Of a stretch of 64,000 nucleotides of DNA, positions 1-64,000 are shown piece by piece. The stretch is from an uncultured Porphyromonadaceae bacterium. GTDB lineage: Bacteria > Bacteroidota > Bacteroidia > Bacteroidales > Muribaculaceae. The stretch is from assembly GCA_947175265.1 (NCBI GenBank), contig CAMWMD010000004.1, positions 40,553-104,552 of the forward strand. Direction: 5' to 3'. Position 1 is the stretch's first letter, and each line of letters begins with the position of its first letter. The notes beneath the pieces were generated by a model. The model was not told the DNA's origin. It ran no database searches and saw nothing but the letters and a program-made list of their open reading frames with translations. The position numbers and the translations under genes were made by a program.

Positions 1-326
1 GAGTATTCTATGGGGGAAGTAATCTTTCCCGAGCGGTAGAGCGAGCGGTCGGGCTGCATCTCGTTGCGCACATGGGCATACCAGCGGTTGCGTCCCGCAA
101 TTGTGAAGGAGGGCATGCGCAGAGTGTCGGTATCGTTCACAAGCATCGGAGTATAGACCATCTCGCGGTTTGAAGAGAGGCGCACATCGGAAGCATCGAG
201 GCTCATGTGCACGTCGAGACGAGAGTCTTTCTTGGAGACATCGACACTCTTGACGGCGATGTTGCCATCGGCGGCGGCAGAGAGAGTCGAGAGGCCCAAA
301 GCCAATATTGCTAAAAATTTCTTCAT
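1..326 (-). CDS. DUF3868-like secreted protein, partial (runs off window start)
   Basis: Minus-strand reading from 326 gives MKKFLAILALGLSTLSAAADGNIAVKSVDVSKKDSRLDVHMSLDASDVRLSSNREMVYTPMLVNDTDTLRMPSF...; signal peptide; sits after a DUF3575 gene as in fimbrial-type loci. Confidence 0.7.
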   Translation of the reverse strand, partial: MKKFLAILALGLSTLSAAADGNIAVKSVDVSKKDSRLDVHMSLDASDVRLSSNREMVYTPMLVNDTDTLRMPSFTIAGRNRWYAHVRNEMQPDRSLYRSGKITSPIEY

Positions 327-364
327 GACTTTCGAATTGTTATTAATTAACGTGGCACTTGGCC

Positions 365-934
365 TCAGAACATATATTCAATATTAAGGGCAATCTTTGT
401 GGGACCGATATAGTTTTTGTGTCCTTTGTCAATCACTGAACCGCACTCGGCACAAGGATACTTCTTATATGTAGCATAGATATACCCTACGCCAATCTCG
501 GCCTCGAAGTTCCAGTGCTTACCCAGAATCCAGGAATATCCGTAGCCTATGCCCCCTCCGTACATCCAGCCTTGATAGCGGAAGTCCTTGAGGTCTTTAA
601 AACCAAGAAAGGGAATGTTGGAATGAAGATGACCGAAGTTGTATTGCCCTCCCAGACCATGCAGCGCGAAGAAATGACCGTTGAAGCGTTCGCAGAGCCA
701 ATATCTCGCCTCAGGTTGTGCAAGCCAATGACGAATTCTTGATTCATTAATGTTCCAGGCATTCACGTTGCCCGAAATGTCAAGAGTCCACTTCGGAGCG
801 AGAGCAAACTCGAATCCGAGGTTTGCGGTAGCCGTTGCATCGTAAAGGAGGTTGGTCTTCACCGCCACATGCTGGGCGCTCAGACGACAACAGAACAACA
901 GGGCTACAAACACTATGATTGCTCTAATTTTCAC
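365..934 (-). CDS. DUF3575 domain-containing outer-membrane protein
   Basis: 189 aa ORF, signal peptide, VKTNLLYDATATANLGFEFALAPKWTLDISGN motif typical of DUF3575. Confidence 0.85.
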   Translation of the reverse strand: MKIRAIIVFVALLFCCRLSAQHVAVKTNLLYDATATANLGFEFALAPKWTLDISGNVNAWNINESRIRHWLAQPEARYWLCERFNGHFFALHGLGGQYNFGHLHSNIPFLGFKDLKDFRYQGWMYGGGIGYGYSWILGKHWNFEAEIGVGYIYATYKKYPCAECGSVIDKGHKNYIGPTKIALNIEYMF

Positions 935-1278
935 AATGTAAAAAATTTAGTTATTAAGCAATACCCCAAAGGGGTCGTAATTTCTCAGTAGTCAGTTATG
1001 GAGTCTCAGTGTTCCTTAAGTTAAGCGAGTCTTTCAGGAGACGTTGACCTTCACTTGACACAACATAGACGCGAGGCATTTGGTTTGAAGCCGTAATTAA
1101 AAAATCTTACATTTTTTTAATATTATTCACACTGCGTTTACCATTTTCTTCCCATACCCAAATTAATATATTGGAATACATTAATCTTCAATGATTTAGA
1201 GAACTATTCCGAAAGTCATCACTGAAGTAGCTGGTCAGGCTGTGTCATCATGGCTTCAATCGCTTATACTTCACGGCG

Positions 1279-1309
1279 CAAAGTTAATACAACTTTTGAA
1301 ATCGTCAAA
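1279..1309 (-). promoter_or_regulatory. Bacteroidetes sigma-ABfr-type promoter (TAnnTTTG at 1286-1279, TTTG at 1309-1306, 19 bp spacer)
   Basis: Minus strand TAACTTTG preceded 19 bp by TTTG; gives ~340 nt leader before the DUF3575 gene. Confidence 0.6.
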
Positions 1310-1371
1310 ACTTTTTTCCTTAAAAATTGTATAGTTCTTTCAGATTATCAACACTTATCTCCACCTCTCCA

Positions 1372-2355
1372 CTATAGCCCCAACTTTGAGAGCATGATGA
1401 GTTTCCTCTCAAGAGGAAGACGGTCTTCCGATGCAGGAGCATAAAGTTTCCTCATGCTCCGGAAATCCCTATGGGCACGCCACACAGCCCCGGCATTCTT
1501 CCAGTCGCCCGTCACTACATACATACCCCATGCGAGGGTGTCGGCCAGACGCCTTACGAACAAGACTCTCCTCCCCTTTCCGGCCGGGAGATTCTTATGG
1601 AGGAGCAGAAGATTGTTACGGAAATTTAGGTAGGTCTTCTTCGGATTGCCCTGATTCAGCGATGCGCCACCCACATGATACACCACGGAGTCTGATAGAG
1701 CCATCACCTTATATCCGAGGGCTATCATGCGGCAACAGAGGTCAATCTCCTCCTGATGGGCGAAGAATCGCTCGTCAAGCCCTCCGGCCTCACGATAGGC
1801 CGAAACCCTGACCATCAGGGCGGCTCCTGAAGCCCATGTTATCTCTACAGGATCACCGTCATATTGCCCCTCATCCCTCTCCACTTTCTCAAGGATACGT
1901 CCGCGGCAATAGGGATAACCGAGCCGGTCGAGGTATCCTCCCGCGGCTCCGGCATATTCGAAGTAATCGCGTTTGTGGTAAGAGCGTATCTTAGGCTGGC
2001 AAGCCCCGACTTCGGGATGCCTCTTCATGAAGGCAAGCAAAGGCTGCCACCATCCGTCAGTGACCTCAACATCAGAGTTCAGCAGGATCACATACTCATA
2101 ATCCGTCTCATTTATGGCCTTGTTGTAGCCACCCGCGAAACCCAGATTCTCTTTCAATTCCAGCACCCTCACATTTGGGAAACAGCTACGAATCCATTCC
2201 ACGGAGTCGTCCGTGGAGCCATTGTCGGCTACAACCAGTTCCACATCGGAGCCTTGTGTGAACCGTACCGCCGTGGGGAGGAATTGCTCAAGCAGTTTCC
2301 TACCGTTCCAATTCAATATAATCACTCCTAACATAACTTTCTTTTTTTGTTCCAA
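1372..2355 (-). CDS. glycosyltransferase family 2
   Basis: VIILNWNGRKLLEQFLP...VVADNGSTDDSVEW...NSDVEV GT2 signature. Confidence 0.9.
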   Translation of the reverse strand: MEQKKKVMLGVIILNWNGRKLLEQFLPTAVRFTQGSDVELVVADNGSTDDSVEWIRSCFPNVRVLELKENLGFAGGYNKAINETDYEYVILLNSDVEVTDGWWQPLLAFMKRHPEVGACQPKIRSYHKRDYFEYAGAAGGYLDRLGYPYCRGRILEKVERDEGQYDGDPVEITWASGAALMVRVSAYREAGGLDERFFAHQEEIDLCCRMIALGYKVMALSDSVVYHVGGASLNQGNPKKTYLNFRNNLLLLHKNLPAGKGRRVLFVRRLADTLAWGMYVVTGDWKNAGAVWRAHRDFRSMRKLYAPASEDRLPLERKLIMLSKLGL

Positions 2356-2410
2356 TCGCAGGCCGGCTTATCTCTTCCTTTCCATATTATGCATTTTCTT
2401 GGATTTCGGG

Positions 2411-3697
2411 TCAATCAGGTATATGTATGGATGATATGAGGAACGGGGTAACCGTGTTTATCAAATCATGGTCCAGGGGAGCCTCCACGCGGAGGTAATT
2501 GTCGGTCAGACCGTGCATCACCTCATCAGTGACAGCCTGCTCCCACAACACCCGCCTTGTCTTGCCTATATTCCTTTTAATGAACGCATCCATCTTGCGG
2601 TCGCTGAGACGGGTCAGTTCACCCACACGGCGATGTTTCTCCTCCTGACTGACCACATCACCCAAGAGGAGAGCCTTTGTACCCGGTCTTTCCGAATATG
2701 GGAACACGTGGTAGCGCGTGACTTCAAGTTCCTCTGCGAAACGGAAACTCCTCTCCCACTCCTCCGTAGTCTCGCCTCTGGCTCCCGCTATGATATCAAC
2801 CCCGATGAAGGCATCGGGAATACACTCCCTGATAGTGTCCACACGGTCGCGGAAAAGAGAGGTGTCGTAACGGCGGTTCATCAATTTCAGCACCTTGTCG
2901 CTCCCGCATTGCAGAGGGAGATGGAAATGGGGCATGAAAGCGCGCGCCTCAGTCGCTATCCAATTTATCATCTCCTCCGTGAGCAGATTCGGCTCGATTG
3001 AAGATATGCGGTAACGCTCTATACCTTCAATTTCGTCAAGCCTGCGGAGAAGATCAAAAAAATCCTGACCATTATCTTTCCCGTACTCCCCTATGTTGAC
3101 ACCGGTAATCACTATCTCCTTTCCACCCTCGGCTGCCACATTACGTGCCATATCCACAAGTTCAGAGGTCGTTCCCGACCTTGAGCGACCGCGCGCGAAA
3201 GGGATTGTGCAATAGGTGCAGAAATAGTCGCAACCGTCCTGCACCTTCAGGAAATAACGGGTGCGGTCGCCCCTTTCACATGAGCCGCGGAACTCACGGA
3301 TGGAAAGGGAGGGTGTAACCTGTGTGACTTTCTGTCGGTCGGTCAACCAACGGTCAAGATATTCCGCCATCCTCAGTTTCTCGTTAGAGCCCAAAACCAT
3401 GTCCACTCCGGGAAGCGAGGAGACCTCCTCCGGCTTCAGTTGCGCATAACATCCCGTCACCACAAGGGTAGCCTTGGGATAACGCGCTGCGAGGGAGCGC
3501 ACAAGCCTGCGTCCCTTCTTATCGGCCATCTCGGTGACGGAACAGGTGTTGACTATGCAGATATCAGGCTCCTCACCTTTGGCAGCCCGCAAGATGCCGC
3601 GCGTCTGGAGCATCTTCCCTATGGTGCTCGTCTCGGAGAAATTGAGTTTGCATCCTAACGTAAAATATGCAGCCTTTAGGCAATTCAGATCATTCAT
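2411..3697 (-). CDS. mtaB: tRNA (N6-L-threonylcarbamoyladenosine(37)-C(2))-methylthiotransferase MtaB
   Basis: TLGCKLNFSET N-terminus, radical SAM CDYFCTYCTIPFARG motif. Confidence 0.9.
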   Translation of the reverse strand: MNDLNCLKAAYFTLGCKLNFSETSTIGKMLQTRGILRAAKGEEPDICIVNTCSVTEMADKKGRRLVRSLAARYPKATLVVTGCYAQLKPEEVSSLPGVDMVLGSNEKLRMAEYLDRWLTDRQKVTQVTPSLSIREFRGSCERGDRTRYFLKVQDGCDYFCTYCTIPFARGRSRSGTTSELVDMARNVAAEGGKEIVITGVNIGEYGKDNGQDFFDLLRRLDEIEGIERYRISSIEPNLLTEEMINWIATEARAFMPHFHLPLQCGSDKVLKLMNRRYDTSLFRDRVDTIRECIPDAFIGVDIIAGARGETTEEWERSFRFAEELEVTRYHVFPYSERPGTKALLLGDVVSQEEKHRRVGELTRLSDRKMDAFIKRNIGKTRRVLWEQAVTDEVMHGLTDNYLRVEAPLDHDLINTVTPFLISSIHIPD

Positions 3698-3876
3698 GCC
3701 GCAAAATTAATAAAAAAACCGACACACATTAATATAATAGGGGAAGCGAGGACAACAATAAAAGGAGCGGACTCGGTTCGCTTTTGCATAAAAATGCGCA
3801 TGAGGTATTGACAAACGGATTGAATTTTATTATCTTTGCAGCCGTAATCTCGTGAAGGTTACAAAATCCTAAGGAT

Positions 3877-4755
3877 ATGAAACATAACAAAGAGGTAAAG
3901 ATCTCATATTGGGCGGCACATCTCACAACAGTTGTGAGTGTGACGCTTGTGTTGCTTATAATAGGGTTAATTGCCTTAATTTCAGTCAGTGCCTCCACTG
4001 AGACACGACGGCTGCGCGAACGCCTTGAGGTAAGTGTGGTTATGGCCGACAGCGTAAGCGACGCATCGGCCGAGCAGTTGGCCGCGGCTGTCAAAACTAA
4101 GACCTTCGCACATGACGTGAAGGTAATCTCTAAGGATGCCGCTCTGAAACAATGGAAAAATGATACCGGAGAAGACCTTGAAGCCCTTTTCGGTGTCAAT
4201 CCCCTGTCTCCGGAAGTCTCTTTCAGCGTCACGGCTGACTACGGAAGCGAAGAAGCCCTCAAGAAAATTGACAAGGAACTCAGTTCTCTCCCGGGAGTCG
4301 ACACAGTGGTGCTCCCTGACAGCAGCATGGTGGAGAGCATGAACAGCAATATAGAGAAGTTCACCATCATCCTCGGCATCATAGCCATAGTCATGATTGT
4401 CATCTCATTCGTATTGATCAACAATACCGTGCATCTCTCCATATATGCACGGCGCTTCACCATACACACCATGCAACTTGTGGGAGCCACCAACAGTTTC
4501 ATCCGCGCCCCCTATCTCGGCAATAACATGCTTTCCGGCCTTATCGCCGGACTGATAGCCGCAGGTGTGTTAGGTGTGGCTCTTCTTTTGGCGCCACGTT
4601 CAGGATTCTCTGAAATAAATGATTACGTCGGGTGGGGTCTTTACGGAATTGTGGCCGGTGGGATAATCCTTATCGGCATACTTCTTTGCGGCCTGGCTGC
4701 TCTGATTGCCACAAACCGCTATCTGAGAAAAGATTATGACGGCCTATTCAGATAA
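3877..4755 (+). CDS. ftsX: cell division protein FtsX / permease
   Basis: 292 aa, FtsX-like extracellular and TM pattern; upstream of DUF3098-uppP as usual in Bacteroidetes. Confidence 0.85.
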   Translation: MKHNKEVKISYWAAHLTTVVSVTLVLLIIGLIALISVSASTETRRLRERLEVSVVMADSVSDASAEQLAAAVKTKTFAHDVKVISKDAALKQWKNDTGEDLEALFGVNPLSPEVSFSVTADYGSEEALKKIDKELSSLPGVDTVVLPDSSMVESMNSNIEKFTIILGIIAIVMIVISFVLINNTVHLSIYARRFTIHTMQLVGATNSFIRAPYLGNNMLSGLIAGLIAAGVLGVALLLAPRSGFSEINDYVGWGLYGIVAGGIILIGILLCGLAALIATNRYLRKDYDGLFR

Positions 4756-4854
4756 TATCTCTACGGAGGCATTGTCACGTAGTGCTTCATGACATCGGTT
4801 CCGGACTACCGAAGGATGACCTGACGGCTAACGAAAACAACAACAACCTTTACT

Positions 4855-5142
4855 ATGATTGAAAATAAATTAAATATTGAGGAAAAGTCTGACAAGGCAG
4901 GCCTCCAACGCATGAGCAAGGAGGAACGCCCGTTTTCAAAAATCAACTATTATCTGATGGGTGGCTGCCTCGCCCTCATAGTCTTGGGATTTGCTCTTAT
5001 GAGCGGTGGGGGCAGTTCTGTGGAGAACGGTTTCAATCCTGAGATATTCAGCACACGCCGCATCGTAATAGGACCGCTTTTCGCTTTCCTCGGATTTCTG
5101 CTTATGGCCTTTGCCATCGTTTGGCCGGGGAAAAAGCATTGA
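4855..5142 (+). CDS. DUF3098 domain-containing membrane protein
   Basis: 95 aa two-TM protein, ALMSGGGS..FNPEIFSTRRI motif. Confidence 0.85.
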   Translation: MIENKLNIEEKSDKAGLQRMSKEERPFSKINYYLMGGCLALIVLGFALMSGGGSSVENGFNPEIFSTRRIVIGPLFAFLGFLLMAFAIVWPGKKH

Positions 5143-5200
5143 CCCCACTCACGGTCATTTAGCATCTCATGTTTCATATTTCATATTTCAACTCTAAAGA

Positions 5201-6034
5201 ATGGAATGGTTAGACGCCCTCATTCTGGGCATAGTGCAGGGATTGGCGGAGTATCTGCCGATAAGTTCAAGCGGACATCTGGAAATTTTCCGCGAAATAT
5301 TAGGTATCGACCTCCCTTCAGACAAAATATTGCAGTTTGACCTCATAGTTCATGCGGCTACCGTATGCTCCACAATAGTTGTGCTTTGGCCCATGTTCAA
5401 GAAATTGTGCATAAGTTTCTTCGGATTCAAGATGGACAGTGATTTCTTTTACGTCTGCAAGATTCTCCTCTCATGTATCCCTATCGGCATCGTGGGTGTG
5501 TTTTTCAAGGATACCGTTGAACAGTTCTTCGGCAACGGCCTAACGGTGGTGGGTGTCTGCCTTATCGTGACAGCACTGCTCCTGTCGTTCGCCCATTTCA
5601 CCGGCAAAAGGGAGAACGCACCGGGTATGGTGAGCGCAAACCGTGGCCGCGACATAACCTGGCTTGATGCCTTTGTGATAGGTTGCGCGCAGGCTGTGGC
5701 AGTGCTGCCCGGTCTGAGCCGCAGCGGTACCACCATCGCCACCGGTATATTGATAGGCGACAAACGTGATAAGGTGGCAAGTTTCTCTTTCCTCATGGTC
5801 ATAATCCCCATTCTTGGAGAGGCTCTGCTTGACCTTAAGGATATGCTGACCGACCCGGCAGCCCAGGGTGATAACGCTGTCGGTGCGATCGCCCTCATCA
5901 TTGGTTTCCTCTCCTCTTTTATAGTAGGCTGCTGTGCATGCAAATGGATGCTCCACCTTGTAAAGAAAGGGAAACTTATCTGGTTTGCCGTATACTGTGT
6001 GGCAATGGGTACAATCTGCTTATTGTGGCCTTGA
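5201..6034 (+). CDS. uppP: undecaprenyl-diphosphate phosphatase
   Basis: ILGIVQGLAEYLPISSSGHLEI and LPGLSRSGTTI motifs. Confidence 0.95.
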   Translation: MEWLDALILGIVQGLAEYLPISSSGHLEIFREILGIDLPSDKILQFDLIVHAATVCSTIVVLWPMFKKLCISFFGFKMDSDFFYVCKILLSCIPIGIVGVFFKDTVEQFFGNGLTVVGVCLIVTALLLSFAHFTGKRENAPGMVSANRGRDITWLDAFVIGCAQAVAVLPGLSRSGTTIATGILIGDKRDKVASFSFLMVIIPILGEALLDLKDMLTDPAAQGDNAVGAIALIIGFLSSFIVGCCACKWMLHLVKKGKLIWFAVYCVAMGTICLLWP

Positions 6035-6768
6035 TGGGTAAGGTTGATACGGAAAAGAAAGCCATGGATTTCATCAGCGGCGAACTTATATGCATCGACA
6101 AGCCTTTAGGGTGGACTTCGTTTGATGCGGTAAAGAGGATAAGGGGGGCGATACAGCGTCGCCTGCATGTCAAGAAGTTCAAGGTTGGCCATGCGGGGAC
6201 CCTTGATCCTCTCGCCACAGGGGTGCTTCTGATCTGTACCGGACGCGCGACACGCAGCATCGACACCCTCCAGGCCGGCGACAAGGAGTATGTGGCCACC
6301 ATAAGACTCGGTGCCACCACACCCAGTTATGACCTCGAGACAGAGATTGATGCCACATATCCCTGGGAACATATCACGAAAGAGGATGTGGAGCGTGTGC
6401 TTCCGGGATTCACCGGCAGAATAATGCAGGTGCCTCCGGTTTTCTCGGCTGTCAAAATCGACGGCAAGCGTGCCTATAATCTCGCCCGTAAGGGTAAGGA
6501 CGTGGAACTTAAGGCAAAACCTCTTGAAATAAAGGAGATGGAACTTCTCCGTTATGATATGCCTGAAATAGAGGTGAGGATAGTATGCAGCAAGGGCACC
6601 TACATCCGTGCCCTCGCGCGGGATTTAGGGGAAGCCCTCGGCAGCGGGGCTCATCTGACAGCCCTCCGACGCACTCGCGTCGGGAAGGTGAAGGTAGACA
6701 GTTGCCTGACAGTGGAGGATGCCGTAAAACTTATAGATACGGCCGAACTCACTTTTCCCGAGACCTGA
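6034..6768 (+). CDS. truB: tRNA pseudouridine(55) synthase TruB
   Basis: GELICIDKPLGWTSFDAV, KFKVGHAGTLDPLATGVL; start taken at ATG overlapping the uppP stop. Confidence 0.95.
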   Translation: MGKVDTEKKAMDFISGELICIDKPLGWTSFDAVKRIRGAIQRRLHVKKFKVGHAGTLDPLATGVLLICTGRATRSIDTLQAGDKEYVATIRLGATTPSYDLETEIDATYPWEHITKEDVERVLPGFTGRIMQVPPVFSAVKIDGKRAYNLARKGKDVELKAKPLEIKEMELLRYDMPEIEVRIVCSKGTYIRALARDLGEALGSGAHLTALRRTRVGKVKVDSCLTVEDAVKLIDTAELTFPET

Positions 6769-6817
6769 CATATACATAGTTGACTAAGAAATAAAACTTT
6801 GTAGTTTAAAATCAAAT

Positions 6818-7870
6818 ATGAAGCTTTCACAGTTTAAATTCAAACTCCCTGAAAATCTGATAGCCCAATATCCCTCCGAAGAGCGTGATGAATGCCGCAT
6901 GATGGTGGTCAACGCCCGTACAGGAGAGATCAGTCACCACATCTTCAAAGAAATCATCGACTATTTCGATGATGGTGACGTGATGATATTCAATGATACC
7001 AAAGTATTCCCCGCCAGACTTTATGGCAACAAAGAGAAAACCGGGGCAAGAATTGAGGTATTCCTGCTGCGTGAGTTAAACGTGGAACAAAAATTCTGGG
7101 ATGTGCTCGTTGAGCCGGCCAGGAAAATAAGGATAGGAAACAAATTATATTTCGGCGAGGATGATTCCATGGTGGCCGAAGTAATCGACAATACCACCTC
7201 AAGAGGCCGCACACTCCGCTTCCTCTATGACGGTCCGCATGATGAATTCAAAGAGACCCTGTATTCTCTGGGTGAGACACCCCTCCCGGAATATATCACC
7301 CGCAAGGCCGAGCCTTCCGACGCCGACCGCTACCAGTGCATATTCGCCAAGAACGAAGGAGCGGTGATGGCTCCCGCTGCAGGTCTGCATTTCAGTAGGG
7401 AATTGCTGAAACGTCTGGAGATAAAGGGGGTAGAGAGGGGATTCCTTACCCTTCACAGCGGCCGCGGAAACTTCAAGGATATCGATGTGGAGGACCTCAC
7501 TAAGCACAGGATGGATAGTGAGGAAATGTTCGTGAATGAAGAATTGGTGGAGATAGTGAACGCCGCAAAAGACCGCAATTCCAACGTCTGTGCGGTAGGC
7601 ACCTCCGTGCTTCGGGCCGTGGCAACGGCAGTCTGCATGAACGGTCACCTCATGACTTTCGAAGGATGGACCAACAAGTTTATCTTCCCTCCCTACGACT
7701 TCACCGTCTGCAACTCCCTCGTGAGCAATTTCCACCTCCCTCTTAGCACTATGCTCATGATGGTGGCGGCTTTCGGCGGCTACGACCTCGTAATGGAGGC
7801 CTATAATGTGGCTGTCAAGGAGAAGTATCAGTTTGGTGCCTATGGCGATGCCATGCTCATTCTCAGATAA
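6818..7870 (+). CDS. queA: S-adenosylmethionine:tRNA ribosyltransferase-isomerase
   Basis: [32 protein letters not shown] motif. Confidence 0.95.
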
Positions 7871-7945
7871 GGTTTGTGATAAGCGTAGGTAAAAAGTCCG
7901 GCGGTGATATATGCGACGACAAAAGGAATAAAGAATAATCCACAT

Positions 7946-7995
7946 AAAAGAGTCAGCGTGAGCAATGCCAAAGTCTTGTCCACGCTGACTCTTTT
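7946..7995 (+). terminator. hairpin, perfect 15-bp stem with 20-nt loop, 3' of queA
   Basis: AAAAGAGTCAGCGTG ... CACGCTGACTCTTTT. Confidence 0.65.
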
Positions 7996-8195
7996 ACCTT
8001 GTTATGCCGATTTTACTTCAATACTGACCTGGAATGATACTCTACTCAATTTTCAGGCTCTATTTACGGATGACCCATTTTTAAGAAATGTGTAAACCGT
8101 AAATAGCCATTTTGAGGGTTAAGACAACAAAGAAATAGTAAAAAGAAACTAAAAACTTAAAACATCGGAAAATATTACAAATATTATTTAAAATA

Positions 8196-8227
8196 TTTGC
8201 AATCAAGCAGTTTTTATATTAACTTTG
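8196..8227 (+). promoter_or_regulatory. consensus TTTG-(20)-TAACTTTG promoter for orphan ncRNA
   Basis: TTTG 8196-8199, TAACTTTG 8220-8227. Confidence 0.7.
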
Positions 8228-8233
8228 CAGCGT

Positions 8234-8300
8234 GTTTTTCATGGTATTAGATTTAAGGTTAGAGGAATAGTTGTCGAGAGACAATTACTCCTTTTTTTTA
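8234..8300 (+). ncRNA. candidate short orphan RNA ending in an intrinsic terminator
   Basis: Promoter immediately upstream; hairpin AGGAATAGTTGTC-GAGA-GACAATTACTCCT followed by a T8 run; no downstream same-strand gene (recO is convergent). Confidence 0.6.
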
Positions 8301-8359
8301 TTGCCCTGTACGAATCAATTTATAGCATTACCTTTCGGATAAATGGATTTGCAGTTTGC

Positions 8360-9082
8360 CTAAAACATATTGCGAAGCACCTCCAGCGACCGCAATGAAG
8401 AGGTGCCGGGATAATGAATGGCATAATAACGCAGCAACCCCTCCAGCAATCTCCGGCGACTCTCGTTGTCAAGACTGTAATCAGCGATATTCGAGAAATC
8501 CATATCGCTTATCTTAGCAGCCATCGCTGCCTCCTCCCCTTCAAGCACATCGGTGTGGGGCGGTCGCTCCTCTGTGAAAGTGCCGTTTCGCAAGTCAAAA
8601 AAAGAACCCGGTTTCCACTCCGAGGAATCCGGCTGAATGCCCATGAAGGGGAGCAACGAGGCCATGAATGCTATATGGAAGTCGGTAAAGCCTTTGTCCA
8701 TACCGTCAAAAAGGCGCAAAGCCCCCACTATATAGTCATATAGACCCTCGTCCGACATGGATGCCCTAAGCAGTCGGTTGAGAAATTCCGACAGAAAGAG
8801 CGACATCATTGCCTTCAAGGGATGGAAATAGATGCCGCTCCATACGAAGGCAAGCGAGAAAGACCCGAGTTTCTGCAACTCCGCATTCTGCTTGAAATTT
8901 ATATCCCCCTCAATCACCGCAAGGGGCTGGAGCCTCGATGCGCGCAGACGTCCCGACCTTCCGCCCCCTCCGGATGAGAGGAAGGATACGCGACCCCGAG
9001 AGCGCGTATAGAGTGTCACTACATTATGCCTGTCGTTATGACGCGTGATGTCAAGCACGATTCCGGAAATCTTCTCTATCAT
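8360..9082 (-). CDS. recO: DNA repair protein RecO
   Basis: GIVLDITRHNDRHNVVTLYTRSRGRVSFL N-terminal OB-fold motif. Confidence 0.85.
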   Translation of the reverse strand: MIEKISGIVLDITRHNDRHNVVTLYTRSRGRVSFLSSGGGGRSGRLRASRLQPLAVIEGDINFKQNAELQKLGSFSLAFVWSGIYFHPLKAMMSLFLSEFLNRLLRASMSDEGLYDYIVGALRLFDGMDKGFTDFHIAFMASLLPFMGIQPDSSEWKPGSFFDLRNGTFTEERPPHTDVLEGEEAAMAAKISDMDFSNIADYSLDNESRRRLLEGLLRYYAIHYPGTSSLRSLEVLRNMF

Positions 9083-9233
9083 ATCTGTTGGGTTATGTGG
9101 TCATCTCTTGCAAACTTAATGAAAAAAAATGAGGGCAGCAAACTATTTGCGCATGTAATAGGTTATAAAGACAGAGAACCGAGTAATCGGCTATCTAGAA
9201 TTACTAATGACAGAATTTAACTCTAAAACTACT

Positions 9234-9821
9234 ATGGCTGACACAAAAAGTATCAAAGGCACAAAAACCGAACAAAACCTCGGTATGGCCTATCTCGCTG
9301 AATCAACTGCATACACACGCTACACTTACTATGCGCAGTCTGCGACTAAGGAGCAGTACTACCATTTCGCTGACATCTTCAACGAGACGGCGGCCAATGA
9401 ACTTCATCACGCAAAAATATTCTTGAAACTCCTTCCCGAGGGAACTACCGTAACAGCACCTGTCGGTGTCGACACCGGTGTCCTCACTCCTACACTCGAC
9501 AATCTTAAGGTTGCCGCTGCTGAAGAGGAGAGAGAGGGTGTAGACTTCTATACGAAGGCTTCCGAAGTGGCTCTTGAAGAAGGATTCCCCGAAATCGCTG
9601 AGACTTTCAAGGCTATAGCAACTATCGAGAACCACCATAAGGAGCGTTTTGACCTAATGGCTTGGCAGATAGAGAACGATAAGGTATGGAAGAGCGATAA
9701 GCCTCAGAAATGGCAGTGCCTTGTTTGCGGCTATATTTTCGAAGGGACTGAGCCCCCGCAGAAATGTCCTGCCTGCAAGCACCCCTACCAGCACTTCATG
9801 CCTGCTGAGGAGAACGTCTGA
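9234..9821 (+). CDS. rubrerythrin
   Basis: Ferritin-like ExxH repeats plus C-terminal rubredoxin WQCLVCGYIFEGTEPPQKCPACKHPYQHF; start adjusted from ORF-track 9207. Confidence 0.93.
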   Translation: MADTKSIKGTKTEQNLGMAYLAESTAYTRYTYYAQSATKEQYYHFADIFNETAANELHHAKIFLKLLPEGTTVTAPVGVDTGVLTPTLDNLKVAAAEEEREGVDFYTKASEVALEEGFPEIAETFKAIATIENHHKERFDLMAWQIENDKVWKSDKPQKWQCLVCGYIFEGTEPPQKCPACKHPYQHFMPAEENV

Positions 9822-9935
9822 TTCCGTAAGGCTTAACACACGCTGAAAAACCTGGCCCGAGAGGGTAGGATAATATATCCCGTGAAGGGAAAAGATTTGA
9901 TTATTAAGATAGTGAAAAATTAAACTTCCAGAAAG

Positions 9936-9972
9936 AAAAAAGAGGCGCGTATCGCTACGTACCTCTTTTTTT
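9936..9972. terminator. bidirectional intrinsic terminator between rubrerythrin and minus-strand RNA candidate
   Basis: AAAAAAGAGG...CCTCTTTTTT stem, A-tract and T-tract on both sides. Confidence 0.75.
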
Positions 9973-10240
9973 CAATATTCTCGAATCACATCGAAAGATA
10001 TTGAAGTCCTAATCCTAATTTAACTATTAATCCATAACTTTACTAATGCAACAATAAAATCTTTCTGAAACAATATGTCTCATGAGGTGGTGACACCTCA
10101 CGAAAACTATCGTATCCCTCCCACACTTTCTTTTCGGACAACCACGCCCGAAAGCGGAAGATTCGGAGGGTTCAATTTCGGGTAATGAAAGTAAAGCCGC
10201 CTCTTTTAGAAGGTGGAAACTTCAGACCACGGCTTTCAGA
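9936..10240 (-). ncRNA. candidate structured RNA (closed domain 10064-10240)
   Basis: TAACTTTG box on minus strand at 10250-10243; terminal helix 10234-10240/10064-10070; internal helices 10116-10121/10165-10170, 10130-10137/10148-10154, 10083-10089/10094-10100. Confidence 0.55.
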
Positions 10241-10263
10241 TGCAAAGTTAACAATAAAATTAT

Positions 10264-10308
10264 TCTCTGCATAAAAAAACGGTAATTAATTTTTATTAAC
10301 TGCCGTTT
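10264..10308 (-). terminator. intrinsic terminator 3' of surE
   Basis: AAAAAACGGTAATTAA / TTAACTGCCGTTTTTT hairpin with flanking A/T tracts. Confidence 0.65.
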
Positions 10309-10360
10309 TTTATTTCCTTATCCGGTAATTTCCTTTTTATGTTCCCCTTTTCACGTTCTC

Positions 10361-11128
10361 CTATATACCTTTCTCCAGTTCCTGAAGCCAAGGAACCGAT
10401 GGCAAGGGAGCGGTACGGTCAATAAGGGTCGGCACTACCGAGACAATGCCATGCGAGAGACAATACTCATCCGTATCCGTGGCATCCGGCTCCTCATTCA
10501 CAAAGTTTCCGGTTAGCCAGTAGAACTTCCCTCCGTGTGGATCCGTGTATTCCTTATATTCGTCGCTCCAATTTCCCTTGCAGGCACGTACCACACGGCA
10601 TTGCTCCGGGAGTGACAGTATCACCGGAATATTGACGTTGAGGCATACCCCTTCCGGCAATCCGTTACGCAACATCCCCTCCACAATACGCTTCACGAAA
10701 GGGAGACAGTGGGCGAAAGATGCCGCCGGAGAATGATCTGTCAGCGAAAATCCTACTGAGGGAATGCCGAAAGCACACCCCTCCATTGCCGCTCCCATAG
10801 TGCCTGAATAAAGCACATTGATAGAGGCGTTGGAGCCATGGTTGATACCGCTTACCACAATATCGGGGCGTGAGGGGAGAAGATTGTGCATGGCGAGTTT
10901 TATGCAGTCTACAGGAGTTCCGTCGACCTTATACATCATTGCCCCATGATAATCGGGGAGACGGGTTGCCCGCAACGGTCCGTTAACCGTTATGGCCATC
11001 GACTGCCCCGAGCGTGGCGCGTCAGGACAGACACATACGACTTCGCCATATTCCAGAAGGGCATCTATGAGCGCATGGACACCTCCAGCCGTTATGCCGT
11101 CGTCGTTAGAGACAAGTATCAGTGGCAT
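10361..11128 (-). CDS. surE: 5'/3'-nucleotidase SurE
   Basis: ILVSNDDGI..GGVHAL, VSGINHGSN. Confidence 0.95.
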   Translation of the reverse strand: MPLILVSNDDGITAGGVHALIDALLEYGEVVCVCPDAPRSGQSMAITVNGPLRATRLPDYHGAMMYKVDGTPVDCIKLAMHNLLPSRPDIVVSGINHGSNASINVLYSGTMGAAMEGCAFGIPSVGFSLTDHSPAASFAHCLPFVKRIVEGMLRNGLPEGVCLNVNIPVILSLPEQCRVVRACKGNWSDEYKEYTDPHGGKFYWLTGNFVNEEPDATDTDEYCLSHGIVSVVPTLIDRTAPLPSVPWLQELEKGI

Positions 11129-11261
11129 ATATCAATAATTTTATTCCAGATTGTTCCCTTGTTTATCCATCCCTGTATTCCTAACGTTTTATAAGACGGA
11201 TATATTGAAAAAACATGATGATTTTGACAGTTATTCAAATTAGATTAGGTAATTTTGCAGC

Positions 11262-13760
11262 ATGAAACTTACAGCAGGACAATTGGCGGAGATGATGGGA
11301 ATGACGTCACACTCCGACACCTTGATCGACACTCTCCTCACGGACTCGCGCAACTTGACACGCCCCGAATCGTCTATGTTCTTTGCTATCGCTACCCCCG
11401 GAGGGAACGACGGCCATCTATATATGCGTGAACTTTACGACAAAGGTGTGAGGCATTTCGTGGCCAATAGGATTCCTGACGACATGAAGGATGCTCCCGG
11501 GGCTGAGATACTGCTGGCTGACGATGCCACAGAAGCGTTGCAACGTCTGGCCTCTGCCCTCCCCCGCCCTATTGGCATGGAGACGGTGGCAATCACCGGC
11601 TCAAGGGGAAAGACCACTCTCAAGGAATGGATTTTCCAACTTACCGAACCACTTCTCGCCACCTCCCGCTCCCCAAGAAGTTATAACTCACAGACAGGTG
11701 TCCCCCTTTCCATTTGGGAAATAGGTGCCGACAGCACTCTCGCTGTTATCGAAGCGGGTGTGTCCAAGAGGGGTGAGATGGAGAAAATCGGACGGTGCAT
11801 ACATCCTCAGACTGTAATTTTCACCAACATAGGTGTTGCCCATGCCGAGGGGTTCTCCTCTGATGAGGAAAAAGCCTCGGAGAAGGTGCTCCTCGCCCGG
11901 AATGCTACCGACGTAATATTCCCTCTTGACGACCGACTCCTATACGAAGCCCTGCTACCAATGCGCGACACCAAGAGATTCACCGTATGGAGCCGTGAGG
12001 GGAAAACATCTCCGGCCCCTTTCCTTGAGTCGGAGGGTAGCCGGCATTTCATCATGAGGGAAACGGATCCCACACTCCATAAATGGAGAGCCAAAGGTTA
12101 TGATTGGAAAATAGAAATCCCTCTCCCGCTTGAATCGGACAGTGATGTGGAGAATGCCGGAAATGCAATAGCCTTCATGCTTCACTGCGGATTCAGTGCT
12201 GAAATTATTGAGGAGCGTTTTCGCCATCTATACAAAATAGGCACCCGCCTCAACGTTACGGAGGGGGTCAACGGATGCTCCCTTATACTTGATTCATACA
12301 CAAGCGACGTCACCTCCCTTCTCCCGGCAATAAGGTTCATGATGCGCAGGCGTACACCCGAACAGCGTTCGGCGGTCATAATGAGTGACGTGCAGCATGA
12401 GAACGGGCACGGTGCCGAGCCTTACAGGGAGATTGCCAAAGTGGTGGCTGAAAACGGCATCGACCGTTTCATAGGTGTGGGGAAGGAGATCAGCAAGCAT
12501 TCCGGGATTTTCCCGGAGGGTTCTCGTTTCTTTGACAATACCGATGACCTTCTGGCAGCCCTGCATCCCTCGGATTTCATAAATGAGACCATACTCATGA
12601 AGGGGGCTCCCAATTTCGGATTCGCCCGTATAAACGAACTCCTTGAGGCCCGCAAGCATGAGACCGTGCTTGAGGTGAATCTTGATGCGATGATAAGGAA
12701 TTACAATTATTTCCGCTCTCATCTCCCTTCAGGAACAGGAATCGTAGCCATGGTGAAGGCTTCCGGGTATGGAGCGGGAAGTTACGAAATTGCCAAGACT
12801 CTTCAGGATTCAGGAGCGGCATACCTTGCTGTCGCTGTCCTTGATGAAGGTATCGAACTGCGCAAGAGAGGCATCAGGATGCCGATAATGGTGATGAATC
12901 CTAAGGTGGTCAACTACAGGTCGATGTTCACAAATCGCCTTGAGCCGGAGATATACTCCCTCGATATGCTGCGCGATGTGGTGAGGGAGGCTGAAAAGAA
13001 CGGACTGAAGGATTACCCCATCCATCTCAAGCTCGATACCGGTATGCACCGTATGGGTCTCATCGCTGAGGAACTCCCCGAAGCGGTTGAAATTATCAAA
13101 AACCAGGAGGCGATAAGGCTTTCTTCAGTTTTCTCTCATCTTGCCACGGCCGACTGCCTCGATATGGATGACTACACGGAAATGCAATTGAACAGATTCG
13201 ATGAGATGACCGGATTCATCAAGAGACAACTCCCCTATTCATTCAAAAGGCATATCTTAAATTCCGCCGGCATACTCCGCTACGGAAAGACCCGGCATTA
13301 CGACATGGCGCGCCTCGGCATAGGACTGTATGGTGCCAACACACTCCCCCCCGAGATTGAGAGTCCGCTCTCTGTCGTATCAACCCTGCGCACGGTGATC
13401 ATATCCATCAGGGAATGGGAAGCCGGTGAGACCATCGGTTACTCACGGAAAGGTGTATTGACACGAAAATCGAAAATAGCCACCATTCCCATAGGTTATG
13501 CCGACGGTATGAACCGTCATTTCGGGAGGGGGCACATTTCAGTGAAGGTAAAAGGTCAGGATGCCCCCACAGTCGGAAATATCTGCATGGATGCATGCAT
13601 GATAGATGTCACGGGGATAGACTGCAAGGTGGGTGATGCCGTGGAGATATTCGGCAACGAGGCGCCTTTGCAGCGCCTCGCCGACACACTCGACACGATT
13701 CCCTACGAGATACTCACTTCCGTATCTCCCCGTGTGAAACGCATCTACTTCAGGGAATAA
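11262..13760 (+). CDS. bifunctional UDP-N-acetylmuramoyl-tripeptide:D-alanyl-D-alanine ligase / alanine racemase (MurF-Alr fusion)
   Basis: N-terminal Mur ligase GSRGKTTLKEW; C-terminal PLP racemase VAMVKASGYGAG; single 832 aa ORF. Confidence 0.93.
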   Translation: MKLTAGQLAEMMGMTSHSDTLIDTLLTDSRNLTRPESSMFFAIATPGGNDGHLYMRELYDKGVRHFVANRIPDDMKDAPGAEILLADDATEALQRLASALPRPIGMETVAITGSRGKTTLKEWIFQLTEPLLATSRSPRSYNSQTGVPLSIWEIGADSTLAVIEAGVSKRGEMEKIGRCIHPQTVIFTNIGVAHAEGFSSDEEKASEKVLLARNATDVIFPLDDRLLYEALLPMRDTKRFTVWSREGKTSPAPFLESEGSRHFIMRETDPTLHKWRAKGYDWKIEIPLPLESDSDVENAGNAIAFMLHCGFSAEIIEERFRHLYKIGTRLNVTEGVNGCSLILDSYTSDVTSLLPAIRFMMRRRTPEQRSAVIMSDVQHENGHGAEPYREIAKVVAENGIDRFIGVGKEISKHSGIFPEGSRFFDNTDDLLAALHPSDFINETILMKGAPNFGFARINELLEARKHETVLEVNLDAMIRNYNYFRSHLPSGTGIVAMVKASGYGAGSYEIAKTLQDSGAAYLAVAVLDEGIELRKRGIRMPIMVMNPKVVNYRSMFTNRLEPEIYSLDMLRDVVREAEKNGLKDYPIHLKLDTGMHRMGLIAEELPEAVEIIKNQEAIRLSSVFSHLATADCLDMDDYTEMQLNRFDEMTGFIKRQLPYSFKRHILNSAGILRYGKTRHYDMARLGIGLYGANTLPPEIESPLSVVSTLRTVIISIREWEAGETIGYSRKGVLTRKSKIATIPIGYADGMNRHFGRGHISVKVKGQDAPTVGNICMDACMIDVTGIDCKVGDAVEIFGNEAPLQRLADTLDTIPYEILTSVSPRVKRIYFRE

Positions 13761-13766
13761 GAAGGA

Positions 13767-13979
13767 TTATAACGCCTCAAGGCATTTCTTCACCTCCTCA
13801 TCGGTGGTATGGAGTTTCTCCTTGCAGAATTTGAGCAATTCCAAGGCGCGAGATGTATATGAGGCCAGGGAATCTATATCACAGTTGTCTGACTGCATCT
13901 TCGCCACAATTGACTCCAATTCGGCGATTGCTTCTGAATATTTCATAACTGATATATTATTTTTCTTTGTTGTTTTCAA
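13767..13979 (-). CDS. xseB: exodeoxyribonuclease VII small subunit
   Basis: YSEAIAELESIVAKMQS, directly downstream of xseA (true start may be 13946). Confidence 0.85.
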   Translation of the reverse strand: MKTTKKNNISVMKYSEAIAELESIVAKMQSDNCDIDSLASYTSRALELLKFCKEKLHTTDEEVKKCLEAL

Positions 13980-15343
13980 TCGGAAACCACCTCACCCTCC
14001 ACGGTTCCGTTCAAGAGAGTGGTGGTGAATCGTGTGCCGGCAGGAAGCGACGCTACATCGGAGACAGCCTTTCCGTCGACGCGGGTGATGCTGTATCCAC
14101 GCTGAAGAGTATTGGCAGGGCTCAACACCTTGACAAGGGATTCAATTGCCCCCAGTCTCTCCTTGCTCCTTCTCAGCACATTATCGGCCGAAAGTCTCAC
14201 CATTCTCCCTACCTCATTCAGACGGTCGGCACTCCTCATAGTCCGCTGTCCCGTTAGCGACCGTATTAGATCAAGGTAATGGTCAAGTCCGGCCGCCGCA
14301 TTTTTCAATCGGGAGGATACAAGCACGGGAATACGTGTCATCTCCCTCTCCAGGAGAGCGGAGGCTCCCGCGATGCGCGCATTGGCAAAAGCCGGCACCA
14401 TAGTCTCGAGATTTGCAAGTCTGCGGGTCTCACCTTTGAGGCATTCCGTGCTGAAACGCGCTATCCAGTCGACGAGCCCTGCTACCTTGCCCTCGGCCTC
14501 CCGCAGACAGTCCACAAGAAAACCGGCCACAGCCGTCGGTGTCTTCATCCGCGTGTGTGCTATCTCATCAAGCACCGTGCGGTCCCTCTCATGTCCTATC
14601 CCGACAATCACGGGCAAAGGGAAAAGCGCCACGGCTTTCGCAAGTTCATAGTCGTCAAACCCGTTGAGATCTGTTGTGGCGCCACCACCACGGATTATCA
14701 CCACACAGTCCCAAATGTCAATCGTCTGCTCCACCCTTTCCAGGGCAGCCCGCACGGATGCCGATGTGCGCTCCCCCTGCATCACAGCCGGGAAAAGGTA
14801 AGGATAGAAAACGAATCCATCGGCGTTTCCGAGCAGCTGATTCATGAAGTCGCCATATCCGGCCGCCCCTTCAGCCGACACCACTGCTATGCGTTGGGGA
14901 GCCGGCGGAAGCACTTCCTCCCTGTTTTTGTTTATTATACCCTCGCGAGAGAGCCGCTCCAGGATTTCCCTTCGGAGGCGCTCCATATCACCCAAGGTGA
15001 AAGAGGGGTCAATATCATTCACGTTGAAGGAGAGTCCATAAAGGGAATGATGATTTACGCCCCCCCTCAGCATGACCTTCATACCTGTGGCTATGTCGCG
15101 CCCCGTGGCCTCGAAAAACTTCCTTCTCAACGGATAAAATGTGCCGGCCCAAATAGTGGCTCTCATTTTGGCCACTGTCTGTCCGGCAGCATTCTTTTCC
15201 ACAAGTTCCATGTAGCAATGTCCGCCATTGACGCGCACATCACTGAGTTCCGCCACCACCCATGCGTTCCATAACTCAGGTACACGCCTCATGGCCTCCC
15301 CAATCCAGGCGGTGTATTGCGAGAGGGTCATTCCGCTGTTCAT
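13976..15343 (-). CDS. xseA: exodeoxyribonuclease VII large subunit
   Basis: OB-fold N-terminus, VIIRGGGATTDLNGFDDYELA, VGIGHERDRTVLD. Confidence 0.93.
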   Translation of the reverse strand: MNSGMTLSQYTAWIGEAMRRVPELWNAWVVAELSDVRVNGGHCYMELVEKNAAGQTVAKMRATIWAGTFYPLRRKFFEATGRDIATGMKVMLRGGVNHHSLYGLSFNVNDIDPSFTLGDMERLRREILERLSREGIINKNREEVLPPAPQRIAVVSAEGAAGYGDFMNQLLGNADGFVFYPYLFPAVMQGERTSASVRAALERVEQTIDIWDCVVIIRGGGATTDLNGFDDYELAKAVALFPLPVIVGIGHERDRTVLDEIAHTRMKTPTAVAGFLVDCLREAEGKVAGLVDWIARFSTECLKGETRRLANLETMVPAFANARIAGASALLEREMTRIPVLVSSRLKNAAAGLDHYLDLIRSLTGQRTMRSADRLNEVGRMVRLSADNVLRRSKERLGAIESLVKVLSPANTLQRGYSITRVDGKAVSDVASLPAGTRFTTTLLNGTVEGEVVSD

Positions 15344-16461
15344 TCCGCGCTTTCCTTCATGACCCCGATTTCCTTCAAGGCACCCGTCGACGGATCAAAC
15401 ACGGCGTATGAGGGCGATTTCTTATCGGTGAATATAGCGGGATTCAGACCGAAGGTGACACCAAACTGGGCAATCTCGAATTCCGAAGAGAAGAGATTCT
15501 TACCCATATACGAAATGGTGATTTTGGCAGCACCGGGCACACAGTATGCCACGGCATCCTTCGGGAGTTTCTTCTCCTCACCTTTAGCATCGGTCGGGAG
15601 GGCACCCTCATCGGTGATATGCACGCTGATGTACACAGGTTCACCGCTGTAGTCGTCAGAAGCCACGAATCCTTCGAAATCCGAGAGGCGGAAGAGTGTA
15701 TTCTTCGCATTATCAGCCGGTATGTAGGAGAAACGGCGCACGACAGTCTCACGCGTCACGTTTCCGAGGAAAGCGGCGGTCAGAGCCGCCTCCTGATGAG
15801 CGAGGGAATTGAGCATGAGTTCCATCTGCTTCCCATCGGCAGGCATAGTCTCTGCGGTGCCTCTTGTGAGCGACACCTTGGCATCACGAATCTCCATCAG
15901 GTTCTCGGCAAGCATCTGAGCCTGTTTGGCCGACGACTGCGAGGCTATGAAATCTTCATCCACATATTTAAGGTACTCCTTGTCGGCAAGTTTCTCCCCT
16001 TCAAAACGGTTTTCGGGAAGTGGCGCGGCTTTCGGCACATCCGTAGGCTCATGATTTATTGAAAGGAGCATATCGTCGGCGTCCACGCCTATATATGTGA
16101 GTGCACCGGGCTTCAGTTGCATTATGTATCTTGAATCCGGATTCGGCACACCATAAGGACGCACCTTAACCGATTGAATGGTCCAATTCTCTCCGTCTTC
16201 CTTGATGACATTGTCAGAACCGGTATATTTCTTTGCATAACGATAGTAAGGGCCGGCAGTACGCACCTCCCTCACAGCCGTCACCTCCACCTCCAGTGCC
16301 GTGAGTGGCAACGTGTAGATCAGGCCGTACTCGTTATGTTTCTCGGCTGTCAGAATCTTTGTCTGTTGGGAAAATGCCGGAACCGCCGATGCCAGCAAGA
16401 TTACAGCGGTAAGCAGAGTGTTTCTCATAAATGAAACCTTTGAAAATTTAAATGTGGTCAT
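15340..16461 (-). CDS. DUF4831 family protein, secreted
   Basis: Signal peptide MRNTLLTAVILLASAVPAFSQ; family call from overall pattern; start could be 16461 or 16428. Confidence 0.65.
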   Translation of the reverse strand: MTTFKFSKVSFMRNTLLTAVILLASAVPAFSQQTKILTAEKHNEYGLIYTLPLTALEVEVTAVREVRTAGPYYRYAKKYTGSDNVIKEDGENWTIQSVKVRPYGVPNPDSRYIMQLKPGALTYIGVDADDMLLSINHEPTDVPKAAPLPENRFEGEKLADKEYLKYVDEDFIASQSSAKQAQMLAENLMEIRDAKVSLTRGTAETMPADGKQMELMLNSLAHQEAALTAAFLGNVTRETVVRRFSYIPADNAKNTLFRLSDFEGFVASDDYSGEPVYISVHITDEGALPTDAKGEEKKLPKDAVAYCVPGAAKITISYMGKNLFSSEFEIAQFGVTFGLNPAIFTDKKSPSYAVFDPSTGALKEIGVMKESAE

Positions 16462-17984
16462 AATTTCTCTCGTGTTATTATGGCACGTATAGCCTTTCCG
16501 CAATTTTCGGCAATGTCGGAAGCCATCATGCCATACTCACCTTTCTCAGCCATAGCCATATCTCCGGCAAGACCATGCACGAACACCCCTATTGTGGCGG
16601 CATTCTCCGGACGGTGTCCCTGCGCGAGGAAAGCGGTGATTACACCGGTAAGGACATCTCCCGAGCCGGCTGTTGCCATTCCCGGATTACCCGTGGAGTT
16701 GAAGCACACGCGCCCTGTAGGACGTACGGTAGCGGTGTAATGTCCTTTGAGGACGATTATTATATTATAGTATTTCGCCATGTCGATAGCCTTGCGCAGA
16801 CGGGCCTCGGAGGTCTCATGCTCTCCGAAGAGGCGGTCGAACTCACCGATGTGGGGTGTGATTATCGTATGGGGAGGAATCATCGACAGAAGTTGCGGAC
16901 GGCGGGCGATGCAATTCAACGCATCGGCATCAAGCACAAGAGGCGACTTGCAGTTCTTGAGCAATGCCTCAAGGGCGTCTATTGTGGCTTCATTGGTGCC
17001 TATGCCGGGACCGACCGCCACTGCCTGATGACTATGGTGGATGGTCATATCCTTGATGAAGTACTCATTACGGTCTGGCTCGAACATCGCTTCCGGAACG
17101 GCTGTCTGCACAATCTGCAGACCACCCCGCGCACTGTGCACCGTAACAAGCCCTGCTCCGGAGCGCATGCACCCTTTGGCAGCCATGACAGCGGCTCCCG
17201 ACATACCGATGCTTCCGGCAAAGATCAGGGCCGAACCGAAATCGCGCTTACCGGTGAATTTCTTCCTTGGTTTGAGAAGCGGACGCACGCTCCTGGCTTC
17301 CACGAGAAGGAAGTCGGTGGGAAGTTCCTTCATCTTCTTCTCATCAAGATCAATGTCGAGGAGACGCCAGTCGCCTATTATATCCGCATTCTCACTGAAA
17401 AAGAATGAAAGGCGGGGGGTCTGGAATGTGAGAGTCAGGTCGGCATGAATCATATCGCGCTGAAGCACATTGTTGTTCCATTCGCCGAAGAGACCGGAAG
17501 GTATGTCGATAGATATTACGTAAGCCTTTGATTCGTTGATAAGGCGCGCAAGCATCACGAAACCGCCCTGAAGCGGCTGGTGGAGCCCTGAGCCGAAAAG
17601 GCCATCGACCACGACATCGTTCTCGCCAAGATAAGGGGGCTGGAAGTCGTGCTTCACTTCCGTAAAGTCAATGCCGTCGATGGTGATCAGTTTCTTGCGT
17701 TCCTCATCACAGTCATGGCTCAGTTTACCGACCACATTGAAAAGGAACACCTCAACCTTCTTATAACCCTGTTCGAACAGGATTCTTGCCAGAGCGAGGG
17801 CATCACCGCCGTTGTTGCCGGGGCCTGCGATTATGACGATACGCTGGGATGGAAGGAAACGGGAAATGATCTCAACGCTGAGAGCGCCGGCTGCCCGCTC
17901 CATAAGGTCGATGGAGTCAATATGCTGAGCCTCGCAGGTAGCGTTGTCGATTTCGGGTATCTGGTTTGATGCAAAAATCTTCAT
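16458..17984 (-). CDS. bifunctional ADP-dependent NAD(P)H-hydrate dehydratase / NAD(P)H-hydrate epimerase
   Basis: YjeF N-domain IVIIAGPGNNGGDALALARIL; carbohydrate-kinase-like C-domain NSTGNPGMATAGSGDVLTG. Confidence 0.93.
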   Translation of the reverse strand: MKIFASNQIPEIDNATCEAQHIDSIDLMERAAGALSVEIISRFLPSQRIVIIAGPGNNGGDALALARILFEQGYKKVEVFLFNVVGKLSHDCDEERKKLITIDGIDFTEVKHDFQPPYLGENDVVVDGLFGSGLHQPLQGGFVMLARLINESKAYVISIDIPSGLFGEWNNNVLQRDMIHADLTLTFQTPRLSFFFSENADIIGDWRLLDIDLDEKKMKELPTDFLLVEARSVRPLLKPRKKFTGKRDFGSALIFAGSIGMSGAAVMAAKGCMRSGAGLVTVHSARGGLQIVQTAVPEAMFEPDRNEYFIKDMTIHHSHQAVAVGPGIGTNEATIDALEALLKNCKSPLVLDADALNCIARRPQLLSMIPPHTIITPHIGEFDRLFGEHETSEARLRKAIDMAKYYNIIIVLKGHYTATVRPTGRVCFNSTGNPGMATAGSGDVLTGVITAFLAQGHRPENAATIGVFVHGLAGDMAMAEKGEYGMMASDIAENCGKAIRAIITREKL

Positions 17985-18200
17985 AACAGTATAACTTTTC
18001 GGAAAAGCCGATTAACACAAAGACTGGCATAACGATGAAAAGTAGTGCAAATTTAACTCACATGGACGTGAATTGCAAATAAAACAACAAATTTCGCTTC
18101 CATAGGAGTCTAAGAGCGTAAAATGATAAAGAGCGGTTGGCGGAGAGAAGCCGGAATAGCAATTTTTAAAACTTTCACGAATAAAAAAACCACATCAGGT

Positions 18201-18232
18201 TTTGCAGGGACAATGTTTTTTTTGTATTTTTG
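18201..18232 (+). promoter_or_regulatory. TTTG-(20)-TATTTTTG promoter of aldolase gene
   Basis: TTTG 18201-18204 and TATTTTTG 18225-18232. Confidence 0.65.
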
Positions 18233-18272
18233 CATCAAAATGTGCCGAGCGCACGAAAAATTTAGACAAATC

Positions 18273-19274
18273 ATGGTAGATTACAAGAAACTTGGCCTTG
18301 TCAACACAAAAGAGATGTTTGCCAAGGCAGTGCATGGCGGTTATGCCATCCCCGCATTCAACTTCAACAACATGGAGCAGCTTCAGGCTATCATCAAGGC
18401 CGCTGCCGACACCAAATCACCTGTTATCCTTCAGGTATCAAAGGGTGCGCGCAACTACGCCAATCCAATCCTTCTCCGCTACATGGCACAGGGTGCTGTG
18501 GAGTATGCGAAGAGCCTCGGTTGGGAGAAGCCTGAAATCGTGCTTCACCTTGACCATGGCGACAGCTTCGAACTTTGCAAGGATTGTATCGACAACGGCT
18601 TCTCATCAGTGATGATCGACGGCAGCCACCTCCCCTACGAGGAGAACGTTGCCCTCACTAAGAAAGTTGTTGACTACGCTCACCAGTATGACGTGACTGT
18701 AGAGGGAGAACTTGGCGTGCTCGCCGGCGTTGAGGACGAGGTAAGTTCTGACCACCACACCTACACTGACCCTGAAGAGGTGATTGACTTCGTAAACCGC
18801 ACAGGTTGCGACAGCCTCGCAATCTCTATCGGCACTTCTCACGGTGCTTACAAGTTCACTCCCGAACAGTGCACACGCGACCCCAAGACCGGTCTTCTCG
18901 TTCCCCCTCCATTGGCATTCGACGTGCTTGAGGCAGTTGAGGCTAAACTCCCCGACTTCCCCATCGTGCTCCACGGTTCTTCTTCAGTGCCTCAGGAGTA
19001 TGTCAAGATCATCGACGAGAACGGTGGCAAGCTTCCTGACGCTATCGGTATCCCCGAGGAGGAACTCCGCAAGGCAGCCAAGATGGACGTTTGCAAGATC
19101 AACATCGACTCTGACAGCCGTCTTGCAATGACAGCAGCCATCCGTAAGGTATTCGCTGAGAAACCCGCAGAGTTCGACCCGCGCAAATACCTCGGCCCGG
19201 CTCGTGACGAAATGGAGAAACTCTACAAGCACAAGATCATCAACGTGCTCGGTTCTGACGGCAAGGCTGAATAA
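18273..19274 (+). CDS. class II fructose-bisphosphate aldolase
   Basis: AVHGGYAIPAFNFNNMEQLQAII, HLDHGDSFE; start adjusted from 18123 since the promoter lies within the longer ORF. Confidence 0.93.
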   Translation: MVDYKKLGLVNTKEMFAKAVHGGYAIPAFNFNNMEQLQAIIKAAADTKSPVILQVSKGARNYANPILLRYMAQGAVEYAKSLGWEKPEIVLHLDHGDSFELCKDCIDNGFSSVMIDGSHLPYEENVALTKKVVDYAHQYDVTVEGELGVLAGVEDEVSSDHHTYTDPEEVIDFVNRTGCDSLAISIGTSHGAYKFTPEQCTRDPKTGLLVPPPLAFDVLEAVEAKLPDFPIVLHGSSSVPQEYVKIIDENGGKLPDAIGIPEEELRKAAKMDVCKINIDSDSRLAMTAAIRKVFAEKPAEFDPRKYLGPARDEMEKLYKHKIINVLGSDGKAE

Positions 19275-19300
19275 TCCTTCCCTACAGCAGACAATAATTT

Positions 19301-19340
19301 GTCGGGAAATCGCCCTGAGGGTGATTTCCCGACATCTTTT
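19301..19340 (+). terminator. intrinsic terminator of aldolase gene
   Basis: GTCGGGAAATCGCCC-TGA-GGGTGATTTCCCGAC then T-rich tail. Confidence 0.75.
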
Positions 19341-19402
19341 TCATACCCTTCCTACCCTCTTTATATCCTTCCTATCCACACAGAGAAAATAGGAACTTCT
19401 TC

Positions 19403-20668
19403 TTATAGAGAAAGCAGGAACTTTGACAATGGCACTACATTTATGGGGAGTTCAGGGGTGGTTATCACCCTTTCCTCCGAAAATGTCACGATATCCGCAC
19501 GGTTCAACCCATACTTCTTGTGGAATGTCAGCAATGCCCTTACCTCCCTTTCCTCCGTAGCGGAATCGGCAAGTGAATAGCAAGCCTGAATACCTATCTT
19601 GAGCGCGGGAAGATAAAAATCAAGTTCCACCTCCTTATTATAGAAATAAGGCTTATAGTCTTCATCCTGAAAACTTTTTCTATGTAGACTCACAGCACAC
19701 AGATTTTCCAGAAGAGTGGTCTCACTGTCTGTCAGAAAAATATTCAGGAGTCCATTGTCAATGAAATAATGTTTCCTTATTGTAGTACGTTCTACAAACT
19801 TAGAGGCAAAATTTTCTAAAGAGAACAAAAGACAAGCCTCTTTACAATATTCGATATAGGAAGATACCGATGCCACATTCGTAGATATGCCCGTTGCCTT
19901 AACCATTGCGGTCAATCTTGTCAAGGATGTGGGATTCTTAATATTTTCAGCGAGTCTCCGGAGTGACAGTTTCAAAGCCATTTCATTCTTAATGGAATTT
20001 CGCTGAATGATATCTCCAAGTATGATCTTATCATATAACTCATTTAGCCAATGGCGTTTGTTGACAAATAAAATCAACTCAGGGAACCCACCCCATAAAA
20101 GATAATTCTTTAACCATCTCTCCACCTCCCCTCTTTTTGCTCCATACATCCAATTATGATCTATCTCGCATCCGTTGGCCTTGAGATATTCGGGGAAAGA
20201 ATAAGGCCACACCATAACTTTGAGGTATCTCCCACCAAGAGTTGTTGCAATTTCCTTACTCAACATTTTTGCATTGCTGCCGGTCAAGTAAACTTCATAT
20301 TTCTGATTCGCCAACCGTCTGGCAAAATGTTCCCACCCCTCGACATTCTGAATCTCATCAAGAAACAAAATCGGCCGGTAATCAAATAAAGATGAGTAAG
20401 CCTTCAGAATGTCGTCTAATTCGGATGCCTTATACCCTATCAATCGTTCATCATCAAAATTTATGAAAACCATCTCCCTGATGTCATGCCCCTCCTTTAT
20501 AAGTTGCAGAGCCCGTATATACATCAGGTATGATTTTCCACACTGGCGCACGCCTACCAACACATAGCGTGCGTGTGGCTCAAATTCAAAATTCCTGCTG
20601 ACAGGTGAAACCATCCTCAATATCTCCTGCCCCTCTATTATTATGTTCTTTAATATTTCCGGATTCAT
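19403..20668 (-). CDS. AAA family ATPase with DUF4143-like C-terminal domain
   Basis: Walker A VGVRQCGKSYLM, Walker B ILFLDEIQNVEGWE, C-terminal KEVELDFYLPA nuclease-like motif. Confidence 0.85.
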   Translation of the reverse strand: MNPEILKNIIIEGQEILRMVSPVSRNFEFEPHARYVLVGVRQCGKSYLMYIRALQLIKEGHDIREMVFINFDDERLIGYKASELDDILKAYSSLFDYRPILFLDEIQNVEGWEHFARRLANQKYEVYLTGSNAKMLSKEIATTLGGRYLKVMVWPYSFPEYLKANGCEIDHNWMYGAKRGEVERWLKNYLLWGGFPELILFVNKRHWLNELYDKIILGDIIQRNSIKNEMALKLSLRRLAENIKNPTSLTRLTAMVKATGISTNVASVSSYIEYCKEACLLFSLENFASKFVERTTIRKHYFIDNGLLNIFLTDSETTLLENLCAVSLHRKSFQDEDYKPYFYNKEVELDFYLPALKIGIQACYSLADSATEEREVRALLTFHKKYGLNRADIVTFSEERVITTPELPINVVPLSKFLLSL

Positions 20669-20766
20669 GATATTTGAAAATTGAGATTTGAGACTCGTGA
20701 TTAGTATGTACCGACTTTGAGTCGAATACTCCGTATCCCGTATCTTCCCTTCTCATATTTGATATG

Positions 20767-20774
20767 CAAAAATA
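20767..20774 (-). promoter_or_regulatory. TAnnTTTG -7 box of the ATPase gene
   Basis: Minus strand TATTTTTG; possible TTTG at 20801-20798 lies within the first palindrome. Confidence 0.5.
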
Positions 20775-20778
20775 ATCA

Positions 20779-20880
20779 TTTATTTATTGCCAGTAAACAA
20801 ATTTAACCATTTTTGTTTATTGCCAATAAACAAATTCAGTCATTTTTGTTTATTGACAGTAAACAAATGAATCTATTTTG
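20779..20880. repeat. three tandem 33-bp units, each with a ~23-bp palindrome (TTTGTTTATTGnCAnTAAACAAA)
   Basis: Palindrome centres at 20790, 20823, 20856; middle copy has perfect 11-bp arms. Confidence 0.9.
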
Positions 20881-20893
20881 CGATGATGAACGT

Positions 20894-20941
20894 AAAAAAA
20901 AGAACCCCGGAAGCCGAGGTACCGATTCCGGGGTTCTTTTT
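20894..20941. terminator. intrinsic terminator, CotH operon 3' end (symmetric)
   Basis: AAAAAAAAGAACCCCGGA ... TCCGGGGTTCTTTTT. Confidence 0.8.
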
Positions 20942-20980
20942 CACTATCGTATGATTTCACAATTATTCTGATTTCGACTA

Positions 20981-22396
20981 TCATTCCATCGGTCCGTAAA
21001 TCGGAGCCGTCTTGATATACTGCACGCGCTCTATAATCCACTCACGCAACAGACGGACCCATTTCTCCCTGTCAAAAGAGGGTACAGCCTTGGTCCAACC
21101 TAAGTCGTGCTCCTGATTCCATCTGAGGCCGTTTAATTTTGCCGATGGCTCTATTAAACGGGCATACTCATCAAAGAACTCCTGAAATTCAGGCACTATC
21201 TCTTCTTCAAATTCCTTGAGTCTCTCAGAATATCTGCTTTGAAATTCCTCACTGTCGATGATTTTCTTAAACATATAAGGCACCGCAAAAGGTTCATCCG
21301 GAGGATTGAAAGAAAATCCATCTTCAGTGGGCGTAAGCAAATTAAAAGTGGCGTCATAATCCCAGGCGGGTCCGAACTTATATTTCTCATCCTCTTCCAG
21401 AGACTCCTTATGGACATATACACTTTTAGGAATCCAGACATCACCACACCAAACGAAGTGTGCCAGAAGGAAGTAGTTGACGGCAGTTTCAATATCAAAA
21501 GCATCCGCACACTTCCCATCCTCCACCAATTGCTCGGCTCGGTTGAAGTCATCTTCCCAAAGTTTAAGCCGCTCGTCAGGAGAGGGACCTTCAGGATTAT
21601 CGTCGTAAAGTTCGTCAAAATCGGGATCTTTCACCATTACAGGCAACTCCCATATATTGGAGCGGAATTTATATTTCTCGTCAAATTCCGCACTGATTTC
21701 AAAGAGCATCCCCCTCTCCTCATCTATGTCGACACTTCCGCTGTTTATACCTACCTTCTCAGTCAATGTGTATGCACCGGCATAACTACCGTTGATGAAA
21801 ACATGACATGGCACCATTGTATTGGCGTAAGGCACTCCCAATCTTTTTGCCAACCACATTGCCAAAGGGTTTTTCATCATAGACGGATCTATATAATTGT
21901 TAAGGAGAACGTAACTTTTGGCTTTCTTGAATCCGCAAATAGAGATTTTCTTGGGGAATTTCAGGCGCATCGGCTTTTTCGGCATCCCCCAAGTGGAATT
22001 CCCCCTCCCCTTTATCTGTAGCGACAGTGAATCCATATCCTCCGTGTATCCGTTTCCCTCAATCGAGAGTACGGCATCAAGATAAAGTTCCTTCTCCCAA
22101 AGAGACGTTGCCTCCGGATAGTCGGGGAAGGCGATCCTCAGCACAGGAATATCCGTGGCATGAATCACGAGGCTGTCAATTGCCGACAACGGCACTTTCG
22201 TCTGTCCGGCTATAAAATCGTTTATGACCATGTAGGTACTGTCCGTTTCAACTGAATGGGCTATCGAATCGCCCTCATACATCCGGAAATTATTGAACAG
22301 CGCATCATTTCTATATATGGAGACGTTCAACTGCCCTTTTGAAAGAAGTGGCAAGGATAGGGCCACAAGTGCAAGGAATCGGAATAAGGATTTCAT
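20981..22396 (-). CDS. CotH kinase family protein, secreted
   Basis: LQIKGRGNSTWGMPKKPMRLKF, FGPAWDYDATFN; signal peptide. Confidence 0.9.
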   Translation of the reverse strand: MKSLFRFLALVALSLPLLSKGQLNVSIYRNDALFNNFRMYEGDSIAHSVETDSTYMVINDFIAGQTKVPLSAIDSLVIHATDIPVLRIAFPDYPEATSLWEKELYLDAVLSIEGNGYTEDMDSLSLQIKGRGNSTWGMPKKPMRLKFPKKISICGFKKAKSYVLLNNYIDPSMMKNPLAMWLAKRLGVPYANTMVPCHVFINGSYAGAYTLTEKVGINSGSVDIDEERGMLFEISAEFDEKYKFRSNIWELPVMVKDPDFDELYDDNPEGPSPDERLKLWEDDFNRAEQLVEDGKCADAFDIETAVNYFLLAHFVWCGDVWIPKSVYVHKESLEEDEKYKFGPAWDYDATFNLLTPTEDGFSFNPPDEPFAVPYMFKKIIDSEEFQSRYSERLKEFEEEIVPEFQEFFDEYARLIEPSAKLNGLRWNQEHDLGWTKAVPSFDREKWVRLLREWIIERVQYIKTAPIYGPME

Positions 22397-22890
22397 TTTA
22401 CGATGAATTTTACAGAGGTAAGGTTGTCCATACTTAAAATATAAATCCCCTTCGGAAATGAGTTAAGCGGAATGACGGTGGTCTCGCGGCATGTGGTAGC
22501 ATACAGCATCTGACCCGCATTATTGAAGATACGGCAGTTCACAGGACTTCCATTTGAATCGGCGACGGCTCCAATCTCGATACCTGAGTCAGTAAACCTT
22601 AATGCCGGACGATCCAAAACGGGAGAAACTACCGCAGATGATACAGTCTTCTCATATTTCATCCCCTTCAGTTCTTCAAGCAGAATTGATATACTGTCTG
22701 TCGCCGATGAAAGACAAAGGGAATTGTCTTTGATTCTCATTTTCAAATCGCCATCTACGGCAATTACGCTTTCCACGTCGTTCACATCGGTAAGTCTGAG
22801 ATGAAAAACATCTCCCTTGCATGTGAAGGCACCAAAACTTCCCACTCCTATAAATAAAGAGATGAGCAGCAGTTTAGTTGATTTTATCAT
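22393..22890 (-). CDS. secreted protein with T9SS type A-like C-terminal sorting domain
   Basis: C-terminus CRIFNNAGQMLYATTCRETTVIPLNSFPKGIYILSMDNLTSVKFIVK; overlaps start of CotH gene. Confidence 0.65.
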   Translation of the reverse strand: MIKSTKLLLISLFIGVGSFGAFTCKGDVFHLRLTDVNDVESVIAVDGDLKMRIKDNSLCLSSATDSISILLEELKGMKYEKTVSSAVVSPVLDRPALRFTDSGIEIGAVADSNGSPVNCRIFNNAGQMLYATTCRETTVIPLNSFPKGIYILSMDNLTSVKFIVK

Positions 22891-23028
22891 TTTCGTTATA
22901 AGTCTTTAATATTCTTACTGAATGGCTACATATTTCTTTATGCGAATCAATCCCGTCATGAAGAAACAGATACCTGCGATAATTAATATACCTGCATAGA
23001 TTAATTCCGGATAAGCCTTGAGGAATTT

Positions 23029-24435
23029 CTAAAACAATTTCGCAGTCTTCATATATTCCGCACGCTCCACAAACCATTGTCGGAGTTCCCTCACATGGTT
23101 CTCAGTGTCAAAAGAGGGTTCTACCACAATCCAGGGTATTTTCTCGGAGTCACTTCCCCATCTTACTCCATTGAGTTTAGCCGAAGGCTCTATCAATTTG
23201 GCATAACTGTCAAGATAACTGAGGAATTCAGGGAAAATATTCTCCTGAAAATCCTTCATACGTTCTTTATATCTTACCTGAAACTCATCGGTCTTATATA
23301 TCCTCTTTAAAAAAGGAGGGAGCCATAGCAAGGACGTGGCTGACTGCGTCACCGTGTTGTCACCAATCTCCTGCTTATAGTTGCAGGAAATGTCAAAATC
23401 CCAAGCCGGGCCGAAAAAATATTTCTCATTCTCCCCCAAAGACTTCTTGTGGATATAAAGGCTTTTGGGATGACTGAGTTCCGGATTCCCCATAAACAGA
23501 TAGAGGAACAGATAATTGACGGCACTCTCGACATCAAAGGCTTCCGCCGCCTTGCCTTGGGCTATGAGTTCTTCGGCTCTTATGAAATCCTTTTCCCATA
23601 AATCCAGACGCCGGTCAGGGGTAAATCCGTCAGGATTATCCTCGTAAAGTTCGTCAAAATCCGGATCCTTCACCATTACCGGGAGATCCCATCTCGGAGA
23701 ACGGAATTTATATTTCTCGTCAAACTCAGTGCTCAATTCAAAAAGTATTCCTTCCGCCTCATCTATATCCACGCTTCCACTGTTAATACCTACCTTTTCA
23801 GTCATGGTATATGATCCGGCATAATTACCGTTGATAAAGACATTACACGGCACTATGGCATTGGAGTAAGGGATCCCGAGTCTTTTGGCCAGCCACAAGG
23901 CCATGGCATTGCGCATTAGTGAGGGGTCGACATAATTGTTTAGCAAGACGAAATTCTTGGCTTTCTTGAATCCGCAAATAGAGATCTTCTTTGGGAATTT
24001 CAGGCGCATCGGTTTTTTTGGCATACCCCAGGTGGAATTACCCCTCCCTTTTATCTGCAACGACAGAGAATTCATGTCCTCCGTGTAGCCGTTCCCCTCG
24101 ATAGAGAGTAATGCATCCAGATAAAGATCTTTCTCCCAAAGAGTCGTGGCCTCGGGATAGTCGGGGAAGGCGATCCTCAGCACCGGGATATCCGTGGCAT
24201 GAATCACGAGGCTGTCAATAGCCGACAACGGCACTTTCGTCTGTCCGGCTATAAAATCGTTTATGACCATGCACATACCGCCATCATCCGCTACATGGGT
24301 TATTGAGTCGCCCTCATACATACGGAAATTGTTGAACAATCCATCATTCCTGTATACGGAGACATTCAGCGGCTCCTTTGCAGATAGGGGAAGAGATGCC
24401 GCCATCAAAAGACATAGTAGTGTAAGATATTTCAT
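23029..24435 (-). CDS. CotH kinase family protein, secreted (paralog)
   Basis: Near-identical N-terminal half to the 20981-22396 product; FGPAWDFDISCN. Confidence 0.9.
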   Translation of the reverse strand: MKYLTLLCLLMAASLPLSAKEPLNVSVYRNDGLFNNFRMYEGDSITHVADDGGMCMVINDFIAGQTKVPLSAIDSLVIHATDIPVLRIAFPDYPEATTLWEKDLYLDALLSIEGNGYTEDMNSLSLQIKGRGNSTWGMPKKPMRLKFPKKISICGFKKAKNFVLLNNYVDPSLMRNAMALWLAKRLGIPYSNAIVPCNVFINGNYAGSYTMTEKVGINSGSVDIDEAEGILFELSTEFDEKYKFRSPRWDLPVMVKDPDFDELYEDNPDGFTPDRRLDLWEKDFIRAEELIAQGKAAEAFDVESAVNYLFLYLFMGNPELSHPKSLYIHKKSLGENEKYFFGPAWDFDISCNYKQEIGDNTVTQSATSLLWLPPFLKRIYKTDEFQVRYKERMKDFQENIFPEFLSYLDSYAKLIEPSAKLNGVRWGSDSEKIPWIVVEPSFDTENHVRELRQWFVERAEYMKTAKLF

Positions 24436-24678
24436 TTCGGTTATATCAGTCGTTATAAAAAATCACAAAAGGGATGATGAAGTCTCAGTGATTGAATCTA
24501 TTCTATTTCACTGCAAATTTACAAATTTATTTTGGCATAGTGAAAATGAATGCCTCCACTTTTTCAGTCAGACCGGCAGATGGCCGATTTATTCAAAAGT
24601 ATTCCTCGGAAGGAAGAATCGTTTCAAAACCGTTCCGGGGATGGAACGTGTTGCAGGATATGGAGAAATTTGTAATAA

Positions 24679-25518
24679 ACAATTATACAGCCCAATTACT
24701 GCTGCGAGTGCGGCCGCGAACTGTCAGATATTGAGGGAAAAGAGGAATACCGGGAGGAATGTGTGGGTGTAAGGATTACACCTGTCGTAAAAAGACTTCG
24801 CTTTCTTAACAAGACCTGCACCTGTGGATGCTGCAACCGCGTGGAGTATACCAAACGGAAGAATCCGGTATATCTGTCATCCGAGATTCGCGCCCTCGTG
24901 GTATATCTCAATATCGTGATGTGCATGCCATACAACCGCATCAAAAGTTTTCTCCATAACGTGATGCGCATTGATATAAGCGAAGGATCGATACGCAACT
25001 TCATAGAGGATGCCGGAAACAGGGCAGACAAAATATGCGGCCGCATCGCCTCCGAACTTGTCAAAAGCCCTGTGGCAGGCGCAGATGAATCAGGATTTTA
25101 TGTCAACGACCTTGACAAAAATCAGAACTGGTCATCGCTGTTACAGGAGTTACTGAGAAAAGCCGTGCATTAGCGAAACTCAAATCCCGATGCAATAGCC
25201 GACACATCGACGTGGACAGAAAGCCTCGACAAACTCCTCAATGTGAATCTCGACAAGTTCAAGAAGCCGTTCCGACAAATCCGCAACAGTCTGCGAAAAC
25301 TCAAAGACCGTGTGTTCCACTTTCTGAAAGATCCGCGGGTGCCTTCGTACAACAACGCATCGGAGGCAGGAATAAGAATCCTGAAAGTGAAACAGAAACG
25401 TAGCGGCGCCTGCCGAAGCCAGACCGGAGCCGAAGACTTCATGGCAATCCACTCGGTTGCCGACACCGCCAAGAAAAACGATTTCTCCCGCTGGGAGGCC
25501 GTTTTAGCGTTGGTCTGA
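24679..25518 (+). pseudogene. IS66 family transposase remnant, N-truncated and frame-disrupted
   Basis: YCCECGRELSDIEGKEEY...CTCGCCNRVEY zinc-binding N-part, GADESGFYV catalytic region, then C-part SYNNASEAGIRILKVKQKRSGACRSQTGAEDF in another frame. Confidence 0.8.
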
Positions 25519-25815
25519 CAGACCGACCAAATCAGTGTGCCATTGCCATAGGTGAGTAGTTATCAAGATTTTTCAGGACTAGACAAGTGATTCTTGCTCT
25601 CACAAGAGATTTTAAATGAAAGAGCCGTACATTGGAACATATTCACAGGAAGAGCCTGACAATATATGAACGGATTCTACGTTATAATATATGGCCTTTA
25701 TACTATTTTTATTTTGTAAATATTAAGGTTTCTAATCTCAAATTGTAAAATATACTAATAATATACAAATACTTATTCAGCTTAGTTTCTTACAAGGAAC
25801 TTTCTACTTAACATT

Positions 25816-27735
25816 ATGTATCTAAAATCTACATTTTTGGGGATTACATCCATCCTTATTGGAGCACTCAGTATTTCCTGCACTAATTTGGACGATGTGA
25901 ATTCCCGCATTGACAACGTTGAAAATAACGTTGGGCAAATTGTGAAAACTGCCACCGATGTGAATGAGGCGGTAGAGTGTGTGAACTATTTTAAAAGCAA
26001 TGGCTCAATACTTTCATTGGTCAAACCATGGACGTCTGACGTCTTTCAAGGCTATTTATGCTCATTTGACGATGGTTCCAAATTGTTTTTGCATGATAGT
26101 GTCTTGACAAGCTATAATACCAATGAAGAAGAAGGTATCTGCCTACTAACTCTTTCAAACGGGGAAGTGTTGGAGTTGCCCACTAAAAAAGTGGACGTGG
26201 AGGGCCTTGTTATCATAAGAACTGATCCGGTGGTGATGGAATGGAATGGCGAAGAGAATTTCGAGATACGAGTCAATCCCTCTAACGCCACGTTCAATTA
26301 TGACATATCATCTCCTGACTGCCAAATTACAATTGACGAGGCTCGTACTAAGAGTGCTTCCTATATCTCGACCCCTACCGGCTATAAAGTAGTTGCAATC
26401 ACTCCTTCGGTCAATAAGGATGGAGAGGTATTGAGGGGACAATTTACCGTGAAAGTTGCGGATAATGGATATCTTGGAGTTTATGATACCGATGCAACGG
26501 TTGTTTTCAGCAAATCCGAGAACGATAAAACTACATTTCTCTCATCTAATCCAATTAATATAAAGAGTGCCTACAACTATATCCCGGTTAAGACCGATCT
26601 ACCAACCGTAAATATCACTACTCCAGGTCTAAAAGAGATTGTGAGCAAAGATGATTGGATGGCTGATGCGGAAATAAAAGTATTCAACTCAGACAATACT
26701 TTAGATTTCGAAGGATCTTCAAGTGTGAAAGGCAGAGGAAACTCAACATGGCAAGCCCCCAAAAAGCCTTATGCCCTAAAGTTAGATAAGAAAAATAGTA
26801 TCCTCGGTCTTCCTAAACACAAGCGCTGGGTTCTATTGGCCGACTATTATGATGACGCCTCTCTTCGAAATAATTTAGCCCTTACAATTGGGAATGAGAT
26901 AAGCAAACTTGATTGGACTCCTCACCCTATACCGGTTACAGTGACATTGAATGGAGAATACAAAGGCCAGTATGTTCTTACCGAACAGGTAAAGATAGAT
27001 GAAAATCGGGTGAACGTCGGGGATGATGGTTTCTTGATGGAGATTGACAGTAGAGCTCCTAATCCTGATGAGACTGATCCTTACTTCTATGTTGCCACTC
27101 TCCCATCTCCTGTTGGAGTTAAGGATTTTGATGAAACTGAAGAAAGTTTTAATTACATAAAGGATTTTGTAAACAGGGCAAGCGATCTTCTTTTTTCAGA
27201 GAATTTTAGTGATCCTGTCTCAGGTTGGAGCACAATGTTTGATATAGACTCATTTGTGGAATGGTATCTTGTCCAAGAGATATCCAAGAATAATGATTCA
27301 TGCTTCTTTTCCAGTTGCTATATGAACCTAAAGCGCGGTGGCAAACTAAAAATGGGTCCACTATGGGATTTTGACCTTTCATTTGGCAATTATCCAGTTG
27401 GGTGGGGAAGTTTAGAAGCAAATGATCCGGAAGGATTCTACATAAAGAAAGTCGGTTGGTTTGATCGAATGTTCCAAGATCCTGTCTTTGTATCAAAAGT
27501 TAAGGAGAGGTATGCCGACTATTATAATTCAATGGATAAAATTTTAAGTTACATTGATAACATTGAAAATAATACATCCATTGCATTTCAAACCAACTAT
27601 GCAATCTGGAAAGAACCTGCTGCCGATTGGACTGTGGATCCCAGTGGTCAATTTCGCCATACCGAGACTTCCAAATTGAAAGAATGGATACAAAAGAGAA
27701 TGAATTGGCTTAACTCAGCCATAAGTCTCCTTTAA
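25816..27735 (+). CDS. CotH kinase family lipoprotein (divergent, extra N-terminal domain)
   Basis: Lipobox ISC; SSVKGRGNSTWQAPKKPYALKLDKK; MGPLWDFDLSFGNY. Confidence 0.88.
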   Translation: MYLKSTFLGITSILIGALSISCTNLDDVNSRIDNVENNVGQIVKTATDVNEAVECVNYFKSNGSILSLVKPWTSDVFQGYLCSFDDGSKLFLHDSVLTSYNTNEEEGICLLTLSNGEVLELPTKKVDVEGLVIIRTDPVVMEWNGEENFEIRVNPSNATFNYDISSPDCQITIDEARTKSASYISTPTGYKVVAITPSVNKDGEVLRGQFTVKVADNGYLGVYDTDATVVFSKSENDKTTFLSSNPINIKSAYNYIPVKTDLPTVNITTPGLKEIVSKDDWMADAEIKVFNSDNTLDFEGSSSVKGRGNSTWQAPKKPYALKLDKKNSILGLPKHKRWVLLADYYDDASLRNNLALTIGNEISKLDWTPHPIPVTVTLNGEYKGQYVLTEQVKIDENRVNVGDDGFLMEIDSRAPNPDETDPYFYVATLPSPVGVKDFDETEESFNYIKDFVNRASDLLFSENFSDPVSGWSTMFDIDSFVEWYLVQEISKNNDSCFFSSCYMNLKRGGKLKMGPLWDFDLSFGNYPVGWGSLEANDPEGFYIKKVGWFDRMFQDPVFVSKVKERYADYYNSMDKILSYIDNIENNTSIAFQTNYAIWKEPAADWTVDPSGQFRHTETSKLKEWIQKRMNWLNSAISLL

Positions 27736-27761
27736 TCATTATACTTTTCCTTACGCAATAG

Positions 27762-27799
27762 AAATGGTGGCCTATCACATTTAGGCTATCATTTCTTTT
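27762..27799 (+). terminator. intrinsic terminator of CotH lipoprotein gene
   Basis: AAATGGTGGCCTA-TCACATT-TAGGCTATCATTT then TCTTTTG. Confidence 0.55.
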
Positions 27800-28020
27800 G
27801 TTTAGTAAATAAGAGTAAAAATGGCAAGGAATATCTCATTTTGGGTAATGGAGTGAATTCTCCTCGTGGGATAGCAATAGAAATATATGAAAGTAGAGTT
27901 ATAAATTTGTGAGTTTTACCAAAAAACATTAATTTTGTAATTCATAGAAATCATGCACCAGGGATTTGCTGACCCCATGACAGTACGTCTCTCTATAGTT
28001 TATCTACGAATTAGTTACAA

Positions 28021-29073
28021 ATGAGAATATTAGTGACAGGAGCAGCCGGTTTCATCGGGGCTTCAGTTATACATAAATTCCTCTCACAAGGACATGTAAT
28101 CGTCGGAATAGACAATATCAACGACTATTACGAGCCATTACTTAAATATGGAAGGCTAAAAGAATTAGGCATTCCCGAAAAGGATATGTGCTGGCATAAG
28201 GAAATAGTCAGCACCATAAATCCCGATTTCAGTTTTATCAGAGTAAATCTTGAAGATGAAACTGAGATTATGAAACTATTCGCAGAAAAAGATTTCGATA
28301 TAGTTGTTCATTTAGGGGCTCAAGCCGGTGTGAGATATTCCATCAGCAACCCGCGTGTGTACATATCGTCCAATATCAATGGTTTCATCAACATTTTGGA
28401 GGGATGTCGCCAGTCTAAGGTCAAGCATTTGTTATTTGCGTCCTCCTCAAGCGTATACGGTTTGAACGGAAAGGTTCCCTTTTCTGAACAAGATTCAATA
28501 GCGCATCCCGTAAGCTTATATGCAGCCACCAAAAAAAGCAATGAGCTTATGGCCCATTCCTATTCCCACCTGTTCAATCTGCCCGTCACCGGACTAAGGT
28601 TCTTTACCGTTTATGGACCCTGGGGACGGCCGGATATGTCACCTTTCCTTTTTATGAACGCCATTTTACGCGACCAACCCATAAAGGTATTTAATAACGG
28701 AGAGATGTGGAGGGATTTCACCTATATCGACGATATAGTGGAAGGAATAAGCCGCATAGCGGAAATCATTCCTGAAAGAAACAACGATTGGAATTCACAA
28801 ACCCCGGATCCCTCTTTCTCACCGGCGCCCTACAGGATTTACAATATAGGTAATCAGCATCCCATAAAACTGATGGATTACATTCAGTGTATCGAGAACA
28901 CTATCGGACGTGAGGCAGCAAAAGAGTATCTTCCTATGCAGCCCGGCGATGTGATATGCACCTACGCGGATTCCTCGGCTCTGGCAGCAGCAACCGGCTT
29001 TACCCCATCCACTCCCCTTGAAGATGGTATCCGAAAGACGGTCGATTGGTTCAGGGAATATTACAAACTCTGA
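28021..29073 (+). CDS. NAD-dependent epimerase, UDP-glucuronate 4-epimerase-like
   Basis: GAAGFIGASV, DNINDYYEPLLKYGRL, YGPWGRPDMSPF. Confidence 0.88.
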   Translation: MRILVTGAAGFIGASVIHKFLSQGHVIVGIDNINDYYEPLLKYGRLKELGIPEKDMCWHKEIVSTINPDFSFIRVNLEDETEIMKLFAEKDFDIVVHLGAQAGVRYSISNPRVYISSNINGFINILEGCRQSKVKHLLFASSSSVYGLNGKVPFSEQDSIAHPVSLYAATKKSNELMAHSYSHLFNLPVTGLRFFTVYGPWGRPDMSPFLFMNAILRDQPIKVFNNGEMWRDFTYIDDIVEGISRIAEIIPERNNDWNSQTPDPSFSPAPYRIYNIGNQHPIKLMDYIQCIENTIGREAAKEYLPMQPGDVICTYADSSALAAATGFTPSTPLEDGIRKTVDWFREYYKL

Positions 29074-29106
29074 AAAAGTATTATTGTTCCAAATTTTATC
29101 TGACAG

Positions 29107-30450
29107 ATGTTTCCCAGTGTAATAAATTTCAAAAGATATGGCTCTGCCATACTCGTCTTGCTTGCAATTTTCTTGAATGTCTATGCAGGAATAAACTCAG
29201 GCGACCCAACAGAACTGCCGAAACCTCTGTCAGACTCAATAATCGTCAACCGGCCATACATAAGTCCGACACCGGGAGAAATACCGGTCATCGCATCCTC
29301 TCCCTGGGTAGACGGACATCCCACCTCAGTAGAGGCACTTTCGGAGGTGAGGGATTGCGGCTTTAATGCAATCCTTTCCTATACGACCCTCTATTTCTTC
29401 AATAAATCCTGGAGAATGATTGAGGAAGCGGGATTGAAAGCCATCATAGGATTTCCGGAATTTGACACACCCGCAGGCGCAGGAATCATAGATACCCTGA
29501 AAAATAATCCGGTGATCGGAGCATGGAGGATAGCCGATGAACCGAGGGAGATAAATTTCGGGAAATTGAGCGAGGCCTGCCGGGAGATAGAGAAAGTCGA
29601 CACCACGCATATATGCTATATCAATCTTGTCGGCTCGGAGGCAAAAGAGTATTTCTTAGGATCAAGTGCCGATTATCAGGATTTCCTGAATAGATTCCAA
29701 TCATTTTTCCATCCCGCCGTCTGGTCGTACGACTATTATCCGATTACCAAAATAAAGGGTAAGGTTAAAGTAAACTATCATGACTTCTACGAGTCATTGG
29801 AGATGTTTTCAAAGATGTCGGTATTGACCCAAAGGCCCTTTTGGGCATATTGCCAAAGCATGGCATTCTCCTATAAGGGTGTTGAGAAACCGGTTGCCAA
29901 TCTTGCCACCCTTAGTTTCGAGGCCTTCTCAGCGTTAGGATACGGAGCGAAAGGGATAGTTTACTGGACCTATTGCCAACGGCCGTCAAATGACACCGAA
30001 TTCTTATCCGCGCTTAAAAACCTTGACGGAGAAAAGACACCGGCATGGTATGATGCGAGACAAGTGAATGGAGAAATCAAAGCGTTAAACGATGTCCTTC
30101 TTAACGCCAACTATATCGAAACGCGCCATACGGGTAGCGATCTTCCCTCCCTCTGCAAAAGTTTTCATCCCGGAGTTGAATGTATCGCAAGTTTAGCAGG
30201 GACAGAAGCCGGTCTCCAACTATCCTTTTTGGAAAATGGAGACTGGAGATATGCGATGATTATCAACAAGGATATTGAAAATTCTCAAAAAATCTCGCTT
30301 CGCTTTATCAAAGGTTATGAGACGTATCAAATGGAGCCAACATACGGACCTTCCGGCTATTATCTCAAAGAACGAAAATTAAGGGGCTCCCTGAAGAAAG
30401 TCGTGGCTCCGGGCAGATATATCATTATACGCTATAAAAAAGCCATCTGA
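29107..30450 (+). CDS. glycoside hydrolase-like (TIM-barrel) protein in polysaccharide locus
   Basis: Signal-anchor N-terminus, GAWRIADEP, YGAKGIVYWTYCQ patterns reminiscent of GH-A clan; family not assigned. Confidence 0.55.
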   Translation: MFPSVINFKRYGSAILVLLAIFLNVYAGINSGDPTELPKPLSDSIIVNRPYISPTPGEIPVIASSPWVDGHPTSVEALSEVRDCGFNAILSYTTLYFFNKSWRMIEEAGLKAIIGFPEFDTPAGAGIIDTLKNNPVIGAWRIADEPREINFGKLSEACREIEKVDTTHICYINLVGSEAKEYFLGSSADYQDFLNRFQSFFHPAVWSYDYYPITKIKGKVKVNYHDFYESLEMFSKMSVLTQRPFWAYCQSMAFSYKGVEKPVANLATLSFEAFSALGYGAKGIVYWTYCQRPSNDTEFLSALKNLDGEKTPAWYDARQVNGEIKALNDVLLNANYIETRHTGSDLPSLCKSFHPGVECIASLAGTEAGLQLSFLENGDWRYAMIINKDIENSQKISLRFIKGYETYQMEPTYGPSGYYLKERKLRGSLKKVVAPGRYIIIRYKKAI

Positions 30451-30483
30451 TGATTCCTTCGGATGGCGTTTCGCTGACTATGT

Positions 30484-31398
30484 ATGGAAAATAATAAGCC
30501 TAAATTGAAAGTATCGGTTATCATTGTCAATTACCACAGTTCCAAACTAATAAACGACTGCCTCGAAACCATACGGGAAAAGACAAAAGATATATCATAC
30601 GAGGTTATCATTGTCGACAATGCTACCGAGAAGTTATCTGAGGTTATCAAGGATAACGGAATAGAGAGGATGAAATTTTTGGAATTACCCTCAAACGTAG
30701 GTTTTGGCAGAGCCAATAATAAGGGAGCCGAACTCGCTGAGGGTGAATATCTTTTTTTCCTGAATCCCGACACACTCTTGCTGAATGATGCCATAAATAT
30801 CCTTTCCGGGTTTATGGACAGCACACCTGACTGCGGTGTCTGCGGAGGAAACCTATATGATGTGGATCTGCGTCCGAACATTTCTTTCAGGAGAATAATG
30901 CCGGGGATAGGATTTGAACTGAATGAAATCTTCCACCTTATGCCCGAAAGGTTGATTTACAAGGACAATCGACTTTTCAACCATACAGAGCGACCGATTA
31001 AAGTGAGCCATATATCCGGGGCCGACCTTATGATGAGAAAGGATCTATTTACCGCAATTGGAGGGTTTTCTCCTGAATTCTTCATGTACTATGAGGAAAC
31101 AGACTTATGCAATAGAGTACGCCGGGCGCACTATCATCTGTACTCTGTCCCATCGGCAAGAATCATTCATCTCGAGGGTGGAACGTTTAAGGTCAGCCAA
31201 AGTGAGTCAAAAATAAAAATGACCGAAGAGGGAAGAATAATTTACTTCCGTCGTAACCATTCCCGTCTTCATAACCTTGCAGGGCATTTCTTACACAGAA
31301 TGTTTTTATTGAGCAGAATCATCCTCACGGAAGATGCAGAAAAAAAAGAAAATTTCAGGCTGAGGTTGAAATGGTGTAACAAATTGCTTGAGTCGTAA
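30484..31398 (+). CDS. glycosyltransferase family 2
   Basis: VSVIIVNYHSSKLINDCLETI, FLNPDTLL, FFMYYEETDLCNRV. Confidence 0.92.
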   Translation: MENNKPKLKVSVIIVNYHSSKLINDCLETIREKTKDISYEVIIVDNATEKLSEVIKDNGIERMKFLELPSNVGFGRANNKGAELAEGEYLFFLNPDTLLLNDAINILSGFMDSTPDCGVCGGNLYDVDLRPNISFRRIMPGIGFELNEIFHLMPERLIYKDNRLFNHTERPIKVSHISGADLMMRKDLFTAIGGFSPEFFMYYEETDLCNRVRRAHYHLYSVPSARIIHLEGGTFKVSQSESKIKMTEEGRIIYFRRNHSRLHNLAGHFLHRMFLLSRIILTEDAEKKENFRLRLKWCNKLLES

Positions 31399-31546
31399 AA
31401 GGGTAACGATGATAAAACATCACACCACCCATGATGTTATTTATAAAATTTTTACTATTTTTGTAGTGTCTTTTCGGAGTCAATTGCTTTGGAGTGAAAA
31501 GGGCAAGCACCCCGAGGTTAATTTCCTCCCTTTTAGTTAAGAAAAT

Positions 31547-32680
31547 ATGAAGATAGCGATAAATTGCGCCTTTCTTCAACCGAAAGGTGGCGGCATAAAG
31601 GAATACATAGTCAATCTGGTGAAGAGTCTTTCCGTAGTAGCACCGGATAATCAATACATGATTTACGTCCTCAAAGACTTTAAAGACTATGCGGAGGAAT
31701 GTCTTAAGGGCTGCGATGTGACAATCAAAACCATTCCCTTTAAGACCGGCTCCTCTTTCAACAAGATAGTGAGAAGCCTCAATGAGGGAAGATTCTGGAG
31801 GAAAGAGGAAAAAAAGGAAAAATGGGATCTTTTCCATTCACCGTTCTTTCATGCGCCCCGTCTTGACTCCACTCCCCTTCTCATAACGGTGCATGATCTC
31901 AGATTTGTCAAATATCCTGAGACTTACGACAAACTGCGTGCCATATTTCTAAAGCACGCGGTGAAGCGTTCTGTAAAACAAGCCGACAAAATAATCTCAA
32001 TCTCAGACTTCACCAAAAGGGAATTGATGGATGCCTATCAGATTGATTCCGCCAAGATCACGACTATACTTGAGGCCATCAATCCCGACGATTTCTCAAG
32101 CATGAACAGTGCTAAAGAGGCTCCATCCGAGATTAACGGTTCAAAGTTTATACTGACCGTAGGGCATCTGGAGCCCCGCAAGAATTACAACCGTCTGATA
32201 GAGGCTTTCCGGAAAATGAAAGGGGAGCATCCCGAATTGGAGGATTACAAATTGGTAATTGTCGGGAAAAAAGGGTGTTATTATAAAGACACATTGAAAC
32301 TGATTGATGAGAATCCTGATGTGGTGTATATGAATTTTGTGTCGCATGAGATTCTGGTATGGCTTTATCGCAATGCCTCCTTATTCGTGTTCCCATCCCT
32401 CTATGAGGGGTTCGGTTTCCCGCCTCTTGAGGCTGCGGCCTTAGGTGTACCCTCCGTAGTGAGCAACGTCAGTTCCATTCCCGAGGTGTGCGGAAAGAAT
32501 GTCATATATTTCGATCCTTACAGCATAGATTCCATAGCCGAAAACCTGAGCAAACCCTTGCTTGACGAGGAGGAGAGAAAAAGGTTGGTTGAGAAGCTTC
32601 CGGAAATGGTCAATTCCTTTTCCTGGAAAAGGAATGCCGAGGAAACCGTCGAGGTCTACAAATCCTTTACGAGGAGATAA
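31547..32680 (+). CDS. glycosyltransferase family 4
   Basis: LFVFPSLYEGFGFPPLEAAALGVPSVVSN. Confidence 0.92.
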   Translation: MKIAINCAFLQPKGGGIKEYIVNLVKSLSVVAPDNQYMIYVLKDFKDYAEECLKGCDVTIKTIPFKTGSSFNKIVRSLNEGRFWRKEEKKEKWDLFHSPFFHAPRLDSTPLLITVHDLRFVKYPETYDKLRAIFLKHAVKRSVKQADKIISISDFTKRELMDAYQIDSAKITTILEAINPDDFSSMNSAKEAPSEINGSKFILTVGHLEPRKNYNRLIEAFRKMKGEHPELEDYKLVIVGKKGCYYKDTLKLIDENPDVVYMNFVSHEILVWLYRNASLFVFPSLYEGFGFPPLEAAALGVPSVVSNVSSIPEVCGKNVIYFDPYSIDSIAENLSKPLLDEEERKRLVEKLPEMVNSFSWKRNAEETVEVYKSFTRR

Positions 32681-32712
32681 AGCACATTTAAGACTCATAA
32701 AAATCAATTCAC

Positions 32713-33807
32713 ATGCGACGCATCCTTCACGTTGTGGGCCATCTGAAGAAGAATGGTACAGAGACGTTCATAATGAATTTATACCGGGCTATTGACAGGA
32801 CCCGATACCAATTCGACTTCCTCACCTTTTCTCCGGAGAAAGAGGGGTTCTATGAGGAGATTCTGGAATTGGGTGGGAAAGTCTTTTTCACCCCCTCCAG
32901 AAAAAAGGGGAGTATCGATTATCATAAGAGTCTTGATAAATTCTTCAAGGAGCACGCAGGGGAATATGATACGGTGCATTACCATGTGAGCAGCCTTACT
33001 TCGGTGGCTCCTCTATTCTACGCAAAGAAACATGGCATACCGCAACGGATAATCCACACACACAGCATCAATTGCACGGGCATACACAACAAGATACTAC
33101 ACAGGCTGAATAGACTGCGCATATCATCTTTGGCAACTGATTTTCTCGGTTGCTCACAAGCTGCGTGCGTGTGGGGATATGAGGGGACTCCGGCAATCAA
33201 ACATTCAAAAGTGATAACGAACGGTATCGATCTCAGTAATTTTTATCCTGATGAGATAATCCGGAAGAGAACAAGAGAGGAATTGGGAATTACTGACAAT
33301 AAGGTTATTCTCCATATAGGCACATTCAATCCTATAAAGAACCATAAATTCCTTCTTGACACGTTCAAGGCATTGGAAAAAGATATGCCTGATGCAAGAC
33401 TTGTAAGTGTAGGCACCGGCGACCTCCTTGACAAAACGAAGGATTACGCGGCTGAAATCGGCATTAAAGATAAAGTATTATTCCTCGGGAGAAGAAACGA
33501 CGTCAACAATCTTATGCGTGCCGCCGATATTTTCGTACTCCCCTCAGTTTACGAGGGGTTAGGGATTGTTCTCATTGAGGCCCAAGCCTCAGGAGTAAAG
33601 GTTATAGCGTCGGCAAATGTACCCCCGGAGACGAAGGTAAACAAATCAACAATCTATCTGCCTTTGGAGTCAGGAGCGGAGAAATGGGCAACCGAAATTA
33701 AAGAAATGCTGACTACCGGTTCGGAAGAGATAGATAATTCAATCTCCGACCATTCCATTCAGACAACCGTATCACAGATATATTCCGTCTATTCAGCGAT
33801 AGAGTAA
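32713..33807 (+). CDS. glycosyltransferase family 4/1
   Basis: HVVGHLKKNGTETFIMNLYR; FVLPSVYEGLGIVLIEAQASG. Confidence 0.92.
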   Translation: MRRILHVVGHLKKNGTETFIMNLYRAIDRTRYQFDFLTFSPEKEGFYEEILELGGKVFFTPSRKKGSIDYHKSLDKFFKEHAGEYDTVHYHVSSLTSVAPLFYAKKHGIPQRIIHTHSINCTGIHNKILHRLNRLRISSLATDFLGCSQAACVWGYEGTPAIKHSKVITNGIDLSNFYPDEIIRKRTREELGITDNKVILHIGTFNPIKNHKFLLDTFKALEKDMPDARLVSVGTGDLLDKTKDYAAEIGIKDKVLFLGRRNDVNNLMRAADIFVLPSVYEGLGIVLIEAQASGVKVIASANVPPETKVNKSTIYLPLESGAEKWATEIKEMLTTGSEEIDNSISDHSIQTTVSQIYSVYSAIE

Positions 33808-33818
33808 ACGGATCATCA

Positions 33819-35003
33819 TCAATTATGTGGCACCTCCTGCATATTGTATGAGAAATCTTCCTCCAAAAGAGGCTGAGTCGAGGCTTGGTTCAGCCTCTCA
33901 TAAAGATTCACATGCAGTGAGGTGACTTTATCGATGGAGTAGTCTCTTTCAGCCAAGTTTCTTGATTCAAGACCCATCTTCACCCTCAACTCTGGGTTTT
34001 CAATAAGCAATGCAAGTTTCTCGGCTAAAATCTCAGGTGAATGGGGAGGCACAAGGAATCCATTCTTACCGTCAATCACCGTATCCCGGCAGCCTACAGA
34101 ATCGGTCGTCACCACCGGGCGACCTATCGCAGATGCCTCAATCAAGGATTTAGGCACCCCCTCCCTGTAATAACTCGGGAAACACATTATGGAGGCTTTC
34201 CTGAGTAAATCCGGGACGTCCGTGCGGTGTCCGAGCCATTTGAGGTATTTACCGTCGCAACGCTTTTTCAGATACTCCTCCGACAAAGCCGTGGGATTTG
34301 AGGACAAACCGCCACACAGCCAAAATTCAACCTTGTCACTATATTTCTCCTTCAGTAAGTCGGCAGCATCCATAAGGTCGACGACCCCCTTCTCTCTCAG
34401 CATCCTGGCAGTGAAGATTACAACAACCGGATTCTCCTTTGAGGGAGCCTTATAAGCCATTTCCTTAAGATCCACACCGGACCCTTTAGTGAAATATGTC
34501 TTATCCCTATCAACTATCCCACGCTCAATGAATAGTCTCTCATCATCATGATTCTGGAAGATAACCGCCACGTTTTTTTTCTGCATGGCAAACTTCAGGA
34601 ATTTCTGAATCATGCCGCCTATAAGTTTTGAACTCGTCTCGCCAAACAGAGTACCGAGACCGCTGACAGCATAAAGCACGCCGCGAGTCTTAGTGAAACG
34701 CGTGGCCAATCCACCCCAGAGCATATTCTTGAGGCCTACATGATGAATCACAGCGTCGGGATTCTTTCTATACTGTCTATAAAGGAACGAAAAAGTCTTG
34801 AACTCCTGAATCGGATTCATACCTGTGGGGTTTACAGGAAGTTCAATAAATTTAATTCCCATATCCTCTACTTGTTTCCTTAAGCCGGTATCCTTGGCAA
34901 TCAATGTAACATCCCAACCCTCCTTCATGGCTTTGAGAGCAATCGGATATCTGTGAGACAGAAAAAATCTGTCTTCATTTATCACCAACAGTAGTTTCTT
35001 CAT
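33819..35003 (-). CDS. glycosyltransferase family 4
   Basis: MCFPSYYREGVPKSLIEASAIGRPVVTTD; start set at MKKLLLVINEDRFFLSHR. Confidence 0.92.
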   Translation of the reverse strand: MKKLLLVINEDRFFLSHRYPIALKAMKEGWDVTLIAKDTGLRKQVEDMGIKFIELPVNPTGMNPIQEFKTFSFLYRQYRKNPDAVIHHVGLKNMLWGGLATRFTKTRGVLYAVSGLGTLFGETSSKLIGGMIQKFLKFAMQKKNVAVIFQNHDDERLFIERGIVDRDKTYFTKGSGVDLKEMAYKAPSKENPVVVIFTARMLREKGVVDLMDAADLLKEKYSDKVEFWLCGGLSSNPTALSEEYLKKRCDGKYLKWLGHRTDVPDLLRKASIMCFPSYYREGVPKSLIEASAIGRPVVTTDSVGCRDTVIDGKNGFLVPPHSPEILAEKLALLIENPELRVKMGLESRNLAERDYSIDKVTSLHVNLYERLNQASTQPLLEEDFSYNMQEVPHN

Positions 35004-35340
35004 AATAGAGGATAACAAGAATTTAATTCATAATATAGGATAATCTGAGAATTGCAGACGACTGTTTCATAATTGTCGCAATTATAAAACGTCATACCAT
35101 AAGAATTATTATATCCTTTCTACTCAGCCTGAGGCACTATTCACTGTACATCCGCCTCACCGGCCTTGAAAATTTAGTGGATGCAGTCTTAAAAAATGGC
35201 TTTGCACAATAAAACAATCCATTTATTCTTTATAATAATATGAATACACCAAAGCAATCTCAGAATCCTACATCTCATCATGGGGATTAAGTGATTTTAT
35301 TCTTTGGTTGAAATTACCCTCTTCAATAACATATTATCCT

Positions 35341-36039
35341 ATGAGTATCCGCTCCATTTTCCGTATAATAAAAAGTTTACCCTACTCTATATGGTTTAAT
35401 TTCCGGCATTTACCTTTCAATGATGCCCTACACCTGCCAATATTAATTTACAAACCCAGAATATTGGATTCACGAGGAACATTCAGGATAAACGGGAAAA
35501 TCTCCACGGGTATGATACGCTTGGGTTGGCCCTCGGTTTCAATATACCCAAACTCCGGGATTATGATAGAAAACAAGGGTGAGATAATATTCTCCGGTAA
35601 ATGCATGATCGGTAATGATTCAGCATTATCTGTGGGAGAAACGGGCACCCTGACGTTTGGGAATAATGTCGTCTGTACATGCACCCTAAAAGTTGCATGT
35701 TATCATAATATCTCAATAGGTGAAGATACATTAATTGGGTGGAATTGTCTGTTTACGGATACAGATTTCCATAAACTGAGCTATCCTTCATTTGATAGTA
35801 AGAGACCGAACAAAGGTTTCGGATCTATCCACGTAGGTGCCCGATGCTGGATTGCAAACGGATGTAAGTTTTTCAAAAATGTCAATATCCCGGATGAAGT
35901 CATTATCGGGTCTGATACGATTCTGAAAAAGTCACCGGATTGTGAGGGTCCTTGTGCCATTTCCACTTCCCATTCAATCATAATCAGAAAAGGGATTAAA
36001 TGGGATCCGAATAATGACAATATCAACTATTTATCTTAG
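35341..36039 (+). CDS. hexapeptide-repeat acyltransferase
   Basis: Left-handed beta-helix pattern (IGNDSALSVGETGTLTFGNNVVC), GARCWIANGCKF; start adjusted to ATG 35341. Confidence 0.75.
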   Translation: MSIRSIFRIIKSLPYSIWFNFRHLPFNDALHLPILIYKPRILDSRGTFRINGKISTGMIRLGWPSVSIYPNSGIMIENKGEIIFSGKCMIGNDSALSVGETGTLTFGNNVVCTCTLKVACYHNISIGEDTLIGWNCLFTDTDFHKLSYPSFDSKRPNKGFGSIHVGARCWIANGCKFFKNVNIPDEVIIGSDTILKKSPDCEGPCAISTSHSIIIRKGIKWDPNNDNINYLS

Positions 36040-37426
36040 GAATCATCTTAAATTTTAGGGCACCTCCTACTATGATGGATGCACCGAGAATGACCACTCC
36101 AATCGACAGGAATGAATTCAGAATAAAATGGCCCCCGATGGCCAATAGTATGAAGGGAATTGTCCAAACCACGTTTTTCATAAACATCATAAAGCCGGGA
36201 AGAGGGAACAATCTTGAATAATATACCTTGGATACATAGAACAGGGTCACACTCGTTTCACTGGCCAATAAGACTATTGCGGAACCGACCGCTCCCATTT
36301 TGGGCGTCAGGACAAAATTCAATATGAGGGATACGATAGCACCAATCAAAGAACCAGACACCAGTATGTTATCTTTCTTCAGCACTACCAACCCCTGCAC
36401 AGATATAACTTGAGCCAGACACACCAAAGTCAAGGCACACATCAATATCCTCATAGGGCTTACGGATGGATCATATCCTGCTCCGGCAACCACGTCAATA
36501 ATCTCAGGAGCGAGGATTATGCTCATCGCCGTGACAGGGAAAGCAAACAGGAAGACAATATTGTATGAATTTTTCAAATAAGAAATGAATTTGCCCTCCT
36601 CTCCGGATGATATCATTGAAGCCATGCGAGGCATCATGACAGAGGTAAAGGCAGAGAACATACTCAGTATTATAAAATAGAGTTTTAAAGATGTAGTGTA
36701 ATATCCTACCTCATCCATATCTCTGACTAAACCGAGATACATGACATTAAAAGTAATGTACATTGACGACATTATGGAGAACAATCCTAATTTAAGATTA
36801 GAACTGAGATATCTCCAAATTTTCAGATTGTTATGATTTATTTTTACAAATTTTCGTGAATAAACAAAATTTATAAATGCATTCACCACGTATGACAGAA
36901 TCGTAAGGATGAAGTAAAGCTTGTAGTCAGAGGTGTCCTTTATAGTAAGAAAGATAAGGAAAATGTAACACAGTTTTATCACCACACTTCTTATGGTGAT
37001 ATATCTGAAGTTTTCCAATCCGGTGAAAAACCATTCCAATATAAGAGCACTGAAAAGAATTTTGGCATTGCCTATCCAAAACAACTCCTTGTATCTATAT
37101 AAATCATGAAACAGAAAAATGGCCAGATTATAAATGAGCAAAACCAACAGTGTGAAAAGCAAGTTCAGATAGAATATGCTTGAGACTGCCGATGATAATT
37201 CATTTTGACTTTCCTTATATTTTGCAGTTTCCCGTGTGCCGATAGCCACGATTCCCATACTTGCAAACAGAAGGAAGTAATCGATTGTATTCATCACGAA
37301 ATTCACCTCTCCGAACTTATCGGGACCCAACACACGCGTTATGTATGGGAGCGTAATGAAGCCAAGAATATAGTTGGAGAAGGTCAATACTCCTTTATAA
37401 GCAAAGTTCTTTTTAATGTCGGCCAT
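36023..37426 (-). CDS. oligosaccharide flippase (Wzx-like, MATE/PST family)
   Basis: Multi-TM; FAYKGVLTFSNYILGFITLPYITRVLGPDKFGEVNFV. Confidence 0.92.
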   Translation of the reverse strand: MADIKKNFAYKGVLTFSNYILGFITLPYITRVLGPDKFGEVNFVMNTIDYFLLFASMGIVAIGTRETAKYKESQNELSSAVSSIFYLNLLFTLLVLLIYNLAIFLFHDLYRYKELFWIGNAKILFSALILEWFFTGLENFRYITIRSVVIKLCYIFLIFLTIKDTSDYKLYFILTILSYVVNAFINFVYSRKFVKINHNNLKIWRYLSSNLKLGLFSIMSSMYITFNVMYLGLVRDMDEVGYYTTSLKLYFIILSMFSAFTSVMMPRMASMISSGEEGKFISYLKNSYNIVFLFAFPVTAMSIILAPEIIDVVAGAGYDPSVSPMRILMCALTLVCLAQVISVQGLVVLKKDNILVSGSLIGAIVSLILNFVLTPKMGAVGSAIVLLASETSVTLFYVSKVYYSRLFPLPGFMMFMKNVVWTIPFILLAIGGHFILNSFLSIGVVILGASIIVGGALKFKMIPKINS

Positions 37427-37435
37427 AACAAGAAA

Positions 37436-38650
37436 TCATCTAATCCTACGGCTGTAATTGATAGCTCTCCGACGATTGGGTGCCACCTCTTTATCAAATT
37501 GATTGGAATAAGGGTAATACATATCATAAGATTTCAGATTGCCAGAGCGATTTACCTTGGCGTTATAGTCAATGTAAAACACCACTCCCAAAAGAGGAAC
37601 GAGCAACATCATCCAACCGACGAAACGCAGCCTCAATTTAAATCTCAATATATCAAAGGAACGGGTGTACATAAAATATGACATTATCAGGAATTGGAAC
37701 ACCATGAAATAGTTGAGGTATCTATTCAGGATAGTCACACCCACCGCCAGTTCACCGAAATATATACTCAGCATACACATCATCTCGATCTGCCGGAAAT
37801 AGGGATTTCTATCCGCACCCATTCTTTTTAAATAATAAAGAGATATAAGAGGATAACATATCGAGCGGACAAGCCAGCCAAGAGTACCGAATATGTTCAT
37901 TGTCGCTCCACCCAAATCATCTTCCGCGTAAGTCTGCGCACGTTCGGACATTGACTCAGTCATCGCTATAGCCTGGACAAAATCAAAAAGGAAAAATTTT
38001 ATGCCAAACGACAAAGCGAGCATCAATGGAACGATTATCCAACTGCGCTTCCCAAATATAAACATTTCTCTAATCCAGCGCAATTTAATCAACGGGAGCA
38101 GGAAAAGCAAAATTGATGAAACATGGAATAGAAACGCGACCGTCACGTATGCATAGTAAACCAGCCATTTGTTCTTGGCGAAGGCTTTCCAACCTAAAAG
38201 GAAAAAACTCACTGCAATCGCTTCTCTGAGCACCTGCATATTGAGCATCAGATATAGGAAAACGAAATAGAAGAAACCTGCAATGAATATTTTATGGGTA
38301 TTTCTGTATAGGAAACGGAAAAAAACCGTATTAACGAAAATTGCCACCACAATCTGCAACAGCACGAATTCTCTCGTTATCGACCTGCATATTGCACATA
38401 AAACCACATACAGAGGAGCATATCGTGAATTGATGAAATCACGTACATTAAGAGACGTAAAGGTTGGCAACTGGTTATATTCGTTCTCATACCTCACGGA
38501 ATCCGAACCCATCTTATATCTGAAACCCGCTACGCATATCAAAAGAATCAACATGATCAGCCACCATGTGTTTCTCCCTTTCTGGTAATTCTGGTAATCG
38601 TAACAATAACTCAATACCAAAAATGCTATGATGATTATCAAGTATATCAT
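37436..38650 (-). CDS. EpsG/Wzy-like polysaccharide polymerase
   Basis: Multi-TM; RYKMGSDSVRYENEY and YAPLYVVL patterns. Confidence 0.82.
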   Translation of the reverse strand: MIYLIIIIAFLVLSYCYDYQNYQKGRNTWWLIMLILLICVAGFRYKMGSDSVRYENEYNQLPTFTSLNVRDFINSRYAPLYVVLCAICRSITREFVLLQIVVAIFVNTVFFRFLYRNTHKIFIAGFFYFVFLYLMLNMQVLREAIAVSFFLLGWKAFAKNKWLVYYAYVTVAFLFHVSSILLFLLPLIKLRWIREMFIFGKRSWIIVPLMLALSFGIKFFLFDFVQAIAMTESMSERAQTYAEDDLGGATMNIFGTLGWLVRSICYPLISLYYLKRMGADRNPYFRQIEMMCMLSIYFGELAVGVTILNRYLNYFMVFQFLIMSYFMYTRSFDILRFKLRLRFVGWMMLLVPLLGVVFYIDYNAKVNRSGNLKSYDMYYPYSNQFDKEVAPNRRRAINYSRRIR

Positions 38651-39061
38651 AGAAGGATTATTTCATCTTCAGTCAGTCGGCAACACCTCTATAAGTATGC
38701 CAAGATAGATGCCGGATAGTTGAAATTTATTAACGGAGGAGATCTACATCACCATACTCTGTTCATAATGCCCCAAAAATTTAAATAAAATAATGGGACG
38801 CGACTTCACAAAGTATCGTAATCTAATAACGTATATTATTATCTTTTCTTATACGGATTAAAAAGTGACTTTTTATAATTTTTATCACGTTAAAATCCCG
38901 ATGTCATAATATAAGTCCACACTTATCAATGACTAAAAGCAAGACCGAAAAGAAGAGTCATGCTACACGAGTTCTATATCAAATTGACCGGATATCTAAA
39001 TATTGATATTCAAATTTCACGTTATACAAAAATTGATAAGAAGTAATGAATAATGCATTCA

Positions 39062-39766
39062 TCACTTCTTTATCAATTCTATTGCCTTCTGCTTGGCAGA
39101 ATTTCTATCTATACCTGAAAGGAATGCCTGGTGACGGTGGATATCGCTTCCGGTGTAGTCGATCATACCTTTAGAAAGGAGCCATTCCGCTTTCTTTCTT
39201 GCCGTCTCGCCGTAAGCATCCACAAGGGATAGATAATTCATCTGCATCTTTACGCCTCTTTCACGGAGTTTGATATAATCTTTCTCCTCCATGTACCTGT
39301 ATCTCTCCGGATGGGCAAGAATGGGGAAATATCCCTTGCTGAATATTCCCTCTATCATATCGTCCATACCATAGGGAGGAGTATAATAGGAGGTCTCAAT
39401 GAGCAGATGATTCCCCTCCTCCCCTATCGGAAGAAGGTCGTTGGCCTCAAGACGTTCCTCAAAGAGGGTGTCGAGCATATTTTCAGCCGCAAGCCGGAGT
39501 TCGATATTTCCGGTCCACGCATCCTGCAATTCCTTGAAGCGGTTGCGGAGGTCGGCGGGTGTATTGGGGAAATCTTCCATGATGTGAGGGGTGAGCCATA
39601 CACGCTTTACCCCCAGTTCATCAAAAGTCTTCAATATATCAAGAGATTCCTCCATGGTCTTGACGCCATCGTCTACACCCGGGAGTATGTGTGAATGCCA
39701 GTCAGTGAGATTATTTAAAAGTCCCGACTGACGTATCGCTGTCGTTGATTTCTTAAAAGGCCACAC
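39062..39766 (-). CDS. CpsB/CapC-type tyrosine-protein phosphatase (PHP)
   Basis: TDWHSHILPGVDDGVKTMEES; proposed GTG start 39766 (MWPFKKS...), not the track start 39865. Confidence 0.85.
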   Translation of the reverse strand: MWPFKKSTTAIRQSGLLNNLTDWHSHILPGVDDGVKTMEESLDILKTFDELGVKRVWLTPHIMEDFPNTPADLRNRFKELQDAWTGNIELRLAAENMLDTLFEERLEANDLLPIGEEGNHLLIETSYYTPPYGMDDMIEGIFSKGYFPILAHPERYRYMEEKDYIKLRERGVKMQMNYLSLVDAYGETARKKAEWLLSKGMIDYTGSDIHRHQAFLSGIDRNSAKQKAIELIKK

Positions 39767-39779
39767 TTTGCGTAAATTG

Positions 39780-39895
39780 AAAAATGAAAGTTGAAAATTG
39801 AAAATTGCAGACTCGGAGTTTAATCCGGTAATTTTAACTCGGAGTTGAGAGTTGGAGACTTTCAACTTAAAACACGTAGTTGAAATTTTTAATGG
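39780..39895. repeat. low-complexity GAAAATTGAAAATTG / GAGTTGAGAGTTGGAGA intergenic element
   Basis: Direct short repeats; similar motifs near 5170-5195 and 20668-20700. Confidence 0.45.
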
Positions 39896-39962
39896 TTAAG
39901 GAGATTAGGGAAACTTGATATTTCCTTAATCTCCTTTTATCATCAGCGGTCTCTCGGTAGCA

Positions 39963-42377
39963 TTACGAAAGGTGCTGATAGTTGCCGTAAGTGTAATAGC
40001 GGCTATGTATCGCCTCTGTGCCGTTGAGGACAAGACTCATGTTGTTGAATTTCTTATCCGCATAGAGTTCGTCCAGTTCCTTGAGGGCGGAGCGTTCAAG
40101 CAGACCGGCGCGTACCACAAAAAGTGTGCGGTCTGCAAGTTGCCCGACAATATTTGTGTCGACCACGATATTCACCGGCGGACAGTCGAGGAGGATATAG
40201 TCATAATCCTTCTTAGCCTCTTCCACCAGTTTGTCAAGCCTTCCGTTCTCCAGGAGTTCCGCCGGGTTCGGGGGCATCTTTCCGATAGGCATTATGGTGA
40301 GGTCAGGCTGGTCAGGCACCGTCTTCAGCAGAGATCTCCAATCGTCGGTATGATCGGTCAGATAATCCGAAAGCCCTTTCTTTGGCATCCCCACATACAT
40401 TGAGGAAGAGCCATGACGGAGGTCGCAGTCTATAAGTAGCACACGTTTCTTCTTTATGGCAAAACTCAAACCGAGATTATACGAGATAAATGATTTACCG
40501 GAACCGGGGTTGAAAGATGTGATCAAGACAACCTGACATTTCTTGTCTTTACCTGCCATGAAGTCGAGGTTACTTCTAATCACCCTGAACGCCTCATTGA
40601 CAACATCACGTTTACCTTCGGCAACGACTGAGAGGGGAGCCGTATCCTCCTTCTTACCGATAAGTTTACCCTTACCGTCAAGTTTGAATTTACGCTTCTT
40701 ACCGACGTGAGGTATCTCACCCGCGAACGGCATCTTGACGTTCTCCAGGTCTTTCTTTCCGCGTATCTTGGTATTGAGCACCTCCTGCAAATAAAGGATA
40801 AAGGTGGGGAGAGCGATACTGAAAATGAAAGCCAGGATAAGAATTATCTTCTTCTTAGGAGACACAGGCTCGAGCGAACCCATCGGGGGAGTGAGTATAC
40901 GCAGATTATCTGCCGTGAACTTCTGGCTAAGTTCATTCTCCTCCCTTTTTTCGAGAAGGAACATATATAGACTTTCCTTCACCTTCTGCTGACGTCCTTC
41001 CGTTATGATAGGCAAGGTCTTTGCAGGAGTGGAGACCATTCTACCCTCCGCTTTGGCCCTTTCATTACGGGCAGTCCTAAGATTCATCTCCAAATGCTGG
41101 ATCTGATTGTCAATGGTCTTCATGATGATATCTCTTCTCACATCAATCTGACGTTCATATTCCTCCAGCAACGGGTTGTGTTCAGACGAATTGGCAATCA
41201 TAGTTTTCCTTCTGAGGAGCAATTCGTTGTAAGCGACAATCTGCTGTTCCGCCTCGCCCTCTCCGAAGCCAAGATTCAAAGGGACGATATTATATTTGTT
41301 AGCCGGGTTCTTGACATATTCATCGAGATATTTCGACAAAGTAATCTTATTTTGAAGATTAATAATCCTATCTTCATTAGAAGCCTCCTTTTGTAAAGAA
41401 ATTTCTGCTGATTGTCCGAGACTGATTGTTCCGGTTCCGGCCTGCAGATCCGCGAGTGTCTTGTCAGCATCCCCCAATTCCTGCTGGATGACGGCCAAGC
41501 GATCGTTGATGAACTCAGAGGTTGCCTTCGTCATCTTATTCTTATCCTCAACCCAATTCTCTTTGTAAACATCAAGAATGGTAGTGAGGATTGCGTTGGC
41601 ACGCTCCACATTCTCATCTTTTATGGTGAGGTCAATCACCTCGGCATCCTCATCGGTGAGGTCGCCTGTGACCTGCTCCATATAATACTCTATGGCATTC
41701 TGAGTGGCCGACTTGCTGACCTCTATGGTTATCTCGTCGTCATCCTTAAAGAGGTTGTCAATATTCTTATAGAAGTCGCTCTTTGATATCTCAATATGGC
41801 CGAGAGGGGTCTTGAATACTCCGAAGCAATTTTTAAATTCCACCTCGCCATCATATTTCTCCTTTCCATCCGGAGTATATTCGATAAACTTATATAATCT
41901 TCCGCTACCGTCCTTCCTGAGGTCAATACGGAAAGAGGCTCCGCGCTGCTCCAACACATCAATCATCTTCACCTTCATGGGGAGGGATGTGCCGAACAGT
42001 GTGACGTTGTGAGGCCATTTTCGCCAAGTGTAATCCATGGTGAGGTCCAAACGCTTCACAACTTCCGACATTATGGCAGGGGATGTTATGGCAATCAATT
42101 CGTTGTAGACACTTGTATTGCCCCCCATCAGTCCTAATGAAGAGAAAGAACTCGGCAATGTAGGGGTGCCACCGCTATCCTTATCCTTCACCAGGATTTG
42201 TTCCTGACGTTCGAAAACGGGTTCTTTCCTTATAATATAGAAAGCAGCCAGACCTACAAAAAAGAAAACCGACAATGCAAACCATTTCCAATTGGCCTTA
42301 CATATCTGGAAAAAATCCTTTATAGAGAAATTGTCCAGATCATTAGCCCGGGGTTGAGCATTAAGTGTTGAGTCCAT
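39963..42377 (-). CDS. polysaccharide biosynthesis tyrosine autokinase (Wzc-like)
   Basis: Wzz domain, TSFNPGSGKSFISYNLGLSFA, VLLIDCDLRHGSS, Tyr-rich tail RYYTYGNYQHLS. Confidence 0.95.
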   Translation of the reverse strand: MDSTLNAQPRANDLDNFSIKDFFQICKANWKWFALSVFFFVGLAAFYIIRKEPVFERQEQILVKDKDSGGTPTLPSSFSSLGLMGGNTSVYNELIAITSPAIMSEVVKRLDLTMDYTWRKWPHNVTLFGTSLPMKVKMIDVLEQRGASFRIDLRKDGSGRLYKFIEYTPDGKEKYDGEVEFKNCFGVFKTPLGHIEISKSDFYKNIDNLFKDDDEITIEVSKSATQNAIEYYMEQVTGDLTDEDAEVIDLTIKDENVERANAILTTILDVYKENWVEDKNKMTKATSEFINDRLAVIQQELGDADKTLADLQAGTGTISLGQSAEISLQKEASNEDRIINLQNKITLSKYLDEYVKNPANKYNIVPLNLGFGEGEAEQQIVAYNELLLRRKTMIANSSEHNPLLEEYERQIDVRRDIIMKTIDNQIQHLEMNLRTARNERAKAEGRMVSTPAKTLPIITEGRQQKVKESLYMFLLEKREENELSQKFTADNLRILTPPMGSLEPVSPKKKIILILAFIFSIALPTFILYLQEVLNTKIRGKKDLENVKMPFAGEIPHVGKKRKFKLDGKGKLIGKKEDTAPLSVVAEGKRDVVNEAFRVIRSNLDFMAGKDKKCQVVLITSFNPGSGKSFISYNLGLSFAIKKKRVLLIDCDLRHGSSSMYVGMPKKGLSDYLTDHTDDWRSLLKTVPDQPDLTIMPIGKMPPNPAELLENGRLDKLVEEAKKDYDYILLDCPPVNIVVDTNIVGQLADRTLFVVRAGLLERSALKELDELYADKKFNNMSLVLNGTEAIHSRYYTYGNYQHLS

Positions 42378-42389
42378 TCCGATTATAGT

Positions 42390-43175
42390 TTATTTTACGA
42401 TGAGCACAGTCATTGATGTCAGCAACGAGGCAACCGAAACCCAGAAACTCAGGTTCAGCACATTATTTCCATTGATGGTGGTCTGTCTCTTGCGGATATT
42501 GTTGGGCTCCACATAGATTATATCATCCTGTTTCAAATAATATGCCGGAGACTTCGTCAATTCAGAGTAGTTAGTAAGATCTACCGTATAAGTATGAGCC
42601 CCATCTTTCTCCTTACGGATCACCTTTATATTTTCCCTTTGACCCTGCAAGGTGATATCGCCTGCAAGGGCAATGGCCTCCACAATGGTCATCTCCTCCT
42701 TAGAGAGTCCGAAACGTCCGGCATGATTTACCTCTCCCAAAACAGAATATCCGAGATTGAGAAATTCAACGGTCACCACGACCTCCTTTACATATCCCTT
42801 TCCAATAATCTCACCCTTTATAAATGCGGCCAACTCGGTTCGGGTCATTCCCTCCACCTTGAGCTCGCCGAGTATCGGAAAATCAATCGTGCCCTCCTTG
42901 CTTACGAAGTAATCCGAATGACCATCCCCGATTCTATCATGAGGCAATGTCTTGTTAAACAGATTGGATACTGCGGTTTCCTTTGCTTTCACAATGATAG
43001 AAAGTTTGTCGTAAGGCTCAATCTTTGCCTCATCCCCGGGAGGAATTGGGAGCACTGTCTCAGTGACATCCTGAAAATATGTCACGTTTTTTGGCGTCCT
43101 GCATCCGGTCAAACCTATCATAAACAGCACCAGGGCTGCCATAAAAATTGTTTCAAGGCGTGATTTTCCTCTCAT
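42390..43175 (-). CDS. polysaccharide biosynthesis/export lipoprotein (Wza-like)
   Basis: Lipobox LTGC; YDKLSIIVKAKE; SLBB-like VLGEVNHAGRFGL. Confidence 0.93.
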   Translation of the reverse strand: MRGKSRLETIFMAALVLFMIGLTGCRTPKNVTYFQDVTETVLPIPPGDEAKIEPYDKLSIIVKAKETAVSNLFNKTLPHDRIGDGHSDYFVSKEGTIDFPILGELKVEGMTRTELAAFIKGEIIGKGYVKEVVVTVEFLNLGYSVLGEVNHAGRFGLSKEEMTIVEAIALAGDITLQGQRENIKVIRKEKDGAHTYTVDLTNYSELTKSPAYYLKQDDIIYVEPNNIRKRQTTINGNNVLNLSFWVSVASLLTSMTVLIVK

Positions 43176-43419
43176 TTCATTTATCAGGTTATACTGTTAC
43201 TCTGTTTTTTATTAGTCGTCAAGTGTGGGCCTGAGTCGTTTCCGATTCTTGCCTTATCTTTAAACGTTGGCGTTCCCGTCTCTATTATAAGTTTCCCCAT
43301 AAAAAAATTATTTTCCCTCCCGCGAGTCTATTAGTGCCAATTATCATTCAAAAAATAACCGTCATGTAAAAAATAATCACTAACTTTGCATATTTGCTAA
43401 ACACTACTTCATTACAATT

Positions 43420-44547
43420 ATGATCAACTGGATAGCCAACGATATTATTGCACTCCTCATCTCTCTAATTCTCACGGGAATCATTATTCCCCAGATTCTG
43501 CTTATAGCTTTCAGGAAAAAACTTTTTGACGACATTGACGAAAGAAAGATACATAAAGGTGTTGTCCCGAGGTTAGGGGGCATAGCCTTTCTACCCTCAA
43601 TTCTCTTCTCCCTCGCCGTAGTGGTGGGCTGGGACCTGCGCCTCGGCGGAATGGATGCCTGGGAACAGTTCAGCACGAGCATCGTCCCGATGTATTTCAT
43701 GATAAGCGCCACTCTCCTGATGTTTCTCGTCGGAATCGCCGACGACCTGGTGGGAGTAAGATACATGGCGAAATTCATTGTCCAGATACTGGCGGCGGTG
43801 CTCATAGTGATGTCGGGAATGTATATCGACAATCTCTTCGGCTTCATCTGGCTCAAACAACTTCCGATATGGCTCGGGATACTCGCAACCGTGTTCGCCG
43901 TGGTCTACGTGGTGAATGCCATAAACCTTATCGACGGCATCGACGGGCTGGCGTCAGGCCTGAGCACGGTAGCCCTCGCCTTCTATGCGATACTCTTCTA
44001 TAATGCCGGCGAATACGTCTATTCCATGTTGGCTTGCGCCGCCGCCGGCACACTGTTCCCTTTCTTCTATTTCAACGTATTCGGAAATGCGGTGAAACGC
44101 AAGAAGATATTTATGGGGGACACCGGAGCCTTGACAACGGGTATGATACTTGTGTTCTGCGCCATTGCGATGCTTAACATCAAAGGCTCCGCATTCGAAG
44201 GGGAATATAATCCTTTTGTGCTCGCGCTCTCACCCCTCATCATTCCCTGCTTTGACGTCGTCAGGGTATATCTCCACAGGGTACGCGCCCACCGCAATCC
44301 CTTTCTTCCCGACAAATGCCACATACACCATAAACTGCTCGCCCTCGGTCTCAACCAGCGTGCGGCACTGTGCGTGATTCTGCTTTGGTCCGTGCTGTTT
44401 ATCCTTGTAAACGTCGCTTTGTCTGACCTCATCAATCCGACACTCCTCATCTTTACCGATATCGTAATCTGGACTCTTGCCAACATAATCCTCTCCCGGA
44501 AAATACGTGAACGCGAGAAAAGGCTAAACGTGCATCTCTTCGATTGA
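43420..44547 (+). CDS. MraY/WecA-like glycosyl-1-phosphate transferase
   Basis: VNAINLIDGIDGLASGLS, FMGDTGALTTG, DKCHIHHKLL. Confidence 0.93.
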   Translation: MINWIANDIIALLISLILTGIIIPQILLIAFRKKLFDDIDERKIHKGVVPRLGGIAFLPSILFSLAVVVGWDLRLGGMDAWEQFSTSIVPMYFMISATLLMFLVGIADDLVGVRYMAKFIVQILAAVLIVMSGMYIDNLFGFIWLKQLPIWLGILATVFAVVYVVNAINLIDGIDGLASGLSTVALAFYAILFYNAGEYVYSMLACAAAGTLFPFFYFNVFGNAVKRKKIFMGDTGALTTGMILVFCAIAMLNIKGSAFEGEYNPFVLALSPLIIPCFDVVRVYLHRVRAHRNPFLPDKCHIHHKLLALGLNQRAALCVILLWSVLFILVNVALSDLINPTLLIFTDIVIWTLANIILSRKIREREKRLNVHLFD

Positions 44548-44632
44548 TACCCTTCGTTTTATCGGGGATGAAATGACTTCGTTTCCCCTTATACCTTTTC
44601 CCTCCCTTTTTCAAACTACGACATCAACTTTC

Positions 44633-46090
44633 ATGAGACTCTGCATTTCGTTTCTTTTATCAATAATGGCATTCGGTCTGCTGCATGCCGAACGCCCTGA
44701 CACACTCCTATATTTCGGGGAGGTGAACGCATCTTTCTCAGTGGGACAGAACACACCTTTTTGGCTGGTGAACAATCTTCAGGGACTTGGTTCCCCAAAA
44801 AAGAACAACGGCTACGTACGTGGAGCCATATTCAAGGATATGAAGCCTGAGAACAGGTTCACATGGGGTGCCGGTATCGATCTCGTGGGAGGCTGGAACA
44901 TACAGGCTCCTTTCTCCATCCATCAATTATATGGGGAGGTAAAGTATCGTTCGTTAGGAGCCCTGCTCGGGAGCAAGGAGATCTACAACGATTTCCTTCC
45001 GCGCCGACTCTCCTCAGGCGACCTCCTCTATTCGGGGAATGCACTGCCTGTGCCTCAACTTCGCCTGGGAATATTCGACTACGCTGATTTCTGGGGATGC
45101 AAAGGTTGGTTTTCCGTAAAGGGATATATAGCCTACGGTATGTTCACCGATTCCAAATGGCAGGAATCGTGGGTTGCCAAAGACGGGAAATATACAAAGG
45201 ATGTCTTATTCCATTCCAAAGGGTTGTGGCTCCGGGGGGGTAATACGGATAAGTTCCCGCTTCAGGGTGAAGTGGGAATTGAAATGGCCACACAGTTCGG
45301 CGGCATGGCATTCAAGGATGGAAAGGTGATCGACATGAAGCCCAAATTCAAAGACTGGCTTACAGCCTTTTTCCCGAAATATGATACCCGCGAGACCCTT
45401 CTCGGGGAATTGAGCAGCGTGGAGGGGAACATGCTGGGGGCATACAACATCGCCCTATCATGGATTCCGAAGGCTGACTGGGCCGTGCGTGCATATTACG
45501 AGCATTATTTCGACGACCAGTCGCAGATGACATTCGAATATGGCTGGAAAGATGGCCTCTGGGGAGTGGAGTTCAAACTTCCTACCAACAGGATAGTGTC
45601 AAATGTCGTCTACGAATTCCTATACTCCAAAGATCAGACAGGAGCCGTGAATAACGATTCATCAGAACTTGTGCCTGAACAGGTGAGCGGGCGCGACAAT
45701 TACTATAACCATTCTCTCTATTCAGGGTGGCAGCATTGGGGTATGACCATCGGCAATCCTCTCATGCTTTCTCCAATCTATAATAGCGACAGGCAACTTA
45801 TCTCCTACAATACCAGAGTCATTTCCCACCATATCGGTCTTGAGGGGGATCCGGCCGACGGGTTGAACTACCGGCTGCTACTGTCGTTCTCCAAAAACTG
45901 GGGCACCTATTCACATCCTTATGACGATGTGAAGAATAACTTCGACGGGATGTTCGAGTTGACATGGAAACCCGCCAAACTGGGGGGATGGTATGGTTCA
46001 GCAGCCGTGGCAACCGATCTCGGCGACCTCATCGGGAAAAGTATGGGTGCCCGGCTGACAATCGGATACACAGGAAATGTCTCACTCTAA
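44633..46090 (+). CDS. capsule assembly Wzi family protein
   Basis: FGEVNASFSVGQNTPFWLVNNLQGLGS; beta-barrel; start adjusted to signal peptide Met. Confidence 0.85.
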   Translation: MRLCISFLLSIMAFGLLHAERPDTLLYFGEVNASFSVGQNTPFWLVNNLQGLGSPKKNNGYVRGAIFKDMKPENRFTWGAGIDLVGGWNIQAPFSIHQLYGEVKYRSLGALLGSKEIYNDFLPRRLSSGDLLYSGNALPVPQLRLGIFDYADFWGCKGWFSVKGYIAYGMFTDSKWQESWVAKDGKYTKDVLFHSKGLWLRGGNTDKFPLQGEVGIEMATQFGGMAFKDGKVIDMKPKFKDWLTAFFPKYDTRETLLGELSSVEGNMLGAYNIALSWIPKADWAVRAYYEHYFDDQSQMTFEYGWKDGLWGVEFKLPTNRIVSNVVYEFLYSKDQTGAVNNDSSELVPEQVSGRDNYYNHSLYSGWQHWGMTIGNPLMLSPIYNSDRQLISYNTRVISHHIGLEGDPADGLNYRLLLSFSKNWGTYSHPYDDVKNNFDGMFELTWKPAKLGGWYGSAAVATDLGDLIGKSMGARLTIGYTGNVSL

Positions 46091-46106
46091 CAATGGGTCT
46101 TGAATT

Positions 46107-46508
46107 ATGAAAAATATCTTGGCTATACTTATATGGATGTTGTTTCTCTTCTCCTCATGTCAGAAATCACCCATTAACGGGAATCTGGATGGCCAGTGGC
46201 AGGTGATGACAGTCACTCCCCAACCTGAAGTAGAATTGCTTCAGACGAGGATATATTACTGCTTCTCCCTGCACACATGCCAGTTGTCGTTCTATGGTCC
46301 GGGGCCCTGGACTGCGGGGAACATCCTTCAATATACCGACAAATCCCTTGTCCTGGAGTTTCCCTACGCCAATTCGGAGGAATCCGTCATCAAACTGCGC
46401 CAATACGGAATAAACACCAACCCGGTATCATTCACGATCGAGACTCTGACAAAAGAGAAGATGGTGCTACGCGACGGGGATACCGTAGTGGAGTTGCGGA
46501 AATTCTAA
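46107..46508 (+). CDS. lipocalin-like lipoprotein
   Basis: Lipobox FSSC; NGNLDGQWQVMTV. Confidence 0.7.
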   Translation: MKNILAILIWMLFLFSSCQKSPINGNLDGQWQVMTVTPQPEVELLQTRIYYCFSLHTCQLSFYGPGPWTAGNILQYTDKSLVLEFPYANSEESVIKLRQYGINTNPVSFTIETLTKEKMVLRDGDTVVELRKF

Positions 46509-46510
46509 GG

Positions 46511-47317
46511 TCAAACGAATCTCGCGCGCCATTTCCTCGCTTCCTCAATCTGCTCCTTCACGGTAGGGAGCGGGGTCTCGGGTTTTGAAACGCTCACCCG
46601 CATACGCACCCACAGGAAGTCGGGCACGAGGCGCCATAAACCGGCAAGGAGCCGCCAGCGGCAATCTATCGTTGCCACACGCTGCTTCCTTACTATTGCC
46701 TTGAGAATCAACGGGAGCACCTCCTCCTCACTCATCTCCATAATATAATGGCGGGTGGAATCTATCAATGGTGTGCGCACCCATCCCGGACGGATATCCG
46801 TGAATGAAATGTCGGCATCCTCGGTGTGTGCAAGTTGCTCAAGGGCCACCATGTATGTCTGGCAGAAACTTTTGCTCGCCGAATAGGCGGCCATGCGACC
46901 TATACCCTTTGTACCGGCCACAGATGTTATCGCCGCAATCTGCCCTTTTCGCCTGTTGTTGCGGAAATATCTGTAGGCAGTGGCCAGGCAGGCAGCGAAC
47001 CCTCCGGCGTTTATATCAACCGTCCTGACTTCCCGGTCGGGGTCAAGGTAAAGATTCTCATCAAGCACTCCTGCGGCATGGAAATATATATCCATTCCTC
47101 CGAGAAGCCCGATGAGTTTATGGAGACGCAAGGGTGCATCCTTTTCAGAGATATCCAGCGTGACATATTCCACAAATCCGGGAAACCTCTCCTTCAGTTG
47201 GCGCAACGGCTCCTCCCTACGTGCTCCGATACCAACCTTTACACCACGCGAGGCCAACGCCTCAGCCAACGCATACCCCAATCCGGAGGATGCACCTATT
47301 ATGACCACTTTCTTCAT
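46511..47317 (-). CDS. SDR family NAD(P)-dependent oxidoreductase
   Basis: VVIIGASSGLGYALAEAL; YSASKS. Confidence 0.92.
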   Translation of the reverse strand: MKKVVIIGASSGLGYALAEALASRGVKVGIGARREEPLRQLKERFPGFVEYVTLDISEKDAPLRLHKLIGLLGGMDIYFHAAGVLDENLYLDPDREVRTVDINAGGFAACLATAYRYFRNNRRKGQIAAITSVAGTKGIGRMAAYSASKSFCQTYMVALEQLAHTEDADISFTDIRPGWVRTPLIDSTRHYIMEMSEEEVLPLILKAIVRKQRVATIDCRWRLLAGLWRLVPDFLWVRMRVSVSKPETPLPTVKEQIEEARKWRARFV

Positions 47318-47482
47318 TACGTTTCTGTTATTCCGTTATCCAGGATTTTCGCCTGTTATCTTTATCAACACTTATCGCACGTTTAATGTTGATTATTCTT
47401 CATTTTTCCATCCTTTCTTATTATCTTTGCTAAATAATAGCATATCTTTGCCAAATAAAATAACCAAGAGCAACGTATCCCC

Positions 47483-49471
47483 ATGAATGACCTGCTGACA
47501 CCTCAGAAAATAGAGAAGGACCGCCGACTGCTTGAACTACTGTCTCAAAATTTCGGCAACATATCTGCCGCCGCTACGGAAATCATCAATCTCGAGGCAA
47601 TACTCAACCTCCCCAAAGGGACCGAGCATTTCATAGCCGACGTGCATGGAGAGGCCGAGGCTTTCCGCCATATCCTCAAGAACGCTTCCGGCAACATCAA
47701 GAGAAAGGTAAATGAGATTTTCGGCAACTCCATGCGCGAGGATGACATACGCCAACTCTGTTCACTCATCTATTATCCCTCAAGGAAACTCGCGCTCGTC
47801 AAGCAGACCGAGACGGATCTTGACAATTTCTATAAGGTGACGCTTCATCAACTCATAAGGGTGCTTCAGGAGGTCTCTTCCAAATATACACGTTCCAAGG
47901 TGAGGAAAAGTCTACCGAAGGAATTCACCTATATCATTGAGGAGTTGCTCCATGAGTCGCCCTCGGAAGAGAACAAACAGCCCTATTACAACCGAATCAT
48001 CGAGACAATCATATCCACGGGGCAGGCCGAGGAGTGCATACGGGCCATATCACACGTAATCCAGAAACTCAGCATCGATCAACTTCACCTTTTGGGCGAT
48101 ATCTTTGACCGAGGCGACGGTGCGCACACGGTGCTTGACACACTGCTCGCATATAAGGATTTCGACATACAGTGGGGAAACCATGATATCCTATGGATGG
48201 GAGCGGCCTGCGGAAACGAGAGCTGCATCGCCAACGTGCTGAGGGTATCACTCCGCTACAGCAACATGGCGACCCTTGAGGATGGCTACGGCATAAATCT
48301 CGTGCCTCTCGCAACGTTTGCGATGGACGTTTATGGCGAGGACCACTGCACCGTGTTCCTTCCGAAGACGAATGCGGATGAAGAGCCACTATCCGATAAG
48401 AACAGACAACTCATAGCCAAAATGCACAAGGCGATAAGCGTGATACAGTTTAAACTTGAGGGGGAGATGATAGCGCGTCATCCGGAATGGAATATGGACG
48501 ACCGCCGTCTCCTTCACAGGATTGATTATGACAAGGGAACCATCACCCTTGAAGGGAAAGAGTATCCGCTTAAAGACACCAATTTCCCTACAATAGATCC
48601 TTCCGATCCTTACAGGCTCACTCAGGAGGAACGCAACCTTATGGATAAACTGCTGCATTCCTTCTCCGTAAGCGACAAACTCAAACGCCATGTGGGGCTG
48701 TTCTATTCCCACGGCAGCCTTTACAACGTATGCAACTCGAATCTCCTTTTCCATGCCTCGATTCCGCTGAATGAGGACGGCTCGCTTAAGGAGGTGGCTC
48801 TGAACGGCCAGAAATACAAGGGGGAGGAACTGCTCTGCCAGACCGAGATGCTCCTCCGTGCAGCGATAAACAATGATACTCCGGCCGACCAACGGAAGAA
48901 TGCGGTGGACTATTACCTATACGCCTGGTGCGGCCCGGATTCCCCCCTGTTTGACAAAAGCAAGATGGCCACTTTCGAACGCTATTTCATCGCCGACAAA
49001 TCAACCCATAACGAGGAGAAGGGGTATTATTACCACTTGCGTGAGAAGGGGGAGGTCTGCGATATGATTCTTGATGAATTCAAGGTGGATGGTGAGCACC
49101 GCCACATAATCAACGGCCATGTCCCTGTAAAGGCGGGGAAAGGGGAAAATCCGGTGAAGGCTGACGGAAAACTCATGGTGATTGACGGGGGATTCTCCAA
49201 GGCTTACCACGACACGACCGGGATTGCGGGCTATACGCTTGTATATCATAGCCGTGGGTTTGAACTTGTGCAGCACGAGCCTTTCACCTCAGCCGATGAG
49301 GCAGTAAGGAACGGCACGGATATCATCTCTGTGAACCGTCTTGTGGAACTTAACGCCAAGCGCGTGCGTGTGCGTGACACGGATAGAGGAAAAGAGCTCG
49401 CCGGACAAATCGACGAGCTCAGGGAATTGCTTTACGCCTACCGGCGTGGCCTTATCAAGGAACGGAAGTAG
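47483..49471 (+). CDS. fbp: fructose-1,6-bisphosphatase class III
   Basis: FIADVHGEAEAF, LLGDIFDRGDGAH, QWGNHDILWMGAA. Confidence 0.95.
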   Translation: MNDLLTPQKIEKDRRLLELLSQNFGNISAAATEIINLEAILNLPKGTEHFIADVHGEAEAFRHILKNASGNIKRKVNEIFGNSMREDDIRQLCSLIYYPSRKLALVKQTETDLDNFYKVTLHQLIRVLQEVSSKYTRSKVRKSLPKEFTYIIEELLHESPSEENKQPYYNRIIETIISTGQAEECIRAISHVIQKLSIDQLHLLGDIFDRGDGAHTVLDTLLAYKDFDIQWGNHDILWMGAACGNESCIANVLRVSLRYSNMATLEDGYGINLVPLATFAMDVYGEDHCTVFLPKTNADEEPLSDKNRQLIAKMHKAISVIQFKLEGEMIARHPEWNMDDRRLLHRIDYDKGTITLEGKEYPLKDTNFPTIDPSDPYRLTQEERNLMDKLLHSFSVSDKLKRHVGLFYSHGSLYNVCNSNLLFHASIPLNEDGSLKEVALNGQKYKGEELLCQTEMLLRAAINNDTPADQRKNAVDYYLYAWCGPDSPLFDKSKMATFERYFIADKSTHNEEKGYYYHLREKGEVCDMILDEFKVDGEHRHIINGHVPVKAGKGENPVKADGKLMVIDGGFSKAYHDTTGIAGYTLVYHSRGFELVQHEPFTSADEAVRNGTDIISVNRLVELNAKRVRVRDTDRGKELAGQIDELRELLYAYRRGLIKERK

Positions 49472-49472
49472 G

Positions 49473-50591
49473 TCACTGTTCATCTGTGGCGGCGAATTCC
49501 ATCAGATAAGCCTTTATGAAGGCATCTATATCGCCGTCCATGACTCCGTTTACGTCTGAAGTCTGATAGTTGGTGCGGTGGTCTTTTACGCGGCGGTCGT
49601 CAAAAACGTAACTGCGTATCTGGCTGCCCCACTCGATTTTCTTTTTCCCGGCCTCAATCTTGGCCTGCTCCTCCATGCGGTGGTTTAGTTCCTTCTCGTA
49701 AAGGATTGACTTCAACTGGCGCATGGCGTTCTCCTTATTCTTGGGCTGGTCGCGTGTCTCGGTGTTCTCGATGAGGATTTCCTCCTCCTCACCTGTATAG
49801 GGATCCTTATATTGGTAACGCAGACGCACACCGGATTCCACCTTGTTCACATTCTGTCCGCCGGCACCACCCGATCGGAATGTATCCCACGACACTCTCG
49901 CGGTCTCGACATTTATCTCGATTGTATCGTCGACAAGGGGGGTCACGAAAACGGAAGCGAACGAGGTCATCCGCTTACCCTGGGCGTTATAGGGGCTCAC
50001 GCGCACGAGGCGGTGAACGCCATTCTCGCTTTTGAGGAATCCGTAGGCGTAGTCGCCCTCGATATTCACCGTGACCGATTTTATTCCGGCATCATCGCCC
50101 TCGAGAAGTTGGGCTATCGATGTCTTGTAGCCGTGTTTCTCGGCATAGCGCAGATATAGGCGCATCAGCATCTGCGCCCAGTCCTGACTCTCGGTGCCTC
50201 CGGCTCCGGAATTTATCTTAAGCACAACGCCGAGTTTATCCTCCTCACGGCGGAGCATGTTGCGGAGTTCAAGTTTCTCGATTTCCTCTATCACCTTGGC
50301 ATACTGTGCATCAACCTCCTCCTCCGTGACGAGTTCATCCTTCACGAAATCAAAAGCGAGCTGGAGCTCCTCAAGTTGCTTCTCAAGGTCGGTATAGGAG
50401 TCAATCCAGAAGTGGAGCCCCTTGATTTTCCTCATCTGGGCTTCCGCCTTCTCCCTGTCTTCCCAGAAATCGGCCACGTGGGTGCGGAGTTCCTCCTCCT
50501 CCACCTCAATCTTCTTGTTCTCTATATCAAGATATTTCTTCAAGGCCTCCGTGCGCTCGGCAGCCTCCTTCAATTGTTCCTGTGTTATCAT
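49473..50591 (-). CDS. prfB: peptide chain release factor 2
   Basis: SGGAGGQNVNKVESGVRL (GGQ), continuous ORF. Confidence 0.95.
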   Translation of the reverse strand: MITQEQLKEAAERTEALKKYLDIENKKIEVEEEELRTHVADFWEDREKAEAQMRKIKGLHFWIDSYTDLEKQLEELQLAFDFVKDELVTEEEVDAQYAKVIEEIEKLELRNMLRREEDKLGVVLKINSGAGGTESQDWAQMLMRLYLRYAEKHGYKTSIAQLLEGDDAGIKSVTVNIEGDYAYGFLKSENGVHRLVRVSPYNAQGKRMTSFASVFVTPLVDDTIEINVETARVSWDTFRSGGAGGQNVNKVESGVRLRYQYKDPYTGEEEEILIENTETRDQPKNKENAMRQLKSILYEKELNHRMEEQAKIEAGKKKIEWGSQIRSYVFDDRRVKDHRTNYQTSDVNGVMDGDIDAFIKAYLMEFAATDEQ

Positions 50592-50654
50592 TCAATCTTT
50601 ATATATAATTGAAGTCGTCCAAACTTTTTTACGGTTTTTGTATTTTTTATAAAA

Positions 50655-52472
50655 TTAATACGCATACATAGCCTCAATCTCCTTGGCGTAACGCTTCGCC
50701 ACAATAGGACGGCGCACCTTCATGGTGTTTGTGACCTCCCCGTGCATTATGGAGAAATGATTCGGAAGAAGGGTTATACGCTTTATCTTCTCGTAGGCGG
50801 CTACATCTGCCTGCACAGCATCTATCTGCCCCATGACGAAGTTCACGACCTCAGGATTTGCGACAAACCGCTCAGTGTCGGAGTAATCTATACCCTTCTC
50901 CTCGGCCCAACGGCGTAACTGCGACAGATTCGGCACCACAAGCGCGGTGACGAACTTACGCTGGTCGCCTATGACGGCCACCTCGTCGATATACTTGTTC
51001 TCGGCAAGGCGGCTCTCAAGCATCTGAGGGGCGATATATTTGCCGTTGGAGGTCTTGAATAGATCCTTCACCCTCTCCGTGAGCACAAGGGCTCCCTGAT
51101 TATTGAAATATCCGGCATCGCCCGTACGGAAGAAGCCGTCGGGGGTGAAGGCCGCCTCATTGGCCTTGGGGTTGCGGTAATAACCGGGAGTCACTGTCGG
51201 GCCTTTCACAAGTATCTCCCCGTTATCGTCGATCCTGACTTCAAGACCGGGGAGGGGGATACCGACGGTGCCGATTTCATAATCAACAGGGGGATAAAAA
51301 CTTACTGTCGCGGTCGTCTCGCTCAACCCATACCCTATGATTATGTCGATACCTACAGAGCGCATGAACTCCACGATTCTGTCGCTTAGGGGAGCGCCGG
51401 CAGTAGGGAAGAAATTCGGATCGGGTATGCCTATGGCATGTTTCAGTTTCAGGAATATATTCTTATCCCAGAAATTGTATTCCTTTTCCACGAGCCAGGG
51501 CACTTTCTTCCCTCTGCGCACATAGTCGAGATTACGTTTCTTCCCGCATTTCACGGCCCTCTCCACCATCATCCTCTGCATACGGCTCATTCCGGCAATC
51601 TTCTCCTTGACTCCGGCATATACCTTCTCCCAGAAACGGGGCACACAACACATGATGTTGGGATGCACCTGATGTATGGTGTCCTGAATCACACGGGGGT
51701 CGTAATTTATTGCTACGGCTATGCCCCTTGTAAGGCAGAAGTATGTCCAGGCCTTCTCGAGGATATGGCTCATGGGGAGGAACGCCATGGAGAGGTCATG
51801 GTCGTTGATCTGTGTGAGGAGTTTGAGATGGGCCTCTATGGCAGCATCGTAGTTGCCGTGGGTGATAGCCACACCCTTAGGCTCTCCAGTCGTTCCGGAG
51901 GTGTAGATTAGTGTCGCCATATCCTCCGGAAGACCGCGTCCCACCCTTGCCTCGACCTCGCGGGCAGTCTCCTCGTCGGCCTCCATTCCGAGCCTCACGA
52001 AGTCATCCCAGAAGATTGAGATGGTGTCGTCATCATTCAGGGTCAGGCCGGTATTCTTGAAAATCACGATGCGCACCACTGCTTCAGGATGCTGTTTCCA
52101 ATAATTGTAGGCCAAAGGGTATTGATGGGAGTCGCCGACAAAAAGCACTTTCGCGTCTCCGTTTCTGACTATGAAGTCAAATTGCTCCTGCGATGAACTT
52201 GAGTAAAGGGGGATAGATGCAAGGCGGTTGCGGAACGCACCCAGTTCCGTAATCAGAATCTGGGGGGTATTGGGCGAGCATATCGCTATCGCATCCTTCT
52301 CAATGAGCCCGAGCCGGGCGAGTGCCTTCCCCGCGACCTCCACCTGTCGGCTGAAGTCGCTCCAGGAAGTGGATTGCCATTCCCCGTCCTTGCGCCAGCA
52401 AAAGCGGTAGGCCTCACGCTCGCCATACCGGCGGGCTTGTCTGGTTATTGTCTCGACTAATCTGTTTGCCAT
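50655..52472 (-). CDS. AMP-dependent long-chain fatty acid-CoA ligase
   Basis: LIYTSGTTGEPKGVAITHGN; IIIGYGLSETTA. Confidence 0.94.
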   Translation of the reverse strand: MANRLVETITRQARRYGEREAYRFCWRKDGEWQSTSWSDFSRQVEVAGKALARLGLIEKDAIAICSPNTPQILITELGAFRNRLASIPLYSSSSQEQFDFIVRNGDAKVLFVGDSHQYPLAYNYWKQHPEAVVRIVIFKNTGLTLNDDDTISIFWDDFVRLGMEADEETAREVEARVGRGLPEDMATLIYTSGTTGEPKGVAITHGNYDAAIEAHLKLLTQINDHDLSMAFLPMSHILEKAWTYFCLTRGIAVAINYDPRVIQDTIHQVHPNIMCCVPRFWEKVYAGVKEKIAGMSRMQRMMVERAVKCGKKRNLDYVRRGKKVPWLVEKEYNFWDKNIFLKLKHAIGIPDPNFFPTAGAPLSDRIVEFMRSVGIDIIIGYGLSETTATVSFYPPVDYEIGTVGIPLPGLEVRIDDNGEILVKGPTVTPGYYRNPKANEAAFTPDGFFRTGDAGYFNNQGALVLTERVKDLFKTSNGKYIAPQMLESRLAENKYIDEVAVIGDQRKFVTALVVPNLSQLRRWAEEKGIDYSDTERFVANPEVVNFVMGQIDAVQADVAAYEKIKRITLLPNHFSIMHGEVTNTMKVRRPIVAKRYAKEIEAMYAY

Positions 52473-52574
52473 ATCTTTTTCTCCCTTAGGGATATGTGAA
52501 TTTAACCCGCTGGGAAATCGGGCGTAAAGTTAACAATTTTCTCCGACATTTCGGGCCTATTTACCGAATAATCA

Positions 52575-53738
52575 TCAGAGTTCCCCGCGCAATCCCTTGA
52601 AATAGCAATCAAGCACGTCTTTGGCAGCCGTAAACGAAGACTGCTCATTGTTGAGCACCCTCAGTTCCTTCTGCTCAAGAAGGGCCTTGACAGCCGGAGT
52701 GTTGTAGAAATTGTTGCGGAGTTGCTCATCGATGGTCTCCATCATCCAGTATTTGGCCTGCTCGGTCCTTTTCTTCTCGAAATATCCTGTCTTGCGGACG
52801 TATTCGAAATATCGGTCGATCATATCCCAGACGAGATCAATTCCAAGTTCGTAATATCCGCTATAGGTGATTACTTCCGGCTTCCACTTGCTGGGGGTCG
52901 GGGGGAAAAGGAAAAGGGCGTTGCGGAATTGGCTGGCCGCGAGTTTGGCCCGCTCTACATTGTCGCCGTCACATTTGTTGATTACAATTCCGTCGGCCAT
53001 CTCCATTATACCACGTTTGATGCCCTGGAGTTCATCGCCCGTGCCGGCCAACTGTATGAGCAGGAAGAAATCAACCATGGAATGGACGGCGGTCTCGCTC
53101 TGCCCTACCCCGACGGTCTCCACGAAGATGTTGTCGTATCCGGCAGCCTCACAAAGCACTATAGTCTCACGGGTTTTCCGTGCCACTCCGCCAAGCGACC
53201 CGGCCGACGGGGAAGGGCGTATGAAGGCATCCTTTTCCTGCGACAGTTTCTCCATCCTTGTCTTGTCGCCCAGTATGCTGCCATGGGTGCGCTCGCTGCT
53301 CGGGTCTATCGCCAGGACCGCAAGTTTACCACCCTGCCGAATGACATGAAGGCCGAACACGTCTATGGAGGTTGATTTCCCGGCTCCGGGGACACCTGTT
53401 ATACCTATTCTCCTTGAGTTGCCGGAATATGGCAGGCATTTCTCTATGACCTCCTGAGCCACAGCCTGATGAGCCTCTGCCGTGCTCTCCACGAGAGTCA
53501 CGGCTCTTCCTAATACGCTGACGTCTCCCTTCAGGATACCCTCCACATAATCGTTCACACTGAGGGGAGCCACACGCTTCCGCGCTTTCCTGTAGGGGTT
53601 GACTATCGGTTGCGAGCCTACTCCGCTATTGACCTGCAATCCTCTATAGGCTGAATCGTTTTCGGGATGTTCCATGATATGATTTAGATTTTCATTATAT
53701 GGGGTCGGATGACATGAATTGTTGACAACTTGCGTCAC
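52575..53738 (-). CDS. meaB: methylmalonyl-CoA mutase-associated GTPase MeaB
   Basis: GITGVPGAGKSTSIDVFG, LAIDPSSERTHGSILGDKTRM. Confidence 0.94.
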   Translation of the reverse strand: MTQVVNNSCHPTPYNENLNHIMEHPENDSAYRGLQVNSGVGSQPIVNPYRKARKRVAPLSVNDYVEGILKGDVSVLGRAVTLVESTAEAHQAVAQEVIEKCLPYSGNSRRIGITGVPGAGKSTSIDVFGLHVIRQGGKLAVLAIDPSSERTHGSILGDKTRMEKLSQEKDAFIRPSPSAGSLGGVARKTRETIVLCEAAGYDNIFVETVGVGQSETAVHSMVDFFLLIQLAGTGDELQGIKRGIMEMADGIVINKCDGDNVERAKLAASQFRNALFLFPPTPSKWKPEVITYSGYYELGIDLVWDMIDRYFEYVRKTGYFEKKRTEQAKYWMMETIDEQLRNNFYNTPAVKALLEQKELRVLNNEQSSFTAAKDVLDCYFKGLRGEL

Positions 53739-53806
53739 AATCTGTCAATAACCTCCATAATAATATGATTTACACTAACATTTAATGTCAATAACTTTTC
53801 AATAAC

Positions 53807-54892
53807 TTATTTCCCGCATATCCCCACCACCCTGATTGTCTTCACGGGGTTGACGGGGTCATTGCATATCACCTCCACATTGAGCCTGAAAGGTCCCTCC
53901 TTGAGCCGGGAGGCCGACAACTCCCCTTCGATGGCTTTACTTTTGCCTGGCTTTATCTTCCCGGAGCCCCCTTTAAGTTGCACTGCATCATCGAGGCAGT
54001 AAACCCTGACAATCTCGAGAGAGGATTTGCCGTCGTTGATGATTTCAAAACGGAATTTTCTCCGCTCATCCTTACCGACCTCGCCGAGATCCACAAAATC
54101 CTTGGGGAGGTAGATATGACCGCTGTCGCCGGCTTTCATCAACGCCGTCTCATGGGGATTGGGGAGGATGTCGGCGGTGACAGACAACGTCTTGCGTTCG
54201 GAGTGGGGGTCGGCAGTATCGGCTATTATCTCAACCGGATACTCCACAGGACCCATCTCCTCGGCCAATGGGGTGCGGAGATAGAATCCTAGGGTACCTA
54301 TGTCGCCGGGAGCAAGACGGCGGGGTGTGAGTTCCACCTCCACGGCCCGGTTATCATTTTTCCACGAGGGGGAAATGGTGTCTTCGCTCTGGTTATATAC
54401 ATTAAGGAAAAGATGGCGCGAAGAGCCTTTCGTTATGTCGCCCACAGGCACCGTAAGTTTCTCAAGCCGCAGTGGGCCCGAAGTGTAAGGATAGGTCGAT
54501 TTCAGGGTCTCCGGCTCCCCAATGACGGTGCCCCTGATCTTCACTATCTTCATCTCCCTCTCCTCACCAACAAACACCTTCACGGTCTTGTCAAAGCGTC
54601 CGGGGCGTCCGTAGGGGTTATAGATGAAACTTACCGTGGCTGTGTCGCCGGGTTGTATCATGCTTTCCGTATAGGCCGCCGCAGTGCATCCGCAACTTGG
54701 CCTGACTGCGGAGATGAATGTAGCCTCCGGCCCTCTGTTGACGAACCTGACGCTCCCCTTCTGCGGCCCTGCCGCCTCCCGGAAAGTGCCGTAATCATAC
54801 TCCGTCTCAAGCCATTCCACATGCGCCCATACTGTCGCCACTCCAAACAGGGCACACATACAGGCCGCGAGTCTTCTTATTCCTCCCATCAT
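53807..54892 (-). CDS. DUF1573 domain-containing protein
   Basis: YDYGTFREAAGPQKGSVRFVNRG..SCGCTAA. Confidence 0.88.
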   Translation of the reverse strand: MMGGIRRLAACMCALFGVATVWAHVEWLETEYDYGTFREAAGPQKGSVRFVNRGPEATFISAVRPSCGCTAAAYTESMIQPGDTATVSFIYNPYGRPGRFDKTVKVFVGEEREMKIVKIRGTVIGEPETLKSTYPYTSGPLRLEKLTVPVGDITKGSSRHLFLNVYNQSEDTISPSWKNDNRAVEVELTPRRLAPGDIGTLGFYLRTPLAEEMGPVEYPVEIIADTADPHSERKTLSVTADILPNPHETALMKAGDSGHIYLPKDFVDLGEVGKDERRKFRFEIINDGKSSLEIVRVYCLDDAVQLKGGSGKIKPGKSKAIEGELSASRLKEGPFRLNVEVICNDPVNPVKTIRVVGICGK

Positions 54893-54917
54893 GACGATAT
54901 GCTGATTGGCGACTCCG

Positions 54918-55343
54918 TTACTTGTTCTTGGGTGTTACGGTACCCCTGATCTTGAGCCTGACCTTGGAAGGGGAGCCATTTGTCTTCAATGTCACGACCT
55001 TCTCAAAACTTCCGGGGCGGCCGAGGGGATTGTAGGTGACCTTCACCTTTCCGCTCTTGCCGGGAGCGATAGGAGCTTGTGGAAATTCGGGACGTGTGCA
55101 TCCGCAATCTGCCTTGGCGTCTATCACGACAAGGTTACCCTTACCGTCATTGTTTATGGTGAATTCACACGACACAGGGCCTCCATCCTCCTTCACCATA
55201 CCGAAATCGTAGGTGGACTTTGCCACCGTCGCGTGAGGTTTATCCCCACCGGCAAATGCGGGAAACGCCATGACAAGAAGCAACAGCATAAGCAGCGTGG
55301 ACATCCATTTCCTATGTCCACTTTCATTAATCACGTATTTCAT
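54918..55343 (-). CDS. DUF1573 domain-containing protein
   Basis: YDFGMVKEDGGPVSCEFTINNDG..DCGCTRPEFP. Confidence 0.9.
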   Translation of the reverse strand: MKYVINESGHRKWMSTLLMLLLLVMAFPAFAGGDKPHATVAKSTYDFGMVKEDGGPVSCEFTINNDGKGNLVVIDAKADCGCTRPEFPQAPIAPGKSGKVKVTYNPLGRPGSFEKVVTLKTNGSPSKVRLKIRGTVTPKNK

Positions 55344-55653
55344 ATTCTTGACTTTATTTATTCAATTAAAATTCATCATTTATTCATCCAAAGACCCCTC
55401 CCTTTTCCGTCATACGGGTCTAATCCTTCATCGGGACTTGACAAGGAGACAGATGGGGGTTGACTGTAATTCCTCCTTTTATTATAGACGTAGAAGTTGA
55501 TAGTTTAGTTTATTGAATACCTCTCATTTTTTCTCGCATTTTTAACATTCGGGAGATTGCCGGAATAAAATTAATTACTAACTTTGCGCATGCAAATACG
55601 GGTTTCCCACTTGCATTTGTTCACTACCATTATTCCTAACTACTATCAAAACC

Positions 55654-56706
55654 ATGAAACGCAGAGCAATTTGCCGGATGATGCTTGCTTCCATTATGTC
55701 CGGCGCCGTTCTCCTTCCCCTTCACGCCGAGGAGGCTCCGGCCTCCGACACCGGTCTGCTGAAACTGAATCTCTCTGCAAGGATCGACTGGCAACTTAAC
55801 CAACCTTATAATCATACAGACGATGCGAACTCAGGATTCGAGGGGAAATATCTGATGCTCCGTGCCGACGGAGAGATGATTCCGGGATTGTCATACTCCT
55901 GGAGGCAACGCCTAAACAAGATGCATGCCGACAGGAATTTCTTTGACGCCACCGACTGGCTGTACGTGAATTATGAGACGGGCCGTTGGTCGTTCGAAGC
56001 CGGGAAGGAAATCGTGGCAATCGGAGGCTGGGAGTATGACAGGGCTCCTATGGATCTCTTCGGCACTTCCGTCTTCTGGAACAATATCCCCTGCTATCAA
56101 CTTGGTGTGACTGCCGGATATGCCGTGGCCCCTACCGACAGGCTCTATGTCCAGGCCACACAAAGCCCCTTCTTCACACCGGATGACAGAAACATATATG
56201 GCTACAGCCTACGCTGGAATGGCGAACATTCTTTCTACAAATCCATCTGGTCGGCCAATCTGTTCGAGTACACACGGGGACACTATATCAGTTACCTCTC
56301 CCTGGGAAACAGATTCGAATTCGGGAAATGGGCCATCGAGGCCGATGTCATGAACCGCGCCTCATCCGGACAGGCCTATCTCTTCAAGGATTGCTCCGTA
56401 ATCGGGGATGTGGCTTTCGCTCCCGCGAGCCGCTGGAGGATACATGTGAAGATGACTTACGACGTAAACCACAGCGGCACGGATGCAGATTCCATGGTGT
56501 TGGATGGTACGCAACTCACGATGGCCGGAGGCGGGGTGGAGTTCTTCCCCCTCGTCAAAGACAAGACCGACCTACGTCTGCATGCCACAGCCTACTATTC
56601 CTGGGGAAAGAATACCAACGAGGCGGATGTGATGCAAAAGAATACACTCCTTGCGAACATCGGTTTGACATGGAACATGAATTTCCTAAATGTCAAAAGA
56701 AAATAA
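55654..56706 (+). CDS. outer-membrane porin-like beta-barrel protein
   Basis: Signal peptide; FEAGKEIVAIGGWEYDRAPMDLF; aromatic beta-strand alternation; TAACTTTG box at 55579-55586. Confidence 0.75.
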   Translation: MKRRAICRMMLASIMSGAVLLPLHAEEAPASDTGLLKLNLSARIDWQLNQPYNHTDDANSGFEGKYLMLRADGEMIPGLSYSWRQRLNKMHADRNFFDATDWLYVNYETGRWSFEAGKEIVAIGGWEYDRAPMDLFGTSVFWNNIPCYQLGVTAGYAVAPTDRLYVQATQSPFFTPDDRNIYGYSLRWNGEHSFYKSIWSANLFEYTRGHYISYLSLGNRFEFGKWAIEADVMNRASSGQAYLFKDCSVIGDVAFAPASRWRIHVKMTYDVNHSGTDADSMVLDGTQLTMAGGGVEFFPLVKDKTDLRLHATAYYSWGKNTNEADVMQKNTLLANIGLTWNMNFLNVKRK

Positions 56707-56746
56707 CATTCTTACATAAACGGATACCTCTATCTACCTTTATCTT

Positions 56747-57931
56747 ATGGAATCACCCTCTGTTCAGGAATTAACCCAAACAAAAGCCGGAATAAGGAAA
56801 GCATCGGCTCTGAAGAAATATTCGGGTGTGATATGCCTTGTGATAGTTTTCGGCATCTTCTATGGCCTCGGCCGCGTCATGGGCATGGCCAATATGCTCA
56901 ATACAATGATGAAGACCGCTCACGACCTTCTTCTCAATACCGTGCTGTATCTCATGGCTATATGCGTGCTGACAGGTGCGTTGGGACAGATTTTCGTGGA
57001 ATTCGGTGTGGTCAGCCTTCTTGAGAAACTGCTCCGCCCCCTCATGAAGCCCCTCTTCAATCTTCCGGGTGTGGCTTCCTTAGGAGCGGTAATGACGTTC
57101 CTGAGCGACAATCCGGCTATCATAACCCTGGCCCACGATAAGCGTTTCGGAAGTTATTTCAAGAAATTCCAGTTGATTTCCCTCACAAATTTCGGCACGG
57201 CATTCGGCATGGGGCTCCTTGTCATCGTCTTCATGCTCGGACAAGGGTACACCTGGGAACCACTTGTCGGGTTCCTGGGAGCATTCTGCGGATGTATGGT
57301 CTCGACGCGCCTCATGCAGAGGTTCGTCGTCAGGGCGTTCCCTAAATTCCTGACAGAGGATGTGGTGGTGGAAGCCCCAGTGGAGAAGGAAGATGACAAT
57401 AAGGTGGGGAAATCCACATTTGCCCGCATCCTTAACGCCATACTTGACGGCGGAAAGGGGGGCGTGGAGATCGGTCTGGCCATAATACCGGGTGTACTTA
57501 TCATATCCACCTTCGTGATGCTCCTGACTTTCGGACCCTCCGCCGACGGTTCTTTCACCGGGGCGGCATACGAAGGGATCGAGTTCCTCCCCATGGCAGC
57601 ACAGAAGATCGGACCGATATTCGAGTTTCTTTTCGGATTTCACGACCCGCATCTCATAGCATTCCCGATTACGGCTTTGGGCGCCGTAGGGGCGGCTTTG
57701 GGTCTGGTGCCCAACTTTGTGAGCCAGGGATGGATCGACGGGAATGCCATAGCGGTCTTCACTGCCATAGGGATGTGCTGGAGCGGCTACCTCTCCACCC
57801 ATACCGCCATGCTCGATTCACTGGGCTATCGTGAACTGACCTCAAAGGCGATACTTGCCCACACCGTAGGAGGAATCGTGGCTGCTGTCGTGGCGCATCT
57901 TCTCTACATGGCCGTGACCATGGTATTCTGA
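56747..57931 (+). CDS. nucleoside-recognition/gate domain membrane protein
   Basis: Multi-TM; LPGVASLGAVMTFLSDNPAIITLAHD; repeated gate-like halves. Confidence 0.75.
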   Translation: MESPSVQELTQTKAGIRKASALKKYSGVICLVIVFGIFYGLGRVMGMANMLNTMMKTAHDLLLNTVLYLMAICVLTGALGQIFVEFGVVSLLEKLLRPLMKPLFNLPGVASLGAVMTFLSDNPAIITLAHDKRFGSYFKKFQLISLTNFGTAFGMGLLVIVFMLGQGYTWEPLVGFLGAFCGCMVSTRLMQRFVVRAFPKFLTEDVVVEAPVEKEDDNKVGKSTFARILNAILDGGKGGVEIGLAIIPGVLIISTFVMLLTFGPSADGSFTGAAYEGIEFLPMAAQKIGPIFEFLFGFHDPHLIAFPITALGAVGAALGLVPNFVSQGWIDGNAIAVFTAIGMCWSGYLSTHTAMLDSLGYRELTSKAILAHTVGGIVAAVVAHLLYMAVTMVF

Positions 57932-57961
57932 ATTTCCTATCCCTGAAACAACTACCCTGAC

Positions 57962-58001
57962 GGAGCGGGGCTTCCCTTTACGGCCAGCCTCCGCTCCTTT
58001 T
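57962..58001 (+). terminator. intrinsic terminator
   Basis: GGAGCGG ... CCGCTCC then TTTT. Confidence 0.65.
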
Positions 58002-58003
58002 AT

Positions 58004-58034
58004 TTTGCGCATTGGCGTTTTTTTTCTAATTTTG
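58004..58034 (+). promoter_or_regulatory. TTTG-(19)-TAATTTTG promoter
   Basis: TTTG 58004-58007, TAATTTTG 58027-58034, ATG 58071. Confidence 0.65.
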
Positions 58035-58070
58035 CAAAAATTCCGTACTCACGGAAGTTTTTATTTGACA

Positions 58071-59024
58071 ATGGAGAAAATAATTGACCCGATCGACAGA
58101 GAGCTCCTTGACAATGAGCTCACCCCTGACCGCCTTCTGCGCCCTGCCAACAAAGGGAACAACGAGATATATGTTGTTGATGCTTTCAATGCTCCGAACA
58201 CGATGAGGGAAATCGGTCGCCTGCGTGAAATCGCGTTCCGCGATGCCGGAGGCGGCACCGGTCTCTGCTGCGATATTGACGAGTTTGACACGATGCCCAA
58301 TCCCTGCCGCCAACTGATCGTCTGGGATCCTCTTGAGCGGGAGATCGTGGGTGGATACAGATTCATCCTTGGAGAGGACATCGAGATAAGGGACGGTGTG
58401 CCCAATATCGCCACCTCACACATGTTTCATTTTTCTCCCGAGTTTATCAATAAGATTCTGCCGAAGACCCTTGAGTTAGGCCGCTCTTTCGTCTCCGTGA
58501 AATATCAGAGCACACGTTCCAATCCTAAGGCACTGTATGCCCTCGACAACCTTTGGGACGGTCTCGGCGCACTGACCGTGATTTATCCGCAGATCGAATA
58601 TCTGTTCGGGAAAGTGACGATGTATCCTGCCTACGGTGAAGACAGCCGCGACATGCTGCTCGGTTTCCTGCATAAATACTTCCATGACCCGGACCGTCTC
58701 GTCTGGCCGATTGTCGAGCTTGACAGCCGCGCCCTGAGTCCTGAGATACAGGGGATGTTCTCCGGCGATTCGTTCCGCGACGACTACCGCATCCTCAATC
58801 ACGCGATACGCGACAGAGGGCAGAACATTCCCCCCCTGGTGAATGCCTACATGTCGCTGTCATCCACAATGAAGGTTTTCGGGACGGCGATAAACCATGA
58901 GTTCGGCGAGGTTGAGGAGACAGGCATATTCTTCAAGATTTCCGAGATTTTTGAAGAGAAGAAAAAGCGTCATATTCAGTCTTTCATAGAGACCGGGATA
59001 GTGCCCGGCATCTCAATTAAATAA
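58071..59024 (+). CDS. GNAT-family N-acyltransferase (hemolysin/GlsB-like)
   Basis: EIGRLREIAFRDAGGGTG..DEFD, VGGYRFILG, LELGRSFVSVKYQ. Confidence 0.8.
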   Translation: MEKIIDPIDRELLDNELTPDRLLRPANKGNNEIYVVDAFNAPNTMREIGRLREIAFRDAGGGTGLCCDIDEFDTMPNPCRQLIVWDPLEREIVGGYRFILGEDIEIRDGVPNIATSHMFHFSPEFINKILPKTLELGRSFVSVKYQSTRSNPKALYALDNLWDGLGALTVIYPQIEYLFGKVTMYPAYGEDSRDMLLGFLHKYFHDPDRLVWPIVELDSRALSPEIQGMFSGDSFRDDYRILNHAIRDRGQNIPPLVNAYMSLSSTMKVFGTAINHEFGEVEETGIFFKISEIFEEKKKRHIQSFIETGIVPGISIK

Positions 59025-59031
59025 TGCGGCT

Positions 59032-60009
59032 ATGAAAAAAGCAGTAGTCACCGGTGCCGACGGATTTATCGGCAGCCATCTCACGGAGATGCTCCTCAAA
59101 GAGGGGTATGACGTGACGGCGCTCGCTCAGTATAACTCCTTCAATTTCTGGGGGTGGCTGGAAGGGATGAAGCATCCCAACCTTCACATAGTCACCGGTG
59201 ATGTGCGTGACCCGGATTTCTGCCGGGCACTCGTCGCCGGCGCCGACACGGTGTTCCATCTCGCGGCTTTGATTGCGATTCCCTACAGTTATGTGGCTCC
59301 CGACAGTTACGTCGATACCAACGTTAAGGGCACTCTCAATATCTGTCAGGCAGCGCGTGATGCCGGAGTGAAACGCCTCCTCGTGACTTCCACATCGGAG
59401 GTCTACGGCACGGCCCGCTATGTGCCCATCGATGAGAAGCACCCCAAACAACCGCAGAGTCCTTATTCCGCCACAAAGATAGGGGCGGATGCGATAGCCC
59501 TCAGTTTCCATAATGCATTCGGCCTGAACGTCACGGTGGTCAGGCCATTCAATACCTACGGTCCCCGCCAGAGCGCACGGGCCATAATCCCCTCCATAAT
59601 AACACAGATTGCCTCCGGAGTGAGGAAAATAAAGGTGGGCGACCTCTCCCCTACACGCGATTTCAATTTCGTGGAGGATACATGCCGGGGATTCATTGCT
59701 ATTGCCGAGGCTGAAGGCACAGCCGGCATGGAGATAAACATCGCAACGCAGAAGGAGGTGTCGATGGAGGAGACTCTGAAGACTATAGCGCGCCTAATGG
59801 ATGCCGACGTGGAATGGGTGGTCGATCCCGAGAGGTTGCGCCCAGCCGGCAGCGAGGTGTTCAGGCTGCTCGGTTCAAATCAGTTGATAACATCCCTCAC
59901 ACCCTGGCGCCCGCAGGTTACCCTTGAGGAGGGGTTGAGAAGGACTATCGACTGGATATGCCGCGAAGAAAACCTTAAGAAATACAAACCGGAAATTTAC
60001 AACAGATGA
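59032..60009 (+). CDS. NAD-dependent 4,6-dehydratase, LegB-like SDR
   Basis: GADGFIGSHLTEML, ALAQYNSFNFWGWLE, YSATKIGADA. Confidence 0.85.
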   Translation: MKKAVVTGADGFIGSHLTEMLLKEGYDVTALAQYNSFNFWGWLEGMKHPNLHIVTGDVRDPDFCRALVAGADTVFHLAALIAIPYSYVAPDSYVDTNVKGTLNICQAARDAGVKRLLVTSTSEVYGTARYVPIDEKHPKQPQSPYSATKIGADAIALSFHNAFGLNVTVVRPFNTYGPRQSARAIIPSIITQIASGVRKIKVGDLSPTRDFNFVEDTCRGFIAIAEAEGTAGMEINIATQKEVSMEETLKTIARLMDADVEWVVDPERLRPAGSEVFRLLGSNQLITSLTPWRPQVTLEEGLRRTIDWICREENLKKYKPEIYNR

Positions 60010-60956
60010 GAAAACAGAACCTCAATATACTCTTCCTCGGCGGAGGAAGAAGAGTCTCGCTTGCCGAGCTCCTGAAGAAAAGCGGTAAGAACATCGGATG
60101 CAATGTGGAGATCGTGAGTTACGAACTGATTTCGGAAGTGCCCATATCGCTTGTGGGAAGGGTGGTGAAAGGGCTTCCATTCACCGACCCGAATGTGGTA
60201 GACGATATTCTCCGTGTCGTGAAGGAATATGATATCGACATAATCCTCCCCTTCGTCAACGGCGCCATAGAGATCGCTTCAATCTGCCGCGACAGGCTGC
60301 CTGATGTTTTCGTTCCCGTGACCGACTTCAATATCGCCTCACAACTCTTCGATAAGGTGGAGGCCGCTGCCGTGTTCAAGGAGGCGGGGCTTCCCATTCC
60401 GCGCACATACTCCGTGCTTTCCGCCAAAATGCCCGCTATCGCCAAGCCGCGTAAGGGCCGTGCCTCAAGGGGGATACAGATTTTCCATAATATGGAGGAT
60501 TTCATGCACCTCGATGACATCAAGAACTACCTCGTGCAGGAATATATCGAGCATGGAAAGGAGTATACGGTAGACTGCTATATCGACTCCAAAGGCCGCA
60601 TCCTGACCACCGTTCCCCGCGAGCGTCTTGAGATTATGGGGGGTGAGTCAAACCGCACGCGCACTTGCCACAACGAGGTGATTGAGAATCTGAGCCGTGA
60701 GGTAATCGAGAAGTTCTCCCTCAGGGGTCCGGTCAACCTGCAGTTCATCCATGATCTTGATGCCGACCGCTATCTCCTAATGGAGGTGAATCCCCGTCTT
60801 GCCGGCGGAGTCATCTGCTCAGTGTATGCAGGCGCGCCTATCACCGACTATATAATCCGTGAGGCTCTCGGTCTGGAACTCCAGCCCTGCGACGACTGGA
60901 CTTCCGGCACGCTGATGGCCCGTTATTTCAAGGAAGCGATATTCTTCAATCGCTGA
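60006..60956 (+). CDS. ATP-grasp domain-containing protein
   Basis: AIAKPRKGRASRGIQIF, YLVQEYIEHGKEYTVDCYID, LMEVNPRLAGG; overlaps upstream stop. Confidence 0.88.
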   Translation: MRKQNLNILFLGGGRRVSLAELLKKSGKNIGCNVEIVSYELISEVPISLVGRVVKGLPFTDPNVVDDILRVVKEYDIDIILPFVNGAIEIASICRDRLPDVFVPVTDFNIASQLFDKVEAAAVFKEAGLPIPRTYSVLSAKMPAIAKPRKGRASRGIQIFHNMEDFMHLDDIKNYLVQEYIEHGKEYTVDCYIDSKGRILTTVPRERLEIMGGESNRTRTCHNEVIENLSREVIEKFSLRGPVNLQFIHDLDADRYLLMEVNPRLAGGVICSVYAGAPITDYIIREALGLELQPCDDWTSGTLMARYFKEAIFFNR

Positions 60957-60978
60957 TAAACATCTCATTTCCTGCTCC

Positions 60979-63096
60979 GTGCTTTCCCCAATCGATATCC
61001 TAAAGAAATTCTACGGCTATTCCTCATTCCGGCCGGGTCAGGAGGAGATAATAAGCAATACCCTTGCGGGGAGAGATTCCCTCGTGCTGATGCCTACCGG
61101 GGGTGGAAAATCTCTTTGCTATCAGATACCGGCTCTCTGTCTGCCGGGCATCACTATTGTCGTGTCTCCTCTGATTGCCCTCATGAACGATCAGGTGCAG
61201 TCGCTGCGTGCCAATGGGGTCAGGGCGGAGGCTATACACTCAAACCGTCCGGAGGATGAGAACGATATGGCATTGGAACTCGCCGCCCGTGGTGAACTTA
61301 AGATGATATACATTTCGCCTGAAAGACTGATGCTTGACCTCGACAGGATTTCAGGCAGGATGAACGTGAGCCTCATCGCCATTGATGAGGCTCATTGCAT
61401 ATCGCAGTGGGGGCACGATTTCAGACCTGTCTATAAGGAACTCAAGGCTGTGAAGGAGAAGTTTCCTACTGTGCCGGTGATGGCTCTGACGGCCACAGCC
61501 GACCGTCTCACCCGGTCAGACATTGCCTCCTCGCTCGGCCTTTCCGACCCCTTCTGCTGGATAGGATCGTTCGACCGGCCCAACATCTCCCTCTCCGTCA
61601 TAAACGACCCGGGGAAACAGAAACGTCTGGCCGCGATAGCATCCCTTATAGATGAGCATCCCCTCGATTCAGGCATCGTCTATTGCCTAAGCAGGAAGAA
61701 GGCCGAGGATATGCACAAGGCGTTGGCCGATATGGGCTACCGTTCGGTATGCTATCATGCCGGTATGCTCCCGGCAGAGAGGGAAAGGGCTCAGAAACTG
61801 TTTGTCAACGGGGAGGCGCAGGTGGTATGTGCGACGGTAGCATTCGGAATGGGGATAGACAAAAGCAACATCCGCTGGGTGGTGCATAACAACATACCCG
61901 GAAATATAGAGAGTTATTATCAGGAGATCGGAAGGGCGGGACGCGACGGTATGCCGGCACAGGCCATAATGTTCTACAATTTCGGGGATATAATGACACG
62001 CCGCGGATTCGTCGACGGAAGCGGGCAGAAGGAGGTAAATGGCGAGAAACTTGATTTCATGCAGCGTTATGCGGAGGCTACCGTATGTCGCCGCCGTATC
62101 CTGCTTAGTTATTTCAGCGAGGAAAGCCACTCCGACTGCGGAAACTGCGACAATTGCCGCTCCCCACGCGAAAAGTTTGACGGCACTATACTCGCTCAGA
62201 AGGCATTGAGCGCGGTGATACGCATAAACTGCGTGGAAGGGATAGGAATGGTGATCGATATTCTCCGCGGACTGAACAACAGCGGGATAATACAGAAACG
62301 CTATCATCAGATAAAGACCTACGGAGCGGGCCGAGACCTCTCTTCCTGGGAGTGGAACAGTTATATCCATCAGATGATTCAACTCGGGCTGCTCGAGATA
62401 GCATACGAGGACAATTTCCATCTGCGCCCTACGCCATACGGCATGAAGGTGGTACGCGGACAGGAGCGTATCGAGCTCTCCAAATATCGGAAGCCGTTGT
62501 TCCCTGCCGGTAAAAAGCAAAAGAACTCTCAGGCAGAAGTGAAACCCGCATTCGCAACACCGGAGGAGGAATTGCTCCATATCCTCAAGGAGGTGCGCCT
62601 GGATATATCCAAGGAAGAGGGTGTTCCGGCTTTCGTTGTGTTCAGCGATGCAACACTTACCGACATGGTGGAGAAACGACCGATAGATATTGAGGCATTT
62701 GCGGGAGTGCATGGCATCGGACAGGTGAAACTGACGAAATACAATAAGAAATTCATCGGGGCAATACGAAAATTCCGGGGATTGCCTGCTACGCTACCCT
62801 CCGGAAGCAGCACGAAGGAGACTCTCATTCTATTCAATGGAGGAATGTCGGTGGAGGAGATTGCCGAGATTAGGGGGATTCAAAAGGCAACGGTTCTCAG
62901 CCATCTCGCGGAGATGACCGAAGAAGGGAAAGTCACTGACTTTGATCGGATAATATCGGAAGAAGATATAGCGAAGGTCGGCAAAGCCATTGACGGCAAT
63001 CCCGAGGGTGCATACTTCAGACTGAAGGAAGGAGGTATGGAACCAGGGACAATACGCATGGCGCAAGCGATAATAAATTATCGAAAGAAAAAGTGA
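60979..63096 (+). CDS. recQ: ATP-dependent DNA helicase RecQ
   Basis: SLVLMPTGGGKSLCYQIPAL, DEAHCISQWGHDFRP, HRDC-like C-terminus; GTG start. Confidence 0.95.
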   Translation: MLSPIDILKKFYGYSSFRPGQEEIISNTLAGRDSLVLMPTGGGKSLCYQIPALCLPGITIVVSPLIALMNDQVQSLRANGVRAEAIHSNRPEDENDMALELAARGELKMIYISPERLMLDLDRISGRMNVSLIAIDEAHCISQWGHDFRPVYKELKAVKEKFPTVPVMALTATADRLTRSDIASSLGLSDPFCWIGSFDRPNISLSVINDPGKQKRLAAIASLIDEHPLDSGIVYCLSRKKAEDMHKALADMGYRSVCYHAGMLPAERERAQKLFVNGEAQVVCATVAFGMGIDKSNIRWVVHNNIPGNIESYYQEIGRAGRDGMPAQAIMFYNFGDIMTRRGFVDGSGQKEVNGEKLDFMQRYAEATVCRRRILLSYFSEESHSDCGNCDNCRSPREKFDGTILAQKALSAVIRINCVEGIGMVIDILRGLNNSGIIQKRYHQIKTYGAGRDLSSWEWNSYIHQMIQLGLLEIAYEDNFHLRPTPYGMKVVRGQERIELSKYRKPLFPAGKKQKNSQAEVKPAFATPEEELLHILKEVRLDISKEEGVPAFVVFSDATLTDMVEKRPIDIEAFAGVHGIGQVKLTKYNKKFIGAIRKFRGLPATLPSGSSTKETLILFNGGMSVEEIAEIRGIQKATVLSHLAEMTEEGKVTDFDRIISEEDIAKVGKAIDGNPEGAYFRLKEGGMEPGTIRMAQAIINYRKKK

Positions 63097-63158
63097 TATT
63101 TTTTTCAAAAACCGCTTGCATTTAAAAATAATTTACTAATTTTGCAATCGCAAATCCT

Positions 63159-63233
63159 CGGGGCGTAGCGCAGTCCGGTTAGCGCACCTGCTTTGGGAGC
63201 AGGGGGTCGAAGGTTCGAATCCTTTCACCCCGA
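63159..63233 (+). tRNA. tRNA-Pro (anticodon TGG)
   Basis: CGGGGCGTAGCGCAG...CACCTGCTTTGGGAGCAGG...GGTTCGAATCC...ACCCCGA; CCA not encoded; TAATTTTG upstream at 63137-63144. Confidence 0.93.
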
Positions 63234-63258
63234 CAGATTGAAAGGAAGGCCTGGCTTT

Positions 63259-63870
63259 TTAAGCCGGGCCTTCACCTTTTATCCGCTTTCCATAGATGAT
63301 GAACGAACCGTCAGGCTGTATGGCATGCAACCTCCGCAACCAACCGTCGAGATACTTCCACGCTGCCCCGCAACGACGGTAATAACGCTCACGTTCCGTC
63401 ATCAACCTACGGAACATGGCTCCTTGGTCGCCACCATTGATTGCCTTAAGAGACAGAGGTCCTATCTTCCCGTCCGGCACTACCCCGAACAACTTCTGCA
63501 CACGCCTCAACACCCCGGGACCGCTCGCCCATACCCAGTCCACTATCAGATGCGCCAGACCCTGACTTTCGATCCCGTCGGCACCGCACCTATCCCAAAA
63601 CATCCCCTTCAGTATACTCTGCCATTCATCAAACCCTATGTTGCGCAACTCTCCCTTTGTCGCTCGCCTTCCCCTGAAAATTGAAAACGTAGCCAAAGTA
63701 ACATCCACCATAGTCGCACCTCCCGGATCATCCGCATCATCACTCCACCCCCTCAGTTTCGCCAACTCGAAAATATCCCGATCCGGCAAGTCCAACTCAC
63801 AACCATCCTTCCCGAACACTCCACCCGCGAAGTGACACACAAACGGTATCATATATCTGAAATCAGCCAT
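63259..63870 (-). CDS. GH108-like N-acetylmuramidase / peptidoglycan-binding protein
   Basis: MADFRYMIPFVCHFAGG..ELDLPDRDIFELAKLRGWSDDADDPGGAT; VQKLFGVVPDGKIGPLSLKAI; start moved inward because the track start lies in adapter-like sequence. Confidence 0.75.
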   Translation of the reverse strand: MADFRYMIPFVCHFAGGVFGKDGCELDLPDRDIFELAKLRGWSDDADDPGGATMVDVTLATFSIFRGRRATKGELRNIGFDEWQSILKGMFWDRCGADGIESQGLAHLIVDWVWASGPGVLRRVQKLFGVVPDGKIGPLSLKAINGGDQGAMFRRLMTERERYYRRCGAAWKYLDGWLRRLHAIQPDGSFIIYGKRIKGEGPA

Positions 63871-63920
63871 AATAAAAAAATTAAAAACACACTCCAAAAT
63901 TACCACCATCCCCCCCACCC

Positions 63921-63983
63921 GGGCTCGGATACACATAGCCGAGCCCACGAGACGGAGAGGAAGGACGGGAGCGGGGGGGGGGG
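63921..63983. other. probable Illumina Nextera adapter and poly-G artefact
   Basis: GGGCTCGG-ATACACAT-AG-CCGAGCCCACGAGAC then low-complexity sequence with G11. Confidence 0.9.
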
Positions 63984-64000
63984 TGGAAATAAATATGTGT

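Follow-up and report, generated by a model that had tools for sequence, protein, structure and literature searches.

Illumina Nextera libraries provide the closest described counterpart of the sequence reported here. A read that passes beyond its insert in such a library continues into the Read-2 transposase adapter, composed of the mosaic end and the handle, then into the i7 sample index and the P7 tail (CTGTCTCTTATACACATCTCCGAGCCCACGAGAC-i7-ATCTCGTATGCCGTCTTCTGCTTG; the reference adapter sequence is as published, PMC5827657). Two-colour chemistry leaves G without a label (PMC11140927), and decay of base calls towards G is therefore the expected failure in late cycles. The adapter pattern occurs at least 86 times in public bacterial and archaeal contigs; of the 86 matches listed, 77 are no more than 60 nt away from where the retrieved DNA ends, and a known Nextera index and ATCTCG come next in most of the listed matches. 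Among the results listed by our literature searches, none dealt with Nextera remnants at the ends of contigs.

The DNA analysed here (henceforth referred to as ‘the window’, 64,000 nt) is G000:C4:40553-104552, where C4 is a contig of 104,552 bp in a draft assembly of 95 contigs. Window base 64000 is C4 base 104552 and hence the physical end of the contig, which is the location characteristic of Nextera read-through contamination and a place where adapter remnants are to be expected. We compared the end of the window, without gaps, with the Nextera read-through sequence CTGTCTCTTATACACATCTCCGAGCCCACGAGAC-NNNNNNNN-ATCTCGTATGCCGTCTTCTGCTTG, which could be fitted to 63920-63985. The features of this region and of the adjoining gene are as follows:

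63259..63870, minus strand: glycosyl hydrolase 108 / peptidoglycan-binding endolysin-like gene (Pfam, phrog_315, homologues)
63871..63948, minus strand: spurious N-terminal extension of 26 codons, MGSAMCIRARVGGMVVILECVFNFFI before MADF (homologue alignment and adapter translation)
63920..63953, plus strand: Nextera Read-2 transposase adapter (mosaic end and handle) with base-calling errors (28/34 identical, ungapped, to CTGTCTCTTATACACATCTCCGAGCCCACGAGAC)
63954..63961, plus strand: i7 sample index N712 (GTAGAGGA), seen as GGAGAGGA (7/8, a single T>G)
63962..63985, plus strand: P7 tail ATCTCGTATGCCGTCTTCTGCTTG, mostly decayed to G (9/24 identical)
63986..64000, plus strand: 15 bases of presumed base-calling noise past the end of the library molecule (from their position after the P7 end)

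The best placement of the 34-nt mosaic end and Read-2 handle in the window is at 63920, with the runner-up reaching 20/34, and the six mismatches comprise five T>G and one C>A. As the original prediction stated, the letters ATACACATAGCCGAGCCCACGAGAC are present at 63929-63953 and are close to the Nextera Read-2 adapter. The 8 nt directly behind the handle correspond to N712 of the published index table (PMC7589761). When handle and index were combined into a single model, 35 of 42 positions matched at 63920, compared to at most 23 of 42 elsewhere in the window on both strands; when the tail was shuffled 2000 times, the score did not exceed 23. The sequence CCGAGCCCACGAGAC has a single copy in the window, where chance would give 0.04, and a single copy in the genome as a whole. 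Across handle and index, T was altered at 6 of 9 positions compared to 1 of 33 positions for the other bases (Fisher p 1e-4). In the P7 stretch that follows the index, 13 of the 15 mismatches are changes to G (from T, C or A), and the run of 11 G that had been noted before lies inside this decayed tail, at 63973-63983; taken alone, the P7 match is weak (against shuffles, identity gives p ~0.006 and consistency p ~0.015). Adapter, index and P7 follow one another in the correct order and without gaps. The end of the window shares order, spacing, handle and index sequence and contig-end location with Illumina Nextera read-through but, unlike the intact adapter, it is degraded, with G called for T and for C, and carries a poly-G tail.

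Two further contigs of the same assembly, whose contig ends were surveyed by pattern search only (with mismatches allowed for the handle), carry comparable sequences. A second copy of the Read-2 handle was found on the minus strand at the start of C13 (G000:C13:1-400, first 90 bases), where the unaltered index GTAGAGGA, an error-containing P7, poly-A and poly-G or G-rich noise come after it; N712, which at C4 was recognised despite a one-base error, is thus intact at the end of C13. The start of C42 (minus strand; G000:C42:1-400, first 99 bases) contains poly-G with a run of 19 G, poly-A, P5, ATAGAGAG (the reverse complement of the i5 index S502) and the Read-1 Nextera adapter. Beyond P7 and P5, respectively, the tails of C13 and C42 turn to poly-A and then to G-rich noise. 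Since N712 is found on C4 and C13 and S502 on C42, the library probably carried the indices N712/S502. A mosaic-end-like CTGTCTCTTATAAACAA at G000:C45:3-19, no more than 3 bases from the contig start, is probably another short adapter remnant. C74 (G000:C74:1-500) begins with poly-G and A/T-rich noise in its first ~125 bases; this noise is adjoined by GAAGTCCATATTACTATATAAAAGTGGAGAGTC, which recurs near the end of C13 as one arm of a long hairpin, and these two contig ends thus share sequence. Of 110 further genomes belonging to this genus, two contain the adapter, located at or a few bases from a contig end and bearing T>G as well as C>A errors (G107:C308 end and G007:C91 end). In all three altered copies (the window, G107:C308 and G007:C91), the CATCTCC part shows a shared C>A change.

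The adapter-index-P7 order, the position at the contig end and the barcode shared with a second contig lead us to assign a probability of about 0.985 to a Nextera adapter read-through, left at the contig end by way of a short fragment on a two-colour instrument. On this view, sequencing of a short Nextera (XT-type) fragment, presumably on a two-colour Illumina instrument, would have run beyond the insert and on through the Read-2 adapter and the i7 index N712 to the P7 end; signal would have been lost over the cycles such that T and C were called G and the tail turned into poly-G. The read may have escaped trimming because the five T>G and the one C>A changes fall in the 19-nt mosaic end sought by trimmers, and the assembler would then have extended the contig end with such an untrimmed read, or possibly several. 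Two points fit this explanation less well, namely that simple signal loss does not account for the C>A and T>A changes and that the P7 part matches at only 9 of 24 positions. Terminal adapter contamination had been proposed in the original prediction and is borne out here, although its start, placed there at 63905, moves to about 63920. The bases from 63920 to at least 63985 are read-through into the Nextera adapter and not bacterial DNA; the read-through would reach 64000, making the last 81 bases artefactual, and the true genomic end could lie a few bases before 63919.

The same region contains an apparent inverted repeat (63921-63931 / 63936-63946; 11 nt, 91%, with a 4-nt loop) that is present as letters, and the alternatives to read-through concern how it arose. 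If adapter contamination included a fold-back or dimer, GGGCTCGG at 63921-63928 would be a true inverted copy of CCGAGCCC in the handle, of which it is indeed the exact reverse complement, and the original prediction had described it as a reverse-complement piece of the adapter. The neighbouring bases, however, do not extend a reverse-complement adapter, for which GGGCTCGGAGATGTG would be expected, whereas CGGGCTCGG at 63920-63928 is in register with the mosaic-end start CTGTCTCTT, from which it differs by T>G alone (4 of 5 T called G), and the same error recurs in the index and in P7. The location of GGGCTCGG was thus given correctly, but it is most likely CTGTCTCTT misread by T>G. As the in-register errors explain GGGCTCGG better, we rejected the idea that the left arm arose by fold-back or from a dimer, which we regard as very improbable.

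Far less probable still is a genuine genomic hairpin that would lie upstream of the endolysin gene as a terminator or a regulatory element: the length and identity of the repeat and its short loop would suit such an element, but it would leave unexplained the 42-nt match to adapter and index, the additional P7 and the identical barcode at another contig end, and the sequence is single-copy, stands at the contig terminus and is not present in the upstream regions of three relatives of the same genus. That a genuine short genomic inverted repeat should by coincidence resemble the Nextera adapter, the index and the P7 tail is the least credible of these explanations. No copy of the C4 end region was found elsewhere in the genome. 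Because CGGGCTCGG differs from CTGTCTCTT in register by T>G alone, the apparent hairpin derives from miscalls, and is most likely an accident of these rather than a fold-back, in agreement with the earlier view of the repeat as artefactual.

The last open reading frame lies on the minus strand and starts with MGSAMCIRARVGG; it had been described as ending at 63948, which is in fact where it begins, with a GTG, while its end is at 63259. Judged by its sequence, it is a real GH108 endolysin-like gene: PF05838 (GH108; E 1.5e-12, 48.3 bits) and PF09374 (PG_binding_3; E 6.3e-7, 29.9 bits) both exceed their curated cut-offs (21.2 and 24.6 bits, respectively), and the product matches the phage endolysin family phrog_315. 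Three homologues from the same genus (56, 57 and 40% identical) align from the methionine at 63870 (MADF/MANY/MADI), none of them contains the adapter-derived N-terminal part, and in one of them the mechanical open reading frame begins 10 codons earlier, at a GTG. The true start is thus likely the ATG at 63870 (MADFRYMIPF...), and the N-terminal extension is spurious, as had been suspected. It consists of adapter (63920-63948) and intergenic DNA (63871-63919), and roughly the first 10 of its 26 residues are adapter-encoded. In the frame of this open reading frame the canonical adapter translates, at the same reverse-complement position, to LVGSEMCIRD, from which the observed LVGSAMCIRA differs by E>A and D>A owing to base-call errors.

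Both the hairpin and the added N-terminus of the last gene are therefore artefacts, there is no new biology in the feature, and its relevance is limited to data quality: bases 63920-64000 ought to be removed, the start of the last gene should be moved to 63870, and at least two further contig ends of the assembly need like trimming. Where T is miscalled as G in the mosaic end, an adapter can escape exact-match screens and look like a hairpin.

In the related genome G022, a gene starting MDFSKIELDVHTHT, which we take to be a putative PHP-type phosphoesterase, lies divergently upstream of the endolysin gene; a homologue was sought in the genome of the window as a continuation past C4 and not found. 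In the window, tRNA-Pro(TGG) at 63159-63234 is followed by the convergent endolysin-like gene, and a copy next to recQ is also present in G022. Possible origins of the tRNA-Pro and endolysin-like locus are a prophage of which this is a remnant, or a lysin that has been domesticated.
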